Positions 1 to 64,000 of a DNA stretch of 64,000 bases are shown one piece after another (the stretch's first letter is position 1; every line of letters starts with the position of its first letter). The notes under the pieces were generated by a model. That model made no database searches. It saw nothing but the letters and a program-made list of their open reading frames with translations, and was not told the DNA's origin. Location of the stretch: NCBI RefSeq assembly GCF_004803405.1, contig NZ_SSXI01000233.1:1-64000 (forward strand). Reading direction: 5' to 3'. A program made the translations under genes and the position numbers. This stretch comes from Nocardioides sp. Its GTDB lineage: Bacteria; Actinomycetota; Actinomycetes; Propionibacteriales; Nocardioidaceae.

Positions 1-1031
1 CAGCAGTCGTGCACGGGGCCGCGGGAGCCGACGGCGGCACGCTCGACCGGCTCACCACGCTCGGCAGCGGCTCGCTCGAGCACCAGGTCGCGGATCGCCT
101 CGACGAAGCGGGGGTGGGTGCCGGCCGAGGCCGCGCGCCGCGCGGGGATGCCGAGCCGATCGGCAGTGGCGAGCGCCTCGGTGTCGAGGTCGTAGACCAC
201 CTCCATGTGGTCGGAGACGAAGCCGACGGGGATCAGCACGACGGCGGCCACGCCCTCCCGGGCCAGCTCCTCGAGCCGGTCGTTGACGTCCGGCTCGAGC
301 CACGGCGTGCGCGGCGAGCCGGACCGGGAGCAGAAGACCAGCTCGTGCGGGCGGGCCACCTGCGTCGTCTCGCGCAGCCGGGCGGCCACCGCGTCGGCGA
401 CGTCGAGGTGCTGCGCCAGGTAGGCCCCTCCATCGGGCCCGCTGTCGTCGTTCATCGCGTCGGGGATCGAGTGGGTGACGAAGACCAGTCGCGCGGCGTC
501 GCGGACCTCGTCGGGCAGGTCGTCGAGGGCGGCGGCAGCACCGTCGACGACCGCGTCCACGAACCCCGGGTGGTTGTAGTACGGCCGGACCTTGTCGAGC
601 CGGGGAGCCAGGTGGCCCTCCGGCACCGCGTCGGTGGCCGCCGCGAGGTTGTCGAGGTACTGCCGGCAGCTCGACCAGGACGAGTAGGCCGACGTGACGA
701 CGCACACCGCACGCCGCACCCCGTCGGCGGCCATCCGCGCGACCGTGTCGGTCAGGTACGGCTCCCAGTTGCGGTTGCCCCAGTAGACGGGGAGGTCGAC
801 GCCGTTCGCCGCGAAGTCGGCCTCGATCGCGGCGATCAGGGCCTCATTCTGGTCGTTGATCGGCGACTTGCCGCCGAACAGGTAATAGTGCTGGCCGACC
901 TCCTCGAGCCGCTCGCGCGGGATCCCGCGACCCCGCGTGACGTTCTCGAGGAAGGGCACGACGTCCTCGGGCTTCTCCGGACCGCCGAAGGAGAGGAGCA
1001 GGAGGGCGTCATAGGGATCCGGATTGGGCAC
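1..1031 (-). CDS. hemH: Ferrochelatase (coproporphyrin/protoporphyrin ferrochelatase), 3' end at or beyond window edge
   Basis: The 343 visible residues match the ferrochelatase family, which inserts Fe(II) into a porphyrin at the end of haem synthesis; in actinobacteria the known substrate is coproporphyrin III. Visible motifs are the N-terminal LLLSFGGPE segment, the VTHSIP catalytic histidine motif (His187) and the [14 protein letters not shown] segment near residue 240. The family is usually about 340 residues, so the stop should lie only a few bases left of the window; the last bases read TG, as if a TGA follows. The GTG start at 1031 is chosen because the in-frame protein begins [13 protein letters not shown], and a TACGAT -10 hexamer (1038-1043) ends six bases before it, predicting a leaderless mRNA. 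It is divergent from the MFS gene. Confidence 0.93.
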
Positions 1032-1037
1032 GTGCCC

Positions 1038-1043
1038 ATCGTA
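1038..1043 (-). promoter_or_regulatory. -10 element of hemH, leaderless type
   Basis: TACGAT on the minus strand lies six bases upstream of the GTG start of hemH. No Shine-Dalgarno sequence fits in between. Inferred leaderless promoter. Confidence 0.45.
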
Positions 1044-1063
1044 GGGAGGACGATGTCCCCGCC

Positions 1064-2311
1064 ATGTCGCACTCTCCCCCGGAGCGCAGCGGCGGCGCGC
1101 TGGCGCCGTACCGACTGATCTTCACGCCCCCCACCGCGCTGTTCAGCGCGACGGGGCTGGTGGCGCGTCTCCCCATCTCCATGGTCGGCCTGGGCATCGT
1201 GCTGCTGGCCGAGCACGAGACGGGGTCCTACGGCTTCGCCGGCTCCGTGTCGGCGGTCGCCCTCATCGCGAACGCGCTCTTCGCCGTCGTGCAGGGTCGC
1301 CTGCTGGACCGGCTGGGACAGGGCCGGGTCCTGCCCGTGGCGGTGACGCTCTGGGGCGTGGGCCTGGCCGGCGCGATGGCGGCGCTCTCGTGGGACTGGC
1401 CCATCTGGTCGGTGTACGTCCTCGCCGGGGTGGCCGGCGCAGCGCTGCCGTCCGTCGGCACCTGCGTGCGTGCCCGGTGGTCGCACGTGCTCGCCGATCG
1501 CCCCGACCGCCTCCACACGGCCTTCTCCTTCGAGGCGGTGGCGGATGAGGCGGTGTTCCTGGTCGGCCCGATCGCGGTGACGATGCTCGCGACCGGCGTG
1601 CACCCCGTCGCGGGACTCGCCGCCGCCCTGCTGAGCGGGCTGCTCGGCACCTATGCCTTCGCTGCGCAACGCCGCACCGAGCCGCCGGCCCATCCGCCTG
1701 TCGCTGCGGGTGGTGTCAAGGCACCGATGCCGTGGGGAGCGATCGGTCCGCTGACCATGGTGGCCGTGGCGCTCGGCGTGCTGTTCGGGGCAGCCGAGGT
1801 GGTGACCGTCGCGTTCTCGGAGGAGGAGGGCCGCAAGTCCGCGGCCGGGTTCCTGCTGGCGATCTGGGCCCTGGGGAGCCTTGCCGCCGGCCTGATCTCC
1901 GGGGCGATCACCTGGCGCCGCGGGCCGCTGACGAGGCTGCGCTGGGGTGCGTTCGGGATGGCGCTCGCCACGCTTCCCCTTCCCTTCGTCCCGTCCCTGC
2001 CGGTGATGGGCGCGGTGCTCCTGATCGGCGGGTTCGCCATCTCGCCCACCCTGATCGCCGCGATGTCTCTGGCCGAGCAGGTGCTGCCACCGGCTCGGCT
2101 GACCGAGGGCATGGCGTTCATCCAGACCGGGATCGCGGCGGGCCTCGCGCCGGGCGCCGCGGTCGCCGGCGTGATCATCGACCGCGCAGGCGCCTCGCCC
2201 TCCTACCTGGTCTGCGCGGTCGGCGGCGTGCTCGCGCTGACGGGCGCCCTGCTCACCCGGGTCCCCGCTACGGTGCGGACCCATGAGCGGACCGATGAGC
2301 ACGTGGCGTAA
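1064..2311 (+). CDS. MFS transporter, 12-helix type
   Basis: A 415-residue integral membrane protein with alternating hydrophobic segments along its length. A motif-A-like loop, [11 protein letters not shown], follows the second helix near residue 80, as in major facilitator superfamily permeases. The central loop (about residues 205-225) is the expected hydrophilic hinge between two six-helix halves. It probably moves a small molecule across the cytoplasmic membrane by proton antiport. The substrate cannot be read from the sequence. The gene is divergent from hemH with 32 bases between start codons. Its 3' end overlaps the next gene by 29 bases in another frame, so the two are probably co-transcribed. 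The ATG start gives a short polar N-terminus before the first helix. Confidence 0.85.
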
Positions 2312-3599
2312 CTGGGCCGGCCTCGAGTCCGCCTCGGGCGTGCGGGCGGTGACGCCGGCGTCGGCGGAGGAGGTGAGGTCCGAGGTGCTGCAGGCCCGGG
2401 AGTCCGGGCAGACCGTGAAGGCGGCCGGCACCGGGCACAGCTTCACCGCGATCGCGAAGCCCGAGCACGTCCATCTGCTCCCCGACCGCATGCGCGGGAT
2501 CCTCGCCGTGGACCGCGAGGCGATGACGGTCACCGCGCTGGCCGGCACGCAGCTGAAGGTCCTCAACGCCGAGCTCGGGCGGCTCGGCCTGAGCCTGCAC
2601 AACATGGGCGACATCGCCGAGCAGACGCTCGCCGGGGCGATCGCGACGGGCACCCACGGCACCGGCGGCCGGGCGGCCGGTCTGGCCGCCCAGGTGGTCG
2701 GGCTGGAGCTGGTGACGGGCACCGGCCAGCTCCTCCGGGCGACGCCGGAGGAGAACTCCGACGTGTTCGACCTCGCCCGCGTCGGGCTCGGCGCCCTGGG
2801 CATCCTGGTCTCGATCACCTTCGCCGTCGAGCCGCTCTTCCTGCTGCGTGCGGAGGAGCAGCCCATGTCGTGGGACGAGGCCCTGGCCTCGTTCGACGAG
2901 CTGACCTCGGCCAACGACCACGTCGACATGTACTGGTTCCCGCACTCCGAGCGGATGCTCACCAAGCGCAACCGACGGGTCGGAACCGACCTCTCGGCTG
3001 CCGAGCCGCTCCCCCGCTGGCGTGCGTGGCTGGACGACGACCTGCTCTCCAACACCCTGTTCGGAGCCCAGACCGCGGCGCTCAACTTGGCACCACGGGC
3101 GATCCCGGCCGCCAACCGCGCGGCGGCACGTCTGCTCGGGGCGCGCACCTACACCGACGTCGCGCACCGGGTCTTCACCACCGAGCGGAAGGTGGTCTTC
3201 CGGGAGATGGAGTACGCCGTCCCGCGCGAGCTCGGGATCGAGGCGCTTCGCGAGTGCCGGCGGGCCCTGGAGAGATCCGGCCTGACCGTGTCGTTCCCGG
3301 TGGAGATCCGGCTGGCGCCGGCCGACGACGTCCCGTTGTCGACGGCCTACGGACGGGACTCGCTCTACCTGGCGTTCCACACCCACCGGCGGGCCGACCA
3401 CGCTGCGTACTTCGCGGCGATGGAGCCGATCGTGCGCGACCACGGCGGCCGGCCGCACTGGGGCAAGCTGCACACCCTGGCCGCCGACGACCTCGCCGGA
3501 CGGTACCCCCGGTTCGACGCGTTCCTCCGCCTGCGGGACCGCCTGGACCCGGACCGGGTATTCACCAACCCCTACCTCGAGCGGGTGCTCGGGCCCTAG
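2283..3599 (+). CDS. FAD-linked D-arabinono-1,4-lactone oxidase / L-gulonolactone oxidase family
   Basis: A 438-residue flavoprotein of the VAO/PCMH fold. The N-terminal half carries the FAD-binding stretch AGTGHSFTAIA (GHSF at 51-54) and GAIATGTHGTG. The C-terminal half is the ALO domain, with the family hallmark HWGK at 392-395. Family members oxidise sugar-1,4-lactones such as L-gulono- or D-arabinono-lactone; the mycobacterial homologue acts as a gulonolactone dehydrogenase. ATG at 2283 overlaps the MFS gene by 29 bases. A second ATG at 2295 ([11 protein letters not shown]) fits family N-termini at least as well. Its stop codon overlaps the stop of the convergent SDR gene (CTAG at 3596-3599), so the two genes share terminal bases. 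Confidence 0.88.
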   Translation: MSGPMSTWRNWAGLESASGVRAVTPASAEEVRSEVLQARESGQTVKAAGTGHSFTAIAKPEHVHLLPDRMRGILAVDREAMTVTALAGTQLKVLNAELGRLGLSLHNMGDIAEQTLAGAIATGTHGTGGRAAGLAAQVVGLELVTGTGQLLRATPEENSDVFDLARVGLGALGILVSITFAVEPLFLLRAEEQPMSWDEALASFDELTSANDHVDMYWFPHSERMLTKRNRRVGTDLSAAEPLPRWRAWLDDDLLSNTLFGAQTAALNLAPRAIPAANRAAARLLGARTYTDVAHRVFTTERKVVFREMEYAVPRELGIEALRECRRALERSGLTVSFPVEIRLAPADDVPLSTAYGRDSLYLAFHTHRRADHAAYFAAMEPIVRDHGGRPHWGKLHTLAADDLAGRYPRFDAFLRLRDRLDPDRVFTNPYLERVLGP

Positions 3600-4396
3600 C
3601 CACCGGCGTCCCGCCAGCCCGTGTCGAGCCCGTCGTGGCCGTGCGCGGCCATCAGCGACAGGCCGCCGTCGACGACGTACGACGACCCGGTCACGTACGA
3701 CGAGCGCGGGGACACCAGGAACTCGATCACCGATGCGACCTCGTTGACGTGACCGGGTCGCCCCGCCGGGTTGCCCGGCCGACTCTCGTGGAAGGCCTGG
3801 GCCTCCTCCTGCCCGGTCATCGGCGTGGAGATCTCACCCGGGGCGACGGCGTTGACGGTGATGTCGTGCTCGGCGAGCTCCAGGGCGAGCACCTTCGTCA
3901 GCATGCCCAGGCCGGCCTTGGCGGTGCAGTACGCCGCCGCGCCGTACCGCGGCAGGTGCTCGTGGACGCTGGTGATGTTGACGATCCGGCCGCCGTGCCC
4001 GCCGGCGATCATGATCCGCGCGGCTCGCTGGGCGCACAGGAACGGTCCGTCGAGATCGGTGGCGAGCACGTGCCGCCAGGTCTCGAGCGACAGGTCGGTG
4101 ATCCGGTCGGTGTGGCCCGTGCCGGCGACGTTGACCAGCACCCCGAGGCCGCCGAGCTTCTCGGCGAGGCGGTCGACCACCTCGCCCGCGTCGGGACGAG
4201 ACGCCTCGAACGGCTCCGTGAACGCGTGCCGGCCGCGCGCCTCCACGGCGGCGACGGTGTCACGCAGCCCCGCCACGTCCCGGTGGCAGGTCAGCCCGAC
4301 GTCGAACCCCTCGGTCGCCAGCAGCTCCGCAGTGGCCTTGCCGATGCCGGAGTCACTGCCGGTGACGATCGCCTTGCGCGGGAATCTGTCGCTCAT
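3596..4396 (-). CDS. Classical short-chain dehydrogenase/reductase (SDR)
   Basis: A 266-residue Rossmann-fold oxidoreductase. It has the cofactor motif TGSDSGIG at 13-20, an NVAG motif in place of the usual NNAG, a serine in ITSVHEH and the catalytic pair in YCTAK. The C-terminal SSYVTGSSYVVDGGLSL is typical of 3-oxoacyl-reductase-like SDRs that use NAD(P)H. The substrate cannot be assigned. The N-terminal hydroxyl-dehydrogenase-like pattern resembles bacterial sugar or acyl alcohol dehydrogenases. The gene is divergent from the SEC-C/YchJ gene, with 34 bases between starts, and convergent with the lactone oxidase. The ATG start at 4396 is preceded by a TACCCG hexamer six bases away, a weak leaderless-type -10. 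Confidence 0.85.
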   Translation of the reverse strand: MSDRFPRKAIVTGSDSGIGKATAELLATEGFDVGLTCHRDVAGLRDTVAAVEARGRHAFTEPFEASRPDAGEVVDRLAEKLGGLGVLVNVAGTGHTDRITDLSLETWRHVLATDLDGPFLCAQRAARIMIAGGHGGRIVNITSVHEHLPRYGAAAYCTAKAGLGMLTKVLALELAEHDITVNAVAPGEISTPMTGQEEAQAFHESRPGNPAGRPGHVNEVASVIEFLVSPRSSYVTGSSYVVDGGLSLMAAHGHDGLDTGWRDAGG

Positions 4397-4430
4397 GAGA
4401 TCCGGGTACCCGTGCCGTCACAATCGATCC

Positions 4431-4817
4431 ATGGCGAGGACACCTGCGTGCCCGTGCGGCTCCGGGAGGCGGTACGACGAGTGCTGCCGCCCCCTTCACC
4501 GCGGCCAGGACGCGGCGCGCACGGCCGAGGAGCTGATGCGCTCGCGGTACTCCGCCTTCGTGGTGCACGACGCGTCGTACCTCCTCCGCACCTGGCACCC
4601 GGCGACCCGCCCGGAGTCGCTGGACCTCGACGACCGCGTCCGGTGGACCGGGCTGGACGTGCTGGCGACCGAGGCCGGAGGTCCGGCGGACGAGAGGGGC
4701 CTGGTGGAGTTCCGCGCGCACCACGTCGTGGCCGGTGTGCCCGGCAGCCTCCACGAGGTCAGCCGGTTCCGCCGGCAGGGAGGCGCGTGGCTCTACGTCC
4801 GCGGACGGCACGTCTAG
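4431..4817 (+). CDS. YchJ/UPF0225 family protein with SEC-C-like zinc motif
   Basis: A 128-residue protein that begins MARTPACPCGSGRRYDECC. Cys7, Cys9, Cys18 and Cys19 form the SEC-C-like metal-binding motif. The rest is the small NTF2-like domain typical of the YchJ family (RYSAFVVHDASYLLRTWHP followed by a VEFRAHH strand). The function of the family is not established; the SEC-C motif suggests zinc binding and protein-protein contact. The reading frame is open far upstream, but the first in-frame ATG that gives the family N-terminus is at 4431. A CACAAT hexamer lies six bases before it. Confidence 0.85.
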   Translation: MARTPACPCGSGRRYDECCRPLHRGQDAARTAEELMRSRYSAFVVHDASYLLRTWHPATRPESLDLDDRVRWTGLDVLATEAGGPADERGLVEFRAHHVVAGVPGSLHEVSRFRRQGGAWLYVRGRHV

Positions 4818-4967
4818 ACCGGCTCGCACGACACAAATGTCGACACATCGCCACACGCCGAGCGCGCAACCGGATCCGGCGGTGCTCCCGGCGTAGGCTC
4901 GGCGCCACCGGAGCAGCACCCCGGCACCAGGCAGACGTACCCCCAGGCAGACGACCAAGGACGACAC
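4818..4967 (+). promoter_or_regulatory. Upstream region of sepH with -10 candidate
   Basis: This 150-base gap has no gene. TAGGCT at 4894-4899 is a plausible -10 element for sepH and would give a leader of about 60 bases. A perfect 8-base palindrome TGTCGACA (4838-4845) and a small stem CGACA/TGTCG (4829-4842) follow the YchJ stop and may weakly terminate it. Confidence 0.35.
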
Positions 4968-5891
4968 ATGGCGGACAAGGCACACCTCGCCCTCGCCGGC
5001 GTCAGTCCCGACCGTCGCCGCCTGCTGCTGGTGGACGACAACGGCGTCGAGTTCACCCTCGACATCACGTCCGACCTCCGCGCGGCGGTGCGCGGTGAGA
5101 CCACCCGTCTCGGCCAGTTGGAGATCCAGATGAGCAGCAGCATCCGTCCCCGCGAGATCCAGACCCGCATCCGTGCCGGCGAGTCCGCGGAGGCGGTCGC
5201 GCAGGCGGCCGGCACCACGGTGGACGCGATCATGTCCTACGTCGCGCCCGTCCTCGCCGAGCGCGAGCACGTCGCGGCACGCGCCCAGAAGGCCTCGCTG
5301 CGCCGCGCCCCCGGGGAGTCCGCGCCTGCCCACACCCAGACCCGTGCCCTGGGCGACGCCGTCGCCGCCCACCTCCGCGGCATCGGAGCCGACCCGGCGA
5401 CCGCCGTCACCTGGGACGCCTACCGCCGCGAGACCGGACGCTGGGTGCTCTCCGGCACGTTCGGGATTGGCGAGCGCAGCGGCACCGCGCGGTTCACCTT
5501 CGACGCCCCCGGCAACTACGCGCTCGCCGACAACGACGACGCCCGCTGGCTGGTCGGCGATCTCCGCTCCGAGACCCCCACGATGACCCGGGACGACCTG
5601 CAGCAGGTCCGCCAGCGCCGGCTGGCCGCCGTGCCTGCCGACGAGCTGCCGCTGGGCGACGACGCGCTCGACCTGGTCAGCGGTGAAGCCGCCGAGGCGC
5701 TGGTCGACATCCCCGAGCCGCGGTACGACGAGCCGATCCGCGCGACGGCGGACCAGGCGCTGGTCGCCGATTCGGCGCAGGCCGAGGCGGAGGCCGAGCA
5801 GGCCCGCCACCGCCGCCCGGTCCAGAAGAAGCGCGGCCGCGCCTCGGTTCCGAGCTGGGACGAGATCATGTTCGGCGGCGGCGACCAGTAG
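4968..5891 (+). CDS. sepH: Cell-division protein SepH (DUF3071 family)
   Basis: A 307-residue protein with the conserved actinobacterial SepH N-terminus. A beta-rich start (LALAGVSPDRRRLLLVDDNGVEF) is followed by a helix-turn-helix-like segment (SIRPREIQTRIRAGESAEAVAQAAGTTVDAI, about residues 50-80). The C-terminal half contains the second conserved domain (WDAYRRETGRWVLSGTF at about 145-160), a variable acidic linker and a basic tail (RRPVQKKRGRA). In Streptomyces and mycobacteria SepH binds FtsZ through its N-terminal domain and promotes Z-ring assembly; the same role is inferred here. ATG at 4968 has only a weak ribosome-binding site (AAGG seven bases upstream). The next gene starts 57 bases later with its own promoter. 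Confidence 0.9.
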   Translation: MADKAHLALAGVSPDRRRLLLVDDNGVEFTLDITSDLRAAVRGETTRLGQLEIQMSSSIRPREIQTRIRAGESAEAVAQAAGTTVDAIMSYVAPVLAEREHVAARAQKASLRRAPGESAPAHTQTRALGDAVAAHLRGIGADPATAVTWDAYRRETGRWVLSGTFGIGERSGTARFTFDAPGNYALADNDDARWLVGDLRSETPTMTRDDLQQVRQRRLAAVPADELPLGDDALDLVSGEAAEALVDIPEPRYDEPIRATADQALVADSAQAEAEAEQARHRRPVQKKRGRASVPSWDEIMFGGGDQ

Positions 5892-5936
5892 GTAGGTCCA
5901 GTTCGCGGACGCGCGCCACGAAGGCCTCGCCAGGCG

Positions 5937-5942
5937 TAACCT
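5937..5942 (+). promoter_or_regulatory. -10 element, leaderless type, for the acyl-CoA reductase-like gene
   Basis: TAACCT ends six bases before the ATG at 5949. There is no room for a ribosome-binding site downstream of a start point at the A of the ATG. Inferred. Confidence 0.5.
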
Positions 5943-5948
5943 GCGCGC

Positions 5949-7988
5949 ATGGCCTACTTCGTCACCGGCGCCACGGGGTTCATCGGGCGCCATCTCGTTG
6001 CCGAGCTCGTCGACCACCGGCAGGGTCCGGTCTTCGTCCTGGTGCGCGCGTCGTCGCTCCCGCGCATGGAGGCGTTCGTCCGCCAGTGGGGGTCGACGCG
6101 GGTACAGCCCGTCGTCGGCGATCTCGCTGAGCCGGGCCTCGGCGTCGACCCCGCCTGGGTCGAGGAGCACGCCGGAAAGATCGACCACTTCTTCCATCTC
6201 GCGGCCATCTACGACATGACCGCCGACGACGCGACGAACGAGGCGATGAACGTCGGTGGCACCCGCCACGCGCTCGCCCTCGCGGAGAGCCTGCAGGCGG
6301 GCTGCTTCCACCAGGTCTCGTCCGTCGCCGCGGCCGGGGACTACCACGGCCGGTTCGACGAGTCGATGTTCGACGAGGGCCAGCCGCTGCCGTCGCCGTA
6401 CCACCGGACGAAGTACGAGTCGGAGAAGATCGTCCGGTACGAAGCGACCGTGCCGTGGCGGGTCTACCGGCCGGCCATCGTGGTCGGTGACTCCGGGACC
6501 GGCACCATGGACAAGGTCGACGGCCCCTACTACTTCTTCCCCGTGATCAAGCGGTTGCGCGACCTCTTCCCGGCGCGGCTGCCCCTGCTCGGCGTCGACC
6601 TCGGCGACACCAACGTGGTGCCGGTGGACTACGTCGCCAAGGCGATGGACCACCTCGCACACCTGCCCGGGCGGGACGGCGAGGCGTTCCACCTCGTCAA
6701 CCCCGAGCCGCAGCCGGTCGTGGACATGATCAACGCGTTCTGCGCCGCCGCGGGCGCCCCGCGCTTCGCCACCCCGGTGGACCGCAGCATCACCACGGCG
6801 GGTGGGCTGATCCCCCGCGCACTGCGACCCTCCACGCTGGTCAACGCCATGGTCCGCTCGGCGCCGGCGCAGCTGATGCTCGACCAGACGGTCGGGCGTC
6901 TCGGCATCCCCGCCGAGGTGCTCTCGCACACGTCCTTCCCCTCCGTCTTCGACTCCAGGGTGACCGAGAGGGCCCTCGCCGGGTCCGGGATCTCGGTGCC
7001 TCCGCTGGAGACCTACGCCCGTGCCCTCTGGTCGTACTGGGAGGAGAACCTCGACGACTCCGTGGCACGCGACCCGAAGGCGCGCGCCGCGCTCAAGGGC
7101 AAGCTCGTGGTGATCACCGGCGCCTCGTCGGGCATCGGCAAGGTGACCGCCCTCAAGGTCGCCCAGGCCGGCGGCATCCCGGTGCTGGTCGCCCGCGGCA
7201 AGGAGAAGCTCGAGGACACCAAGGCCACCATCGAGATGCGCGGCGGGCAGGCACACGTCTTCGCCTGCGACCTCTCCGATCTCGAGGCGATCGACAGCCT
7301 GTGCGAGCGGATGGTGGAGGAGCTGCCGAGCGTCGACTTCGTCGTCAACAACGCCGGCCGGTCGATCCGCCGGTCACTGAAGCTGTCGCAGGACCGGTTC
7401 CACGACTTCGAGCGCACGATGCAGCTGAACTACTTCGGCGCGATCCGACTGGTGATGGGCCTGATGCCGCAGCTGCACCGGCAGCGGTCCGGGCACATCG
7501 TCAACATCTCCTCGATCGGCGTGCAGACCAACCCTCCCCGCTTCTCCGCCTACGTCGCGTCGAAGGCGGCGCTCGACTCGTGGAGCAACGTGGTCTCCTC
7601 GGAGGTCGTCGGCCACGGCATCACGTTCACCAACGTGCACATGCCCCTGGTGCGGACGCCGATGATCGCGCCGACCAGGATCTACGACAAGTTCCCCACC
7701 ATCTCCCCCGCTCAGGCGGCCGACGTGGTGATCCGCGCGATGGTGGACAAGCCGCACGAGATCAACACCGCGCTCGGGACCGCCGGAGCGCTGGCTCACA
7801 CGATCGCGCCGCGGGCGGCGTTCCGGGTGCTCAACCTGGCCTACCAGGTGTTCCCCGACTCGGCTGCCGCGAAGGGCCAGAAGCCGACCTCGGAAGCCGC
7901 CGCCGCAGCCGTCGAGGCGCCGGCCTCGAGTCACCGCGAGACCGAGCAGATGCTGCTCGCGCAGCTGTTCAGGGGCGTCCACTGGTAG
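5949..7988 (+). CDS. Two-domain SDR: NAD-epimerase-like/male-sterility domain plus C-terminal SDR; fatty acyl-CoA reductase-like (AcrA1 type)
   Basis: A 679-residue fusion of two dehydrogenase domains. The N-terminal half is an extended SDR (GATGFIGRH at 7-15, catalytic YHRTK at 151-155) of the male-sterility/NAD-binding-4 type that reduces thioester-bound acyl chains. The C-terminal half is a classical SDR starting about residue 385 (TGASSGIG at 390, NNAG, ISSIG, catalytic Y535 and K539 in YVASK). The same architecture occurs in mycobacterial AcrA1-type proteins, annotated as possible acyl-CoA reductases feeding fatty aldehyde or alcohol into wax-type lipids. Activity here is inferred from architecture. 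The mRNA is predicted leaderless. The 3' end overlaps the convergent sulfurtransferase gene by 20 bases. Confidence 0.85.
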   Translation: MAYFVTGATGFIGRHLVAELVDHRQGPVFVLVRASSLPRMEAFVRQWGSTRVQPVVGDLAEPGLGVDPAWVEEHAGKIDHFFHLAAIYDMTADDATNEAMNVGGTRHALALAESLQAGCFHQVSSVAAAGDYHGRFDESMFDEGQPLPSPYHRTKYESEKIVRYEATVPWRVYRPAIVVGDSGTGTMDKVDGPYYFFPVIKRLRDLFPARLPLLGVDLGDTNVVPVDYVAKAMDHLAHLPGRDGEAFHLVNPEPQPVVDMINAFCAAAGAPRFATPVDRSITTAGGLIPRALRPSTLVNAMVRSAPAQLMLDQTVGRLGIPAEVLSHTSFPSVFDSRVTERALAGSGISVPPLETYARALWSYWEENLDDSVARDPKARAALKGKLVVITGASSGIGKVTALKVAQAGGIPVLVARGKEKLEDTKATIEMRGGQAHVFACDLSDLEAIDSLCERMVEELPSVDFVVNNAGRSIRRSLKLSQDRFHDFERTMQLNYFGAIRLVMGLMPQLHRQRSGHIVNISSIGVQTNPPRFSAYVASKAALDSWSNVVSSEVVGHGITFTNVHMPLVRTPMIAPTRIYDKFPTISPAQAADVVIRAMVDKPHEINTALGTAGALAHTIAPRAAFRVLNLAYQVFPDSAAAKGQKPTSEAAAAAVEAPASSHRETEQMLLAQLFRGVHW

Positions 7989-8802
7989 CGCCGTCGCCGG
8001 TCTCGACCGGACGCGACGGGTCGCTCACCCACTCGCTCCAGCTCCCCGGGTAGAGCGCGGCGCGTACGCCGGCGACCTCCATGGCGAGCACGTCGTGGGC
8101 TGCGGTCACCCCGGACCCGCAGTAGGCCGCGATGTCGGCGCCCGGCACCGCACCGACCTCGGCGTAGGTCGCCGCCAGCTCCTCCGGGGCGCGGAACCGA
8201 CCGTCCTCGCGGAGGTTGCGGGCGCTGGGGACGTTGACGGCTCCGGGGATGTGGCCGGCCACGGGGTCGATCGGCTCGACCTCGCCGCGATAGCGCTCCG
8301 GGGCGCGGGCGTCGATGACGACCGCCCTGTGCTGGACGGTGGCGGCGTCGACGACCGGAGCCCGCCCGGGCCGGGCACGGAAGTCGCCCGGTGCCGGGAT
8401 CACGGCACCCGTCTCGGTCGGCATCCCGCCCGCGACCCACGCGGACCAGCCGCCGTCGAGCACGCGGACGTCCGTGTGGCCGTGGTAGCGCAGCAGCCAC
8501 CAGCACCGGGCCGCGGCGTGCCCGGCCCAGTCGTCGTACACGACCACGGGCCGGGCTTCGCTCACGCCGACCCTGCGCATCGCCGCCTCGAAGGCCGCAT
8601 CGTCGGGCAGCGGGTGGCGACCGCGCTCCCCCGGCGGCGCCGCGAGGTCACTCTCCAGGTCGACGTACGACGCCCCGGGGACGTGGCCTGTGGCGAACTC
8701 CTGCGGACCGGACGGTCCTCCCATCCGGTAGCGCACGTCGAGCACCGTGACGTGCTCGAGGGCCGCCGCGAGCCCGGCGACGTCGACCAACGGGGACCTC
8801 AC
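7969..8802 (-). CDS. Sulfurtransferase, tandem rhodanese domains (thiosulfate/3-mercaptopyruvate type)
   Basis: A 277-residue protein with two rhodanese domains. The first (about 1-130) is inactive in form, without a cysteine at the active-loop position. The second (about 140-270) has the active loop CGSGVT with Cys228 as the persulfide-carrying nucleophile. The CGSGVT loop matches the 3-mercaptopyruvate sulfurtransferase subgroup more than the CRKGVT loop of thiosulfate sulfurtransferases. Start choice: GTG at 8802 overlaps the TGA stop of the upstream GNAT gene as GTGA, so translation is coupled and the two form an operon. It converges on, and overlaps by 20 bases, the acyl-CoA reductase-like gene. 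Confidence 0.88.
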   Translation of the reverse strand: MRSPLVDVAGLAAALEHVTVLDVRYRMGGPSGPQEFATGHVPGASYVDLESDLAAPPGERGRHPLPDDAAFEAAMRRVGVSEARPVVVYDDWAGHAAARCWWLLRYHGHTDVRVLDGGWSAWVAGGMPTETGAVIPAPGDFRARPGRAPVVDAATVQHRAVVIDARAPERYRGEVEPIDPVAGHIPGAVNVPSARNLREDGRFRAPEELAATYAEVGAVPGADIAAYCGSGVTAAHDVLAMEVAGVRAALYPGSWSEWVSDPSRPVETGDGATSGRP

Positions 8803-9860
8803 CGGCCGGCTCCGATCTCCTTGAACCAGGACTCGATGACGTACTTCGTGGTCCAGCCCATCGATCGGTAGAGCTCGTCGGCGCCCGTCGGTGAGTCGGC
8901 GTCGACCTCCAGCCCGACCCGGTCCCGGCCGCGCTCGGCCGCATCGGCGATGACGGTGTGCAGGAGCGCCTTCGCGACGCCGCGACCGCGGGCGTGCCGG
9001 TGCACGCCGATGTAGTCGATGTAGCTGCCCTCCTTGCCGTCCTCGTTCGCCGACAGCACCGAGCTCACCACCGTGCCCGCCGCCAGCGGGCGGCTGTCGG
9101 TGTCGACGAACGCGAGCCACCAGTGGTCCCAGCGGTGGCCGGGGTCCTCACGCAACCGCTGCACGAACTCGGGGAAGCTCTCACGGTAGGAGTTGAAGTG
9201 GTCCTCGAACGAGGACTCGAGGATCTCGTGCACCAGGTGCAGGTCGGCCGCCACGGGCAGGCCGTTCTCGTGCGCCGCGACCCGGCGGACGGTGACCCCT
9301 TCGCGCGGCGGCGGGAGGGACGTGGCCTCCTCAGGCAGCACCGGCCGGGTCATCTGCGGCCAGGTGCGTCGCATCTCGTAGCCCGCTGCGGCGAGCCACT
9401 CGCGCTGCAGGTCGTCGTCGGCGAACGGGCTGGCGTCCAGGCGCGTGCCGTCGATGCCGCGCATCACGCAGATGTCGCGTCCCCGGTCCTCGCCCCACGC
9501 GTACATCCGGGCGGCCACCACGTCCTGGTCGGCCACCGACCGGTCGAGGTAGAGGAAGACCATGGTGCGTCCGGCGGCGCGGTCGTGCACCACGATCCAG
9601 GCTCGCGGGACACCGGCGGGGTCCACGGCGAGCAGGTGACGTCGGGTCCACGACGCGGTGCCCACCAGCTCGGACTCGATCGCCTCGCGGTCGACCGAGG
9701 ACCCGGTGAAGGGCCGCTTGTCGGCACTGCGGAGCGCCACGAGTGCGTCGAGGTCCGTCAGGTCGGGCGGCCGGGTGGACCAGCCCGGAGGGAGGCCCTC
9801 GACCGGCGCCTCGTGCCCGGGTACGGCGTCGTTCTCGGTCCGTTGCTTCGCATCGGTCAC
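8799..9860 (-). CDS. GNAT-family N-acetyltransferase, two-lobed
   Basis: A 353-residue protein. The C-terminal half is a clear GNAT domain: YIDYIGVHRHARGRGVAKALL carries the acetyl-CoA-binding RGRGVA motif, followed by LEVDADSPTGADELYRSMGW. The N-terminal half resembles a second, degenerate GNAT lobe, as in mycothiol synthase-like proteins. The substrate is unknown; a small-molecule amine is likely. GTG at 9860 is chosen because the conserved region begins soon after and a CAGGAT hexamer ends six bases upstream (9867-9872). Its stop overlaps the start of the sulfurtransferase gene. It is divergent from the small hypothetical gene at 9933. Confidence 0.8.
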   Translation of the reverse strand: MTDAKQRTENDAVPGHEAPVEGLPPGWSTRPPDLTDLDALVALRSADKRPFTGSSVDREAIESELVGTASWTRRHLLAVDPAGVPRAWIVVHDRAAGRTMVFLYLDRSVADQDVVAARMYAWGEDRGRDICVMRGIDGTRLDASPFADDDLQREWLAAAGYEMRRTWPQMTRPVLPEEATSLPPPREGVTVRRVAAHENGLPVAADLHLVHEILESSFEDHFNSYRESFPEFVQRLREDPGHRWDHWWLAFVDTDSRPLAAGTVVSSVLSANEDGKEGSYIDYIGVHRHARGRGVAKALLHTVIADAAERGRDRVGLEVDADSPTGADELYRSMGWTTKYVIESWFKEIGAGR

Positions 9861-9932
9861 CCACCCATCCTGCACGACGCGCACCTGTGGAGGGCGGCTG
9901 CGGGGCCGCCCGGGATCGGGCAGGCTCGCCCC

Positions 9933-10373
9933 ATGCCGAGCGTCCCAGGGATCCACGAGCCGGTGCCGCGGGCACTGCAGCGGGTGCTGCGGGCCGCCGT
10001 GCTCGAGCATCTGTCCGCCGAACGGCGGCGCACCCACCCACCGGTGCTGCACGTCGGGGTGCCGGCGCGGGCCGCGCGCTGCTTCGAGGTGCGAACCGAG
10101 GACCGGCTCGATCACGCGCTGCGGGTCGAGGTCGTGGAGGCCATGTGCCGCGCGAGCCTGGCCCGGGACTTCGTGCCGCTGGTCTGGCTGACCCGCGAGG
10201 AGGAGGGCCACGACGTCGAGGACCTGGCATGGGCCGCCGCCGTCGGAGCCGCCGGCTTCGAGCTCGGGGTCTCCCTCGACCTGGTCGTCGTCACCCGCCG
10301 GTGGTGGCGCGACCCCCGGACCGGCGTGGGCCGGTCCTGGCGCCGGCTGCGTCCACCGCGGCCACCGGACTGA
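9933..10373 (+). CDS. Conserved hypothetical protein, about 146 residues
   Basis: The product has no motif I recognise. It starts MPSVPGIHEPVPRALQRVLR, is rich in Arg and Trp near the C-terminus (TRRWWRDPRTGVGRSWRRLR), and has a central segment with mixed helices. No signal peptide or clear membrane span is visible. The reading frame is open for long upstream, antisense to the GNAT gene, but ATG at 9933 is supported by a CAGGCT -10-like hexamer ending six bases before it. The gene converges with the GCS2 ligase gene, with 16 bases between stops. Confidence 0.6.
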   Translation: MPSVPGIHEPVPRALQRVLRAAVLEHLSAERRRTHPPVLHVGVPARAARCFEVRTEDRLDHALRVEVVEAMCRASLARDFVPLVWLTREEEGHDVEDLAWAAAVGAAGFELGVSLDLVVVTRRWWRDPRTGVGRSWRRLRPPRPPD

Positions 10374-10389
10374 ACCGGTGCCCGGAGGG

Positions 10390-11850
10390 TCACCAGGTGT
10401 GGATCGGACGGTTCGCCGACATGTTGGCGCGGTACTCGGCGAGCACGGCCCGCAGCGCGTCGTACCGGTCGTCGGTCTGCTGCTGGGCCATCCGCCTGGT
10501 GAACCATGCCGCCCCGTTGATGCCGATCAGGCAGCGCTGCTCGATCAGGTCGAGGTAGCGGTGCGCCTCCTCGGCGCCGACCCCCCAGGCGGCGAGTCCC
10601 TCGTGTGCCATCGGCAGCAGGCGACGCAGCACCAGCTCCGTCGCGCGCACCCGGCCGACCCCGGGCCAGTAGAGCTCGGCGTCGATGCCGTGCCGGGCCG
10701 CGGTGTAGAAGTTCTCCTCGGCGGCGCTGAACGACATCTGCGACCACAGCGGACGCTCGCTGTCGGCGAACGCCCGGACCAGTCCGAAGTAGAACGCCGC
10801 GTTGGCGACGGTGTCGACCACGGACGGGCCGGCCGCGAGGATGCGGTTCTCCACGCGCAGGTGGGGCCGGCCGGCGCTGATGTCGTAGATCGGCCGGTTC
10901 CAGCGGTAGATCGTGCCGTTGTGGAGCCGGAGCTCTTGGAGGTTGGGCGTGCCGCCCGCCTCCAGCACCGTGAGCGGATCCTCCTCCTCGATGACCGGTA
11001 GAAGTGCCGGGTAGTAGCGGACGTTCTCCTCGAACAGGTCGAACACCGAGGTGATCCATCGCTCGCCGAACCACACCCGCGGCCGGACGCCCTGCGCCTT
11101 TAGCTCTTCGCTGCGGGTGTCGGTGGCCTGCTCGAACAACGGGATCCGGGTCTCCGCCCACAGCTCCTTGCCGAGGAGGTACGGCGAGTTCGCCGCGACC
11201 GCGACCTGCACGCCCGCGATCGCCTGGGAGGCGTTCCAGTACGAGGCGAACCGCTCGGGACTCACCTGGACGTGGAACTGGGTGCTGGTGCAGGCCGCTT
11301 CGGGCATGATCGTGTCGACGACGGTCCGCAGCCGTTCGGTGCCGGGGATGTCGATGCTGATGTCCTCGCCGCGTGCCTGCAGGATCTGGTCGCTCAGCAG
11401 GGCGTAGCGCGGGTTCGAGCTGATCACCTTCGCGGTCAGGTGCTCGGGGGCGAGGGTCGGGAGGATCCCGATCATCACCAGGTGCGCCCCGACCGAGGAC
11501 GCGCGACGCTCCGCCTCGTTGAGACTGTCGCGCAGGTGCTTCTCGTAGCTCTTCAGGCCGCCGTCGGCCAGCGGGCCGGGCGGCACGTTCATCTCGACGT
11601 TGAACTGGCCGAGCTCGGTCTGGAAGTCGGGGTCCCCGATCGCGCCGAGCACCTCCTCGTTGCGGAGCGCGGGATCGCCCGCGTCGTCCACGAGGTTGAG
11701 CTCCACCTCGAGCCCGGTCCAGGGGTCCTCCGCCTCGAACGCCGACTCCCGCAGCATCCGCTCGAAGACGTCGAGGCAGCGGCGGACCTTCTCCCGGTAG
11801 CGCGTGCGGTCGGCAGGGGTGAACTCCTGCGCGGCGACGTCATCACCCAT
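10390..11850 (-). CDS. Glutamate-cysteine ligase family protein (GCS2, carboxylate-amine ligase)
   Basis: A 486-residue ATP-dependent ligase of the GCS2 family. Recognisable segments are WTGLEVELNLVD near residue 45, FNVEMNVPPGPL near 85, the TSTQFHVQVS metal/substrate segment near 190, and LRLHNGTIYRWNRPIYD near 310. It is longer than YbdK-type ligases (about 370) and matches an actinobacterial subgroup annotated as glutamate-cysteine ligase. These organisms use mycothiol, so the true substrate pair is uncertain; gamma-glutamyl or another carboxylate-amine bond formation is likely. ATG at 11850 has a TAGTGT -10 hexamer six bases upstream (11857-11862), predicting a leaderless mRNA. It lies downstream of the DUF4192 gene in the same direction. 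Confidence 0.8.
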   Translation of the reverse strand: MGDDVAAQEFTPADRTRYREKVRRCLDVFERMLRESAFEAEDPWTGLEVELNLVDDAGDPALRNEEVLGAIGDPDFQTELGQFNVEMNVPPGPLADGGLKSYEKHLRDSLNEAERRASSVGAHLVMIGILPTLAPEHLTAKVISSNPRYALLSDQILQARGEDISIDIPGTERLRTVVDTIMPEAACTSTQFHVQVSPERFASYWNASQAIAGVQVAVAANSPYLLGKELWAETRIPLFEQATDTRSEELKAQGVRPRVWFGERWITSVFDLFEENVRYYPALLPVIEEEDPLTVLEAGGTPNLQELRLHNGTIYRWNRPIYDISAGRPHLRVENRILAAGPSVVDTVANAAFYFGLVRAFADSERPLWSQMSFSAAEENFYTAARHGIDAELYWPGVGRVRATELVLRRLLPMAHEGLAAWGVGAEEAHRYLDLIEQRCLIGINGAAWFTRRMAQQQTDDRYDALRAVLAEYRANMSANRPIHTW

Positions 11851-11894
11851 GACTCGACACTAGCCAGCATTCGCGATCGCAACCCCCACCGGTC

Positions 11895-12926
11895 TCAGTC
11901 GGAAAGCCCGGACTCCCAGTCGAACCCGCCCTGCCAGTGGTCGGGAGGTACGGCGTGCTGGAGGAGCGTGCCCAGGTAGCCCGCCAGCGGGTAGGACGGC
12001 TCGGCACGGTGACAGCGGTCGACCGCCGCCCAGGCCCGGGCACCGTCGCCGGCCTGCCAGGCGGCCCATCCGAGCAGCGCCGCCGGAGGCGCCGCGAGCC
12101 GGTCGGGCGTGCGTTGCACCACGCCCTGCCAGAACCGCAGGTGCGCGGTCGCGTCCTCACGCCGGATCAGCGACCACGCGGCGTCGCGCACCCGCCGGCA
12201 CTGCATCACCCAGATCAGCCGGGCGACCTCGTCGTCGCTGGGCGTGCCACCTGCGGTCACCATGCTGCTGACCAACGACGTCACCCATCGGCCGGCTTCG
12301 CGGATCGCCCGGGCGTCCGAGGGGATCCCGGCGTCGACGTGCTGCGCGGCGGCCAGCGCCGCGCACACCGCGTCGACGGCGGCCGGGTCGGGCTCGAGGG
12401 AGGCCACCATCTCCTCCCGCGTGCGGTGCGCGAGCCGGCCGTCGACCAGGGCCTGGACCACGAAGGGGTGGCAGGACACGTCGTACGACCGGGTGTGCGC
12501 GCGGGCCGCGGGGTCGGGATGGCTCAGCTCGGACCAGCACCGGCCGTCGGCGTGGAGGGCCGTCACCAGGCCGACCCGTGCCCTCCGACAGCCACGTCGC
12601 AGGACCCGGTGCACGCCCTCGGCGGCCCGCCGGTCGGCGGTGAAGTAGAGCAGAACCAGTCGCCGCGCCCCGTGGTCACGGGCGGGCGTGAGCAGCACCT
12701 CCTCGACCTCGCGCAGCGTGGCCGGGGTCTGCTCGGCGCTCGGCGGCAGCCCGAGGCGGGCGTGGAACGGGCGCTGAGCGCCGACCGTGAGCATCACGAT
12801 CGACTCCTCTGGCCAGAACCCGAGCAGGACGGGCGCGAGCGCCAGCAGGTCCTCGGGGGTCCGTGCGGTCAGGGTCGTCACGCCGTCGGCGGCGGACGGT
12901 CCGGGGGTGGGGTCTGGGATCGCCAT
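11895..12926 (-). CDS. DUF4192 domain-containing protein
   Basis: A 343-residue protein with the DUF4192 hallmark near its N-terminus: LTARTPEDLLALAPVLLGFWPEESIVMLTV. This is followed by a VLLYFTADRRAAEG strand-turn region and a helical C-terminal half ending in AAWQAGDGARAWAAVDRC, a tetratricopeptide-like stretch. No biochemical function is established for the family, which is widespread in actinobacteria. ATG at 12926 is preceded by a purine-rich GGAGGCGAGGG stretch at suitable spacing. A second in-frame ATG at 12956 would add ten residues. It is divergent from dinB. Confidence 0.8.
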   Translation of the reverse strand: MAIPDPTPGPSAADGVTTLTARTPEDLLALAPVLLGFWPEESIVMLTVGAQRPFHARLGLPPSAEQTPATLREVEEVLLTPARDHGARRLVLLYFTADRRAAEGVHRVLRRGCRRARVGLVTALHADGRCWSELSHPDPAARAHTRSYDVSCHPFVVQALVDGRLAHRTREEMVASLEPDPAAVDAVCAALAAAQHVDAGIPSDARAIREAGRWVTSLVSSMVTAGGTPSDDEVARLIWVMQCRRVRDAAWSLIRREDATAHLRFWQGVVQRTPDRLAAPPAALLGWAAWQAGDGARAWAAVDRCHRAEPSYPLAGYLGTLLQHAVPPDHWQGGFDWESGLSD

Positions 12927-13046
12927 GCCGAGGACCCTCGCCTCCGACGCAGACATCGACACCAGCGCCGCGCGGTGCCTGTGGAGCGTCGGTGACGCGA
13001 CGGTCCAGGGGGACAGCACGTGGCCCGATCGGTGACGGGAGAGGAC

Positions 13047-13052
13047 TACCGT
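13047..13052 (+). promoter_or_regulatory. -10 element of dinB, leaderless type
   Basis: TACCGT ends seven bases before the GTG at 13060. This decides that start over the in-frame GTG at 13051, which overlaps the hexamer itself. Confidence 0.45.
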
Positions 13053-13059
13053 GACGGGC

Positions 13060-14421
13060 GTGCGCCCGCAGGCTTCGGTCCTCCACCTGGACCTCGACGC
13101 CTTCTTCGCGGCCGTCGAGCAGCGCGACAAGCCGTCGCTGCGGGGCAAGCCGGTGGTCGTCGGAGGCGTCGGCGGGCGCGGGGTGGTCGCCACCGCCTCC
13201 TACGAGGCTCGCGCGTACGGCGTCCGATCGGCGATGTCCACCCGCGAGGCACGCGCCCGGTGTCCGCACGCGGCCTTCCTGACCGGCCGGTTCGAGGCCT
13301 ACCGCGGCGCGAGCGGCGCGGTGATGGGCCTGCTGCGCTCGTGCTCGCCGCTGGTCGAGCCGCTCTCCCTCGACGAGGCGTTCGTCGACCTCGAGCAGGC
13401 CGGGCTGCCGGACCTGGAGGTCGCGACGGTCACGGCCTTCGCCGAGGACCTCCGCGTGCGGGTGCGGGAGGTGACGGGCGGGCTGACCGCCTCGGTGGGC
13501 ATCGCCAGCTCCAAGTTCCTCGCCAAGGTCGCCAGCGACCTCCGCAAGCCGGACGGGCTGGTCGTGATCGCGCCGGGAACCGAGCTCGAGACACTCCGCC
13601 CGATGCACGTGTCGGTCATTCCCGGCGTCGGTCCCGCCACCGTCGAGCGGCTGCGACGCGTGGGCGTCCACAAGGTCGTCGACCTCGAGGGCCTCAGCAG
13701 GGACGAGCTGGTCCGCCTGGTCGGCCAGGCCCACGGTCACAGCCTCTACCACCTCGCGCGGGCCGAGGACGACCGCCCGGTCGTGGCCGAGCGCGAAGCC
13801 AAGTCGGTCAGCGTGGAGGGCACCTACGAGCACGATCTCACCGACCGCCGACAGATGGAGTCGATCCTGACCCGGCAGGCCGGAGACGTGGGCCGCCGCC
13901 TGAAGGCAAGCGGGCTGTCAGGCCGCACGGTGACCCTCAAGGTCCGGCTCTACGACTTCACGACCCTCAGCCGATCGGCCACCCTCCCGGCGCCGACCGA
14001 GGACGCCGTGACCATCGCCCGCCTCGCGCGGTCACTGCTCGCGGACCTGGACACCTCCGCCGGCGTCCGTCTGCTGGGCGTCGGCGTCTCGGGGCTGGCG
14101 GACTGGGTGCAGGAGGACCTGTTCGCCGACCAGGCCGACCAGGACGAGCAGGAGGCCGAGCCACTCGACGACCGCCCCGAGCCCGAGCAGTCCGGTGCTC
14201 GCCCGGCCGGCCCGACCTGGGCGCCCGGCGTCGACGTGATCCACGCGGAGCACGGCCGCGGCTGGGTCTGGGGCGCGGGTCGACAGGTGGTCACCGTCCG
14301 GTTCGAGACCGCGGACACTCCGCCGGGACCGGTCCGCTCGTTCCGTGCGGACGACCCGGCGCTCTCCCACTGGCGAGCTCCTGCGGTCCAGGAGGAGGTC
14401 GCGGACAGGGACGATGCCTGA
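13060..14421 (+). CDS. dinB: DNA polymerase IV (Y family) with C-terminal Tudor-like extension
   Basis: A 453-residue translesion polymerase. Catalytic motifs are LHLDLDAFFAAVEQ at the N-terminus (metal-binding Asp) and SLDEAFVDLE (Asp-Glu pair). The helix-hairpin-helix segment PGVGPATVERLRRVGV lies in the thumb and the little-finger region follows. QEDLF at 351-355 fits the beta-clamp-binding consensus. Beyond that is an acidic linker and about 60 extra residues (DVIHAEHGRGWVWGAG, then VTVRFET) that resemble the Tudor/KOW-like fold at the C-terminus of UvrD/PcrA helicases. The GTG start at 13060 gives MRPQASVLHLDLDAFF, matching the family. It acts in damage tolerance at stalled forks. Confidence 0.92.
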   Translation: MRPQASVLHLDLDAFFAAVEQRDKPSLRGKPVVVGGVGGRGVVATASYEARAYGVRSAMSTREARARCPHAAFLTGRFEAYRGASGAVMGLLRSCSPLVEPLSLDEAFVDLEQAGLPDLEVATVTAFAEDLRVRVREVTGGLTASVGIASSKFLAKVASDLRKPDGLVVIAPGTELETLRPMHVSVIPGVGPATVERLRRVGVHKVVDLEGLSRDELVRLVGQAHGHSLYHLARAEDDRPVVAEREAKSVSVEGTYEHDLTDRRQMESILTRQAGDVGRRLKASGLSGRTVTLKVRLYDFTTLSRSATLPAPTEDAVTIARLARSLLADLDTSAGVRLLGVGVSGLADWVQEDLFADQADQDEQEAEPLDDRPEPEQSGARPAGPTWAPGVDVIHAEHGRGWVWGAGRQVVTVRFETADTPPGPVRSFRADDPALSHWRAPAVQEEVADRDDA

Positions 14422-14498
14422 GAGCCACGTCGCGTCCGGTGGGTGCCCGCACCGCAGCGGTGTACGGGCCTGCTTCGGGATGCGCCCCCGCCGGCCAG

Positions 14499-14504
14499 TA
14501 GCGT
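14499..14504 (+). promoter_or_regulatory. -10 element of ptrB, leaderless type
   Basis: TAGCGT ends six bases before the ATG at 14511. The 89-base gap after dinB holds nothing else I can assign. Confidence 0.45.
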
Positions 14505-14510
14505 GCCCAC

Positions 14511-16658
14511 ATGTCCGCTGAGCAGCCCGAGCCGCCGCGAGCCGAGCGCCGTCCGGTCACCACGACCCACCACGGCCGGACCCGCACCGACGAGTACGAC
14601 TGGCTGCGCCGCAAGGACGACCCGGACGTGATCGCCTACCTCGAGGCGGAGAACGTTCACACCCAGGCCCGGACGGCGCACCTCGCCGACCTCCGGGCCC
14701 AGGTCTTCTCCGAGATCAAGGCACGGACCCTCGAGACCGACCTCTCGGTGCCGACCCGGGTCCGCGGCTACTGGTACTACGGACGCTCCTTCGAGGGCCG
14801 GCAGTACGGCGCCAGCTGCCGGGTCCCCGTCACCGACCCCGACGACTGGACACCCCCGCGGCCGGCGGAGGACGCGAAGCCGGACCAGCCCGCCCTTCCC
14901 GGCGAGGAGGTGATGCTCGACCTCGACGCGATGGCTGAGGGCCACGAGTTCTTCTCCCTCGGGGGGTCCTCGATCAGCACCGACGACCGGCTGCTCGCCT
15001 ACGCCACCGACGTGGTCGGCGACGAGCGCTACACCGTCCGCGTCCTGGACCTCTCCACCCGCGACCTGCTCCCCGACGAGCTGACGGGCGTTCTCGGCGG
15101 CGTCACCTGGGGTGACTCACCCGACCACTTCTACTACACCACCGTGGACGACGCCTGGCGCCCCGACAAGGTCTGGCGGCACCGCCTCGGCACCACCCAG
15201 GCCGACGACGAGCTGGTCTTCCACGAGCCCGACGGCCGCTACTTCGTCGGTGTCGGCCGCACCCGGAGCCGGCGCTACGTGATGATCGCCGCCAGCTCCA
15301 AGACCACCTCCGAGTTCCACGTGCTGGATGCGACGGACCCCACGGCACAGCCCACCTGCTTCGCCGTGCGGACCGACGGGGTGGAGTACTCCCTCGAGCA
15401 CGCGGTCATCGGCGGCGAGGACCGCTTCCTGGTCCTGCACAACGCCGGTGGTCCCGAGTTCGAGCTCGCCATCGCCCCCGCCTCCCCCACCGCGCCGGCC
15501 GACTGGCAGCCACTGCTCCCCCATGACCTCTCGGTCCGCCTCGAGGACGTCGACGCCTTCGCCGACCACCTGGTCGTCCAGCAGCGCAGCGAGGGCCGCA
15601 CCCAGGTCCGCGTGATCGAGCTCGGCCCCGATCCGGACGCTCCGGTCGCGGCCGACCGGTTCGTGGAGTTCCCAGGCGAGCTCGCGACGGTCGGCGTCGG
15701 TGGCAACCCGGCCTTCGAGCAGCCCACGATCCGGGTGGGGATGACCAGCCTCAGCCGCCCCTCGGCGGTCTACGACCACGACCTGCGCACCCGCGGGCTG
15801 GTACTCCGCAAGCAGGCGCCGGTGCTCGGCGACTACGACCCCGACGACTACGAGGAGCACCGGCTGTGGGCCACCTCCGTCGACGGCGTCGAGGTACCGA
15901 TCTCGCTGGTCGTGCGTCGCGATGCCCGAGGCGCCGACGGCACCGAACCGGTGCCGGTCCACCTGTACGGCTACGGGGCCTACGAGACGTCGATCGACCC
16001 GTACTTCGCCGTCAGCCGCCTCTCCCTGCTCGACCGCGGCGCGGCGTTCGCGATCGCACACGTCCGGGGCGGCGGGGAGATGGGACGCCGCTGGTACGAC
16101 GACGGCAAGCTCGAGCACAAGCAGCACACCTTCGACGACTTCGTCGCCTGCGCCCGGCACCTCGTCGAGGCCGGCTGGACCACCAGCGACCGGATCGTGG
16201 CGGAGGGCGCGAGCGCCGGCGGACTCCTGATCGGTGCGGTCGCCAACCAGGCGCCGGAGGCGTTCGGCGCCCTGGTGGCAGGGGTGCCCTTCGTGGACAC
16301 CCTGACCACCATGCTCGATCCCTCGCTCCCCCTGACGGTGCCCGAGTACGACGAGTGGGGCAATCCGTCCGAGGACCCGGAGGCCTACGACCGGATCGCC
16401 GGCTACGCGCCGTACGAGAACATCGCCGACCGCCCCTACCCGCCGATCCTCGCCGAGACCTCCCTCAACGACACCCGGGTGCTCTACGTGGAGCCCGCCA
16501 AGTGGGTGGCCCGGCTCCGCGAGCGGGCACCTCGGGCCGACGCGCTGCTCCGCACCGAGATGGCCGCCGGCCATGGCGGCGTCTCCGGCCGCTACCGGGC
16601 CTGGGAGGACCGGGCGTTCACCCTCGCCTGGATCCTGGACCGGATGGGCTTGGCGTGA
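14511..16658 (+). CDS. ptrB: Oligopeptidase B / prolyl oligopeptidase family (S9A) serine peptidase
   Basis: A 715-residue cytoplasmic peptidase. The N-terminal two thirds form the seven-bladed propeller, which begins with the family segment TTHHGRTRTDEYDWLRRKDD. The alpha/beta-hydrolase domain carries the nucleophile in EGASAGG (Ser568), with Asp654 in NDTRVLY and His688 in GHGG completing the triad. The VRGGGEMGRRWYDDGKLEHKQ segment is characteristic of oligopeptidase B, which cuts short peptides after basic residues. Length matches the family (about 690-720). It has its own leaderless-type promoter. Downstream lies an inverted repeat (16682-16730) that may end transcription. Confidence 0.93.
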   Translation: MSAEQPEPPRAERRPVTTTHHGRTRTDEYDWLRRKDDPDVIAYLEAENVHTQARTAHLADLRAQVFSEIKARTLETDLSVPTRVRGYWYYGRSFEGRQYGASCRVPVTDPDDWTPPRPAEDAKPDQPALPGEEVMLDLDAMAEGHEFFSLGGSSISTDDRLLAYATDVVGDERYTVRVLDLSTRDLLPDELTGVLGGVTWGDSPDHFYYTTVDDAWRPDKVWRHRLGTTQADDELVFHEPDGRYFVGVGRTRSRRYVMIAASSKTTSEFHVLDATDPTAQPTCFAVRTDGVEYSLEHAVIGGEDRFLVLHNAGGPEFELAIAPASPTAPADWQPLLPHDLSVRLEDVDAFADHLVVQQRSEGRTQVRVIELGPDPDAPVAADRFVEFPGELATVGVGGNPAFEQPTIRVGMTSLSRPSAVYDHDLRTRGLVLRKQAPVLGDYDPDDYEEHRLWATSVDGVEVPISLVVRRDARGADGTEPVPVHLYGYGAYETSIDPYFAVSRLSLLDRGAAFAIAHVRGGGEMGRRWYDDGKLEHKQHTFDDFVACARHLVEAGWTTSDRIVAEGASAGGLLIGAVANQAPEAFGALVAGVPFVDTLTTMLDPSLPLTVPEYDEWGNPSEDPEAYDRIAGYAPYENIADRPYPPILAETSLNDTRVLYVEPAKWVARLRERAPRADALLRTEMAAGHGGVSGRYRAWEDRAFTLAWILDRMGLA

Positions 16659-16681
16659 GCCCGTCCTCGGCCCGTCGAGGA

Positions 16682-16730
16682 GGGGAAAGTTGAGAACTGC
16701 CTGAGATTACTCCCGCTGCGCAACTTCCCC
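16682..16730 (+). terminator. Inverted repeat after ptrB
   Basis: The arms GGGGAAAGTTG (16682-16692) and CAACTTCCCC (16721-16730) pair with one bulged A around a 28-base loop. No T-run follows. It could be a terminator of ptrB or a control site of the sigma factor gene downstream. Confidence 0.35.
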
Positions 16731-16770
16731 CGGCTACCGGTCGTCTGAGCGGGTAGAGCCACATCAGTTG

Positions 16771-16797
16771 GGAATCCCGGCCGACTCGGGCGTGTTG
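16771..16797 (+). promoter_or_regulatory. ECF-sigma-type promoter upstream of the sigma factor gene
   Basis: GGAAT (16771-16775) and GTTG (16794-16797) are separated by 18 bases. This fits the GGAA(C/T)-N18-GTT pattern used by SigE/SigH-type ECF factors at mycobacterial sigB. GTTGGGAA occurs twice here (16768 and 16794), and a 13-base palindrome GATGTC-G-GACATC lies at 16812-16824 in the predicted leader. Confidence 0.45.
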
Positions 16798-16847
16798 GGA
16801 ACAGATGTGCGGATGTCGGACATCACGCACAGCGAAGGAGGGTCGCG

Positions 16848-17813
16848 ATGGCCACGGCAACTGCGAAAGCGAAGCGGAGCATCGGGCGAGAGATCGAGGG
16901 GCGCGACAGCGTCGGCCTCTACCTCGACGAGATCGCCCGGACGCCCCTGCTCGACGCCGCCCGCGAGGTCGACCTCGCCAAGACCATCGAGGCCGGCCTG
17001 TACGCCGAGCACCTCCTGGCCGAGGGACGTGTGGGCCGCCGGAAGGGCGGTGCACCCGGCTACGCCACGAAGGAGGAGCTGGAGTGGCTCGCCGAGGAGG
17101 GCCGCAAGGCGGTCACCGAGTTCATCAACGCGAACCTGCGGCTGGTTGTCTCGATCGCGCGGAAGTACGGCCGCGCGCAGATGCCCATGCTGGACCTGAT
17201 CCAGGAGGGCAACACCGGCCTGATCCGCGCGGTCGAGAAGTTCGACTACGCCAAGGGCTACAAGTTCTCCACCTACGCCACCTGGTGGGTGCGTCAGGCG
17301 ATCACCCGGGGCATCGCCCAGCAGGCGCGCGTCGTGCGACTGCCCGTGCACGTGGTCGAGGAGCTCAACCAGGTCGGCGGCGCGCGGCGCACCCTGGAGC
17401 GCCAGCTCGGCCGGGACCCGGAGCCCGAGGAGATCGCCGTCGAGCTCGGCATGGAGGTCGAGCGGGTCCTGGACCTGCTCTCGTGGGGCCGTGAGCACGT
17501 CAGCCTCGACACTCCCGTGGACGAGGACGGCGACACCTCGCTGGGCGACCTGATGGCCCAGGAGACCGCGCCCGGACCGGACATGACGGTGCTCGACACC
17601 GAGGCACGGGACCGTCTCAACACCCTGGTCGACCAGCTCGACGAGCGCGCGGCGGACATCATCCGCTCGCGCTACGGCCTGGTCGACGGGCGTCAGCACA
17701 AGCTCGCCGACATCGGCGCCAAGCACGGCATCTCGGCCGAGCGGGTGCGCCAGCTCGAGCGTGAGGCACTGCAGAAGCTCCGCCGCCTGGGCGACCCGGA
17801 CCTGGCCGCCTGA
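16848..17813 (+). CDS. sigB: RNA polymerase sigma factor, group 1/2 sigma-70 (SigB/HrdB-like)
   Basis: A 321-residue sigma factor. Region 1.2 is DSVGLYLDEIARTPLLD (about 21-37). Regions 2.1-2.4 run from FINANLRLVVSIARKYGR to YATWWVRQAITRGI (about 92-150). Region 3 follows, and region 4.2 ends in ISAERVRQLEREALQKLRRL. The long 1.1 region of the principal factor is missing, so this is most likely the SigB-type non-essential group-2 factor and not the housekeeping RpoD. The ATG has an ideal ribosome-binding site (AGGAGG, six-base spacing). The ECF-type promoter upstream suggests it is switched on by envelope or redox stress. It converges with coaE, 25 bases apart. Confidence 0.88.
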   Translation: MATATAKAKRSIGREIEGRDSVGLYLDEIARTPLLDAAREVDLAKTIEAGLYAEHLLAEGRVGRRKGGAPGYATKEELEWLAEEGRKAVTEFINANLRLVVSIARKYGRAQMPMLDLIQEGNTGLIRAVEKFDYAKGYKFSTYATWWVRQAITRGIAQQARVVRLPVHVVEELNQVGGARRTLERQLGRDPEPEEIAVELGMEVERVLDLLSWGREHVSLDTPVDEDGDTSLGDLMAQETAPGPDMTVLDTEARDRLNTLVDQLDERAADIIRSRYGLVDGRQHKLADIGAKHGISAERVRQLEREALQKLRRLGDPDLAA

Positions 17814-17818
17814 TCTGG

Positions 17819-17839
17819 GAGCGCGGCTGCGACGCGCTC
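17819..17839 (+). terminator. Short hairpin between sigB and coaE
   Basis: GAGCGCG (17819-17825) and CGCGCTC (17833-17839) form a 7-bp stem with a 7-base loop. It lies directly after the sigma factor stop and overlaps the coaE stop codon. A plausible bidirectional terminator without a T-run. Confidence 0.4.
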
Positions 17840-18435
17840 TAGGCCTCGGCCCGCCGTCGTAGCTCCTCGAAGACCTCTGTCACCCGGTGACGGAGGTCTT
17901 CGAGCGTTCCGGTGTTCTCGATGACGAAGGTCGCCACCGCACGCCGCTCCGCAGCGCTCGCCTGGGCGGCGATCCGCGCGCGGGCGTCCTCCTCTGTCCA
18001 GCCCCGGTCGCGGAGCATCCGCTCGACCTGGGTCTGGTGCGGCACGTCGACGACGATCACCGCGTCGAACTCCGCCGCGCGGCCGGACTCCACCAGCAGG
18101 GGGATGTCGTGGACCACGATCCCGGTCTTCGGGGCGGACGCCTCCAGCTCGGCGTACCTCGCGAAGACCAGCGGGTGCACGATGCTCTCGAGCAGCCGTC
18201 GCTTCTCGGTGTCGTTGAAGACGATGGCCCCCATCTTCGGGCGGTCCAGGTCCCCGTCGGCGGTGAGCACCGTCGGGCCGAATGCCTCCACCACCGCGGC
18301 GAGGCCGGGGGTGCCCTGCTCGACCACCTCCCGGGCGAGCAGGTCCGCGTCGATCACCACGGCGCCCAGCTCGGCCAGGATGGCCGCCACCGTGCTCTTC
18401 CCGGAGGCGACGCCACCCGTCAGCCCTACCCGCAC
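17839..18435 (-). CDS. coaE: Dephospho-CoA kinase
   Basis: A 198-residue P-loop kinase for the last step of coenzyme A synthesis (3'-phosphorylation of dephospho-CoA by ATP). Walker A is GGVASGKST (7-15). The family segments VIDADLLAREVV, the lid-region PLVFARYAELEA and HDIPLLVESG are present. Length is that of single-domain CoaE; the C-terminal GrpB-like domain of some actinobacteria is absent. The GTG start at 18435 has GGGAGG six bases upstream. A TAGGGT -10 at 18468-18473 would give a short leader. The codons of the last third contain a 39-bp palindrome (17866-17904). Confidence 0.93.
   Translation of the reverse strand: MRVGLTGGVASGKSTVAAILAELGAVVIDADLLAREVVEQGTPGLAAVVEAFGPTVLTADGDLDRPKMGAIVFNDTEKRRLLESIVHPLVFARYAELEASAPKTGIVVHDIPLLVESGRAAEFDAVIVVDVPHQTQVERMLRDRGWTEEDARARIAAQASAAERRAVATFVIENTGTLEDLRHRVTEVFEELRRRAEA
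17866..17904. repeat. 39-bp palindrome inside the 3' end of coaE
   Basis: Two 19-base arms around one central base (17885). All positions pair as plus-strand RNA, with a single U-G wobble (17878/17892). On the coding strand it spells LEDLRHRVTEVFE. It lies 53 bases past the stop of the convergent sigma factor gene, where it could end that transcript. Confidence 0.8.
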
Positions 18436-18482
18436 CTGTCGCCTCCCGGGGAGTCTCGATCGCCCCGACCCTACCGGCTGCG

Positions 18483-19757
18483 ATGATCGACCCGATGAAG
18501 TCCCTGCGACCCGGGGACCGGGTCGCGCTCCTCGTCCCGGGCTCCCACCAGTACGTCGACGCGGTGCTGCGCCTGCTCACGGCAGGGGTCTTCCCGGTTC
18601 CGCTCGATCCGCGCCTGACCGACGTCGAGCAGCAGCGGATCCTGGCCACCCTGGCGCCCGCCCTGGTCGTGCGGACGACCGGGGAGCTGACGGACCTGAT
18701 CGCCCGGTTTCCAGCGCCCGGCCTGCCGCGCGGACGGCCGATCCACTGCACGAGCGGCACCACCGGCGTCCCGAAGGGCGTCTACTCCGGGCTCCTGGAC
18801 GAGGAGGCGGCCGCGGCGCTGTTGGCCGAGGAGCGCGACCTGTGGGGCTTCTGCGCCGCCGACGTGAACCTCGTGCTGAGCCCGCTCTACCACTCGGCAC
18901 CGCTGCGGTTCGCGACCGGCACGATCCTCGCCGGCGGCCGGATCGTCGTTCCGGGCGCGTTCGACCCGGAGGCCGTCACCGCCGCGATCGAGGCCGAGCG
19001 ACCGACCACGATGTTCTGCGTGCCGACGCATCTGCAGCGCCTGTTCGGCCACTGGGATGCGGTGGGCGTGCCGGACCTTTCCTGCTTCCGGCTGGTCGCC
19101 CACGCCGGCGCGCCGTGCCCGCCGGACCTCAAGCGCCGGCTGGTCGAGGCGTTCCCGCCGGGCACGACCTGGGAGTTCTACGGGTCGACCGAGGGGCAGT
19201 TCACCGCCTGCCCGAGCGAGGAGTGGGTGGAGCGGCCCGGCACCGTGGGTCGCGCGCGGCCGGGACGGAGCCTCAGCACCGACGACGACGGCACCATCTG
19301 GTGCGTGGTGCCGGAGCACGCGCGGTTCAGCTACTACGGCGATCCGGAGAAGACGGCGGCCGCCTGGCGGGAGACCCCGGGCGGGCCTGCGTTCACGGTC
19401 GGAGATCTCGGCCGGCTGGACGAGGACGGCTACCTCTACCTCGAGGGCCGTCGCGAGGACCTGATCATCAGCGGCGGTGTGAACGTCTACCCCACCGAGG
19501 TGGAGCAGGTGCTCAGTGCCTGTCCCGGGGTGGTCGACGTCGCCGTCTACGGCGCCGACGACCCGGATTGGGGACAGCGGGTCTGCGCCGCGGTGGTCGC
19601 TGGCCCGAACGGCCCTGACGAGGACGCGGTCCGGCGGTTCGCACGCGAGCACCTCGCCCCGCCCAAGCGCCCCAAGACGTGGGTGTTCCGCAGCGAGCTG
19701 CCGCGGACCCTCACCGGCAAGGTCCGACGGAGCCTGCTGGACGGGTCCGGCTCCTAG
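18483..19757 (+). CDS. AMP-dependent synthetase/ligase (acyl-CoA synthetase-like)
   Basis: A 424-residue adenylate-forming enzyme. The phosphate-binding motif TSGTTGVPKG starts at residue 90, YGSTEG lies near 235, the GDLGRLDEDGYLYLEGR hinge near 310, and the catalytic lysine sits in PRTLTGKVRR near the C-terminus. At 424 residues it is about 80-120 shorter than typical acyl-CoA ligases. The missing part is in the N-terminal substrate-side region, so the acyl group may be small or unusual. Two ATGs (18483, 18495) are possible starts. It is divergent from coaE with 47 bases between them, and a MarR regulator follows in convergent orientation six bases away. Confidence 0.83.
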   Translation: MIDPMKSLRPGDRVALLVPGSHQYVDAVLRLLTAGVFPVPLDPRLTDVEQQRILATLAPALVVRTTGELTDLIARFPAPGLPRGRPIHCTSGTTGVPKGVYSGLLDEEAAAALLAEERDLWGFCAADVNLVLSPLYHSAPLRFATGTILAGGRIVVPGAFDPEAVTAAIEAERPTTMFCVPTHLQRLFGHWDAVGVPDLSCFRLVAHAGAPCPPDLKRRLVEAFPPGTTWEFYGSTEGQFTACPSEEWVERPGTVGRARPGRSLSTDDDGTIWCVVPEHARFSYYGDPEKTAAAWRETPGGPAFTVGDLGRLDEDGYLYLEGRREDLIISGGVNVYPTEVEQVLSACPGVVDVAVYGADDPDWGQRVCAAVVAGPNGPDEDAVRRFAREHLAPPKRPKTWVFRSELPRTLTGKVRRSLLDGSGS

Positions 19758-19763
19758 CGGGCG

Positions 19764-20168
19764 TCAGCTGACGAGCCGGCGCAGGATCCGGTCGAGCTCG
19801 ACGCGGTCCTGTTGGGGAAGCTCGGCGAGGAACTGCTCGGAGGCGGCGTGGCGGGTGCGGTCGATGACCCGGAGCACCCGCTGCCCGTCCGGGGTCAGGC
19901 CGACACAGGTCGCCCGCCGGTCCGAGGGATCGGGGATGCGGCGGACGAGGCCCCGGTCCTCGAGCGCGTCCACCACCTCGGTCGCCGACCGCGGAGCGAT
20001 CCGTAAGGCGTCGGCCAACTGCGAGAGTCGGGCCTCCGGATGCTCGCCGACCACGCGCAGGGCGCGCGACTGGGCCGGTGTGACGTCGTACTTCTCGAGC
20101 GCGGCGGCGAACCTGCGACGCAACGCGCGGGCGGCCCCCATCAGCACGTCCGCCGTCGACTCCTCCAT
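19764..20168 (-). CDS. MarR-family transcriptional regulator
   Basis: A 134-residue winged-helix protein. The recognition helix lies in RLSQLADALRIAPRSATEVVDALEDRGLV (about 47-75), and the wing carries DPSDRRATCVGLTPDG. MarR proteins are dimeric repressors that release DNA when they bind small phenolic or acyl ligands. Being back to back with the AMP-ligase gene, it may control that gene, but no operator is visible in the 47-base coaE/ligase gap. ATG at 20168 has a TAACGT -10 six bases upstream (20175-20180), predicting a leaderless message. A 12-base perfect palindrome CGTCAGCTGACG (19762-19773) covers its stop codon region. Confidence 0.88.
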   Translation of the reverse strand: MEESTADVLMGAARALRRRFAAALEKYDVTPAQSRALRVVGEHPEARLSQLADALRIAPRSATEVVDALEDRGLVRRIPDPSDRRATCVGLTPDGQRVLRVIDRTRHAASEQFLAELPQQDRVELDRILRRLVS

Positions 20169-20221
20169 GAGTCCACGTTAACCCGATCGACGAAGCGCAG
20201 CCGGGGTCAGACGAGGTTGCC

Positions 20222-21169
20222 TCAGCAGGCGAACTGGCGGCGGTAGACCTGCGGACTGACGCCGCGCACCCGGACGAAATGGTGGCGCAGGGTCGCGGCG
20301 TTCCCGAAGCCGACCTCGTCGGCAACCCACTCGACGGGCTGCTCGGTGCGCTCGAGCAGCTCCTCGGCGGCCGCCACCCGCTGCCGGGTCACCCAGTGAT
20401 GAGGGGTGGTGCCGGTCTCCTCGCGGAAGCGCCGGGCGAAGGTCCGTGGCGACATCAGCGCGCGCTTCGCGAGCGACTCGACGCTGTGGTCCTCACGGAG
20501 GTTCTCCAGCACCCAGGTCAGCAGCGGTCGCAGGGTGTCGGCGTCGCAGTCGGGCACTGCCCGTGCGATGTACTGCGCCTGTCCCCCGTCGCGGTGCGGG
20601 GGCACCACGGCCCGGCGAGCGATCATCGAGGCGACCGCTGCGCCGTACTCCTGGCGCCAGATGTGCAGGCAGGCGTCCAGGCCGGCTGCTGTGCCCGCGC
20701 TGGTCACCACCTGGCCGGTGTCGACGTAGAGAACCTCCGGGACGACCTTCGCGAGGGGGAACCGGCGTTGAAGCTCGTCGGTGTACATCCAATGGGTCGT
20801 GCACTCCCGGCCGTCGAGCAGGCCCGCGGCACCGAGGGCGAACGCGCCGCTGCACACCGACAGGATCCGAGCGCCCCGCTCGTAGGCCGCCCGGACGACC
20901 TCGACCACGGCGATGGGAGCAGTCCCGCCGCGCGGGACCGCCGGGACCGCGACCAGGTCCGCCTCTGCCACCCGGTCGAGGCCTTCGTGGACCTGGATCG
21001 AGAAGCCCATGGAGGTGGCCATCGACCGTCCCGGGTGCTCCGCGCACACGGCGAAGTCGAGCTTCGGAACCCCGTGATCGGAGCGATCCAGCCCGAACGC
21101 CTCGCACAGCACACCGAGCTCGAACGGTGCCACGCCGTCGAACGCGAGCACGGCAACATTGGTCAGCAC
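20222..21169 (-). CDS. GlxA-family AraC-type regulator (DJ-1/PfpI domain plus HTH)
   Basis: A 315-residue regulator. The N-terminal DJ-1/PfpI-like domain (about 1-180) contains VAVLAFDGVAPFELGVLCEAF and SVCSGAFALGAAGLLDGRECTTHW; the cysteine in VCSGAF is at the nucleophile-elbow position. The C-terminal AraC domain has two helix-turn-helix units: SVESLAKRALMSPRTFARRFRE, then PVEWVADEVGFGNAATLRHHF. GTG at 21169 gives the family start MLTNVAVLAFDG, with AAGGTGG upstream as ribosome-binding site. The reading frame is open further upstream, but that part is not conserved in style. It is divergent from a 50-residue membrane protein across a palindrome-rich region. Confidence 0.88.
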   Translation of the reverse strand: MLTNVAVLAFDGVAPFELGVLCEAFGLDRSDHGVPKLDFAVCAEHPGRSMATSMGFSIQVHEGLDRVAEADLVAVPAVPRGGTAPIAVVEVVRAAYERGARILSVCSGAFALGAAGLLDGRECTTHWMYTDELQRRFPLAKVVPEVLYVDTGQVVTSAGTAAGLDACLHIWRQEYGAAVASMIARRAVVPPHRDGGQAQYIARAVPDCDADTLRPLLTWVLENLREDHSVESLAKRALMSPRTFARRFREETGTTPHHWVTRQRVAAAEELLERTEQPVEWVADEVGFGNAATLRHHFVRVRGVSPQVYRRQFAC

Positions 21170-21189
21170 CCACCCACCTTCGCAGGTCC

Positions 21190-21263
21190 GTGGCAGGATT
21201 TCAATGTGAAATGACATTTCTGCCACTGGTGGCAGGTTTTCGATAAGAGCAGACTTTCTGCCA
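21190..21263. promoter_or_regulatory. Operator-like cluster of inverted repeats between the GlxA-type gene and the small membrane protein gene
   Basis: Four TGGCAG/CTGCCA sites occur at 21191, 21220, 21230 and 21258. Two of them form CTGCCAC-TG-GTGGCAG (21220-21235). Between them are overlapping inverted repeats ATTTCA-ATG-TGAAAT and GAAATG-A-CATTTC (about 21198-21219). The base composition is clearly richer in A+T than the surroundings. Likely a regulator-binding site. Confidence 0.5.
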
Positions 21264-21415
21264 TGATCTTTCTGCTCCTCATCGTGGTCGCTGCCGCCGT
21301 CGCCGGCACCCTCCGCGTGGTCGTGCGCGACGAACGTGGCCGGGGCGCTCCCCCGGCCTCCCACCCGGTCGACAGCGCCTGGATCCCGCCCGCGATGCTG
21401 CTCGAGCGCCGCTGA
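21263..21415 (+). CDS. Small single-span membrane protein, 50 residues
   Basis: The product starts MIFLLLIVVAAAVAGTLRVVV, one strongly hydrophobic helix. A basic stretch (RDERGRG) follows, then a proline-containing tail ending PPAMLLERR. That pattern predicts an inner-membrane protein with an inside C-terminus. I recognise no family. Support as a gene: a clean ATG-to-TGA frame in an otherwise unassigned gap, codons with G/C third positions, and a position just downstream of the operator-like cluster and just before the rpsA terminator. No strong ribosome-binding site is visible. It may be a small stress or regulator-linked protein controlled by the divergent GlxA-type factor. Confidence 0.5.
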   Translation: MIFLLLIVVAAAVAGTLRVVVRDERGRGAPPASHPVDSAWIPPAMLLERR

Positions 21416-21433
21416 CATCGTCTGCAAAAACGT

Positions 21434-21465
21434 CGAACGCCCCGACCGCGTGGTCGGGGCGTTCG
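21434..21465 (-). terminator. Rho-independent terminator of rpsA
   Basis: A perfect 14-bp stem (21434-21447 with 21452-21465) and a four-base loop GCGT. On the minus strand it is followed within three bases by TTTTT. It lies nine bases after the rpsA stop codon and can also stop the small convergent gene. Confidence 0.9.
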
Positions 21466-21474
21466 TGCGTTGGA

Positions 21475-22962
21475 TCAGTTGCCGCCGGTCAGCTTCTCGC
21501 GCAGCGCCTGGAGCGCCTCGTCCGAGGCGAGCGAGCCGCCGGTCTCCTCGACCTGGTCCGCACCGGCACCGCCGGAGGAGTACGACGTGGCCTCGCCGGC
21601 CTCGACCTCGGCCTGCTTGGCGTCGGCCTGCTGCTTGACGTGCGCCTCCCAGCGGGCGTGGGCCTTGGCGTACTGCTCCTCCCACGTGGCGCGCTGCTCG
21701 TCGTAGCCCTCGAGCCACTCGCCCGTCTCCGGGTCGAAGCCCTCGGGGTAGATGTAGTTGCCGGCCTCGTCGTAGGTCGCGGGCATGCCGTAGAGGGTCG
21801 GGTCGAACTCCTCGACGTCCACCGCGGCGGTGGTCTCGTTGGCCTGCTTGAGCGACAGCGAGATCCGGCGACGCTCGAGGTCGATGTCGATGATCTTGAC
21901 CATGACGTCGTCGTTGACCTGAACGACCTGCTCGGGGATCTCCACGTGGCGCTCGGCCAGCTCGGAGATGTGCACCAGGCCCTCGATGCCCTCCTCGACC
22001 CGGACGAAGCTGCCGAACGGAACGAGCTTGGTGACCTTGCCCGGCACGATCTGGCCGATCTGGTGGGTGCGGGCGAAGTGCTGCCAGGGGTCCTCCTGGG
22101 TCGCCTTCAGCGACAGCGAGACGCGCTCGCGGTCCATGTCGACGTCGAGCACCTCGACCGTGACCTCGTCGCCGACGGTGACGACCTCGGAGGGGTGGTC
22201 GATGTGCTTCCAGGACAGCTCCGAGACGTGGACGAGGCCGTCGACGCCGCCGAGGTCCACGAAGGCACCGAAGTTGACGATCGAGGACACGACGCCCTTG
22301 CGGATCTGGCCCTTCTGGAGCTGGGTGAGGAAGCCGTGGCGGACCTCGGACTGGGTCTGCTCGAGCCAGGCGCGGCGGGACAGGACCACGTTGTTGCGGT
22401 TCTTGTCGAGCTCGATGATCTTCGCCTCGAGCGTCTGGCCGACGTACGGCTGCAGGTCGCGCACCCGGCGCATCTCCACCAGCGAGGCCGGGAGGAAGCC
22501 GCGGAGCCCGATGTCGATGATCAGGCCGCCCTTGACGACCTCGATCACGGTGCCCTCGACGACGCCGTCGGCCTCCTTGATCTCCTCGATCGTGCCCCAG
22601 GCGCGCTCGTACTGGGCGCGCTTCTTGGACAGGATCAGGCGGCCTTCCTTGTCCTCCTTCTGGAGGACCAGGGCCTCGACCTTGTCGCCGACGGAGACGA
22701 CCTCGGACGGGTCGACGTCGTGCTTGATCGACAGCTCGCGCGAGGGGATGACGCCCTCGGTCTTGTAGCCGATGTCGAGCAGGACCTCGTCCCGGTCGAC
22801 CTTCACGATGATGCCGTCGACGATGTCGCCGTCGTTGAAGTACTTGATGGTCAGGTCGATGGCGGCCAGGAAGTCCGCCTCCGAGCCGATGTCGTTGATC
22901 GCGACCTGGGGCGCGTTGTCATCGTAGGAGCTCGGCAGCGGGGTCGAGAGGGTGCTCGTCAT
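21475..22962 (-). CDS. rpsA: 30S ribosomal protein S1
   Basis: A 495-residue protein with four S1/OB domains. The first is GDIVDGIIVKVDRDEVLLDIGYKTEG (about 47-115). The second is VVEGTVIEVVKGGLIIDIG (about 135-200). The third is GQIRKGVVSSIVNFGAFVDLGGVDGLVHVSEL (about 220-290). The fourth is GQIVPGKVTKLVPFGSFVRVEEGIEGLVHISEL (about 305-375). An acidic, low-complexity C-terminal tail follows, as in actinobacterial S1. It brings mRNA to the 30S subunit. ATG at 22962 (MTSTLSTPLPSSYDD) fits the family. The nearest purine stretch, AAGGA, is 12 bases away, so initiation is not by a classical ribosome-binding site. The leader carries a 9-bp hairpin. Confidence 0.96.
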   Translation of the reverse strand: MTSTLSTPLPSSYDDNAPQVAINDIGSEADFLAAIDLTIKYFNDGDIVDGIIVKVDRDEVLLDIGYKTEGVIPSRELSIKHDVDPSEVVSVGDKVEALVLQKEDKEGRLILSKKRAQYERAWGTIEEIKEADGVVEGTVIEVVKGGLIIDIGLRGFLPASLVEMRRVRDLQPYVGQTLEAKIIELDKNRNNVVLSRRAWLEQTQSEVRHGFLTQLQKGQIRKGVVSSIVNFGAFVDLGGVDGLVHVSELSWKHIDHPSEVVTVGDEVTVEVLDVDMDRERVSLSLKATQEDPWQHFARTHQIGQIVPGKVTKLVPFGSFVRVEEGIEGLVHISELAERHVEIPEQVVQVNDDVMVKIIDIDLERRRISLSLKQANETTAAVDVEEFDPTLYGMPATYDEAGNYIYPEGFDPETGEWLEGYDEQRATWEEQYAKAHARWEAHVKQQADAKQAEVEAGEATSYSSGGAGADQVEETGGSLASDEALQALREKLTGGN

Positions 22963-23008
22963 GTGTAGGGACAGTCCTTGGGTGGGCAGATGTAGTCGGG
23001 ATGAAACT

Positions 23009-23067
23009 TCTGCGTCCCTGTGGACGCAGACGATCAAGGGTACGCGCCGCCGCGCGCGCACGTCCAA
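23009..23067 (-). promoter_or_regulatory. rpsA promoter candidate and leader hairpin
   Basis: On the minus strand, TTGGAC (23062-23067) and TACCCT (23037-23042) have a 19-base spacer. The start would lie at the foot of a perfect hairpin TCTGCGTCC-ctgt-GGACGCAGA (23009-23030), which sits in the first bases of the rpsA leader. Confidence 0.4.
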
Positions 23068-23089
23068 CCGGCGCCGCACCGAGGACCCG

Positions 23090-23095
23090 TATCCT
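23090..23095 (+). promoter_or_regulatory. -10 element of the methyltransferase gene, leaderless type
   Basis: TATCCT ends seven bases before the GTG at 23103. This supports that start over an earlier in-frame ATG at 23001, whose product would be a low-complexity Arg-rich extension. Confidence 0.5.
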
Positions 23096-23102
23096 CGGAA
23101 GC

Positions 23103-23918
23103 GTGCAGGTATGGCCGCATCCGCCCGTGACGGCCCATCGTCGCCCCGCGGACGAGCAGGAGTCCAGACGAGCCAACGGCGCGGACTGGGATCGCTACGC
23201 CGACGAGTACCAGGCCACCCACGGCGAGTACCTCGGCGACGTGGGCTTCCTCTGGGGTCCGGAGGGGCTGACCGAGGCCGACGCAGGCATCCTCGGCGAG
23301 GTCGCCGGCCGTGACGTCCTCGAGGTCGGGTCCGGTGCCGGCCAGTGCTCACGCTGGATCCGCAGCCGTGGTGGCCGGGCATTCGGTCTCGACCTGTCCC
23401 ACCGCCAGCTCCAGCACTCGCGCCGGATCGACGAGGTCACGGGCGTCACGGTCCCGAGCGTGAGGGGCACGGCGACCGCGCTGCCGTTCGCCGACGGCTC
23501 CTTCGACGTGGTGTTCTCCTCCTTCGGCGCTCTGCAGTTCGTCGCGGACATCGAGGCCGCGGTGAACGAGACCGCGCGGGTGCTGCGACCGGGCGGACGG
23601 TTCGCCTTCTCGATCACGCACCCGACGCGCTGGATGTTCCCCGACGACCCGACCGAGGAAGGGCTGACCGCCGCCCAGTCCTACTGGGACCGCACGCCCT
23701 ACGTCGAGGTGGACGACGTGACCGGCGAGACGGCGTACGTCGAGCACCACCGAACCCTGGGCGACTGGGTGCACCTGCTCGCGGGCGCAGGGTTCCGGCT
23801 CACCACACTGCTCGAGCCGCAGTGGCCGGAGGGCAACGACCGGCCGTGGGGAGGCTGGTCCCGGGTCCGCGGGACGCTGACGCCGGGTACCGCGATCTTC
23901 GGCGCCGACCTGCTCTGA
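23103..23918 (+). CDS. SAM-dependent methyltransferase (class I)
   Basis: A 271-residue protein. The SAM-binding motif I is DVLEVGSGAGQCSRWI (about residues 70-85), motif II follows in GRAFGLDLSHRQL, and the post-motif segment is PFADGSFDVVFSSFGALQFV. The N-terminal WDRYADEYQATHGEYLGDVGFLWGPEGL pattern is common in a group of actinobacterial methyltransferases. The substrate is unknown; UbiE-like small-molecule methylation is possible but unproven. It is divergent from rpsA with 140 bases between starts. A flippase gene follows after a gap that may hold a tiny gene. Confidence 0.83.
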   Translation: MQVWPHPPVTAHRRPADEQESRRANGADWDRYADEYQATHGEYLGDVGFLWGPEGLTEADAGILGEVAGRDVLEVGSGAGQCSRWIRSRGGRAFGLDLSHRQLQHSRRIDEVTGVTVPSVRGTATALPFADGSFDVVFSSFGALQFVADIEAAVNETARVLRPGGRFAFSITHPTRWMFPDDPTEEGLTAAQSYWDRTPYVEVDDVTGETAYVEHHRTLGDWVHLLAGAGFRLTTLLEPQWPEGNDRPWGGWSRVRGTLTPGTAIFGADLL

Positions 23919-23952
23919 CCGCCGGGGACCTGCGGCGCCTAGGCTGCTCGTC

Positions 23953-24066
23953 GTGGACGACCAGGAGGTGGGTACGCCGGACCGTCGCGGTGCGCTCGGC
24001 CGGTCAGCCGCCGGCGTCGAGCAGGCTCGGATGCCGGACCCCGCCGCCTGCCCCCTACCCTGCTGA
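23953..24066 (+). CDS. Possible 37-residue protein just upstream of the flippase
   Basis: GTG at 23953 opens a frame of 37 codons ending in TGA at 24066, one base before the flippase GTG. TAGGCT (23940-23945) ends seven bases before the start, the same leaderless signature as at many genes here. The product starts MDDQEVGTPDRRGALGRS; it is polar and ends CPLPC. No family is recognised. The evidence is the promoter geometry and the tight spacing, so this is tentative; it may be a translated leader that couples to the flippase. Confidence 0.3.
   Translation: MDDQEVGTPDRRGALGRSAAGVEQARMPDPAACPLPC
24056..24061 (+). promoter_or_regulatory. -10 element of the flippase gene, leaderless type
   Basis: TACCCT ends six bases before the GTG at 24068 and lies inside the possible small upstream gene. 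Confidence 0.4.
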
Positions 24067-24067
24067 C

Positions 24068-25321
24068 GTGACGACCGCCGCCGACGTCTCGGGTTCCCGC
24101 CTGCTCCGGCTCCTTCGCAGCAGCGCCGGCATAGCGATCGCAATGGCCGTCACCAATGTCGGCACCTACGCCTTCCAGATCGTCTGCGCCCGGATGCTCG
24201 GCCCCAGCCAGTACGGCGCGGTGGCGAGCATGATGGCGTTGCTGATGGTCCTCTCGGTCGTCCAGCTCGGCCTCCAGGCCACCGCGGCCAGGCGAGTCTC
24301 CGCCGCTCCCCACGACGTCGCCTCGATCGAGCGCACGATCCTCCACACGACCTGGCGCGCTGCGATCCTGCTCGGTGCGCTGTCGGTCGCCGCGGCGCCC
24401 GCCGTCTGGCAGCTGCTGCGGCTCGACGGCGTCCTTCCCGCGGTGCTGCTCGGGCTGTGCGTCGTGCCGGTCACCGTGATGGGCGGCCAGGCCGGCGTGC
24501 TGCAGGGCGAGCGCCGGTGGCTCCCGCTCAGCGTGGTCTACCTCGCCGTCGGGGTGCCGCGGGTACTCCTCGGCGGGGGGTTCCTCCTGGTGTGGCAGAC
24601 CGAGACCAGCGCGATGCTGGGCGTGCTGCTCGGCGCCTGGACGCCGGTCCTGGTCGGCTCCTACGCGCTGCGTGCGCGGCGGGCCGCCACCGCCGACCCG
24701 CATGAGCACGAGGTCCGGCGCGACGTGCTCAAGGAGACGGTCGGCAGCTCCCTCGCGCTGCTCGCCTTCGTCGCGCTCTCCAACCTCGACGTCGTCGTCG
24801 CGCGGACCGTGCTGGACGACCACCTGGCCGGTCTCTACGCCGGTGGCCTGATCGTCACCAAGGCGGTGCTCTTCCTCCCGCAGTTCGCGGTGGTCGTCCT
24901 GTTCCCCTCGATGTCGGCCGACGACGAGAGCCGAGGCGCGGTGCTGCGCGGCCTGGCGTTCCTGTCCCTCCTCGGCGCCGCCTGCGCCCTGGCGACCTAC
25001 TTCCTCTCCGGTCTCGCCCTCGTCTTCATCGGCGGGGACGAGTACGCCGAGGTGCAGGACCGCCTCTGGCTGTTCGCCGTGCTCGGGGGACTTCTCGCCG
25101 TGCTGCAGCTGCTCGTCTACGCCGGCCTCGCCAAGCGCGGACGGACGACGAAGTACCTGATCGCCGCCGGCGTGCTCGTGATGGTGCTGGCCGGCGCCAC
25201 GGCGTCCTCCGTCACCGGGCTCGCCGTGCGGGTGGCGGTCGTCGACGCGATCATGGTCGCGGTGCTCCTGGTGCTCCAGATGCTGCGCCACCGGAAGCTC
25301 GAGCAGGTCACCGCGAGCTAG
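24068..25321 (+). CDS. Polysaccharide flippase-family protein (MOP superfamily, Wzx/MATE-like)
   Basis: A 417-residue membrane protein with about 12 hydrophobic helices. The family opening GIAIAMAVTNVGTYAFQIVCARMLGPSQYG (about 20-50) has the ARMLGPSQYG loop that marks Wzx/O-antigen flippases. A second conserved loop, SNLDVVVARTVLDDHLAGLYAGG, starts the second half near residue 240. Such proteins flip lipid-linked sugars or similar precursors to the outer face. The cargo is unknown, and no glycosyltransferase cluster surrounds it. GTG at 24068 is supported by the leaderless-type -10. It converges with polA, 17 bases between stops. Confidence 0.85.
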   Translation: MTTAADVSGSRLLRLLRSSAGIAIAMAVTNVGTYAFQIVCARMLGPSQYGAVASMMALLMVLSVVQLGLQATAARRVSAAPHDVASIERTILHTTWRAAILLGALSVAAAPAVWQLLRLDGVLPAVLLGLCVVPVTVMGGQAGVLQGERRWLPLSVVYLAVGVPRVLLGGGFLLVWQTETSAMLGVLLGAWTPVLVGSYALRARRAATADPHEHEVRRDVLKETVGSSLALLAFVALSNLDVVVARTVLDDHLAGLYAGGLIVTKAVLFLPQFAVVVLFPSMSADDESRGAVLRGLAFLSLLGAACALATYFLSGLALVFIGGDEYAEVQDRLWLFAVLGGLLAVLQLLVYAGLAKRGRTTKYLIAAGVLVMVLAGATASSVTGLAVRVAVVDAIMVAVLLVLQMLRHRKLEQVTAS

Positions 25322-25338
25322 CGCGGCAGCGCGGGGAC

Positions 25339-28023
25339 CTAGTGCGCGGCCTCGTGCCAGCTGCGGCCGGTGCCGACCGAGACGTCGAGCGGGACCGTCA
25401 GGTCGGCCGCGCCGGCCATCTGCTCACGCACCAGCGCGTCCAGGGCCTCCCGCTCGCCCTCGGCGACCTCGAACACGAGCTCGTCGTGGACCTGCAGCAG
25501 CATCCTGGACCGTAGGCCGGCGCCGTCGATCGCCTTCTGGGTGCGCAGCATGGCCACCTTGATCAGGTCGGCCGCGGAGCCCTGGATGGGCGCGTTCAGC
25601 GCCATCCGCTCCGCGGTCTCGCGCCGCATCCGGTTGTCGCTGGTCAGGTCGGGGAGGTAGCGGCGACGGCCCATGATCGTCTCGGTGAAGCCGCTGCGCC
25701 GAGCCTCCTCGACGACACCGCCGAGGTAGTCGCGGATCCCGCCGAAGGTCTCGAAGTACTCGTCCATCAGGCCGCGCGCCTCGCCGGGCTCGATGCCGAG
25801 CTGTTGCGAGAGCCCGAAGGCCGACAAGCCGTAGGCGAGGCCGTAGTTCATCGCCTTGATCTTGGCGCGCATCTCGGAGGTGACCTGCTCCGGTGCGACG
25901 TCGAAGACGCGCGAGGCGGTGGCCGCGTGGAAGTCACGGCCGGACCGGAACGCCTCGATCAGCAGCTCGTCCTCGGACAGGTGCGCCATGATCCGCATCT
26001 CGATCTGGCTGTAGTCGGCCGTCATCAGGCACTCGAACCCGGCCCCGACCACGAAGCCCTCCCGGATCCGGCGACCCTCCTCGGTGCGGATCGGGATGTT
26101 CTGCAGGTTCGGGTCGGTGCTCGAGAGCCGCCCGGTCGCGGCGATCATCTGGTTGAAGGTGGTGTGGATCCGACCGTCGGGCTGGACCGTCTTCAGCAGC
26201 CCTTCGATCGTCTGCCGCAGCCGGGCCACCTCACGGTGGCGGAGGAGATGGAGCAGGAACGGGTGCTCGGTCTTCACGAACAGGCTCTGGAGCGCGTCCG
26301 CGTCAGTGGTGTAACCGGTCTTGGTCCGCTTGGTCTTCGGCATGCCCAGCTCGTCGAACAGCACCACCTGCAGCTGCTTGGGCGAGCCGAGGTTGATCTC
26401 CTTGCCGATCACGGCGTAGGCCTCCTCGGCCTCCTTGCGCACCTCGTCGGCGAAGTGCTGCTCGAGGGCGGTCAGCTGGTCGAGGTCGACCGCGATGCCG
26501 GTCTGCTCGAGCTTCGCGAGCACCTGCACGAGCGGCAGCTCGACCTCGGTGAGCAGGCGTGCGCCCCCGGCGCGCTCCACCTCGCTCTCGAGGGCCTGGG
26601 CGAGGTCGATCACCGCCCGGGCGTGCAGCATCGCGGTGGAGCCGACCTCCACGCCGTCGTCGAACAACGCGGCCTGCTCGTGCTCGCCCTCGTCCTTCAG
26701 CTCGCGACGGAGGTAGCGCAGCGTGAGGTCGGCCAGGTCGTAGGACCGCTGGTCGGGCTGGGCGAGGTAGGCGGTCAGCGCAGTGTCGCTGCACACGCCC
26801 TCGAGCCGCCAGCCGTGGGCGGCGAAGGCCAGCGTCGGTCCCTTGGCGTCGTGGAACACCTTCTGCCGCTTGGGGTCGGCGAGCCAGTCGGCGAGCGCCT
26901 GCTCGTCGTCGGGCGAGAGCGCCGCGACGTCGAGGTAGGCCGCGCTGCCGCCGGCGTCGGCCACGGCGAGCCCGTCCACGTTGCCCGTGCCGGCACCCCA
27001 TGTGCCACGGACGTGGACGCCGACGGCCTCCTCGCCCAGCGCGTCGAGGAAGACCCGGACCTCTCCCTCGCCGAGCACGCGCCCGTCGAGCTCGAAGCCG
27101 CCCTCCTCGACCGGCTCCTCGTCGGCGAGGGTCTCGATGGTCCGGGTGCGGAGCTCACCGCGGAACTCCAGCTCGTCGAAGAGGGTGAGCGCCGCCTGGC
27201 GGTCCCAGGGCTTCAGCAGGAGGTCGTTCGGGGTGACCCCCAGGTCCAGGTCGCACACCAGCGCGTTGAGCCGGCGGTTGCGGATCACGTCGCCGAGGTG
27301 CGCGCGCAGCGCCTCGCCCTTCTTGCCCGTGATCTCGTCGGCGTGGGCGATCACGTTGTCGAGGCCGTCGTACTGGTTGATCCACTTGGCGGCGAACCCG
27401 ACGCCGACCCCGGGGACCCCCGGCAGGTTGTCGGAGGTCTCCCCCACGATCGCCGCGATCTCCGGATAGCGGCGCGGCGGCACGCCGTACTTCTCCTGGA
27501 CGGCGGCCGGGGTGAACCGGCCGAGGTCCGAGACGCCCCGCATCGGGTAGAGCACCGTCGAACGGTCGGTGACCAGCTGGAACGAGTCGCGGTCGCCGGT
27601 GAGGATCAGCACCTCCATGCCGACGGTCTCGTCGGCCAGGGCCTGGGTGACCAGCGTGCCGATGATGTCGTCGGCCTCGTAGCCCTCGAGCTTGAGGAAC
27701 GGGATCGAGAACGCGTCGAGCACCCGCTCGATGAGCGGGAGCTGGCTGCGGAACTCGTCGGGAGTCTTGTTGCGCTTCGCCTTGTACTCGGCGTACTCCT
27801 CGCTGCGGAACGTCGCACGCGAGACGTCGAACGCGACGGCCGCATGGGTCGGCTGCTCGTCGCGGAGCACGTTGACCAGCATCGAGGTGAACCCGTAGAC
27901 CGCGTTGGTGTGCTGCCCCGAGGCGGTGGAGAAGTTCTCCACCGGCAGGGCGAAGAAGGCGCGGTAGGCCAGCGAGTGGCCGTCGAGGAGGAGCAGGCGC
28001 GGCGGTCGGGCGGGCTCAGGCAC
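25339..28023 (-). CDS. polA: DNA polymerase I
   Basis: An 894-residue protein. The 5'-nuclease domain runs from LLLLDGHSLAYRAFFALP to about residue 300, with YEADDIIGTL and LTGDRDSFQLV. The middle 3'-5' exonuclease fold lacks the DxE motif of proofreading enzymes (HDAKGPTLAF in place of an active site), so it is predicted inactive. The polymerase domain has motif A DYSQIEMRIMAHLSED, motif B around KAMNYGLAYG and motif C QVHDELVFEV. It acts in Okazaki-fragment processing and excision repair. GTG at 28023 is preceded by TAGAGT six bases upstream (28030-28035), a leaderless-type promoter. It is divergent from the thioesterase gene, with 64 bases between starts. Confidence 0.97.
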   Translation of the reverse strand: MPEPARPPRLLLLDGHSLAYRAFFALPVENFSTASGQHTNAVYGFTSMLVNVLRDEQPTHAAVAFDVSRATFRSEEYAEYKAKRNKTPDEFRSQLPLIERVLDAFSIPFLKLEGYEADDIIGTLVTQALADETVGMEVLILTGDRDSFQLVTDRSTVLYPMRGVSDLGRFTPAAVQEKYGVPPRRYPEIAAIVGETSDNLPGVPGVGVGFAAKWINQYDGLDNVIAHADEITGKKGEALRAHLGDVIRNRRLNALVCDLDLGVTPNDLLLKPWDRQAALTLFDELEFRGELRTRTIETLADEEPVEEGGFELDGRVLGEGEVRVFLDALGEEAVGVHVRGTWGAGTGNVDGLAVADAGGSAAYLDVAALSPDDEQALADWLADPKRQKVFHDAKGPTLAFAAHGWRLEGVCSDTALTAYLAQPDQRSYDLADLTLRYLRRELKDEGEHEQAALFDDGVEVGSTAMLHARAVIDLAQALESEVERAGGARLLTEVELPLVQVLAKLEQTGIAVDLDQLTALEQHFADEVRKEAEEAYAVIGKEINLGSPKQLQVVLFDELGMPKTKRTKTGYTTDADALQSLFVKTEHPFLLHLLRHREVARLRQTIEGLLKTVQPDGRIHTTFNQMIAATGRLSSTDPNLQNIPIRTEEGRRIREGFVVGAGFECLMTADYSQIEMRIMAHLSEDELLIEAFRSGRDFHAATASRVFDVAPEQVTSEMRAKIKAMNYGLAYGLSAFGLSQQLGIEPGEARGLMDEYFETFGGIRDYLGGVVEEARRSGFTETIMGRRRYLPDLTSDNRMRRETAERMALNAPIQGSAADLIKVAMLRTQKAIDGAGLRSRMLLQVHDELVFEVAEGEREALDALVREQMAGAADLTVPLDVSVGTGRSWHEAAH

Positions 28024-28074
28024 GTCCTGACTCTATCGAGGGCGACCGACAGCCTCCCTCGGCGCCACCACGGC

Positions 28075-28080
28075 TAGGGT
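28075..28080 (+). promoter_or_regulatory. -10 element of the thioesterase gene, leaderless type
   Basis: TAGGGT ends seven bases before the ATG at 28088. The facing polA -10 (TAGAGT on the minus strand, 28030-28035) is 39 bases away. Confidence 0.45.
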
Positions 28081-28087
28081 CGGAGCC

Positions 28088-28513
28088 ATGACGAGCACCG
28101 AGGACGTGGCCCAGTTCCTGACCAGCAACGCGGGCGCGCTCAACGAGAAGATGGGCGTCGAGATCGTCGAGATGAGGCCCGAGCGGGTGGTCGCGACGAT
28201 GCCGGTCGAAGGCAACACCCAGCCCTACGGGCTGCTCCACGGCGGAGCGTCCGTGGTCCTCGCCGAGACCCTCGGCTCGATCGCGGCCGCCCTGAACGCC
28301 GGCCCGGGCCGGTTCCCGGTCGGCATCGAGATCAACGCCACGCACCACCGCGCTGCGACGAAGGGTCGGGTCACCGGCGTGGCCACACCGCTCCACCTCG
28401 GCCGGACGATGGCCAGCTTCGAGATCACGATCACCGACGAGACCGACCGCAGACTCTGCACGTCGCGGATCACCTGCGCCCTCCTGGAGCGCGACCCGGC
28501 ACCGAAGGCCTGA
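28088..28513 (+). CDS. Hotdog-fold thioesterase (PaaI/YbgC/MenI-like)
   Basis: A 141-residue single hotdog domain. The active segment is YGLLHGGASVVLAETLGS, with the HGG loop at 51-53 and the catalytic-position Glu60, the arrangement of the PaaI and DHNA-CoA thioesterases. A VGIEINATHHRAA strand follows. These tetramers hydrolyse acyl-CoA thioesters; candidates are phenylacetyl-type, menaquinone-pathway or housekeeping acyl-CoAs, and the sequence does not decide. It converges with the GNAT gene, eight bases between stops. Confidence 0.86.
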   Translation: MTSTEDVAQFLTSNAGALNEKMGVEIVEMRPERVVATMPVEGNTQPYGLLHGGASVVLAETLGSIAAALNAGPGRFPVGIEINATHHRAATKGRVTGVATPLHLGRTMASFEITITDETDRRLCTSRITCALLERDPAPKA

Positions 28514-28521
28514 AGCCTGGC

Positions 28522-29127
28522 TCACTGGGGCGCGATCGGATCCTCGTGTTCCGGCAGCGGGATCTGCTCCGCACCGCGCGTGCGCCGCAGCGAGCGACGC
28601 GCTGCGAGAACCCTGCTCCGGCCGACGTCACCGCGGCGCTGGGGGCCCTGGGTCGAGACCCGGCTCCGCAGCAGCGACGTCGGGGCGACACGGTAGATCG
28701 CGGCCGGGGCGAGCCCGAGTCGCGCCATGAAGCGGTTGGCGTCACGCGCGGCCTGCGGAATCGCGGTCGACACGTGCAGAACGGCGCACTCCTCGGCGAA
28801 GGACGCAGCGGCCTCCATGAGGGTGCGGCCCACGCCGTGGCGCCGGTAGTGATCGAAGACCCTGGGATGGATCGCCTGCACCGCCGCCTCCAGGTTCAGC
28901 GGCGACAGCGTCGTCATGCGCAGGAAGACCGCGCCGGCGAGCTGGCCGTTGTACTCCACGACGACGACCCGCTTCTCGGGCGATGCGGCGGCGTCCTTGA
29001 TGACCAGCTCGATGTCGGAGACCTGCTCGGAGCGGTCCGCCCGCCGCAGGACGTCGCTCCAGAGCTCTGCCAGGACGGGCGCGTCCTCCAGGCAGGCGAT
29101 CCTCGGTGTGAGGCTTGGCCGGCTCAT
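28522..29127 (-). CDS. GNAT-family N-acetyltransferase
   Basis: A 201-residue protein. The acetyl-CoA-binding motif lies in HYRRHGVGRTLMEAAASFAEE (about residues 105-125), preceded by VVVVEYNGQLAGAVFLRMT and followed by NRFMARLGLAP. The C-terminal 50 residues are an unusually basic, low-complexity tail (RRGDVGRSRVLAARRSLRRTR) that could bind nucleic acid or the ribosome. The start is set by GGAGG at 29133-29137, five bases before the ATG at 29127. An upstream in-frame ATG at 29142 lies on the wrong side of that site. A TAGGGT -10 at 29158-29163 gives a leader of about 25 bases. Confidence 0.78.
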   Translation of the reverse strand: MSRPSLTPRIACLEDAPVLAELWSDVLRRADRSEQVSDIELVIKDAAASPEKRVVVVEYNGQLAGAVFLRMTTLSPLNLEAAVQAIHPRVFDHYRRHGVGRTLMEAAASFAEECAVLHVSTAIPQAARDANRFMARLGLAPAAIYRVAPTSLLRSRVSTQGPQRRGDVGRSRVLAARRSLRRTRGAEQIPLPEHEDPIAPQ

Positions 29128-29431
29128 CGCGTCCTCCCTCATGGTCGTGGGTCAGTCACCCTACGCTCGCACCCCCTCGGCGCGACACCGCGGTGGTCGT
29201 TTGCGATCGGATGCGAGGCCGTCCCAAGTATCCGCTGTGGGGGTGCCGTTCTGCGAGAGCCAATTCTGAGCCAATTTGTTGCAGGACCGTTGTGACTTTT
29301 CGGGTCGATGCCGCCCAGAGGGGGCCTAGGGTGTCTGCTGCGGGGGGCCAGACCGGCGTGATTCGGGTCACGCTAGGGTCCGCTGCTTGGGACCCGGGAG
29401 AATCCCGGACACGAAGCGACAGGAGCCCGAC
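29128..29431. promoter_or_regulatory. Divergent control region between the GNAT gene and the liv operon
   Basis: This is the largest gap between coding regions that remains unassigned; I see no gene in it. It holds the GNAT promoter (29158-29163), an 11-base-period direct repeat of GAGCCAATT (29257-29276), TAGGGT boxes at 29327 and 29374, a GTGATTCGGGTCAC inverted pair just upstream of the second box, and a small CCGGGA-gaa-TCCCGG hairpin (29394-29408). The livH ribosome-binding site AGGAG is at 29421-29425. Confidence 0.5.
29257..29278 (+). repeat. Tandem direct repeat GAGCCAATT, 11-base period
   Basis: GAGCCAATT at 29257-29265 and again at 29268-29276, one helical turn apart, on the upstream side of the livH promoter boxes. 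Candidate operator. Confidence 0.55.
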
Positions 29432-30802
29432 TTGCCCTGGACCAGGACCATGCGCCTCATCGCCCTGGCGCTCATGATGTTGGCCCTCCTCGGCCTGGCA
29501 CCACCGGCGCACGCCGATGTCGCGACCGGCCAGGACGCCGCGACCCGGTGCGCGCTCGTCAAGCCGACCGATGACGACACGATCTCCATCCTCGGCCGGA
29601 TCTGCGACCGTCGCCAGCGACCTCCGCTCGCGGTGCCTGGGGTCACCGTGAGCGTCGAGGACGCCGACGGCAATCAGATCGGCGAAGCCACCTCGGCGGA
29701 GGACGGGACCTTCGTCATCGACCTCCCGGGGACCGCCATCGAACACCTGGGCAAGTCCTACACGGTGACCCTGGACGAGTCGACCCTGCCGGAGGACACC
29801 AAGCCCGAGATCTCGAGCCGCACCCTCACGATCAACATCGACAACGACCAGACGGTACTGTTCCCGATCGGCGACGCTGGACCGGTCAAGCCGGGCAAGT
29901 TCACCGAGGCGATGCAGCTGATGGTGGGCGGCCTCGTTTTCTCGGTCGTCCTCGCGATGGCGGCGCTCGGGCTCTCCATGATCTTCGGCACCACCGGGCT
30001 CACCAACTTCTCGCACGGCGAGCTCGTCACCTTCGGGGCTCTGGTCGCGTTCTTCATCGACCGACTGCCCGGCCGGATCGAGATCGGCGGAGCCGAGATC
30101 ACCGTCATCGTGGGCGTCATCGCGGCCTTCGTTGTGGGCGGCGTGTTCGGCTGGCTGAACGACGCCGCGCTGTGGCGACCGTTGCGCAGCCGAGGAACCG
30201 GCCTGGTCGCGATGATGATCGTGAGCATCGGCCTGTCACTCTTCCTGCGCAACATCTACCAGTACTTCGCCGGCGCCCAGAGCCGCAACTACTCGCAGTA
30301 CGGCGCAGTGGCGCCTTGGCAGATCGGTGACATCCTGCTGACGCCCAAGGAGCTGGTCGTGATCCTGCTGGGGCTCGCGGTCCTGGTCATGACCACGAGC
30401 CTGCTGCAGTTCACCCGCCTGGGAAAGGCGACGCGGGCCGTGTCGGACAACCCAGGGCTGGCCTCCGCGACCGGCATCAACGTCGAACGGGTGATCCGCA
30501 TCGTCTGGGTCGGAGGCGCGGCGCTGGCGGGGCTCGCCGGGGCGCTCCTGGGCGTGACCCAGGGCTTCGACTTCCAGATCGGCTTCCGGATCCTGCTGCT
30601 GACCTTCGCCGCGGTGGTGCTCGGCGGGTTGGGCACCATCTGGGGCGCTATCGTCGGCGCCTTCGTCATCGGGCTCTTCACCGAGCTCTCGACGCTGTTC
30701 GTGGATCCTGAGTTCAAGTTCGTGGGCGCGCTGCTCCTGCTCATCGTCATCCTGCTGATCAGGCCGCAGGGCCTGTTGGGCAGAGCGCAGAGAATCGGCT
30801 GA
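29432..30802 (+). CDS. livH: Branched-chain amino-acid-type ABC permease (LivH) with secreted N-terminal domain
   Basis: A 456-residue permease. Residues 1-28 form a signal peptide (LALMMLALLGLAPPAHA, cleavage expected before Asp29). Residues about 30-150 are an extracytoplasmic domain with an Ig-like/carboxypeptidase-regulatory pattern (PGVTVSVEDADGNQIGEATSAEDG) and two cysteines (Cys41, Cys59). From about residue 160 it is a standard LivH permease with MIFGTTGLTNFSHGE, TRLGKATRAVSDNPGLA and GGLGTIWGAIVGA. TTG at 29432 is chosen because AGGAG lies six bases before it. It is the first gene of livHMGF, spaced 12 bases from livM. Confidence 0.88.
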   Translation: MPWTRTMRLIALALMMLALLGLAPPAHADVATGQDAATRCALVKPTDDDTISILGRICDRRQRPPLAVPGVTVSVEDADGNQIGEATSAEDGTFVIDLPGTAIEHLGKSYTVTLDESTLPEDTKPEISSRTLTINIDNDQTVLFPIGDAGPVKPGKFTEAMQLMVGGLVFSVVLAMAALGLSMIFGTTGLTNFSHGELVTFGALVAFFIDRLPGRIEIGGAEITVIVGVIAAFVVGGVFGWLNDAALWRPLRSRGTGLVAMMIVSIGLSLFLRNIYQYFAGAQSRNYSQYGAVAPWQIGDILLTPKELVVILLGLAVLVMTTSLLQFTRLGKATRAVSDNPGLASATGINVERVIRIVWVGGAALAGLAGALLGVTQGFDFQIGFRILLLTFAAVVLGGLGTIWGAIVGAFVIGLFTELSTLFVDPEFKFVGALLLLIVILLIRPQGLLGRAQRIG

Positions 30803-30814
30803 GGGGACAATCGG

Positions 30815-31813
30815 ATGGACTTCAACGATCTGCTGACCGGTTCACTGCAGCAGGCGCTAGGCCCGACAGCCGTCGTCTACTGCCTGGCCGCCATCGGACT
30901 CAACATCCACTTCGGATACACCGGCTTGCTGAACTTCGGACAGGCCGGCTTCATGATGGTCGCCGGCTACGCCATGGTCACCATGTCGACGATCTGGGGA
31001 GGGAGCCTGTGGCTCGGTGTCCTCGTCGGGATCGTCCTCACCGTCATCCTCGCGCTCCTCCTGGGAGTGCCCACCCTGCGGCTGCGTGCCGACTACCTCG
31101 CGATCGTGACCATCGCGGCGGCCGAGATCATCCGTCAGGTGATCAGTGCCGCGAAGTTCTCCGACAAGCTCGGCGGCCAGGACGGACTGACCGGGTTCAT
31201 CAAGCCCTTCCGCGAGGTGAACCCGTTCTCGGAGCCCGTCGGCATCGACGGTCTGGTCAGATGGGGTCCGAACGACTTCTGGGTGATGACGGTGGGCTGG
31301 TCGTTGGTCGCCGTCTCCTGCCTCGTGGTCTGGCTGCTGATGCGGAGCCCGTGGGGTCGCGTGCTCAAGTCGATCCGCGAGGACGAGGACGCTGTTCGCT
31401 CGCTCGGGAAGAACGTGTACGCCTACAAGATGCAGTCCTTGATCATCGGCGGGCTCTTCGGTGCACTCGCCGGGTTCGTCGTCGCGTTGCGATCGGCGAC
31501 AGTCGGGCCGTCCTTCTTCGCCACGGACGTGACCTTCTTCGCCTACACCGTGCTGCTGATCGGTGGAGCGGCGCGGGTGCTCGGCCCCGTGGCCGGCGCG
31601 GTGATCTTCTGGTTCCTGATCACCGTGCTCGACCTCTTCTTCGGGCAGGCCACCGCGGGCGCCAACCCGATCATCCCCGCCTCCATCATGAACGACACCC
31701 AGGCCAGCCTGATGCGTCTCATCTTCATGGGACTCGGCCTGATGCTGCTGATGGTCTTCCGACCACAAGGACTCTTCGGCGACCGAAGGGAGTTGGCGAT
31801 CGATGCCCGATGA
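30815..31813 (+). CDS. livM: Branched-chain amino-acid-type ABC permease (LivM)
   Basis: A 332-residue membrane protein with the LivM hallmarks. AAIGLNIHFGYTGLLNFGQAGF lies in the first helices, LRLRADYLAIVTIAAAEIIRQV near residue 95 is the coupling-side segment, and SPWGRVLKSIREDEDAVRSLGKNVYAYKMQSL at about 185-215 is the cytoplasmic loop that docks on the ATPases. It pairs with LivH to form the transmembrane channel. The stop overlaps the livG start by 11 bases. Confidence 0.92.
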   Translation: MDFNDLLTGSLQQALGPTAVVYCLAAIGLNIHFGYTGLLNFGQAGFMMVAGYAMVTMSTIWGGSLWLGVLVGIVLTVILALLLGVPTLRLRADYLAIVTIAAAEIIRQVISAAKFSDKLGGQDGLTGFIKPFREVNPFSEPVGIDGLVRWGPNDFWVMTVGWSLVAVSCLVVWLLMRSPWGRVLKSIREDEDAVRSLGKNVYAYKMQSLIIGGLFGALAGFVVALRSATVGPSFFATDVTFFAYTVLLIGGAARVLGPVAGAVIFWFLITVLDLFFGQATAGANPIIPASIMNDTQASLMRLIFMGLGLMLLMVFRPQGLFGDRRELAIDAR

Positions 31814-32801
31814 GAAGGGAACCCTCGACAGTGGTGGGACCGAGATGACCCTCGGACCGGTGCGTCCCGCGTCGGCTCGACGCGGGTTCGACGTCGATGT
31901 CGAGGCATCCAGGCGCGCGCTGGCGGATGTCGACCGCACCCCCGGCGTCGCCAAGCCCGACCCGATCCTCACCGCGGACAACGTCGTCCGCAGCTTCGGC
32001 GGGCTCACGGCGGTCGACGTCGACCACCTCGAGGTACAGCGGGGGGTGATCACCGCACTGATCGGCCCCAACGGCGCCGGGAAGACGACACTCTTCAACC
32101 TTCTCACCGGCTTCGACCGCCCGGACAGCGGCGCCTGGTCCTTCAACGGCCGATCGCTGAACCGAGTACCGGCGTACAAGGTCGCCCGGATGGGCATGGT
32201 GCGCACCTTCCAGCTGACCAAGGTGCTGTCGAAGCTGACCGTGATCGAGAACATGCGGGTCGGAGCCACCGGCCAGCGGGGCGAGCGCCTGCTCGCCGCC
32301 ATGCTCGCACCGCTGTGGCGCTCCCAGGAGGACGACAACACTGAGCGCGCGGACAGCCTGCTCGAGCGGTTCCTCCTCGACAAGAAGCGCGAGGACTTCG
32401 CCGGGTCACTCTCCGGTGGACAGCGCAAGCTCCTCGAGATGGCGCGGTCGCTGATGACCGACCCGGAGCTCGTCATGCTCGACGAGCCGATGGCGGGCGT
32501 GAACCCTGCGCTCAAGCAGACGCTCCTCGGGCACGTGAAGTCGTTGCGGGAGGAGGGCCGGACGGTGCTCTTCGTCGAGCACGACATGGACATGGTCCGC
32601 GACATCTCCGACTGGGTCGTCGTGATGGCCCAGGGCAGGATCGTCGCCGAGGGACCACCCGACGCGGTGATGGCCGACCCGGCAGTGATCGACGCCTACC
32701 TGGGAGCGCATCACGACGTCGAGCTCACGTTCGAGGCGGAGGAGCAGATCCACGCCGAGGCGGAGGCCGAGATCGAGCAGGAGGCTCAGACCAATGACTG
32801 A
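31803..32801 (+). CDS. livG: Branched-chain amino-acid-type ABC ATP-binding protein (LivG)
   Basis: A 332-residue ATPase. Walker A is GPNGAGKTT, the signature is SLSGGQRKLLEMARSLM, Walker B is ELVMLDEPMAGVNP and the H-loop lies in VLFVEHDMD. It is about 75 residues longer than usual. The N-terminal 55 residues precede the conserved ADNVVRSFGG start, and there is an acidic C-terminal tail (AEEQIHAEAEAEIEQEAQ). A later ATG at 31846 would remove about 14 residues and cannot be excluded. It overlaps livM by 11 bases and livF by eight, so the operon is translationally coupled. Confidence 0.9.
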   Translation: MPDEKGTLDSGGTEMTLGPVRPASARRGFDVDVEASRRALADVDRTPGVAKPDPILTADNVVRSFGGLTAVDVDHLEVQRGVITALIGPNGAGKTTLFNLLTGFDRPDSGAWSFNGRSLNRVPAYKVARMGMVRTFQLTKVLSKLTVIENMRVGATGQRGERLLAAMLAPLWRSQEDDNTERADSLLERFLLDKKREDFAGSLSGGQRKLLEMARSLMTDPELVMLDEPMAGVNPALKQTLLGHVKSLREEGRTVLFVEHDMDMVRDISDWVVVMAQGRIVAEGPPDAVMADPAVIDAYLGAHHDVELTFEAEEQIHAEAEAEIEQEAQTND

Positions 32802-33570
32802 CGAAGCCACGATCAGTCCGGAGCGCAAAGCCCACCTCGCTGCGGCCGAAGGTGCGGTGCTCCGCGCCGACGGCCTGGTTGCCGGCTACCTGCCGGGGGT
32901 CAACATCCTCAACGGAGCCGACCTCTACTGCCAGGAGGGTGAGCTGGTCGGCATCATCGGGCCGAACGGCGCCGGGAAGTCCACGCTGCTCAAAGCCCTC
33001 TTCGGGCTGGTCACGGTCAGCGAGGGCACCGTTCAGCTGCACGGCAAGGACGTCACCAACCAGCGTGCGGACAAGCTGGTCTCCGCCGGCATCGGATTCG
33101 TGCCGCAGACGAACAACGTGTTCGCCTCACTGACCATCCAAGAGAACCTGGAGATGGGGTGCTACCAGCGTCCCGGTAGCTTCCAGCAGCGCTTCGACTT
33201 CGTCGGCGAGCTGTTCCCGGCGCTCCTGGATCGGCGCAACCAGCGGGCGGGCTCTCTGTCCGGTGGCGAGCGCCAGATGGTCGCGATGGGGCGTGCTCTG
33301 ATGATGGAGCCGTCGGTCCTGCTCCTCGACGAGCCCTCGGCGGGACTCTCGCCGGTCCTGCAGGATGAGGTGTTCGTGCAGACGCGACGGATCAACCGGG
33401 CCGGTGTCTCCGTCGTGATGGTGGAGCAGAACGCACGCCGCTGTCTGCAGATCTGCGACCGCGGATACGTGCTCGACCAGGGCCACAACGCCTACACGGG
33501 GACCGGTCACGACCTGGCGCGGGACCCCAAGGTGATCGAGCTGTACCTGGGAACGCTCGGAAAGCAGTGA
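32794..33570 (+). CDS. livF: Branched-chain amino-acid-type ABC ATP-binding protein (LivF)
   Basis: A 258-residue ATPase. It has Walker A GPNGAGKST, signature SLSGGERQMVAMGRALM, Walker B SVLLLDEPSAGLSP and VVMVEQNARR, the last being the usual LivF variant of the H-loop region with Gln in place of His. It completes the LivHMGF importer. ATG at 32794 overlaps the end of livG. A strong hairpin terminator follows 40 bases after its stop. Confidence 0.93.
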   Translation: MTDEATISPERKAHLAAAEGAVLRADGLVAGYLPGVNILNGADLYCQEGELVGIIGPNGAGKSTLLKALFGLVTVSEGTVQLHGKDVTNQRADKLVSAGIGFVPQTNNVFASLTIQENLEMGCYQRPGSFQQRFDFVGELFPALLDRRNQRAGSLSGGERQMVAMGRALMMEPSVLLLDEPSAGLSPVLQDEVFVQTRRINRAGVSVVMVEQNARRCLQICDRGYVLDQGHNAYTGTGHDLARDPKVIELYLGTLGKQ

Positions 33571-33609
33571 TCCCTGGCGGTCTGTCGCGACCGCCCTCCA
33601 CACACATGC

Positions 33610-33639
33610 GGAAGGGCCCGGCCGAAGCCGGGCCCTTCC
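33610..33639. terminator. Bidirectional hairpin terminator between livF and livJ
   Basis: A perfect 13-bp stem (33610-33622 with 33627-33639), G+C-rich with a CGAA loop. It lies 40 bases past livF and 18 bases past the livJ stop on the other strand. No T-run, as is common in actinobacteria. Confidence 0.85.
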
Positions 33640-33656
33640 ATGTACCAGTGGTCAGA

Positions 33657-34946
33657 TCACTCGCTCGGCGGCACCAGGCCGGAGACCGTGTCGATCTGCT
33701 CGTAGGTGTTGTTCGCGCCGTACTCGTACACGCCGTAGGTGCCGGCCGCCAGGCTGCCGGTGTCGGTCATGTCCGCAGGCCCGCTCTTGCCGTCGTAGTC
33801 GATGTCCTCGCCGTCCTCGAGCAGGGTCTTGCACTCCTCGAACGTGGTGCACTTCGTGCCCTCGCGAGTGACGTCCACGATGTTGGCGCCGACGGCCTCA
33901 CCCGAGTCGTCGCCGGCCGCGATCGCGGCGAGCGCACTGATGATGACGGCGTCGTAGCTCTCCGGACCGTAGGTCAGGGCGTCGTTCTTCTTCATCGGAG
34001 GGGTCTTCTTGAGGAGAGCCTCGAAGTCAGGGTCAGGCGTCGCCGAGGCCGGAGCCGTACCCTTGACACCCTCGAGGTTGAAGTTCTCGTCCGGGTAGTT
34101 GGAGAGGTTGCCGTCCACGAAGTACAGCTGCACGTCGTCGGGCCCCAGGCCCTTGGCGATCAACTGCGGAATGATCGTTGTGGTCTCGGCGAATGACACC
34201 AGCACGATGGCCTCGGGCTTGGCCGCGGCGATCTTGTTGATTTCGGCGGTGAACGTCGTCGCATCCTTGTTGTACAGGATGAACTCCCCTACCGTCCCGC
34301 CCTTCTCCTCGAGCACGTCTCGCGTCCGCTCGGCCAGACCCTCGCCGTAGAAGTCCTGACGGCCCATGATCGCGACGTTATCGAAACCGTCTTCGATGAC
34401 CTCGTTGGCCAGGATCTCGCCCTGGAGGTAGTCAGACGGCGCCGTGCGGAAGTACAGACGGTTCGGGTCGATCTGGTCGGTGTCGAAGCCTGCCGCGGTG
34501 TTGGCCGGCGAGAACTGCACGACGCCGGCACCGGTGATCTTGTCGATGACAGTGATCGACACGCCCGACGAGGCCGCGCCGACGATCACGTCGGAGTCGG
34601 CGGCCAGCAGCTTGTCGACCTGAGCACCCGCGATGTCCGGCGTGCCGTCACCCGAGTCGCCCTTCACCTGCACGACGTCCTTGCCGAGCACACCACCGGC
34701 GGCGTTGATGTCCTGGACGGCCAGGGTCACGCCGGCAAACTCCGGGGGGCCGAGGAACGCGAGGTCCCCGGTCGCCGGGAGCAGTGTGCCGAAGGTCAAG
34801 ACGCCGTCGCCCTTGGGCTCTGCCGTGGGCGATTCTTGGGTGCCGGTGTCTCCGTTGTCGCCTCCGTCCTCGCCGCATGCGCCGAGCACGAGTGCGGCTG
34901 CCAGTCCGACGACTCCGAGTCGCATCAGCTTCTTCGGTCGGTACAT
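33657..34946 (-). CDS. livJ: Branched-chain amino-acid-type substrate-binding lipoprotein (LivJ/LivK)
   Basis: A 429-residue periplasmic-binding-protein-like lipoprotein. The N-terminus MYRPKKLMRLGVVGLAAALVLGACGE has the lipobox LGAC, so the cysteine would be diacylated and the protein anchored outside the membrane. The type-I binding fold follows: LTFGTLLPATGDLAFLGPPEFAGVTLAVQDINAAGG, then VGAASSGVSITV and a C-terminal YDAVIISALAAIAAGDDSG. It feeds the LivHMGF importer encoded convergently. The exact ligand (branched-chain amino acid, amide or short peptide) is not shown by the sequence. ATG at 34946 is fixed by GGAGG (34952-34956) five bases upstream. Confidence 0.9.
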   Translation of the reverse strand: MYRPKKLMRLGVVGLAAALVLGACGEDGGDNGDTGTQESPTAEPKGDGVLTFGTLLPATGDLAFLGPPEFAGVTLAVQDINAAGGVLGKDVVQVKGDSGDGTPDIAGAQVDKLLAADSDVIVGAASSGVSITVIDKITGAGVVQFSPANTAAGFDTDQIDPNRLYFRTAPSDYLQGEILANEVIEDGFDNVAIMGRQDFYGEGLAERTRDVLEEKGGTVGEFILYNKDATTFTAEINKIAAAKPEAIVLVSFAETTTIIPQLIAKGLGPDDVQLYFVDGNLSNYPDENFNLEGVKGTAPASATPDPDFEALLKKTPPMKKNDALTYGPESYDAVIISALAAIAAGDDSGEAVGANIVDVTREGTKCTTFEECKTLLEDGEDIDYDGKSGPADMTDTGSLAAGTYGVYEYGANNTYEQIDTVSGLVPPSE

Positions 34947-35135
34947 CAGGCCCTCCGGTTCATCAGGTCGGGTTCGGCGCAGTACGGCGTACCGCGCTGC
35001 GACCCAACGTAGTGCGTGGGCGGCCCCCCGCGACCAGGCTTCGCGGCTCGTTGTCAACTTGTGACCATCGGTTCGGGCAGGCTGCAGGCGGAGAACCGGC
35101 GTCTCGCGGCTGTGGGAGCGCCCGCGTCGGGCGGC
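34947..35135 (-). promoter_or_regulatory. livJ upstream region
   Basis: A 189-base gap between pdtaR and livJ, with no gene. A perfect -35 consensus TTGACA lies on the minus strand at 35052-35057, but no good -10 hexamer stands 16-18 bases from it. The ribosome-binding site GGAGG of livJ is at 34952-34956. Confidence 0.3.
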
Positions 35136-35753
35136 TCAGGCGCCAGGCGCCCCGGGCACGCCGTGCGCGACGACGCCCTCGGCGACCTGACGCATCGACA
35201 TCCGCAGGTCCATCGCCGTCTTCTGGATCCACCGGAAGGCCTCCGGCTCGGTCAGTGACAGCTGCTCCTGGAGGATCCCCTTCGCCCGGTCGATCGCCTT
35301 GCGGGTCTCCAGCCGCTCCTTGAGGTCGGTGATCTCCTCCTCCAGCTGGGCGATCTCGGCGAACCGGCTGACCGCCATCTCGATCGCAGGCACCAGGTCG
35401 GATTGGGTGAACGGCTTGACCAGGTAGGACATGGCCCCCGCCTCCCGTGCCCGCTCCACCAGCTCGCGCTGAGAGAAGGCCGTGAGCATCACGACGGGTG
35501 CGATCCGCCTGCCGGCGATCGCCTCGGCGGCCGAGATGCCGTCGAGCACAGGCATCTTCACGTCGAGGATCACCAGGTCGGGCCGGAGCCGCTCCGCGAG
35601 CTCGATCGCCTGCTGGCCGTCGCCGGCCTGCCCCACGACGTCGTACCCCTCCTCGGCCAGCATCTCGGCGAGGTCCATCCGGATCAGGGTCTCGTCCTCT
35701 GCGATGACCACGGTGCGTGGCGCGATCAGCGGGGTCGGGGCGGTCTCGGTCAC
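35136..35753 (-). CDS. pdtaR: ANTAR-domain response regulator (PdtaR-like)
   Basis: A 205-residue two-domain regulator. The receiver domain (about 10-130) has the acidic pocket in IAEDETL, the phosphorylated Asp64 in VILDVKMP and the conserved Lys in LVKPF. The C-terminal ANTAR domain (about 140-200) contains ETRKAIDRAKGILQEQLSLTEPEAFRWIQK. ANTAR proteins bind paired RNA hairpins and prevent transcription termination. The mycobacterial homologue responds to the kinase PdtaS; no such kinase lies in this window. GTG at 35753 has TAGTCT six bases upstream (35760-35765), so the mRNA is predicted leaderless. Confidence 0.92.
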   Translation of the reverse strand: MTETAPTPLIAPRTVVIAEDETLIRMDLAEMLAEEGYDVVGQAGDGQQAIELAERLRPDLVILDVKMPVLDGISAAEAIAGRRIAPVVMLTAFSQRELVERAREAGAMSYLVKPFTQSDLVPAIEMAVSRFAEIAQLEEEITDLKERLETRKAIDRAKGILQEQLSLTEPEAFRWIQKTAMDLRMSMRQVAEGVVAHGVPGAPGA

Positions 35754-35845
35754 GGGGCAAGACTATCGGGGCGGACCGGCTTGGTTCCGGCCAGGAGGGG
35801 CGTCCGCGGGTGGAGGCCGATGCCCCGAGCGCGACGGGTTTCGGC

Positions 35846-35851
35846 TACCTT
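35846..35851 (+). promoter_or_regulatory. -10 candidate of the tRNA gene
   Basis: TACCTT lies 13 bases before the tRNA 5' end. No clear -35 partner is visible. Confidence 0.35.
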
Positions 35852-35864
35852 TTGTGCGGCTCCC

Positions 35865-35937
35865 GCCCCGGTAGCCCAACGGCAGAGGCAATGTGCTCAA
35901 ACCACATCCAGTGTGAGTTCGAATCTCACCCGGGGCA
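35865..35937 (+). tRNA. tRNA with anticodon CAA (nominal tRNA-Leu) but a short class-I variable loop
   Basis: A 73-base cloverleaf. The acceptor stem is GCCCCGG (35865-35871) with CCGGGGC (35930-35936), seven perfect pairs. The D arm is GCC/GGC with GG in the loop. The anticodon stem ATGTG/CACAT encloses loop CTCAAAC, with anticodon CAA at 35898-35900. The variable loop is only five bases (CCAGT). The T arm GTGAG/CTCAC has loop TTCGAAT. The discriminator is A937; no CCA is encoded. Every stem pairs without mismatch. CAA should read the leucine codon UUG, but bacterial tRNA-Leu normally has a long variable arm, so its charging identity is an open question. It stands between pdtaR and pyk. Confidence 0.9.
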
Positions 35938-36009
35938 CGAGATGTCAGGGAGGGCCTGACGTCACTCGGTCCTTTCGGCCCAGTGGGCCCGGTGGCCCGC
36001 TGATCGACG
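35938..36009 (-). terminator. Region after pyk with nested inverted repeats
   Basis: GTCAGG-gaggg-CCTGAC (35944-35960) is a compact hairpin. A wider pair, CTGACGTC (35956-35963) with GACGTCAG (36006-36013), spans the gap and touches the pyk stop. Together they probably end pyk transcription. Confidence 0.4.
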
Positions 36010-37482
36010 TCAGCGCGCGTGGCCGAGCCGCTTGTAGGCGGGCGCGACCTCGTTGATCGCATCGCCCATCCGGTGCACGCGCAGCGCGTTGGTGGATCCG
36101 GGGATGCCCGGCGGGCTGCCGGCCACGATGACGACGAGGTCGCCCTCCTTGACCCGCCCGATGCGCAGCAGCTCCTCGTCGACCTGGCGGACCATCTCGT
36201 CGGTGTGCTCGACCGTGGAGGTCTTGAAGGCCTCGACGCCCCAGGTGAGGGCGAGCTGCGAGCGTGCGCGCGCCTCGGGAGTGAACGCGAGCACCGGGAT
36301 CGGGCTGCGCAGTCGCGCCAGCCTGCGAGCGGAGTCGCCGGACTGGGTGAACGCCACGACGTACTTCGCGCCGACCCGCTGCGCGACCTCCTCGGCAGCC
36401 TTGGTGATGACGCCGGCACGGGTGTGCGGGTCCCACTCGATCCGGCCGAACCGGCTGAAGGTCTCGTCGGCCAGCGCGTGCTCCTCGGTCGCCGCGATGA
36501 TCCGCGCCATGGTCTCGACCGTGTGGATCGGGTGCTCCCCCACGCTCGTCTCACCCGACAGCATGACCGCGTCGGCGCCGTCGAGGACGGCGTTCGCGAC
36601 GTCACTGGCCTCGGCGCGGGTCGGCGCGGGGCTGGTGACCATCGACTCCAGCATCTGGGTCGCCACGATGACCGGCTTGGCGTTCCGGCGCGCGGCGACG
36701 ATGACCTGCTTCTGCAGGAAGGGCACCTCCTCCAGCGGACACTCCACGCCCAGGTCGCCGCGAGCCACCATGAACCCGTCGAACGCCTGGATGACCTCGT
36801 CGAGGTTGTCGATCGCCTGCGGCTTCTCGATCTTCGCGATCACCGGCAGCATCACGCCCACCTCGCGCATGATCTTGCGGACGTCCTCGGCGTCGCCGGC
36901 GTGCCGCACGAAGCTCAGGGCGATGAAGTCGACGCCCAGGCGCAGGGCGAACCGCAGGTCCTCGGCGTCCTTGTCCGAGAGGGCGGGCACGGAGACCGCG
37001 ACCCCCGGAAGGTTGATGCCCTTGTTGTTGCTCACCTTGCCGGCGACGAGAACCTCGGTGACGACGTCGGTATCGGTCACCTCGACGACACGCAGACGAA
37101 CCTTGCCGTCGTCGATCAGGATCGGGTCGCCGGGTGCGACGTCGCCCGGAAGTCCCTTGTACGTCGTCCCACTGATCTCGGCGTTGCCGTCGACGTCGCG
37201 GGTGGTGATGGTCCACCGCTGGCCACGCTTGAGGGCAACCGGTCCGCCGGAGAAGGTCTCGAGGCGGATCTTCGGACCCTGGAGGTCGGCGAAGATGCCG
37301 ACGCCGTGCCCACTGGCGTCGGAGGCCTCACGAACCAGGCGGTAGACCTCGGCATGCTGCTCGTGGGTGCCGTGGCTCATGTTGAGCCGGGCGACATCCA
37401 TCCCGGCGTAGACCAACTCCCGGATACGGCGCTCGGAACTGGTGGCCGGACCCAGGGTGCACACGATCTTTGCTCTTCGCAC
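36010..37482 (-). CDS. pyk: Pyruvate kinase
   Basis: A 490-residue glycolytic enzyme that converts phosphoenolpyruvate and ADP to pyruvate and ATP. It opens [37 protein letters not shown]. The substrate/metal site is [22 protein letters not shown], followed by [19 protein letters not shown] and the cation site [11 protein letters not shown]. The C-terminal allosteric domain is present. GTG at 37482 is preferred over the in-frame GTG at 37491: it gives the family start [13 protein letters not shown], and TAGGGT (37490-37495) ends seven bases before it. An upstream CATCGGCGCA repeat sits near the expected -35 position. Confidence 0.96.
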
Positions 37483-37489
37483 GGGGTTC

Positions 37490-37495
37490 ACCCTA
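37490..37495 (-). promoter_or_regulatory. -10 element of pyk, leaderless type
   Basis: TAGGGT on the minus strand, seven bases before the GTG start. With a 17-base spacer the -35 position (37513-37518) would abut the first CATCGGCGCA copy. Confidence 0.5.
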
Positions 37496-37504
37496 GCGAG
37501 CCGC

Positions 37505-37560
37505 CATCGGCGCAGAACGTCGCATCGGCGCAAACTTCGTGTGAAGTCTGCGCCGATGCG
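37505..37560. repeat. Three-copy CATCGGCGCA element and 40-bp hairpin between gltD and pyk
   Basis: CATCGGCGCA occurs at 37505-37514, again at 37523-37532, and inverted at 37549-37558. The second and third form most of an 18-bp stem (37521-37538 with 37543-37560) with one mismatch (37533/37548) and loop GTGT. It lies 12 bases after the gltD stop and can terminate gltBD. The first copy overlaps the pyk promoter. Confidence 0.75.
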
Positions 37561-37572
37561 AAATGGAGTCGA

Positions 37573-39034
37573 TCAGACGACCAGCGGACGCGCGGTCGGC
37601 GGAATCGGTGCGGGCAGCTGGGTCGTGCCGGAGAGGTACTCGTCCACGCCAGCGGCGGCCGCTCGGCCCTCCGCGATCGCCCAGACGATCAGCGACTGGC
37701 CGCGGCCGGCGTCACCGGCGACGAAGACGCCGTCCACGTTGGTGACGTAGCTGTTCGCCCGCTTGATGTTGCCGCGCTCGTCGAGCTCGACGCCGAGCTG
37801 CTCGACCAGGCCACCCTGCTCGGGGCCGACGAAGCCCATCGCGAAGAGCACGAGGTCCGCCGGGATCTCCCGCTCGGTGCCCTCCAGCTCGACCAGCTTG
37901 CCACCCTCGAACCTCACCTCGACGATCCGCAGCGCACGGACGTTGCCCTCGTCGTCGCCCAGGAACTCCTTGGTCGACACCGAGTAGACCCGGTCACCGG
38001 CCTCCTCGTGCGCGGAGGACACCCTGAAGATCATCGGGTACGTCGGCCACGGCTGGCCCTCGGGACGGTCGGACGGCGGCTCGGGCATGATCTCGAGCTG
38101 CGTGATCGACGCGGCGCCCTGGCGCACCGACGTGCCGAGGCAGTCGGCCCCGGTGTCGCCGCCACCGATGATGACGACGTGCTTGCCGTCGGCACGGATC
38201 TGACCGTCGACGGTCTCCCCCAGCGCGACCCGGTTGGCCTGCGGCAGGAACTCCATCGCCTGGTGGATGCCCTTGAGCTCCCGGCCCGGCACCGGCAGGT
38301 CGCGCGGCACGGTCGAACCGATCGCGATGACCACCGCGTCGTACCGGTCGCGGAGGGCGTCCCCGGTGAGGGCACCGGACCCGACCTCCACCCCGGAGCG
38401 GAAGACCGTGCCCTCGCGCTTCATCTGCTCGATGCGGCGGTCGAGCTGGATCTTCTCCATCTTGAACTCGGGGATGCCGTAGCGCAGCAGTCCACCGGGC
38501 CGGTCGGCCCGTTCGTACACGGCCACGGTGTGACCGGCCCGGGTGAGCTGCTGGGCGGCGGCGAGACCCGCGGGGCCCGAGCCGACGACGGCCACGGTCT
38601 TGCCCGAGAGCCACTCCGGCGGCTGCGGACGGACGTAGCCGGACTCCCACGCCTTGTCGATGATCGACACCTCGACGTTCTTGATCGTCACGGCCGGCTG
38701 GTTGATGCCCAGGACGCAGGCGGTCTCGCACGGGGCCGGGCACAGGCGACCGGTGAACTCCGGGAAGTTGTTGGTCGCGTGGAGGCGCTCGATGGCGCCC
38801 TCCCAGTCGTCACGCCAGACCAGGTCGTTCCACTCGGGGATGATGTTCCCCAGCGGACATCCCTGGTGGCAGAACGGGATGCCGCAGTCCATGCAGCGTC
38901 CGGCCTGCTCGGTGATGATCGGGAGGAGCGCACGCCCCATCCCGCCCGGGTAGACCTCTTTCCAGTCGTTGACCCGCTCCTCCACCGGTCGCCGCCCGGC
39001 GACCTCGCGGGTCTTCTTCAGGAATCCCTTGGGG

Positions 39035-39042
<8 letters not shown>
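37573..39042 (-). CDS. gltD: Glutamate synthase, small (NADPH) subunit
   Basis: A 489-residue flavoprotein subunit. The N-terminal iron-sulfur region has [17 protein letters not shown] (about 48-64) and [10 protein letters not shown]. The FAD site is [13 protein letters not shown] near residue 150 and the NADPH site [12 protein letters not shown] near 290. It passes electrons from NADPH to the large subunit for the conversion of 2-oxoglutarate plus glutamine to two glutamates. It is downstream of gltB and overlaps it by eight bases, so expression is coupled. A strong hairpin follows its stop. Confidence 0.95.
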
Positions 39043-43609
<4,567 letters not shown>

Positions 43610-43631
43610 CAGGGTTCTCCCGTCGACTACG

Positions 43632-43719
43632 TCTGTGGCCGTTCCATCAACTGACGGTGGCCCACAGAAGGTGGGGCGCAAGGGACAGCACTGGCCCACG
43701 CGGCGGAAGCATCAGGTTA
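43632..43719 (-). promoter_or_regulatory. gltB promoter candidate and leader hairpin
   Basis: TAACCT on the minus strand (43714-43719) is a plausible -10, giving a leader of about 100 bases. In the leader TCTGTGGCC (43632-43640) pairs with GGCCCACAGA (43659-43668), with one bulge and an 18-base loop. No known riboswitch is recognised. Confidence 0.35.
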
Positions 43720-43747
43720 CCACCGCGTGAACCGGCTCTGCCCATCG

Positions 43748-44755
43748 TCAATCAGACGTGGACGCCTCGTCCGTCACATCAGCAGCACCATCTCGGGTCA
43801 CTTCAGGCTCAGCGGTCTCGCCAGTCACAGGATCAGGCTCCCGCCCCTCCAGGTACGCCGCCTCCTCACGCCCGGGGTGCCTGCGCCAGGACCACAGGAA
43901 GAACGCGGCGGCGGCCACGAAGAGCACGATCGAGGTCCACACGTTGAAACGCAGTCCGAGCACGTTGTCGAGCTGTACGTCGTCGATCCGGAGGTACTCG
44001 ATCCAGCCACGGCCCAGGGTGTAGGCCATGACGTAGGCGGCCATCACTCGGCCGTGGCCGAGGCGGAAGCGGCGGTCCAGCCAGATGATCAGGGCGAAGG
44101 CAGCGAGGTTCCACAGGCACTCGTACAGGAACGTCGGGTGGAACGTCGCCACGCAGCCGGCGAGGTCGGGATTCTCGGCGCACGCGAACTCGCTCGGCAC
44201 ATCGGGGTGGGTCGCCAGATAGTGGTCGCTGAAGTGTGCGCGATCGATCTCCAGGCCCCACGGCAGGCCGGTCGGCCTGCCGTAGAGCTCCTGGTTGAAC
44301 CAGTTGCCCCAGCGGCCGATGGCCTGGGCGACCAGCACGCCCGGCGCCAGCGCGTCGAGGAACGGGAGGAGCTTGATGCCCTTGCGGCGGCAGCCGAGCC
44401 AGACGCCCAGCACGCCGAGCGCGACGCCACCCCAGATGCCGAGCCCGCCCTGCCAGACGTACAGCGCCTCGATGGGGTCGCCGCCCTCGCCGAAGTAGCG
44501 CTTCCAGTCCGTGGCCACGTGGTAGGCCCGTGCGCCGACGAGACCGAACGGAACGGCCCAGACCGCGATGTCCTGGACGTCACCGATCCGGCCGCCGCGG
44601 GCATGCCAGCGCTTCTCACCGATCCAGATGGCGACGACGATGCCGAGGATGATGCACAGCGCGTAGCCGCGCAGCGGGAACGGACCGATCTCCCAGACCG
44701 CGTCGGAGGGGCTGGGGATGGTCGCGGCGATCAGCCCGATCTGGTCAGTCAGCAC
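43748..44755 (-). CDS. lgt: Prolipoprotein diacylglyceryl transferase
   Basis: A 335-residue membrane enzyme that attaches diacylglycerol to the lipobox cysteine of prelipoproteins. Family motifs are PLRGYALCIILGI in the first helices, the signature GRWGNWFNQELYGRPT (about 147-162) and HPTFLYECLWN (about 205-215), with seven predicted helices. A charged tail of about 40 residues (REPDPVTGETAEPEVTRDGAA) extends beyond the last helix, as often in actinobacteria. GTG start at 44755, nine bases after the SCO1 gene. It is the last gene of the trpC-trpB-trpA-SCO1-lgt run. Its substrates in this window include LivJ and the SCO1 protein. Confidence 0.93.
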   Translation of the reverse strand: MLTDQIGLIAATIPSPSDAVWEIGPFPLRGYALCIILGIVVAIWIGEKRWHARGGRIGDVQDIAVWAVPFGLVGARAYHVATDWKRYFGEGGDPIEALYVWQGGLGIWGGVALGVLGVWLGCRRKGIKLLPFLDALAPGVLVAQAIGRWGNWFNQELYGRPTGLPWGLEIDRAHFSDHYLATHPDVPSEFACAENPDLAGCVATFHPTFLYECLWNLAAFALIIWLDRRFRLGHGRVMAAYVMAYTLGRGWIEYLRIDDVQLDNVLGLRFNVWTSIVLFVAAAAFFLWSWRRHPGREEAAYLEGREPDPVTGETAEPEVTRDGAADVTDEASTSD

Positions 44756-44764
44756 GGTGGCGTC

Positions 44765-45370
44765 CTAGTCGTCGTTCAGCAGGGTGCGGATGTCGGCGGC
44801 GAACTCGGTACTGGACGTCTCCTGGTTCCAGAGCACCACGGCCTCGTCGTTCTCGTCGATCCCGAGCGTGAAGGTCGAGTGGCCCCCGAGGTCGTAGCCA
44901 CCGGTCGGCAGCCTCTTGCCGTCGTTGACGTAGATCGCCAGCGGGTCCCCCACCTCGATGATCCGCTCCAGGTCGCCGGTGAGGCCGACGAAGTCGGAGT
45001 CGAGGCGGTCGAGGTACCGACGCAGAACGGCCGGGTTGTCACGGGCGGGGTCGGTGGTCACGAAGACCACGTCCACCTGCTCGCGCTCGTCCGCCTCCAG
45101 CCGGTTCATCGCGGCGGCGATGTTGTTCATGACCAACGGGCAGTAGTCCGGGCACGCGGTATAGCCGAAGAACACCAGGGTGAGCGGCTTGTCGGTGTCC
45201 GCCGCCAGCGAGTACGGCGCGCCATCGGTGTCGGTGAGCGCGATGTCGGGCGCCTGGTAGGGCTGCTTGAGCCGGGTGCCGGTGAAGGTCTCGGGGTCGC
45301 TGGTCGTGCACGCCGACCCCAGCAGACCCACCAGGACGACGAGCACGGCTGCGCGGAGGCTGTTACGCAC
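44765..45370 (-). CDS. SCO1/SenC-family copper-binding lipoprotein
   Basis: A 201-residue exported protein. The N-terminus [23 protein letters not shown] has the lipobox GSAC. The thioredoxin-like domain carries LVFFGYTACPDYCPLVMNNI, with the two copper-ligand cysteines in CPDYC, and the third ligand His in DLGGHSTF near residue 165. SCO1 proteins deliver copper to the CuA site of cytochrome c oxidase. GTG at 45370 gives a compact signal peptide and overlaps the trpA stop by eight bases. An in-frame TTG at 45385 is the alternative. Its place between trpA and lgt is unusual. Confidence 0.87.
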   Translation of the reverse strand: MRNSLRAAVLVVLVGLLGSACTTSDPETFTGTRLKQPYQAPDIALTDTDGAPYSLAADTDKPLTLVFFGYTACPDYCPLVMNNIAAAMNRLEADEREQVDVVFVTTDPARDNPAVLRRYLDRLDSDFVGLTGDLERIIEVGDPLAIYVNDGKRLPTGGYDLGGHSTFTLGIDENDEAVVLWNQETSSTEFAADIRTLLNDD

Positions 45371-46183
45371 GCACTCCCCCGGCAACGCCCTGGGCGAGAT
45401 CCGCGGTCAGCGCCGAGATCGCCGCGAGGCCGGCGGCGCGGTCATCGGCGTTGTCGAGCAGGACGCGGACGAACGCCGAGCCGACGATCACGCCGTCGGC
45501 GTACGACGCCACCTCGGCCGCCTGCACGCCGTTGCTGACGCCGAGGCCGACCCCCACGGGCAGCGTCGTGGTCGCGCGGGTCCGCGCGACCAGCGGGCCC
45601 GCGAGGTCGCTGGTGGTCGTTCTGGCGCCCGTCACGCCCATCACCGCCGTGGCGTACACGAACCCGCGGCAGGCGGCCGTCGTCATCGCGATCCGCTCGT
45701 CGGTGGACGACGGCGCCACGAGGAAGACCTTGTCGAGCCCCCGCGCATCGGCCGCCGCGATCCACTCGGGGGCGAAGTCCGGCGTCAGGTCCGGGGTGAT
45801 CAGCCCGGCCCCGCCGGCGTCGTACAGGTCCTGCGCGAAGCGCTCGACGCCGTACCGCTCGACGGGGTTCCAGTAGGTCATCACCAGCGTGGGGGTGCCG
45901 GTCGCTGCGACCGCCTCGACGGTGCGGAGCACGTCAGCGGTGCGTACGCCGCCCTCGAGCGCCCGCTGCGCGGCGTCCTGAATGGTGGGGCCGTCCATCA
46001 CCGGATCGCTGTAGGGCAGGCCGACCTCGATCACGTCGCAGCCGGCGTCCACCATGGCGCGCAGCGCCGCGATCCCGCCGTCGACATCGGGGAAGCCGGC
46101 CGGCAGGTAGCCGACGAGCGCGGCGCGCCCCTGCGCGCGGGCCTTCTCGAAGGCCCTGCCCGTCGTGGTGCTCGCGCCCGCGC

Positions 46184-46187
<4 letters not shown>
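45363..46187 (-). CDS. trpA: Tryptophan synthase alpha subunit
   Basis: A 274-residue TIM barrel that cleaves indole-3-glycerol phosphate and passes indole to TrpB. The catalytic pair is Glu54 in [12 protein letters not shown] and Asp65 in PVMDGPTIQ, spaced 11 apart as in the characterised enzymes. The phosphate-binding loops GVTGARTT and VGLGVSNG are present. The start overlaps the trpB stop (ATGA), so translation is coupled. Confidence 0.96.
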
Positions 46188-47421
<1,234 letters not shown>

Positions 47422-47425
<4 letters not shown>

Positions 47426-48243
47426 ATCTCTGCCTTTCCTGCCTTGAGGCCGGTCATCGCGGCCACCGCATCGCGCGGAGCGCCGTGCTTGACCAGCGCC
47501 TCCCCGACCAGCACGGCACGCGCGCCCTGGTCGACGAAGCGCTGCACGTCGGTCGGCCCGGTGATGCCGGACTCGGCCACCAGCACGCGGTCCGCCGGGA
47601 CCAGCGGCGCGAGGCGCCCGAAGGTGTCGGCGTCCACGGCGAGCGTCTTGAGGTTGCGGGCATTGACGCCGATCAGCTCCGCGCCGAGGTCGACGGCGCG
47701 CTCGGTCTCGGCCTCGTCGTGCACCTCGACCAGGACGGTGAGCCCGAGCTCCCGCGCGGAGTCGTGCAGCCGGCGCAGCTCGTCACCGGGAAGCGACGCC
47801 ACGATCAGCAGGGCCAGGTCGGCACCGGCCGCACGAGCCTCGAGCAGCTGGTACTCGGTGACGATGAAGTCCTTGCGCAGCAGCGGGGTGTCGACGGCCG
47901 CCCGGACGGCGCGAAGGTCGTCGAGGCTGCCGTTGAAGCGACGCTGCTCGGTCAGCACGCTGATCGCGGCGGCACCGCCGGCGGCGTACTCCTTCGCGAG
48001 CGCCGCGGGGTCGGGGATGTCGGCGAGGTCACCCTTGCTCGGGCTCTTGCGCTTGACCTCGGCGATCACACTCGAGCCGGGGCCGCGGAAGTGCGGCATC
48101 GGGTCCCGTGCCGGCGGCACGTCGGCGAGCGCCGCCCGCAGGTCGGACTCGGAGAGCCGGGTCTGCCGGGCCGCGAGGTCCTCCAGCACTCCGGCGACGA
48201 TCCCGTCGAGCACCGTGGGCCGGGAAGCCTGGGGGGCCGACAT
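47422..48243 (-). CDS. trpC: Indole-3-glycerol phosphate synthase
   Basis: A 273-residue TIM barrel for ring closure of carboxyphenylamino-deoxyribulose phosphate. The catalytic Lys is in [15 protein letters not shown] (near 65), the second in [12 protein letters not shown] (near 120), and the substrate loop [11 protein letters not shown] is near 190. ATG at 48243 has GGAGG four bases upstream. It is the first gene of the trp run here; trpE, trpD and trpF are not in the window. The product supply step (PRA isomerase) is expected from PriA at 55435-56172. It is divergent from the DUF4190 gene. Confidence 0.95.
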
Positions 48244-48300
48244 GTCGCCTCCGTAACGTCTGTGAATCCGATGGCGACTCTCGCCGATCGTTGGTGTCGA

Positions 48301-48330
48301 GTGTGGCACGGGCCGGTTAGGGTGCCACAC
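48301..48330. promoter_or_regulatory. Inverted repeat over the -10 of the DUF4190 gene, trpC divergent region
   Basis: GTGTGGCAC (48301-48309) and GTGCCACAC (48322-48330) form a perfect 9-bp inverted repeat around 12 bases. TAGGGT (48318-48323) inside it is a likely -10 for the plus-strand gene. A bound protein here could affect both divergent genes. Confidence 0.45.
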
Positions 48331-48380
48331 ACCGCCCGCGACTTGGCCGGGTGACCAGTTCTGACACGGAAGGCAGTCAC

Positions 48381-48794
48381 GTGAGCTACAACGAGCCACC
48401 CAACTACGGAGCCCCGCCGCCGCCCCCACCGGGCGGCTACGGCGGCGGGGGCCAGGGCGGATACGGCGGACAGGGCGGCTACGGCGGCTACGGAGCCGGC
48501 GGTCCGGGCCAGGGCGGCTACGGCGGCCAGCCGCCCACGCAGACCTCGGTGATGGCGATCATCTCCCTCGTCACCGGCATCCTCGGTGTGCTGTGCTGCG
48601 GATCGCTGATCTTCAGCATCGCGGCCATCATCCTGGGCTACCTCGGCAAGAAGGAGGTCGACTCCGGCCAGAAGACCGGCGGCGGCCTGGCACTGGCCGG
48701 CCTGATCCTCGGTGGCGTCGGCGTGGTGCTCGGCGTGCTGTGGCTGATCCTGGTGTTCACCACCGGGAGCTTCAACTACTACGGAGACCTGTGA
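48381..48794 (+). CDS. DUF4190-type small membrane protein with Gly/Tyr-rich N-terminus
   Basis: A 137-residue protein. The first 55 residues are low-complexity (six prolines in a row, then repeated GGYGGQGG units). The rest has two hydrophobic helices, [18 protein letters not shown] and [24 protein letters not shown], with [17 protein letters not shown] between them, the DUF4190 pattern. Function is unknown; such proteins are common in actinobacterial envelopes. GTG at 48381 is preferred over an upstream GTG at 48351 because GGAAGG stands seven bases before it. Its 3' end faces the DUF2752 gene across a hairpin. Confidence 0.78.
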
Positions 48795-48820
48795 TCGCGG
48801 GTCGCTAGCAAGCCGACGTC

Positions 48821-48852
48821 GGCGGGGTCAGGGCGCGAGCCAGGACCCCGCC
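48821..48852. terminator. Hairpin between DUF4190 and DUF2752 genes
   Basis: GGCGGGGTC (48821-48829) pairs with GACCCCGCC (48844-48852) around 14 bases. A 12-base perfect palindrome GCCGACGTCGGC (48812-48823) precedes it. The hairpin overlaps the DUF2752 stop codon. Confidence 0.5.
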
Positions 48853-49265
48853 GCCGTGTTTCTCAGGACGGTGAAGACGACCATCGCCACGACGAGCGCG
48901 ACGGCACCCATCGTGAGCGAGCGGTCGGACGGCTGCCAGGGGCGGCCCCTCCAGCGGCCGCTCCCCCACCGCCACAGGATCCAGGCCACGACCGGGATCG
49001 AGGCGACGAAGAGCAGATTGCTCGACGCGGCGTCGCCGATGCGCAGGTTGGTGAGGTCGTTGACCGCGCGCAGGCCGCCGCACCCCGGGCACTGGATGCC
49101 GACCGCCGCGAGGGGGCACAGGCCCCAGCTCCCCTGCTCGTGCGGATCGCGCAGGTGCAGCGCCAGCGTCGCCGCAGCGAGGCCACCGCCGACCAGAGCG
49201 GGTGGCACCATCCGCCGCCAGCGAGGAGTCTCGCTGCGTTCGACGGGCGGGGCCGTGAGGGTCAT
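48828..49265 (-). CDS. DUF2752 membrane protein
   Basis: A 145-residue protein with the DUF2752 signature GIQCPGCGGLRAVNDL (about 56-71) flanked by three hydrophobic helices. The CPGCG cysteine pair may bind a metal. The role of the family is unknown; it recurs next to HGxxPAAW and Trp-operon-associated proteins in actinobacteria. It starts four bases after the upstream HGxxPAAW gene. Confidence 0.8.
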   Translation of the reverse strand: MTLTAPPVERSETPRWRRMVPPALVGGGLAAATLALHLRDPHEQGSWGLCPLAAVGIQCPGCGGLRAVNDLTNLRIGDAASSNLLFVASIPVVAWILWRWGSGRWRGRPWQPSDRSLTMGAVALVVAMVVFTVLRNTAAGSWLAP

Positions 49266-49269
49266 CGGC

Positions 49270-49470
49270 TCAGTGGCCGGACTCGTGCAGCCCGAGCTTG
49301 GCGAGGACCATGAAGACGACGGCGGCGCCGACGACCAGGACGCAGCCGACCCAGAAGAGCGGCCAGTTCAGCGGCGACACCGACATGCCGATCCCACCAA
49401 CGACGAAGCCGACCAGTGCGACCAGGACGGCGGTCCAGGCAGCAGGGGTGTTGCCGTGGTTGTCGGCCAT
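49270..49470 (-). CDS. HGxxPAAW-motif small membrane protein
   Basis: A 66-residue protein that begins MADNHGNTPAAWTAVLVALVGF, with the HGxxPAAW motif (residues 5-12) that defines the family, then two membrane helices. Function is unknown. AGGAG nine bases before the ATG is the ribosome-binding site, and TAGAAT (49510-49515) gives it a promoter separate from hisI. Confidence 0.85.
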   Translation of the reverse strand: MADNHGNTPAAWTAVLVALVGFVVGGIGMSVSPLNWPLFWVGCVLVVGAAVVFMVLAKLGLHESGH

Positions 49471-49509
49471 GTGTGTGTGCTCCTCGTTCAGGCGGGTGGA
49501 TCGGCGACG

Positions 49510-49515
49510 ATTCTA
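49510..49515 (-). promoter_or_regulatory. -10 element for the HGxxPAAW-DUF2752 pair
   Basis: TAGAAT on the minus strand, 39 bases before the HGxxPAAW start codon, in the 85-base gap after the Trp-associated membrane protein. Confidence 0.45.
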
Positions 49516-49555
49516 GGGCCTGCCGTCGGTCGCTTCGCTCCCCGGCTGCTTCGCA

Positions 49556-50173
49556 TCACCGTTCGGTCGGGTCGGTGCCCTCGTCCAGCGACCTCCAGAG
49601 GTCGAGGTTGGACTGCTCCTCAGGCTCAGTCTCGGATGCTGCCGCGGCGGTCGCGCCCCCGGTCGGGGCGTCGTAGCGGGTCCCCATCTCCGGCCAGGAC
49701 CCGACGAGCCGGAGTGCGGCCGCGCCGGCCGCGAGGGCGAGGACCGAGGTGACGAGAGCCACCCAGAGCCACCCGGTGCGCTCGATCGGGACGGTCGCGC
49801 CGCCCAGTCCGAGGCGGGAGCCCAGGTCGGCGGCGGCATCGTCGTGCTGGACGAATCCGCCGAGGACGATCACGACGAGCATGCCGGTCGCGGCCAAGGT
49901 TGCCAGGCCCGCCACGACCCGCCGTACGACGCCGCGGGTGACGAGCAGGACACCCCAGCAGGCGAGGGCGACGAGGGCAAGCGCTCCGGCGAGCGGGAAC
50001 TCGACGCGGTTGAACTCGTCGCCGGCGTAGGCCGAGGCACCGATCGCCTGGAGGTGATCCTCAGGGATGCGCAGCATCGCGCGGTGCCCGGCCACCGCGG
50101 CGAACCCGCTGGCCGCGAGGCCGAGCAGCACGACCGGTCCGAAGGTGCGGCGACCGCGGGGTGCCTCAGCCAC
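49556..50173 (-). CDS. Trp-biosynthesis-associated membrane protein (TIGR02234-type)
   Basis: A 205-residue protein with four hydrophobic helices (near residues 10-27, 55-75, 80-105 and 135-155) and an acidic hydrophilic C-terminal tail. The pattern and its location between hisI and trpC match the actinobacterial family named for its association with tryptophan genes. No function has been shown. The GTG start overlaps the hisI stop by eight bases, so it is coupled to hisI. The trpE gene that often precedes this family member is absent here. Confidence 0.72.
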
Positions 50174-50510
50174 CGAGCAGCCCCTCGTCGAAGCAGGTCC
50201 TGCTGCCGGTGTGGCAGGCGACCCCGACCTGGTCGACCTTGAGCAGGAGGGTGTCGCCGTCGCAGTCGAGGCGCACCTCCTTGACGTGCTGGGGATTCCC
50301 GGAGGTCTCGCCCTTGACCCAGTACTCCCGGCGCGAGCGGCTCCAGTAGGTCGCGCGCCCACTGGTCAGGGTCCGGTGCAGCGCCTCGTCGTCCATCCAC
50401 GCCATCATCAGCACCTCGCCGGTGTCGTGCTGCTGCACGATCGCGGGCAGCAGCCCATCGGGGTTGCGCTCGAGTCGGGCGGCGATGGCGGGGTCGAGGG
50501 AGCTGGTCAC
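50166..50510 (-). CDS. hisI: Phosphoribosyl-AMP cyclohydrolase
   Basis: A 114-residue HisI without a fused HisE domain. The zinc/active-site segments are [60 protein letters not shown] and RTCF. It opens the adenine ring of phosphoribosyl-AMP in histidine synthesis. GTG at 50510 ([13 protein letters not shown]) is chosen for family length; the frame is open to 50621. It lies seven bases after the ABC exporter gene, separated from hisF by about 4 kb. Confidence 0.94.
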
Positions 50511-50517
50511 CGGACCA

Positions 50518-52338
50518 TTATCGGCCCTGCTGGGCAACCCACGACTCGTGGAGCCTGGCGTAGGACGTGCCCTGCTGCCCGACGAGCTCGGCGTGCGGGC
50601 CGTGCTGGACGATTCGGCCACGGTCGACGACCACGACGACGTCGGCGGCCTCGGCGGTCGAGAGCCGGTGCGCGATGGTGACCGACGTGCGTCCGCTCAT
50701 CAGCCGCTCGAGGGCGCGGCCGATCCTGGTCTCCAGCTGCGGGTCCACCGCACTGGTCGCCTCGTCGAGCACCAGCAGGTCGGGGTCGGCGAGCTGTGCC
50801 CGCAGCATCGCCACGAGCTGCGTCTCCCCCGCCGAGAGGGACTCGCCGCGCTGCCCGACCTTCGTCGCCAGACCGTCCGGGAGGGCGGCGAGCCAGTCGC
50901 CGAGGCCGATCGCCTCGGCCGCGTCGACGATCTCCTCCTCCGTCGCGCCGAGCCGGCCGTAGCGCACGTTGGCGGCGAGCGTGTCGTCGAAGAGGAATCC
51001 CTCCTGCGGCACGAGGACGACGCTGCTGCGCAGGGCCGACTCGGAGACCTCGCGCAGGTCGATCCCGTCGAGCAGCACCCGGCCGCGGGTGGGATCCATC
51101 AGCCGGGTCAGCAGCTTGGCGATGGTGGACTTGCCGGAGCCGGTCTCGCCGACGACGGCCACGCGCTGGCCGGCCGGGATCACCAGGTCGATGTCGCTGA
51201 GGACCTCGGGTCCACCGGGATAGGAGAACGAGACACCGTCGAAGCGGACGTCGATCGCGCCCTTCGGCAGCGTGCGCCCGTCCGGGCCCGGGTCGACCAG
51301 GTCTGCTGGGGTGTCGAGGATGCCGATCACGCGGCGCCATCCGGCGATCGCGTTCTGGGCGTCGGTGAGGATCTGGGTGCCCATCTGGACCGGGCCGACG
51401 AACAGGGTGACGAGGAACGCGAACGCCAGCACCTCCCCGGCGGTGATGCCCTCGCCCCACAGGTAGCCCTGACCGAGCCAGATGCCGACCACCAGCACCG
51501 CCGCGTTCGCCAGCCCGGCCGAGATGCCGCCGAGGCTGAACGAGAAGGCCGTGAACCCCTGGGCACGGGTGCTCGCCGACTTGTGGCGCTCGACGGCCGT
51601 GTCGATCCGCTCCTGCGTGCGCGCCTCGATCGCGTAGGACTTCACGACCGCCGCGCCGACCACCGGCTCGGAGACCGCAGAGAGCAGGTGGCCGACCTGG
51701 CGCCGTACGGTCCCGTAGGCGGCGGAGAGCTTGCGCTGGAAGTACCGCAGGCTGAGGAAGAGCGGTGCGAAGCAGATCCACACCACGAGCGCGAGCTGCC
51801 AGCTGTAGACGACCATCACGATGGTCGCGATCAGGATCTGGCCGATGCTCACCACGAACAGCAGGCCGCCGAAGACGAGGAACTGGCTGACCTGGTCGAC
51901 GTCGCTGGTCACCCGGGAGACGAGGGCGCCGCGGCGCTCGGTGTTCTGGGTGAGCAGCGGTAGGTCGTGCACGTGCCGGAACGCCTTGACGCGGAGGGTG
52001 GCGAGGCCGCGCTCGGCGGTGGAGAACAGCCGCGCCGCCATGGCGTACGACGCCCAGCTGGTCACCACGATCGCCGCACCGGCGAGCAGCGCCATCAGCG
52101 TGGTGAAGGCCGGGTCGGGCCCGTCCGGCCCGCGGAGGCCGTGGTCGATCGTCTGCTGGACCGCGATCGGGACGACGACCTGCCCGGCCGAGGCGAGGAC
52201 GGCGAGCACGAGCGTCCAGCCGATGCCCTCGACCAGCTCGGGCGAGTGGCGGATGCCGTGCCTGATCGTCCGCCAGGCGCCGATGTCCTCGCCGGTGCTC
52301 ATCCGGGTCTGCTCGGGAGTGTCGAGGGTGGTGCTCAT
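50518..52338 (-). CDS. Heterodimeric ABC exporter half, canonical Walker B with degenerate signature
   Basis: A 606-residue exporter half: six-helix membrane domain (about 1-330) and ATPase domain. Walker A is GETGSGKST, Walker [13 protein letters not shown] with catalytic Glu526, and the H-loop IAHRLST is normal. The signature reads SLSAGETQ instead of LSGGQ. With the partner gene this predicts one active and one degenerate ATP site. Substrate is unknown (lipid, peptide or drug). ATG at 52338 overlaps the partner stop (ATGA), so the halves are made together. Confidence 0.88.
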
Positions 52339-54146
52339 CGGGTCACCACCTCGTCGGTCGCGCCAACCTCGGGGTGCTCGGCCTCGTAGGCGTTGACCAG
52401 GCGCGCGTAGTCGGGGTTGCGGGCGACCAGCTCCTGATGCGGCCCTCGGTCGGCGATCACGCCGTCGACGAGGTAGATCACCTCGTCGGCGAGCCCGATC
52501 GTGGCCTTGCGGTAGGCCACCACGACCAGCGTCGTGTCCGTGCCACCGAGCCCCGCGAGGATCCGGGCCTCGACCTCCGGGTCGACCGCCGAGGTGGCGT
52601 CGTCGAGCACGAGCAGCCGCGGCCGGCGGACCAGCGCCCGGGCGAGCGAGATCCGCTGCCGCTGGCCGCCGGAGAGCGACGTGCCCCGCTCCCCCAGCCG
52701 GGTGTCGAGGCCGTCCGGGAGCGCGGCCACGAAGCCGTCGGCCTGCGCGGTCCGGAGGGCGGCCCAGACGTCCTCGTCGGGGACGTCCGCGCCCAGGGTG
52801 ACGTTGCCACGCACGGTGTCGTCGAAGAGGAAGGCGCTCTGCGGGACGAGGGAGAGCACCTCGGCGAGGCCGCCCCTGCGCAAGTCGCGGACGTCGGTGC
52901 CGTCGACGAGGATCGCACCGTCCTCGAGGTCGACCAGACGGGCGAGCAGGGTGGTCAGGGTGCTCTTGCCGGAGGCCGTGGCACCGACCACAGCGACGGT
53001 CCTGCCCGGCTCGACGGTGAAGGTGACGTCACGCAGGATCGGGCGGCCGGAGGTGTAGCCGAACGCGGCATGGCTGACGTCCAGCCGTCCACCACGGTCG
53101 GTGGCCGGCGGCGCCGACTGGTCGCCGTACTCCATGGAGCCCTTGGCGCGCAGCACTGCAGCGACCCGTTGATAGCCCACCACGCTGCGCGGGAACTCGC
53201 CGAGCAGCCAGCCGATCGACCGGATCGGGAACGAGACGACGGTGAGCAGGTAGGCGACCGTGACCACGTCTCCAGCCACGGTGGCGCCACTGACGACGCG
53301 GTGCACGCCGATGACCAGGACCACGAGCACCGCCAGGTTGGGCAGCGCGGCAAGGGTCGGGTCGAAGGCGGCGCGGATCCGGCCCACCCTGATGTTGGCC
53401 TCGCGGAGCTCGGCCGCCTTGGCCCGGAACCGCTCGGTCTCCTCGGGCTCGCGACCCAGGGTCTTGACCACGAGGGCGCCGTCGAAGGACTCGTGGGCGA
53501 TCTCGCTCAGCTCGGCACGGAGCTGCTGGGCGCGGGTGGCCCACCCCTGCGCGAGTCGCTGGTAGACGACGTTGGTGCCGATGACGAGTGGGAACACGAG
53601 CAGTCCGACCACCGCGAGCACCAGATCGACCAGCAGCATCTGGATCACCGCGATCACCATCATGGCGACCGTTCCGACCGCCATGGGCAGTGGTGCGATC
53701 GGACCCCACGCCGCCTCGACGTCGGAGTTGGCGTTGGAGAGCAGCTCGCCCGTCGGGTGCTTCTGGTGCCACGCGAGCGGGAGCCGCAGGTACTGCCGGG
53801 TCACGGCGCGGCGGCTGTGGGCCTGCATGCGGTACTGCATGACGCCGGCTCCCAGGCGGCGGGCCACGATCCCGACCGCACGGAGGATGGCCACCCCCAG
53901 GAAGAGCGCGAGGACCGCCCAGAGCAGGCCGGCGCCGATCTCGCCGTCACGGAACGCCGGCAGCACGACGTGGTCGGTGGACCAGCCGAGGACCCACGCG
54001 TCGGCGACGGTGAGCGCTCCGAAGAGGACGCTGCCGATGGTGGAGAGGGCGAAGATCCACGGCTCGCGCTTGATCGCGACCCACAGGACGGCGAACCCGG
54101 CGGACGTCGTACCTCTCGCCGTGCCGTCCACGTTCTGCTTCGCCAC
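52335..54146 (-). CDS. Heterodimeric ABC exporter half, degenerate Walker B and H-loop
   Basis: A 603-residue exporter half. The membrane domain covers about residues 15-330. The ATPase domain has Walker A GATASGKST (Lys394) and an intact signature SLSGGQRQRISLARAL. The Walker B glutamate is replaced by Asp516 (LVLDDATSAVD) and the H-loop histidine by Tyr545 (VVAYRKAT). GTG at 54146 has GAGGG nine bases upstream; the frame stays open to 54302 without a better start. It is upstream of and coupled to the other half by ATGA. Confidence 0.87.
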   Translation of the reverse strand: MAKQNVDGTARGTTSAGFAVLWVAIKREPWIFALSTIGSVLFGALTVADAWVLGWSTDHVVLPAFRDGEIGAGLLWAVLALFLGVAILRAVGIVARRLGAGVMQYRMQAHSRRAVTRQYLRLPLAWHQKHPTGELLSNANSDVEAAWGPIAPLPMAVGTVAMMVIAVIQMLLVDLVLAVVGLLVFPLVIGTNVVYQRLAQGWATRAQQLRAELSEIAHESFDGALVVKTLGREPEETERFRAKAAELREANIRVGRIRAAFDPTLAALPNLAVLVVLVIGVHRVVSGATVAGDVVTVAYLLTVVSFPIRSIGWLLGEFPRSVVGYQRVAAVLRAKGSMEYGDQSAPPATDRGGRLDVSHAAFGYTSGRPILRDVTFTVEPGRTVAVVGATASGKSTLTTLLARLVDLEDGAILVDGTDVRDLRRGGLAEVLSLVPQSAFLFDDTVRGNVTLGADVPDEDVWAALRTAQADGFVAALPDGLDTRLGERGTSLSGGQRQRISLARALVRRPRLLVLDDATSAVDPEVEARILAGLGGTDTTLVVVAYRKATIGLADEVIYLVDGVIADRGPHQELVARNPDYARLVNAYEAEHPEVGATDEVVTR

Positions 54147-54338
54147 CCGCTGCTGCCCTCTCGTCGTCCCCCATGATGCCGTCGCCACCGGCGCAAACAG
54201 TCGTAACGGTGGGGGCGTGACGCCGTATTCCTTCGAGCAGGCGCGGTCAGCGACCGACGGCGCAGCTCCCCGTCTGCACCGAGCATGTCGCCGCACCGAC
54301 ACACCCCGCCACTTCTCGGCAGCTGCCTCGTCGGCCGA
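54147..54338. other. Gap between the ABC exporter pair and the hisF-linked hypothetical gene
   Basis: 192 bases without a gene I can support. The plus strand holds a possible frame (54217-54480) after a TAACGG hexamer, but it overlaps the next gene antisense. No strong hairpin is visible, so read-through from the his genes into the exporter pair is possible. Confidence 0.4.
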
Positions 54339-54671
54339 CTACGGAGCGCTGCCCCGGTGCCGCACGATCCTGGTGCTGAAGTGGAACGTGCTCATCGCGC
54401 CCTGGACGATCGTGAGGAACCCGTCGGGGCCGTCGTCGAAGACGTCGCGGCCCTGGGGGGCCATCGGGTCCGGCGGCTGATAGCGGAAGGCTGCCTCCTC
54501 CGCGGCACGGAGCGCCTCGTCGCGGCTGCCGAAGAGCGGCGGCAGGACGGTCACGATCGTCGGCGGCTTGGCCTCGCCCCGGTTGGAGTACTCCACCAGC
54601 ACCTGCCACGAGCCGCCCGTTCCGGGTTGCGCGGCCGCCGGGGGCTCGTAGACGTCGTACTCGCCGCTCAC
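54339..54671 (-). CDS. Conserved hypothetical protein downstream of hisF
   Basis: A 110-residue soluble protein ([33 protein letters not shown], then [19 protein letters not shown]). I recognise no domain, and there is no signal peptide or membrane span. The alternating beta-alpha pattern suggests a small sandwich fold. GTG at 54671 overlaps the hisF stop as GTGA, so it is coupled to hisF and probably made with the histidine enzymes. A role in histidine synthesis is only a guess from position. Confidence 0.65.
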
Positions 54672-55438
54672 CGGACCGGCACTCCTGCCTCGCCCAGCGT
54701 GCGCTTCACGTCCCCGATGCGCAGGGTCCCGAAGTGGAACACCGTCGCCGCCAGTACGGCGTCGGCGCCGGCCTCGACCGCAGGCGGGAAGTGCTCGAGG
54801 GCGCCCGCGCCACCGGATGCGATCACCGGGATGCTCACCTCGGCACGCACGGCGCGGATCAGCTCCAGGTCGAAGCCGTCGGTGGTGCCGTCGGCATCCA
54901 TCGCGTTGAGCAGGATCTCCCCCGCCCCCAGCTCGGCGGCCCGGACGGCCCACTCGATCGCGTCCATCCCCGCGGACTTCCGGCCCCCGTGCGTCGTCAC
55001 CTCGAACCCGGAGTCGGTGCGCACGACCTGGCGCGCGCGGCGCGCGTCGACCGAGAGCACGAGCACCTGGTTGCCGAACCGGCCGGCGATCTCGGCGATC
55101 AGCTCCGGGCGCTGGATGGCCGCGGTGTTGATCGCGACCTTGTCGGCGCCTGCCCGCAGCAGGCGGTCGACATCCTCGACGGAGGACACGCCCCCACCGA
55201 CGGTGAGTGGGATGAAGACCTGCTCGGCCGTCGCGGAGACGATCTCCATCGTCGTCGCGCGGCCCTCGTGGGAGGCGGAGATGTCGAGGAACGTCAGCTC
55301 GTCGGCCCCCTCGGCGTCGTACAGTCGCGCCAGCTCGACCGGGTCACCGGCATCGCGGAGCTCCTGGAAGTTGACGCCCTTGACCACCCGCCCCGCGTCC
55401 ACGTCGAGGCACGGGATCACCCGGACGGCGAGGGTCAC
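54668..55438 (-). CDS. hisF: Imidazole glycerol phosphate synthase, cyclase subunit
   Basis: A 256-residue TIM barrel. The catalytic aspartates are in [20 protein letters not shown] (near 11) and [18 protein letters not shown] (near 130). It pairs with HisH to make imidazole glycerol phosphate and AICAR. GTG at 55438 overlaps the priA stop as GTGA; the frame is open to 55834 antisense-free but the family start is here. Confidence 0.96.
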
Positions 55439-56172
55439 CGGAAGGTGCCCTTGGTCAGCGCCAGCGCGTCCTCGAGGGTGAACTGGCCGGTGTAGAGCGC
55501 CGTGCCGGCGATGGCGCCCTCGACACCGGTGGGGACGAGCTTCATCAGGGCACGGATGTCGTCGAGGGTGGTCACGCCACCGGACGCGACGACCGGGCGG
55601 TCGGTGGCCGCGCAGACGTCCATCAGGAGCTGGAGGTTCGGGCCCTGCAACATGCCGTCCTTGTTGACGTCGGTGACGACGTACCGGGCGCAGCCCTCGG
55701 AGTCGAGCCGCGCCAGGGTCTCGTAGAGGTCGCCGCCCTCCTGCGTCCAGCCGCGCGCGGCCAGGGTGCGGTCCCGGACGTCGAGGCCGACGGCCACGCG
55801 GTCGCCGTAGGTCGCGATCGCCCTGGCGCACCACTCCGGCTGCTCGAGCGCCGCGGTCCCGATGTTGACCCGCCGGCAGCCCGTCGCCATCGCGGCCTCC
55901 AGCGACTCGTCGTCACGGATGCCGCCGCTCATCTCCACCTGGATGTCGAGACGGCCGACGATCTCAGCCTGCAGCTCGCGGTTGTTGCCGTGGCCGAACG
56001 CCGCGTCGAGGTCGACCAGGTGGATCCACTCCGCGCCGGCCTCCTGCCAGCGCAGTGCCGCCTCGATCGGGTCACCGAAGCGCTTCTCCGACCCGTCGAC
56101 GCCCTGGACGAGCTGGACGGCCTGCCCGCCCTTGATGTCGACCGCAGGCAGCAGCTCGAGGTACTCGCTCAC
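55435..56172 (-). CDS. priA: Phosphoribosyl isomerase A (bifunctional HisA/TrpF)
   Basis: A 245-residue TIM barrel. The acid/base aspartates lie in [11 protein letters not shown] (Asp12) and [11 protein letters not shown] (near 170), with the phosphate loops [10 protein letters not shown] and [10 protein letters not shown]. In actinobacteria that lack trpF this enzyme isomerises both ProFAR (histidine) and PRA (tryptophan); trpF is not in the trp run here, which fits. Residue 20 is Gln (GQAVQLVQG) where mycobacterial and Streptomyces PriA have Arg. It lies between hisH and hisF. Confidence 0.92.
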
Positions 56173-56194
56173 AACACTCTCTTCCCGGCTCGGA

Positions 56195-56851
56195 CTACTG
56201 GACCAGCGAGCTCACCCAGTTGCGCAGCAGCTGCGCACCGGCGTCGCCCGACTTCTCAGGGTGGAACTGGGTGGCCCACAGCGGGCCGTTCTCGACCGCG
56301 GCGACGAACCGGTCGCCGCCGTGCTCGGCCCACGTCACCAAGGGCCGGTGGGAGTCCGGCGTGCGGTCGTTCGTCTCCAGGACCCAGTCGCGGACTCCGT
56401 AGGAGTGCACGAAGTAGAACCGCTCCTCCTCGATCCCCGCGAACAGGCGGGTGCCGGCGGGCGGCTCCACGGTGTTCCAACCCATGTGCGGGACGATCGG
56501 CGCCTGCAGCCGCTCCACGCGACCCGGCCACTCGCCGCAGCCCTCGGTCTCGACCCCGTGCTCGATGCCACGCTCGAAGAGGATCTGCATGCCGACGCAG
56601 ATGCCGAGGACCGGGCGGCCGCCGGACAGCCGGCGCGCGATGATCCGCTCGCCACGGATCGCCCGGAGACCGCGCATGCAGGCCTCGAAGGCACCGACGC
56701 CGGGCACGAGGAGGCCGTCGGCCGCCATCGCGTCGTCCGGGTCGCTGGTCAGGGTCACCTCCGCCCCGGCACGCTCCATCGCCCGCACCGCGGAGCGCAG
56801 GTTTCCGGAGCCGTAGTCGAGGACGACCACGGCAGGCTTGTTCTCGACCAT
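56195..56851 (-). CDS. hisH: Imidazole glycerol phosphate synthase, glutaminase subunit
   Basis: A 218-residue class-I amidotransferase. The nucleophile cysteine is in [13 protein letters not shown] (near 85), the oxyanion segment is PHMGWNTVE, and the His/Glu of the triad lie in [10 protein letters not shown]. It supplies ammonia to HisF. It starts three bases after hisB and ends 22 bases before priA. Confidence 0.95.
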
Positions 56852-56854
56852 CGC

Positions 56855-57472
56855 CTAGAGCGCGCCCTTCGTGGACGGGATACCTGTCTCCCGCGGATCG
56901 AGCGCCACGGCGTCGCGGAACGCGCGCGCGAACGCCTTGAACTGGGTCTCCACGATGTGGTGCGGCTCGCGGCCGGCCAGGACCCGCACGTGGAGCGCGA
57001 TGTGGGCATGGAACGCGATCGTCTCGAAGACGTGCTTCGTCAGTGAGCCGAGGTAGGACACCCCGGAGCCGCCGAGGGCGACGTACTGCTGGCCCTCCGG
57101 CTCGCCGGTGTGCACGCAGTACGGCCGGCCCGACACGTCGACGACGGCCTGCACCAGCGCCTCGTCGAGCGGGACCGTGGCGTCACCGAAGCGACGGATG
57201 CCGATCTTGTCGCCGAGTGCCTCCCGCAGCGCCTGGCCGAGCACGATCGCGGTGTCCTCGACGGTGTGGTGGGCGTCGATGTGGGTGTCGCCCTCGGTCT
57301 GGACGGTGAGGTCCAGCAGCGCATGGCGGGCGAAGGCGGTGAGCATGTGGTCGTAGAAGCCGACGCCGGTCGAGATGTCGTGGCGTCCGGAGCCGTCGAG
57401 GTTCACCTCGACGACGACCTTCGACTCACTCGTCTGCCGCTCGAGGCGGGCAGTGCGGGGTGCACCGGTCAT
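56855..57472 (-). CDS. hisB: Imidazoleglycerol-phosphate dehydratase
   Basis: A 205-residue manganese enzyme of the single-function type (no phosphatase domain). The metal-binding motifs are [45 protein letters not shown] and [18 protein letters not shown]. It overlaps the hisC stop as ATGA. Confidence 0.96.
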
Positions 57473-58608
57473 GCTCGTTCTCCGTTCACTGCTGTGACTT
57501 CGTTCAGGGCGGTGCGGAAGGCCGCCATCTCCGTCGCTGTTCCGACCGAGACCCGCAGCCAGCCGTCCGGCCCGGTCTCCCGGATCAGAACCCCCTGGTC
57601 CAACAGACCCTGCCAGACAGCATGGCGGTCCGCGAATCGCCCGAACAACACGAAATTCGCGTCCGAGTCCGCGACGTCGTACCCCTCCGCCCGCAGCCAG
57701 CCGACCAGCGCGTCGCGCTCGCCGCGCAGCTCGTCGACCTTCCCGAGCAGCTCGGGCGCGTGCCGGAGCGCCGCTCGCGCGACCGCCTGGGTGACCGCCG
57801 ACAGGTGGTAGGGCAGCCGGACGACCCGGATCGCGTCACAGATCGCGGGATCCGCCGCGAGGTAGCCGAGCCGCAGACCCGCTCCCGCGAACGCCTTGCT
57901 CATGGTCCGGGTCACCACGAGGTTGCGGTACGACGGCAGCAGCTCCAGGGCGCTCGGCACACCGGTGCGGCGGAACTCGCCGTAGGCCTCGTCGACCACC
58001 ACGATCCCCTCGTCGCCGGCGGCCTCGCACAGCGTGCGCACCGCCTCCGGCGGGAGTGCGGTGCCGGTCGGGTTGTTGGGGCTCGGGAGCAGGATCACGC
58101 TCGGCTGCTCGGTCTTGACCAGGTCACGCGCGGCGTCGAGGTCGAGCGCGAAGTCCTCGGCGCGGCGGCCGGCGACCCAGCGGGTGTTCGTGTCGCGGGC
58201 GTACTCGGGGTACATCGAGTACGTCGGGGCGAAGCTCACCGCGGTGCGACCCGGCCCACCGAAGGCCTGCAGGAGCTGGAGCATGACCTCGTTGGAGCCG
58301 TTGGCCGCCCAGACCTGCTCGGGAGCGATCGTCACGCCCGCCCCCGCGTCCCCGGAGAGGTACGACGCCAGGTCGGCGCGCAGGGCGACGAACTCACGGT
58401 CGGGGTACCGGTTGAGGGTCGCGGCGGCCTCGGCGGCTGCCGCGGCGATGTCGGCGATGCAGGCGTCGCTCGGTCCGTAGGGGTTCTCGTTGACGTTGAG
58501 CTGGACGGGGACGTCGAGCTGCGGCGCGCCGTAGGGCTCGATGCCGCGCAGCTCCCCGCGCAGCGGCGGCCATGCCGACGGCTCGCCCGCGCGCCCGCTC
58601 GCTGTCAC
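57469..58608 (-). CDS. hisC: Histidinol-phosphate aminotransferase
   Basis: A 379-residue fold-type-I PLP enzyme. Family segments are [56 protein letters not shown] and [19 protein letters not shown], the last holding the PLP lysine. GTG at 58608 overlaps the hisD stop as GTGA. Confidence 0.95.
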
Positions 58609-59903
58609 GGCGCTGTCCGCACAGTGATCGCAGCACCGTGGCCGGGCAGGTCCTCGGCCTCGGCCAGCCTCACCACGTGGTCGGCCACCTCGGCCAGCCC
58701 CTCGCGGGAGTACTCGACGACGTGCACCGACTTGGTGAAGGCTCGCACGGAGAGGCCCGACGAGTGGCAGGCGCAGCCGGCGGTCGGCAGGACGTGGTTC
58801 GAGCCGGCGCAGTAGTCACCCAGGCTCACCGGCGCGTGCGGGCCCACGAAGACGGCACCGGCGTTGCGCACCCGGGCCGCCCAGGCTGCCGCCTCCTCGG
58901 TGTGGATCTCGAGGTGCTCGGCGGCGTAGGAGTTGACCACCTCGAGGCCCTGCTCGAGGTCCCGGACCAGCACGATCCCGGACTGTTGGCCCGACAGCGA
59001 GGTGGTGATCCGCTCCACGTGCTTGGTCGCGGCGACCTGCTTCTCCAGCTCGTCCTCGACGTCGGCGGCGAGCCGCTCCGAGTCGGTGACGAGCACGGCC
59101 GCTGCGAGCGGATCGTGCTCGGCCTGGCTGATCAGGTCGGCGGCGACGTAGGAGGCGTCGGCGGTGTCGTCGGCGAGGATCGCGATCTCGGTCGGGCCGG
59201 CCTCGGAGTCGATGCCGATCTGGCCCTTCAGGATCCGCTTGGCCGTGACCACGAAGATGTTGCCCGGGCCGGTCACCAGGTCGACGCGGCGGCACGGCCC
59301 GACGCCGTAGGCGAACATCGCGATGGCCTGGGCGCCGCCGACGGCGTACACCTCGTCGACGCCGAGCAGCGCGCACGCGGCGAGGATCGTCGGGTGCACC
59401 GAGCCGTCGAAGTCCTTCTGCGGCGGGCTGGCGAGCGCGATCGACTCCACGCCGGCGGTCTGCGCCGGCACGACGTTCATCAGCACGCTGGAGACCAGGG
59501 GCGCCAGGCCGCCGGGGACGTAGAGACCGACCCGGCCGACCGGCACCTTCCGGTGGGTGACCCGCGCGCCGGGACCGAGGTCGGTGACGGCGTCCCGCTC
59601 CAGCTCGTTGGCGCAGGTGGCACGCAGCCGCCGGATCGACTCCTCCAGACCGGCCCGAATGTCCGGGTCGAGCTGCTCGAGGGCACTCCGAAGCGCCTCG
59701 GGGGCGACCCGGATGTCGTCGACGAGCACCCCGTCGAACCGCTCGCCGTACTCGCGGATCGCGTCGAGCCCGCGGGTCCGGACCTCCTCGCAGATCGCAT
59801 GCACCGTCGGCACCGCGGCTTCGATGTCGAAGTCGGCGCGGGGCACGGCTGCGCGGTAGTCGACGTCGGCCTCGACGCCACGCAGGTCAATACGGCGGAT
59901 CAC
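58605..59903 (-). CDS. hisD: Histidinol dehydrogenase, first gene of the his run
   Basis: A 432-residue zinc enzyme for the last two steps of histidine synthesis. Segments are [40 protein letters not shown] and the zinc-site region [14 protein letters not shown] at 59903 is fixed by TAGAAT (59910-59915) six bases upstream, so the his mRNA is predicted leaderless with no attenuator or T-box leader. Confidence 0.96.
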
Positions 59904-59937
59904 CCGTTGATTCTACGGGGTTCACTAGGGTGATCCT
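59904..59937. promoter_or_regulatory. 34-base divergent promoter region, hisD and LON-domain gene
   Basis: TAGAAT on the minus strand (59910-59915) and TAGGGT on the plus strand (59926-59931) each end six bases before a GTG start. Only ten bases separate the two hexamers, so each -35 must lie in the other gene's first codons. Confidence 0.55.
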
Positions 59938-60603
59938 GTGACGGACCAACTCCCGATGTTCCCGCTCAACGCGGTGGTCTACCCGGGAGTGAGCCTGCCG
60001 CTGCGCGTGTTCGAGGATCGCTACCGCGCCCTGGTGCACCACCTGCTGCGGATCGACGACCCCGCCGAGCGGCTTTTCGGCTCGGTCGCCATCCGCGAGG
60101 GCTACGAGGTGGGCGACCACGGGGCGCAGTCGCTGTTCCGGGTCGGCGTGCGCCTGCAGCTGACCGAGGTCGAGTCCCACACCGACGGCACCTTCGACAT
60201 CGTCGCCGTCGGCCGGGACCGTATCCAGCTGGATCGCCTGCGCACGTCCGAGGCGTACCCCGTCGGCGAGGTCACCGACCTGCCGGAGGGCGAGACCGAC
60301 GTTCCGCCCGAGGTGGTCGCCCGCGCTCGGGCCACGTTCGCCGCGTATCGACAGGTCCTGCGAGAGATCGCCAGCGACCCGCTCGACGGCGCACTCCCCC
60401 AGGACCCGGTGTACCTGTCCTGGACGCTGGCCGCCTGCGCGCCGCTGCCGATGGCCGAGCGTCAGGAGTTGCTCGAGGCACCCGACGCGGCGGAGCGGCT
60501 GATGCTGGTCACCGACCTGCTCCGCTCCGAGCTCCAAGCGATGAACGTGATCACGTCGCTGCCGGCGACCGAGGTCGCCCGGACGCGTTGGTCCCCGAAC
60601 TGA
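59938..60603 (+). CDS. LON peptidase substrate-binding (N-terminal) domain protein
   Basis: A 221-residue stand-alone LON N-terminal domain: LPMFPLNAVVYPGVSLPLRVFEDRYRALVHHLL at the start, then the beta-rich AEVESHTDGTFDIVAVGRDR-type region (here LTEVESHTDGTFDIVAVGRDR) and a helical C-terminal bundle. It lacks the ATPase and Ser-Lys protease domains of Lon. Such proteins are common in actinobacteria and of unknown function; they may bind unfolded segments. GTG at 59938 is fixed by the adjacent -10. Confidence 0.85.
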   Translation: MTDQLPMFPLNAVVYPGVSLPLRVFEDRYRALVHHLLRIDDPAERLFGSVAIREGYEVGDHGAQSLFRVGVRLQLTEVESHTDGTFDIVAVGRDRIQLDRLRTSEAYPVGEVTDLPEGETDVPPEVVARARATFAAYRQVLREIASDPLDGALPQDPVYLSWTLAACAPLPMAERQELLEAPDAAERLMLVTDLLRSELQAMNVITSLPATEVARTRWSPN

Positions 60604-60614
60604 AGCGGGCAGCG

Positions 60615-61127
60615 GTGGCGAGGAGGAAGGGCGGCCCCGGCCGCTCCCACGGGGGCGGGACACCTGCGACGACCGCCCTGACCGCGGCAGGCGTCGCGTT
60701 CACCGTGCACGAGTACGACCATGACCCGCGTTCGGAGTCATACGGCGAGGAGGCGGCGAGGGCGCTGGGGATCGACCCCGCCCGGGTGTTCAAGACCCTG
60801 TTCGCCGAGGTGGACGGACGCCTGGTCGTCGGCGTCGTGCCCGTCACCGGACAGCTCGACCTCAAGGCACTGGCCCGAGCGGTCGAGGGACGCCGGGCGA
60901 GCATGGCCGACCCCAGGGTGGCCGAGCGGGCCACCGGCTACGTCGTTGGCGGCATCTCGCCGCTCGGGCAGCGGAAGCCACACCCGACCGTCGTGGACGA
61001 GTCGGCGCTGGCGCACCCGACCGTGTTCGTCTCGGCGGGCCGGCGCGGCATGGAGGTCGAGCTCGCGCCGGGTGACCTGGTCAGGCTGACAGATGCTCGG
61101 ACGGCTCCGACCGCGCGTTCAGGCTGA
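60615..61127 (+). CDS. ybaK: YbaK/EbsC-type aminoacyl-tRNA deacylase
   Basis: A 170-residue editing protein. Family segments are FTVHEYDHDPRSESYGEEAARALG, VFKTLFAEVDGRLVVGVVPV, the lysine in LDLKALARAVEG and the GYVVGGISPLGQRK loop. YbaK removes Cys mischarged on tRNA-Pro. GTG at 60615 is preferred; a TTG at 60588 would overlap the LON-domain gene by 16 bases. Its last 47 bases overlap the convergent membrane-protein gene, an unusually long tail-to-tail overlap for this window. Confidence 0.88.
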   Translation: MARRKGGPGRSHGGGTPATTALTAAGVAFTVHEYDHDPRSESYGEEAARALGIDPARVFKTLFAEVDGRLVVGVVPVTGQLDLKALARAVEGRRASMADPRVAERATGYVVGGISPLGQRKPHPTVVDESALAHPTVFVSAGRRGMEVELAPGDLVRLTDARTAPTARSG

Positions 61128-61662
61128 GCATCACGACCAGGTAGCCGAACAGCGCACCGACCGGCCAGACCAGGTACGGCGTCGGCAGCTCGAGGCGGCG
61201 GTCGTCGTCACCCAGCAGGTCCGCGGCCCACTTCCACAGGCCGATCTCCGGCGAGGTGACGTGCAGGTGGCCGGGCAGCTCGGTGCCGATGTCGACGTGG
61301 TCTGCCCGCTCCTGTGGGTCCGGCGGACTCTGGCTGGTCCCGACGAGCACCATCACGACCGCGGCGAGGATGCTCGCCAGACCGATCGTGGCCAGACCGG
61401 CCACCGCGCGGTTGCGGGCGACGACGGCACCCACGACGCCGAGGAGGAGCCCGAGCACGAGACCGAGGACGGCGTAGGTGGCCGTGCCGCCGAAATCCCG
61501 CGCGATGCCGGGGTCGAAGGGCGTGGGGAACCAGACCGGCCCGTCGGGGGTGTCGTAGACCTGGCCTTCCGGCGCCGGCGCCCACCACGTCCACCACAGC
61601 CACCCGCCCAGGGCACCGAGGGCGCCCGCCAGTGCCAGCGGGACGGCGATCACCTTGCTCAC
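61081..61662 (-). CDS. Hypothetical four-helix membrane protein downstream of dnaE
   Basis: A 193-residue protein. Hydrophobic helices lie near residues 6-27, 62-84, 88-108 and 165-183. A tryptophan-rich segment (GGWLWWTWWAP) follows the first, and a polar loop of about 55 residues separates the third and fourth. It may belong to an actinobacterial DUF2567-like group, but I am not certain. GTG at 61662 overlaps the dnaE stop as GTGA, so it is translated from the dnaE message. Its 3' end overlaps ybaK by 47 bases. Confidence 0.65.
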   Translation of the reverse strand: MSKVIAVPLALAGALGALGGWLWWTWWAPAPEGQVYDTPDGPVWFPTPFDPGIARDFGGTATYAVLGLVLGLLLGVVGAVVARNRAVAGLATIGLASILAAVVMVLVGTSQSPPDPQERADHVDIGTELPGHLHVTSPEIGLWKWAADLLGDDDRRLELPTPYLVWPVGALFGYLVVMLSLNARSEPSEHLSA

Positions 61663-64000
61663 GCGGTGAGGCACCCCGGGCCGAGGAGCTGTTTGAGGTC
61701 GGCGAAGAGGGCGGGGCTCGGGGTCACCCGGAGATTGTCGCCCAGCCGCATCACCTTCGTGGCGTCGCGGCTCAGGAGCTGCAGCCGGACCTCGGTGAGG
61801 CCCGGATGGGTGGTGAGGACGTCGCGCAGTTGCTGGACCACCGGGCCGGTGCACCGCGTGGAGGGCAGGCTGATCACGACCGGCCCGTCACTGCCACGCT
61901 CGAGGTCGGGGACGGTGACCTCCTGGCCGCGCAGCTGCGGAGCGTCACGGTCCTTGTCGAGGGCGCCACGGACCCGGATGATCGCGTCGTCGATCAGGTA
62001 CGGAGCGGCGAGCCGGTAGGAGCTGGGGAAGAGCAGCACGTCGATCGCGCCCTCGAGATCCTCCAGGGTGACCGTGGCCCACGGGTCGCCGTTCTTCGTG
62101 ATCTTGCGCTGCACCGAGGTCACCAGCCCGCAGACCGTGACGTTGGAGCCGTGCGGGCGGTCCTCGTCGGTGACGAGCTGGCCGATGGTGCAGTCGGTGC
62201 CGGTGGAGAGCACGTGCTCGAGGCCCAGCAGTGGATGGTCGGAGACGTAGAGGCCCAGCATGTCCCGCTCGTGGCCGAGCAGCGTCATCTTGTCCCACTC
62301 GTCGAGCTCGGGGATCGGGATGCTGACCCCGAAACCGCCGTAGCCCCCGTCCTCCGACCCCTCGTCGCCGAGCCCGGCGAAGAGGGAGTCCTGCCCGATC
62401 GCCTCGTTGCGCTTGATGTCGACGTACTGATCGACCGCGGTCTCGTGGATCGCGACCAGCGCACGACGCTTGTGCTTCATCTCGTCGAACGCACCGGCCT
62501 TGATCAGCGAGTCGATGACCCGCTTGTTGCAGACCTGCACCGGAACCTTGGACAGGAAGTCGTTGAAGTCCAGGAAGCGACTCTTCTGCAGCCGCGCCGC
62601 GACCACGCCGTCGACGACGTTGGCGCCGACGTTGCGGATCGCGGTCAGCCCGAACCGGATGTCGCGGCCGACCGGGGTGAAGTTCGCCGCGGACTCGTTG
62701 ACGTCGGGCGGCAGCACCTGGATCTTCATCCGGCGGCACTCGTTGAGGTAGATGGCCATCTTGTCCTTGTCGTCCCGCACGGACGTCAGGAGCGCAGCCA
62801 TGTACTCGGCCGGGTAGTTGGCCTTGAGGTACGCCGTCCAGTACGACACGACCCCGTACGCCGCGGAGTGGGCCTTGTTGAAGGCGTAGTCGGAGAACGG
62901 GAGCAGGATCTCCCACAGCGTAGTGATCGCCTTCTGGGAGTATCCGCGCTCGAGCATGCCGGCCTGGAAGCCGGCGTACTGCTTGTCGAGCTCCTCCTTC
63001 TTCTTCTTGCCCATCGCCCGGCGGAGGTTGTCCGCCTGTCCCAGGCTGAAGCCCGCCAGGACCTGGGCGATCTCCATCACCTGCTCCTGGTAGACGATCA
63101 GGCCGTAGGTCTCCCCCAGCACCTGCTCGAGCGGCTCGGCCAGCTCGGGGTGGATCGGGTCGATCGGCTCCCGGCCGTTCTTGCGGCGGGCGTACTTGTT
63201 GTGGGAGTCCGCCCCCATCGGGCCGGGGCGGTAGAGCGCGCCCACCGCGGAGATGTCGGCGAACTTGTCGGGCCGCATCGACCGCAGCAGCGCCCGCATC
63301 GGGCCACCGTCGAGCTGGAAGACGCCAAGGGTGTCGCCGCGGGAGAGGAGCTCGTAGGTCGCGGCGTCGTCGAAGGGAAGATCCTCGAGGACGACCGCCT
63401 CGCCGCGATTCATCTGGATGTTCTCGAGCGCGTCGTCGAGGACGGTGAGGTTGCGCAGTCCGAGGAAGTCCATCTTGACCAGCCCGAGCGCCTCGCACAT
63501 CGGGTAGTCGAACTGCGTGATGATCGCGCCGTCCTGCTCGCGCTTCATGATCGGCACGATGTCGACGAGCGGCTCGCTCGACATGATCACGCCCGCGGCA
63601 TGCACACCCCACTGCCGGATCTGGCCCTCCAGCCCCAGGCCCGTCTGGTAGATCGTGCGGACCTCGGGGTCCTGCTCGTAGAGCGAGCGGAACTCGCCGC
63701 CGTCGCCGTAGCGCTTGTGCTCGGGGTTGAAGATCTCCTTCAGCGGGACGCCCTTGCCCATGATGTCGGGCGGCAGCGCCTTCGTGATCCGGTCCGAGAT
63801 GGCGAACCCGTGGTCGAGCACCCGGGCGGCGTCCTTGATGGCCTGCTTGGACTTGATCCGCCCGAAGGTGGCGATGTAGGCGACCCGGTCGTTGCCGTAC
63901 TTCTCCGAGACGTACTGGATGACCTCGGTCCGCCGACGCTCGTCGAAGTCGATGTCGAAGTCGGGCATCGAGGGACGCTCGGGGTTGAGGAACCGCTCGA
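61659..64000 (-). CDS. dnaE: DNA polymerase III alpha subunit, N-terminal part outside the window
   Basis: 779 C-terminal residues are visible; the frame is open at the right edge (ERFLNPERPS before MPDFDIDFDE). The catalytic aspartates are in PDFDIDFDE and in LGLVKMDFLGL, as in replicative DnaE polymerases. The tandem helix-hairpin-helix region, the internal clamp-binding area and the C-terminal OB-fold (NVTVCGLVTSVQRKI) follow. The missing part would hold the PHP domain and the palm start, about 400 residues. The only methionine near the edge is internal, so this is a truncated view, not a short gene. Confidence 0.97.
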   Translation of the reverse strand, partial: ERFLNPERPSMPDFDIDFDERRRTEVIQYVSEKYGNDRVAYIATFGRIKSKQAIKDAARVLDHGFAISDRITKALPPDIMGKGVPLKEIFNPEHKRYGDGGEFRSLYEQDPEVRTIYQTGLGLEGQIRQWGVHAAGVIMSSEPLVDIVPIMKREQDGAIITQFDYPMCEALGLVKMDFLGLRNLTVLDDALENIQMNRGEAVVLEDLPFDDAATYELLSRGDTLGVFQLDGGPMRALLRSMRPDKFADISAVGALYRPGPMGADSHNKYARRKNGREPIDPIHPELAEPLEQVLGETYGLIVYQEQVMEIAQVLAGFSLGQADNLRRAMGKKKKEELDKQYAGFQAGMLERGYSQKAITTLWEILLPFSDYAFNKAHSAAYGVVSYWTAYLKANYPAEYMAALLTSVRDDKDKMAIYLNECRRMKIQVLPPDVNESAANFTPVGRDIRFGLTAIRNVGANVVDGVVAARLQKSRFLDFNDFLSKVPVQVCNKRVIDSLIKAGAFDEMKHKRRALVAIHETAVDQYVDIKRNEAIGQDSLFAGLGDEGSEDGGYGGFGVSIPIPELDEWDKMTLLGHERDMLGLYVSDHPLLGLEHVLSTGTDCTIGQLVTDEDRPHGSNVTVCGLVTSVQRKITKNGDPWATVTLEDLEGAIDVLLFPSSYRLAAPYLIDDAIIRVRGALDKDRDAPQLRGQEVTVPDLERGSDGPVVISLPSTRCTGPVVQQLRDVLTTHPGLTEVRLQLLSRDATKVMRLGDNLRVTPSPALFADLKQLLGPGCLTA

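What the first reader, a model, noticed from the sequence alone, without database searches (positions are those of the whole stretch)
35865..35937. Class-I-shaped tRNA carrying the leucine anticodon CAA
All stems pair perfectly and the anticodon loop is CTCAAAC, so the anticodon is CAA. The variable loop is only five bases, whereas bacterial tRNA-Leu is a class-II tRNA with a long variable arm. Either this is a leucine tRNA with an unusual shape or it is charged with another amino acid. It has no encoded CCA and sits alone between pdtaR and pyk. An unusual tRNA that reads UUG, a rare codon in such a GC-rich genome, could act in regulation.
Basis: partly seen in the sequence, partly recalled or inferred. 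Interest (0 to 1): 0.55.

Follow-up and report, generated by a model that had tools for sequence, protein, structure and literature searches.

The report
Leucine tRNA without its long arm
A soil bacterium reads the codon UUG with a leucine tRNA that lacks the long arm expected of bacterial leucine tRNAs, and in its relatives the two shapes of this tRNA keep replacing each other at one spot, often beside a gene that looks like a selfish DNA-cutting enzyme.

Summary
Real: 35865-35937 (+) is a class I tRNA with anticodon CAA. It almost certainly carries leucine: its family has leucine anticodons (CAA, UAA, UAG) and the known bacterial LeuRS determinants (A14, A15-U48, G18G19, A20a, A73) in 90 of 90 rows. 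In its genome three of five leucine isoacceptors are class I, no class II copy of those anticodons was found, and one LeuRS passes the cut-off. So it is a housekeeping decoder. Of 98 congeneric genomes, 61 match the class I and 37 the class II CAA tRNA, none both. Both shapes sit beside pdtaR and need 20 changes on the locus tree, 15 forced. In 47 of 98 genomes a LAGLIDADG-type endonuclease gene lies directly behind this tRNA, with no match elsewhere. Its N-terminal type tracks tRNA shape; in the best-resolved pair the exchanged tract is tRNA plus the gene's 5' part. I propose homing-driven replacement. Cutting is untested, UAG tRNAs swap without that gene, and the window's genome lacks it.

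The parts
35865..35937 (+). class I tRNA-Leu(CAA), 73 nt, no encoded CCA
   Evidence: ARAGORN, Rfam RF00005 54.1 bits, covariation in 69 relatives, family model R1 99.1 bits
35898..35900 (+). anticodon CAA in the loop CTCAAAC
   Evidence: ARAGORN anticodon at position 34; sequence
35878..35885 (+). D loop AACGGCAG with the leucine determinants A14, A15, G18G19, A20a
   Evidence: A14 A15, G18G19 and A20a in 90 of 90 class I rows; determinants named in PMC9976931 (passages)
35908..35912 (+). variable loop CCAGT, five bases, ending in U48 (partner of A15)
   Evidence: sequence; U48 in 90 of 90 class I and 32 of 32 class II rows
35937..35937 (+). discriminator A73
   Evidence: A73 in 90 of 90 class I rows
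35938..36009 (.). spacer to pyk: the place where 47 of 98 congeneric genomes carry a LAGLIDADG-type gene; empty here
   Evidence: no match in the own genome; no GTCGGTG motif in the spacer
35136..35753 (-). pdtaR-like ANTAR response regulator, left neighbour
   Evidence: Pfam Response_reg 99.2 bits, ANTAR 80.3 bits
36010..37533 (-). pyruvate kinase (pyk), right neighbour
   Evidence: Pfam PK 393.8 bits, PK_C 108.5 bits

Best explanation
This is a working leucine tRNA with the class I shape. LeuRS charges it through A73, A14, A15-U48, G18G19 and A20a, none of which needs the missing arm; as the genome's only tRNA with anticodon CAA it decodes UUG as leucine (inferred from sequence, not measured). 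At this locus it is one of two isofunctional alleles, class I and class II, that replace each other in place (shown by comparison of genomes). The likeliest driver is a free-standing LAGLIDADG-type homing endonuclease gene carried just behind the tRNA: the enzyme cuts a tRNA-Leu gene that lacks its cassette, and repair copies in the cassette, whose differently built tRNA restores decoding and escapes the cut (inferred). In the window the tRNA is present and the endonuclease gene is absent, either lost or never there.
For: Leucine determinants in 90 of 90 class I rows; in the own genome the set A15, U48, GG-N-A20a is in 5 of 5 leucine and 0 of 40 other tRNAs. No class II CAA, UAA or UAG tRNA among the 45 tRNAs, one LeuRS over cut-off. 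Of 98 congeneric genomes 61 match class I CAA, 37 class II CAA, none both, none neither. On the pdtaR+Pyk tree shape needs 20 changes, 15 forced by supported branches. The endonuclease gene occurs in 47 of 98 genomes, 48 of 48 matches directly behind tRNA-Leu(CAA) on the same strand. N-terminal type A goes with class II in 16 of 16 and type B with class I in 20 of 21 typed loci outside five loci holding both. L003/L004: 91-94% identity upstream (68% in the last 100 nt), 65% in the tRNA, 32-55% over the next 500 nt, then 76-96% through the rest of the gene and pyk. LAGLIDADG fold and both motif aspartates invariant in 35 of 35. The gene stands near tRNA-Leu(CAA) in 17 of 20 loci fetched across the phylum.
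Against: Charging and cutting are not shown. tRNA-Leu(UAG) also exists in two exclusive shapes (39 and 57 of 98, neither in 2), mostly in shared surroundings, and the endonuclease gene was found at none of those loci in the genus, so it is not needed for every swap. 51 of 98 genomes, this one included, lack the gene. L045 pairs class I with type A. In Kribbella open genes of the 'wrong' type stand beside the tRNA: type A beside class I in L076 and L077, type B beside class II in L075. Pfam's LAGLIDADG_3 cut-off is met by only one of four proteins. The fold search also returns WhiA, a LAGLIDADG-fold regulator. Only two profiled pairs show the tract ending inside the gene, L003/L004 and L004/L008.
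Confidence: 0.6

Rival explanations
1. Same leucine tRNA and same in-place replacement, but by ordinary homologous recombination with incoming DNA. The endonuclease gene is a passenger that happens to live behind tRNA-Leu genes.
For: The UAG tRNA also occurs in two exclusive shapes without this gene nearby; 51 of 98 genomes lack the gene; class I leucine tRNAs travel on phages and plasmids, once beside an integrase gene.
Against: The gene's N-terminal type is linked to tRNA shape, the gene was found only behind this tRNA in the genus, and the exchanged tract takes in its 5' part.
Confidence: 0.27
2. Ancestral duplication: the ancestor had both tRNAs at this locus and each lineage lost one.
For: In Kribbella one tRNA slot lies between a type B and a type A gene, as if two divergent cassettes once met.
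Against: No genome of 98 has both shapes, sister loci differ in shape, and 15 changes are forced; a state with both would have had to persist to the tips and never be sampled.
Confidence: 0.08
3. The tRNA is charged with another amino acid or acts as a missense suppressor or regulator at UUG.
For: Class I shape; a rare codon (39 UUG in 14,164 codons of 32 window ORFs).
Against: Leucine determinants in 90 of 90 rows, only CAA tRNA of the genome, one-for-one exclusion with the class II leucine tRNA. Another amino acid at UUG would change the proteome in most of the genus.
Confidence: 0.03

Closest known systems
Class II tRNA-Leu(CAA) of bacteria
   Same: Anticodon, A14, A15-U48, G18G19, A20a, A73, mismatch at 13.22, and the same locus in relatives
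   Different: Variable loop of 5 instead of about 15 bases; other acceptor stem, A9 instead of G9 in 88 of 90 rows, other D stem
Short-looped tRNA-Leu(TAG) of a mycobacterial tRNA cluster (PMC6582537, passages seen)
   Same: Leucine anticodon with a short variable loop in an actinobacterium
   Different: There an extra, cluster-borne copy beside a normal long-armed one; here the only tRNA with its anticodon
Animal mitochondrial tRNA-Leu (PMC9976931, passages seen)
   Same: Leucine tRNA without a long arm, recognised through A73 and A14
   Different: Organelle; here a free-living bacterium with an intact cloverleaf and a bacterial LeuRS
LAGLIDADG homing endonucleases (I-DmoI, I-SceI, I-AniI folds)
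   Same: Fold, two motifs with conserved aspartates, presence or absence at one site, decayed copies
   Different: Gene stands behind a tRNA gene, with an N-terminal helix-turn-helix of two types that tracks tRNA shape; cutting not shown

Membership tests
bacterial tRNA-Leu | discriminator A73, A14, A15-U48, G18G19, A20a | tested here: met
   window sequence; 90 of 90 class I rows; review passages
bacterial tRNA-Leu | leucine anticodon | tested here: met
   CAA
bacterial tRNA-Leu | long variable arm (class II shape) | tested here: not met
   five-base variable loop. I therefore file it as a class I leucine tRNA, not as a class II tRNA-Leu; the review says the arm is not needed for leucylation in E. 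coli
bacterial tRNA-Leu | charged with leucine by LeuRS | not testable with these tools
   needs biochemistry
class I tRNA-Leu family of this report (model R1) | match clearly above all other tRNAs | tested here: met
   99.1 bits; the genome's other two class I leucine tRNAs 85.7 and 83.6; best other tRNA 57.7. The window sequence is one of the 69 used to build the model
LAGLIDADG homing endonuclease (neighbour gene in relatives, absent in the window) | two LAGLIDADG motifs with acidic residue | tested here: met
   D71 and D171 invariant in 35 of 35 aligned proteins
LAGLIDADG homing endonuclease (neighbour gene in relatives, absent in the window) | LAGLIDADG fold | tested here: met
   Foldseek top match I-Tsp061I, E 1.5e-7, TM-score 0.48 by query length, model mean pLDDT 92
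LAGLIDADG homing endonuclease (neighbour gene in relatives, absent in the window) | Pfam LAGLIDADG_3 above curated cut-off | tested here: inconclusive
   one of four proteins passes (27.9 bits against 22.5; the others 16.5-18.2)
LAGLIDADG homing endonuclease (neighbour gene in relatives, absent in the window) | site-specific cutting that copies the gene into empty alleles | not testable with these tools
   only indirect: presence or absence at one site and tract boundaries

The most novel reading that the evidence does not exclude
Two lineages of selfish endonuclease each carry a leucine tRNA gene of one shape as their replacement part and cut the tRNA gene of the other shape. Their contest keeps flipping the structural class of an essential tRNA in actinobacteria; the class I leucine tRNA spread because its gene is not recognised by the rival enzyme.
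Probability: 0.35. Interest if true: 0.9.

Novelty: new variant of a known kind. Interest (0 to 1): 0.72.

Why it matters
[quoted passage not shown] Here three of five leucine isoacceptors of a free-living bacterium lack it, and class I tRNAs of this family match in 125 of 396 sampled genomes of its phylum. This makes an open question testable: what does the long arm do for tRNA-Leu if evolution drops and restores it so often? If the endonuclease link holds, a selfish element would be swapping an essential RNA for a structurally different substitute. It also warns annotators that a class I tRNA with a leucine anticodon need not be a pseudogene or a misread.

Tried and rejected
A recalled lead, a named tRNA family 'ReIC', was searched by name and gave 338 papers; the 20 listed were unrelated, so I dropped it. 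Rejected: a mis-set anticodon loop (five-pair stem kept by compensatory changes); a second LeuRS for odd tRNAs (one match over cut-off, four others at 46-72 bits); an extra copy beside a normal one; simple trimming of the arm (the shapes also differ in acceptor stem, position 9 and D stem). NCBIfam and PDB sequence searches of the endonuclease-like protein gave nothing useful. A model in which the tRNA's transcript runs on into the endonuclease gene is weakened by hairpins followed by T runs between tRNA and gene in several loci of genus g11, read by eye.

Limits of the counts. The 90 class I rows contain repeats of the same gene and one odd row (L159 CAA); L158, with a four-base anticodon call, was not counted. 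The 69 distinct rows leave out the L159 CAA row. L018 and L073 had no tRNA in the stretch and are not in the tree; pyk was matched in 66 of the 78 other loci there, several stretches being cut. The patterns can miss diverged tRNAs; only three doubtful or sample hits, 50 were checked with ARAGORN: the class II hit of G023 and the second class I hit of G486 are not tRNAs, the first hit of G486 is. The nine genomes without a class I UAA match are unresolved. Loci include near relatives and are not independent. In one search the L094 protein was labelled type B by my script but is type A; L012 and identical proteins were left out. Three loci with under 60 nt downstream are not in the motif count, whose sorting into loci with and without the gene rests. 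Of 12 pairs profiled, two are same-shape pairs with the gene in both and one (L003/L008) compares class II with class II; in most of the others one partner lacks the gene, and L017/L054 and L033/L071 align poorly downstream.

Literature. Ten searches of open-licence PMC papers: only listings seen. Passages were seen in PMC7609411, PMC9976931, PMC13092985, PMC11541572, PMC9569102, PMC6582537, PMC6297222 and PMC12772374. In those listings and passages I saw no account of class I leucine tRNAs as sole isoacceptors of a bacterium, or of an endonuclease gene linked to them; subscription papers are not covered.

Full report
Observation. The stretch 35865-35937 (+) is a tRNA gene. ARAGORN reads tRNA-Leu(CAA) and the Rfam tRNA model scores 54.1 bits. 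The variable loop is CCAGT and no CCA is encoded. Its neighbours, both on the other strand, are an ANTAR response regulator and pyruvate kinase. The D stem has three pairs and a C13.A22 mismatch; 13.22 is mismatched in all five leucine tRNAs of the genome.

Own genome. Rfam finds 45 tRNAs in the assembly and ARAGORN reads all 45. Five are leucine tRNAs. GAG and CAG are class II; CAA (the window), UAA (C327) and UAG (C129) are class I. No class II tRNA with the last three anticodons was found in this draft of 334 contigs (99.98% complete). One leucyl-tRNA synthetase passes the NCBIfam cut-off with 901.6 bits. UUG, UUA and CUA occur 39, 1 and 9 times in 14,164 codons of 32 window ORFs picked by composition.

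Which amino acid. ARAGORN tRNA-Leu rows of the loci then held gave 90 class I and 32 class II sequences, repeats included. All 90 class I rows have U8, A14, A15, G18, G19, A20a, U48 and A73. A review names A73, the A15-U48 pair, G18G19 and A20a for E. coli LeuRS, says the long arm is not needed there, and names A73 and A14 for the human mitochondrial tRNA (PMC9976931, passages). In the own genome the set A15, U48 and GG-N-A20a is in 5 of 5 leucine tRNAs and 0 of 40 others; A15 with U48 alone is in 7 of the 40. The rows carry CAA, UAA or UAG, but they were picked by an anticodon-based name. A covariance model of the family gave 29 of 29 newly fetched loci of the phylum with CAA (17) or UAA (12); the model scores the anticodon too, so this is not fully independent. 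Stems are kept by compensatory changes: 99.4% of cells paired, 17 of 20 pairs with changes on both sides, 0 of 500 shuffles as high. I conclude leucine; charging itself is not shown.

Distribution. In the own genome the model gives 99.1, 85.7 and 83.6 bits to the three class I leucine tRNAs and at most 57.7 to any other tRNA. At E <= 1e-16 it matches 125 of 396 sampled genomes of the phylum, 66 of 245 genera. Class I leucine tRNAs also occur in phages: LP65 with UAA, UAG and CAA, a mycobacteriophage with UAG, an Enterococcus phage with UAA. They occur in records of the plasmid collection too, once 15 nt from an integrase gene.

Two shapes, one place. With core patterns of each shape, 61 of 98 congeneric genomes match class I CAA and 38 match class II CAA, one genome matching both. 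That genome's class II hit, and a second class I hit in another genome, are not tRNAs by ARAGORN. The split is then 61 and 37, both 0, neither 0. Of 80 loci fetched by pdtaR similarity, 78 show the tRNA: 49 class I and 29 class II, all but two (Kribbella) on the same strand, with pyk matched in 66 of the 78. On a tree of pdtaR plus Pyk, window included, shape needs 20 changes, 15 of them forced by supported branches. Shuffled labels need 23.8 on average and 23 of 500 are as low, so shape follows descent only weakly. tRNA-Leu(UAG) behaves alike: class I 39, class II 57, both 0, neither 2 of 98, and 17 of 21 inspected loci share an upstream gene group, 9 class I and 8 class II. UAA matches class I in 89 of 98, and no class II UAA pattern match was seen.

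The neighbour gene. Aligning close relatives showed an upstream flank common to both shapes and a downstream flank that changes with shape. In many relatives a gene of about 240-260 codons follows the tRNA, with an N-terminal helix-turn-helix and two LAGLIDADG-like motifs. A structure model (mean pLDDT 92, pTM 0.81) matches LAGLIDADG homing endonucleases best (I-Tsp061I, E 1.5e-7; also I-AniI, I-SceI, I-DmoI), though the regulator WhiA, of the same fold, is also in the list. The aspartates of both motifs are invariant in 35 of 35 proteins. Pfam's LAGLIDADG_3 cut-off is passed by one of four proteins. At E <= 1e-10 the gene is in 47 of 98 genomes. All 48 matches lie 66-657 nt from the tRNA-Leu(CAA) core, downstream on the same strand, in 24 class I and 23 class II genomes. 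The window's genome has no match.

Linkage of gene and shape. The N-terminal domain has two types. Outside five Kribbella-type loci that hold both, type A goes with class II in 16 of 16 typed loci and type B with class I in 20 of 21; L045 is the exception. On a tree of the catalytic part the combined labels need 6 changes against 12.9 in shuffles, 0 of 200 as low (one row mislabelled). For the sister loci L003 (class II, type A) and L004 (class I, type B) identity is 91-94% over most of the upstream 600 nt and 68% in the last 100, 65% in the tRNA, 32-55% over the next 500 nt, and then 76-96% for about 1,800 nt through the rest of the gene and pyk. L004 against L008 looks the same. The exchanged piece there is tRNA plus the 5' part of the gene, ending in common flanks. 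A short motif, GTCGGTG, is in the 90 nt behind the tRNA in 25 of 39 loci with the gene and 0 of 36 without, against 0.35 and 0.34 expected from shuffles. It may be the gene's own control or binding site (inference).

Wider occurrence. A profile of the gene matches 24 of 296 genomes of the phylum. Of 20 loci fetched, 17 have tRNA-Leu(CAA) within about 110 nt, on either side (4 class I, 13 class II); two stand beside class II tRNA-Leu(UAG) and one beside tRNA-Trp. In genus g11 (large genomes; Streptomyces by size, my guess) four of the eight fetched loci are class I and four class II, a second lineage with both shapes. In Kribbella a single tRNA slot lies between a type B gene and a type A gene. 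It holds a class I tRNA heading B (L074, L076, L077) or a class II tRNA heading A (L075; also L079, where no type B gene was seen).

Mechanism. Shown by comparison: a leucine-type class I tRNA, the only CAA tRNA of its genome, exchanged in place with the class II form, and an endonuclease-like gene that in the genus was found only behind this tRNA and is linked to its shape. Inferred: charging by LeuRS, and homing as the engine, with the differently built tRNA as substitute and protection. The strongest objections are that UAG tRNAs occur in both shapes without the gene, that 51 of 98 genomes lack it, and that open genes of the 'wrong' type stand beside the tRNA in Kribbella. Plain recombination with the gene as passenger is the main rival.

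What is known. One paper notes a short-looped tRNA-Leu(TAG) in a mycobacterial tRNA cluster (PMC6582537, passages). Another says M. tuberculosis tRNA-Leu 2, 3 and 5 have long loops (PMC11541572, passages), which suggests that others do not. The listings of ten searches of the open library showed no description of class I tRNA-Leu as sole isoacceptors or of the linked gene.

Noticed in passing
L147 64-143 (-), own genome C121:2014-2092: The genome's only tRNA-Gln(UUG) call has a nine-base variable region and a weak Rfam score (41.1 bits); an odd tRNA or a borderline gene.
   Followed up: no
window 4190-4282 (-): ARAGORN calls a 93-nt tRNA-Arg(CCG) that is not among the genome's 45 Rfam tRNA matches; probably a false call.
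   Followed up: partly
L159 912-988: Ruminococcus albus plasmid: a tRNA-Leu(CAA) with a class II-like D arm but only six variable-loop bases, next to a class I tRNA-Leu(UAA); looks like a separate loss of the arm.
   Followed up: partly
L158 1001-1078: Mycobacterium riyadhense plasmid: a class I leucine-type tRNA read by ARAGORN with a four-base anticodon (caaa), so an enlarged anticodon loop.
   Followed up: no
L155 304-647: Lactobacillus phage LP65 carries three class I leucine tRNAs with UAA, UAG and CAA, annotated simply as tRNA-Leu.
   Followed up: partly
L156 1001-2074: Tsukamurella plasmid: a class I tRNA-Leu(CAA) with a site-specific integrase gene starting about 15 nt beyond it, a possible vehicle for these tRNAs.
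   Followed up: no
L230, L231: Two genomes of genus g12 carry the endonuclease-like gene divergently beside a class II tRNA-Leu(UAG), not CAA.
   Followed up: no
spacers between tRNA and endonuclease-like gene, L001-L103: Motif GTCGGTG in 25 of 39 loci with the gene and 0 of 36 without; function unknown.
   Followed up: partly
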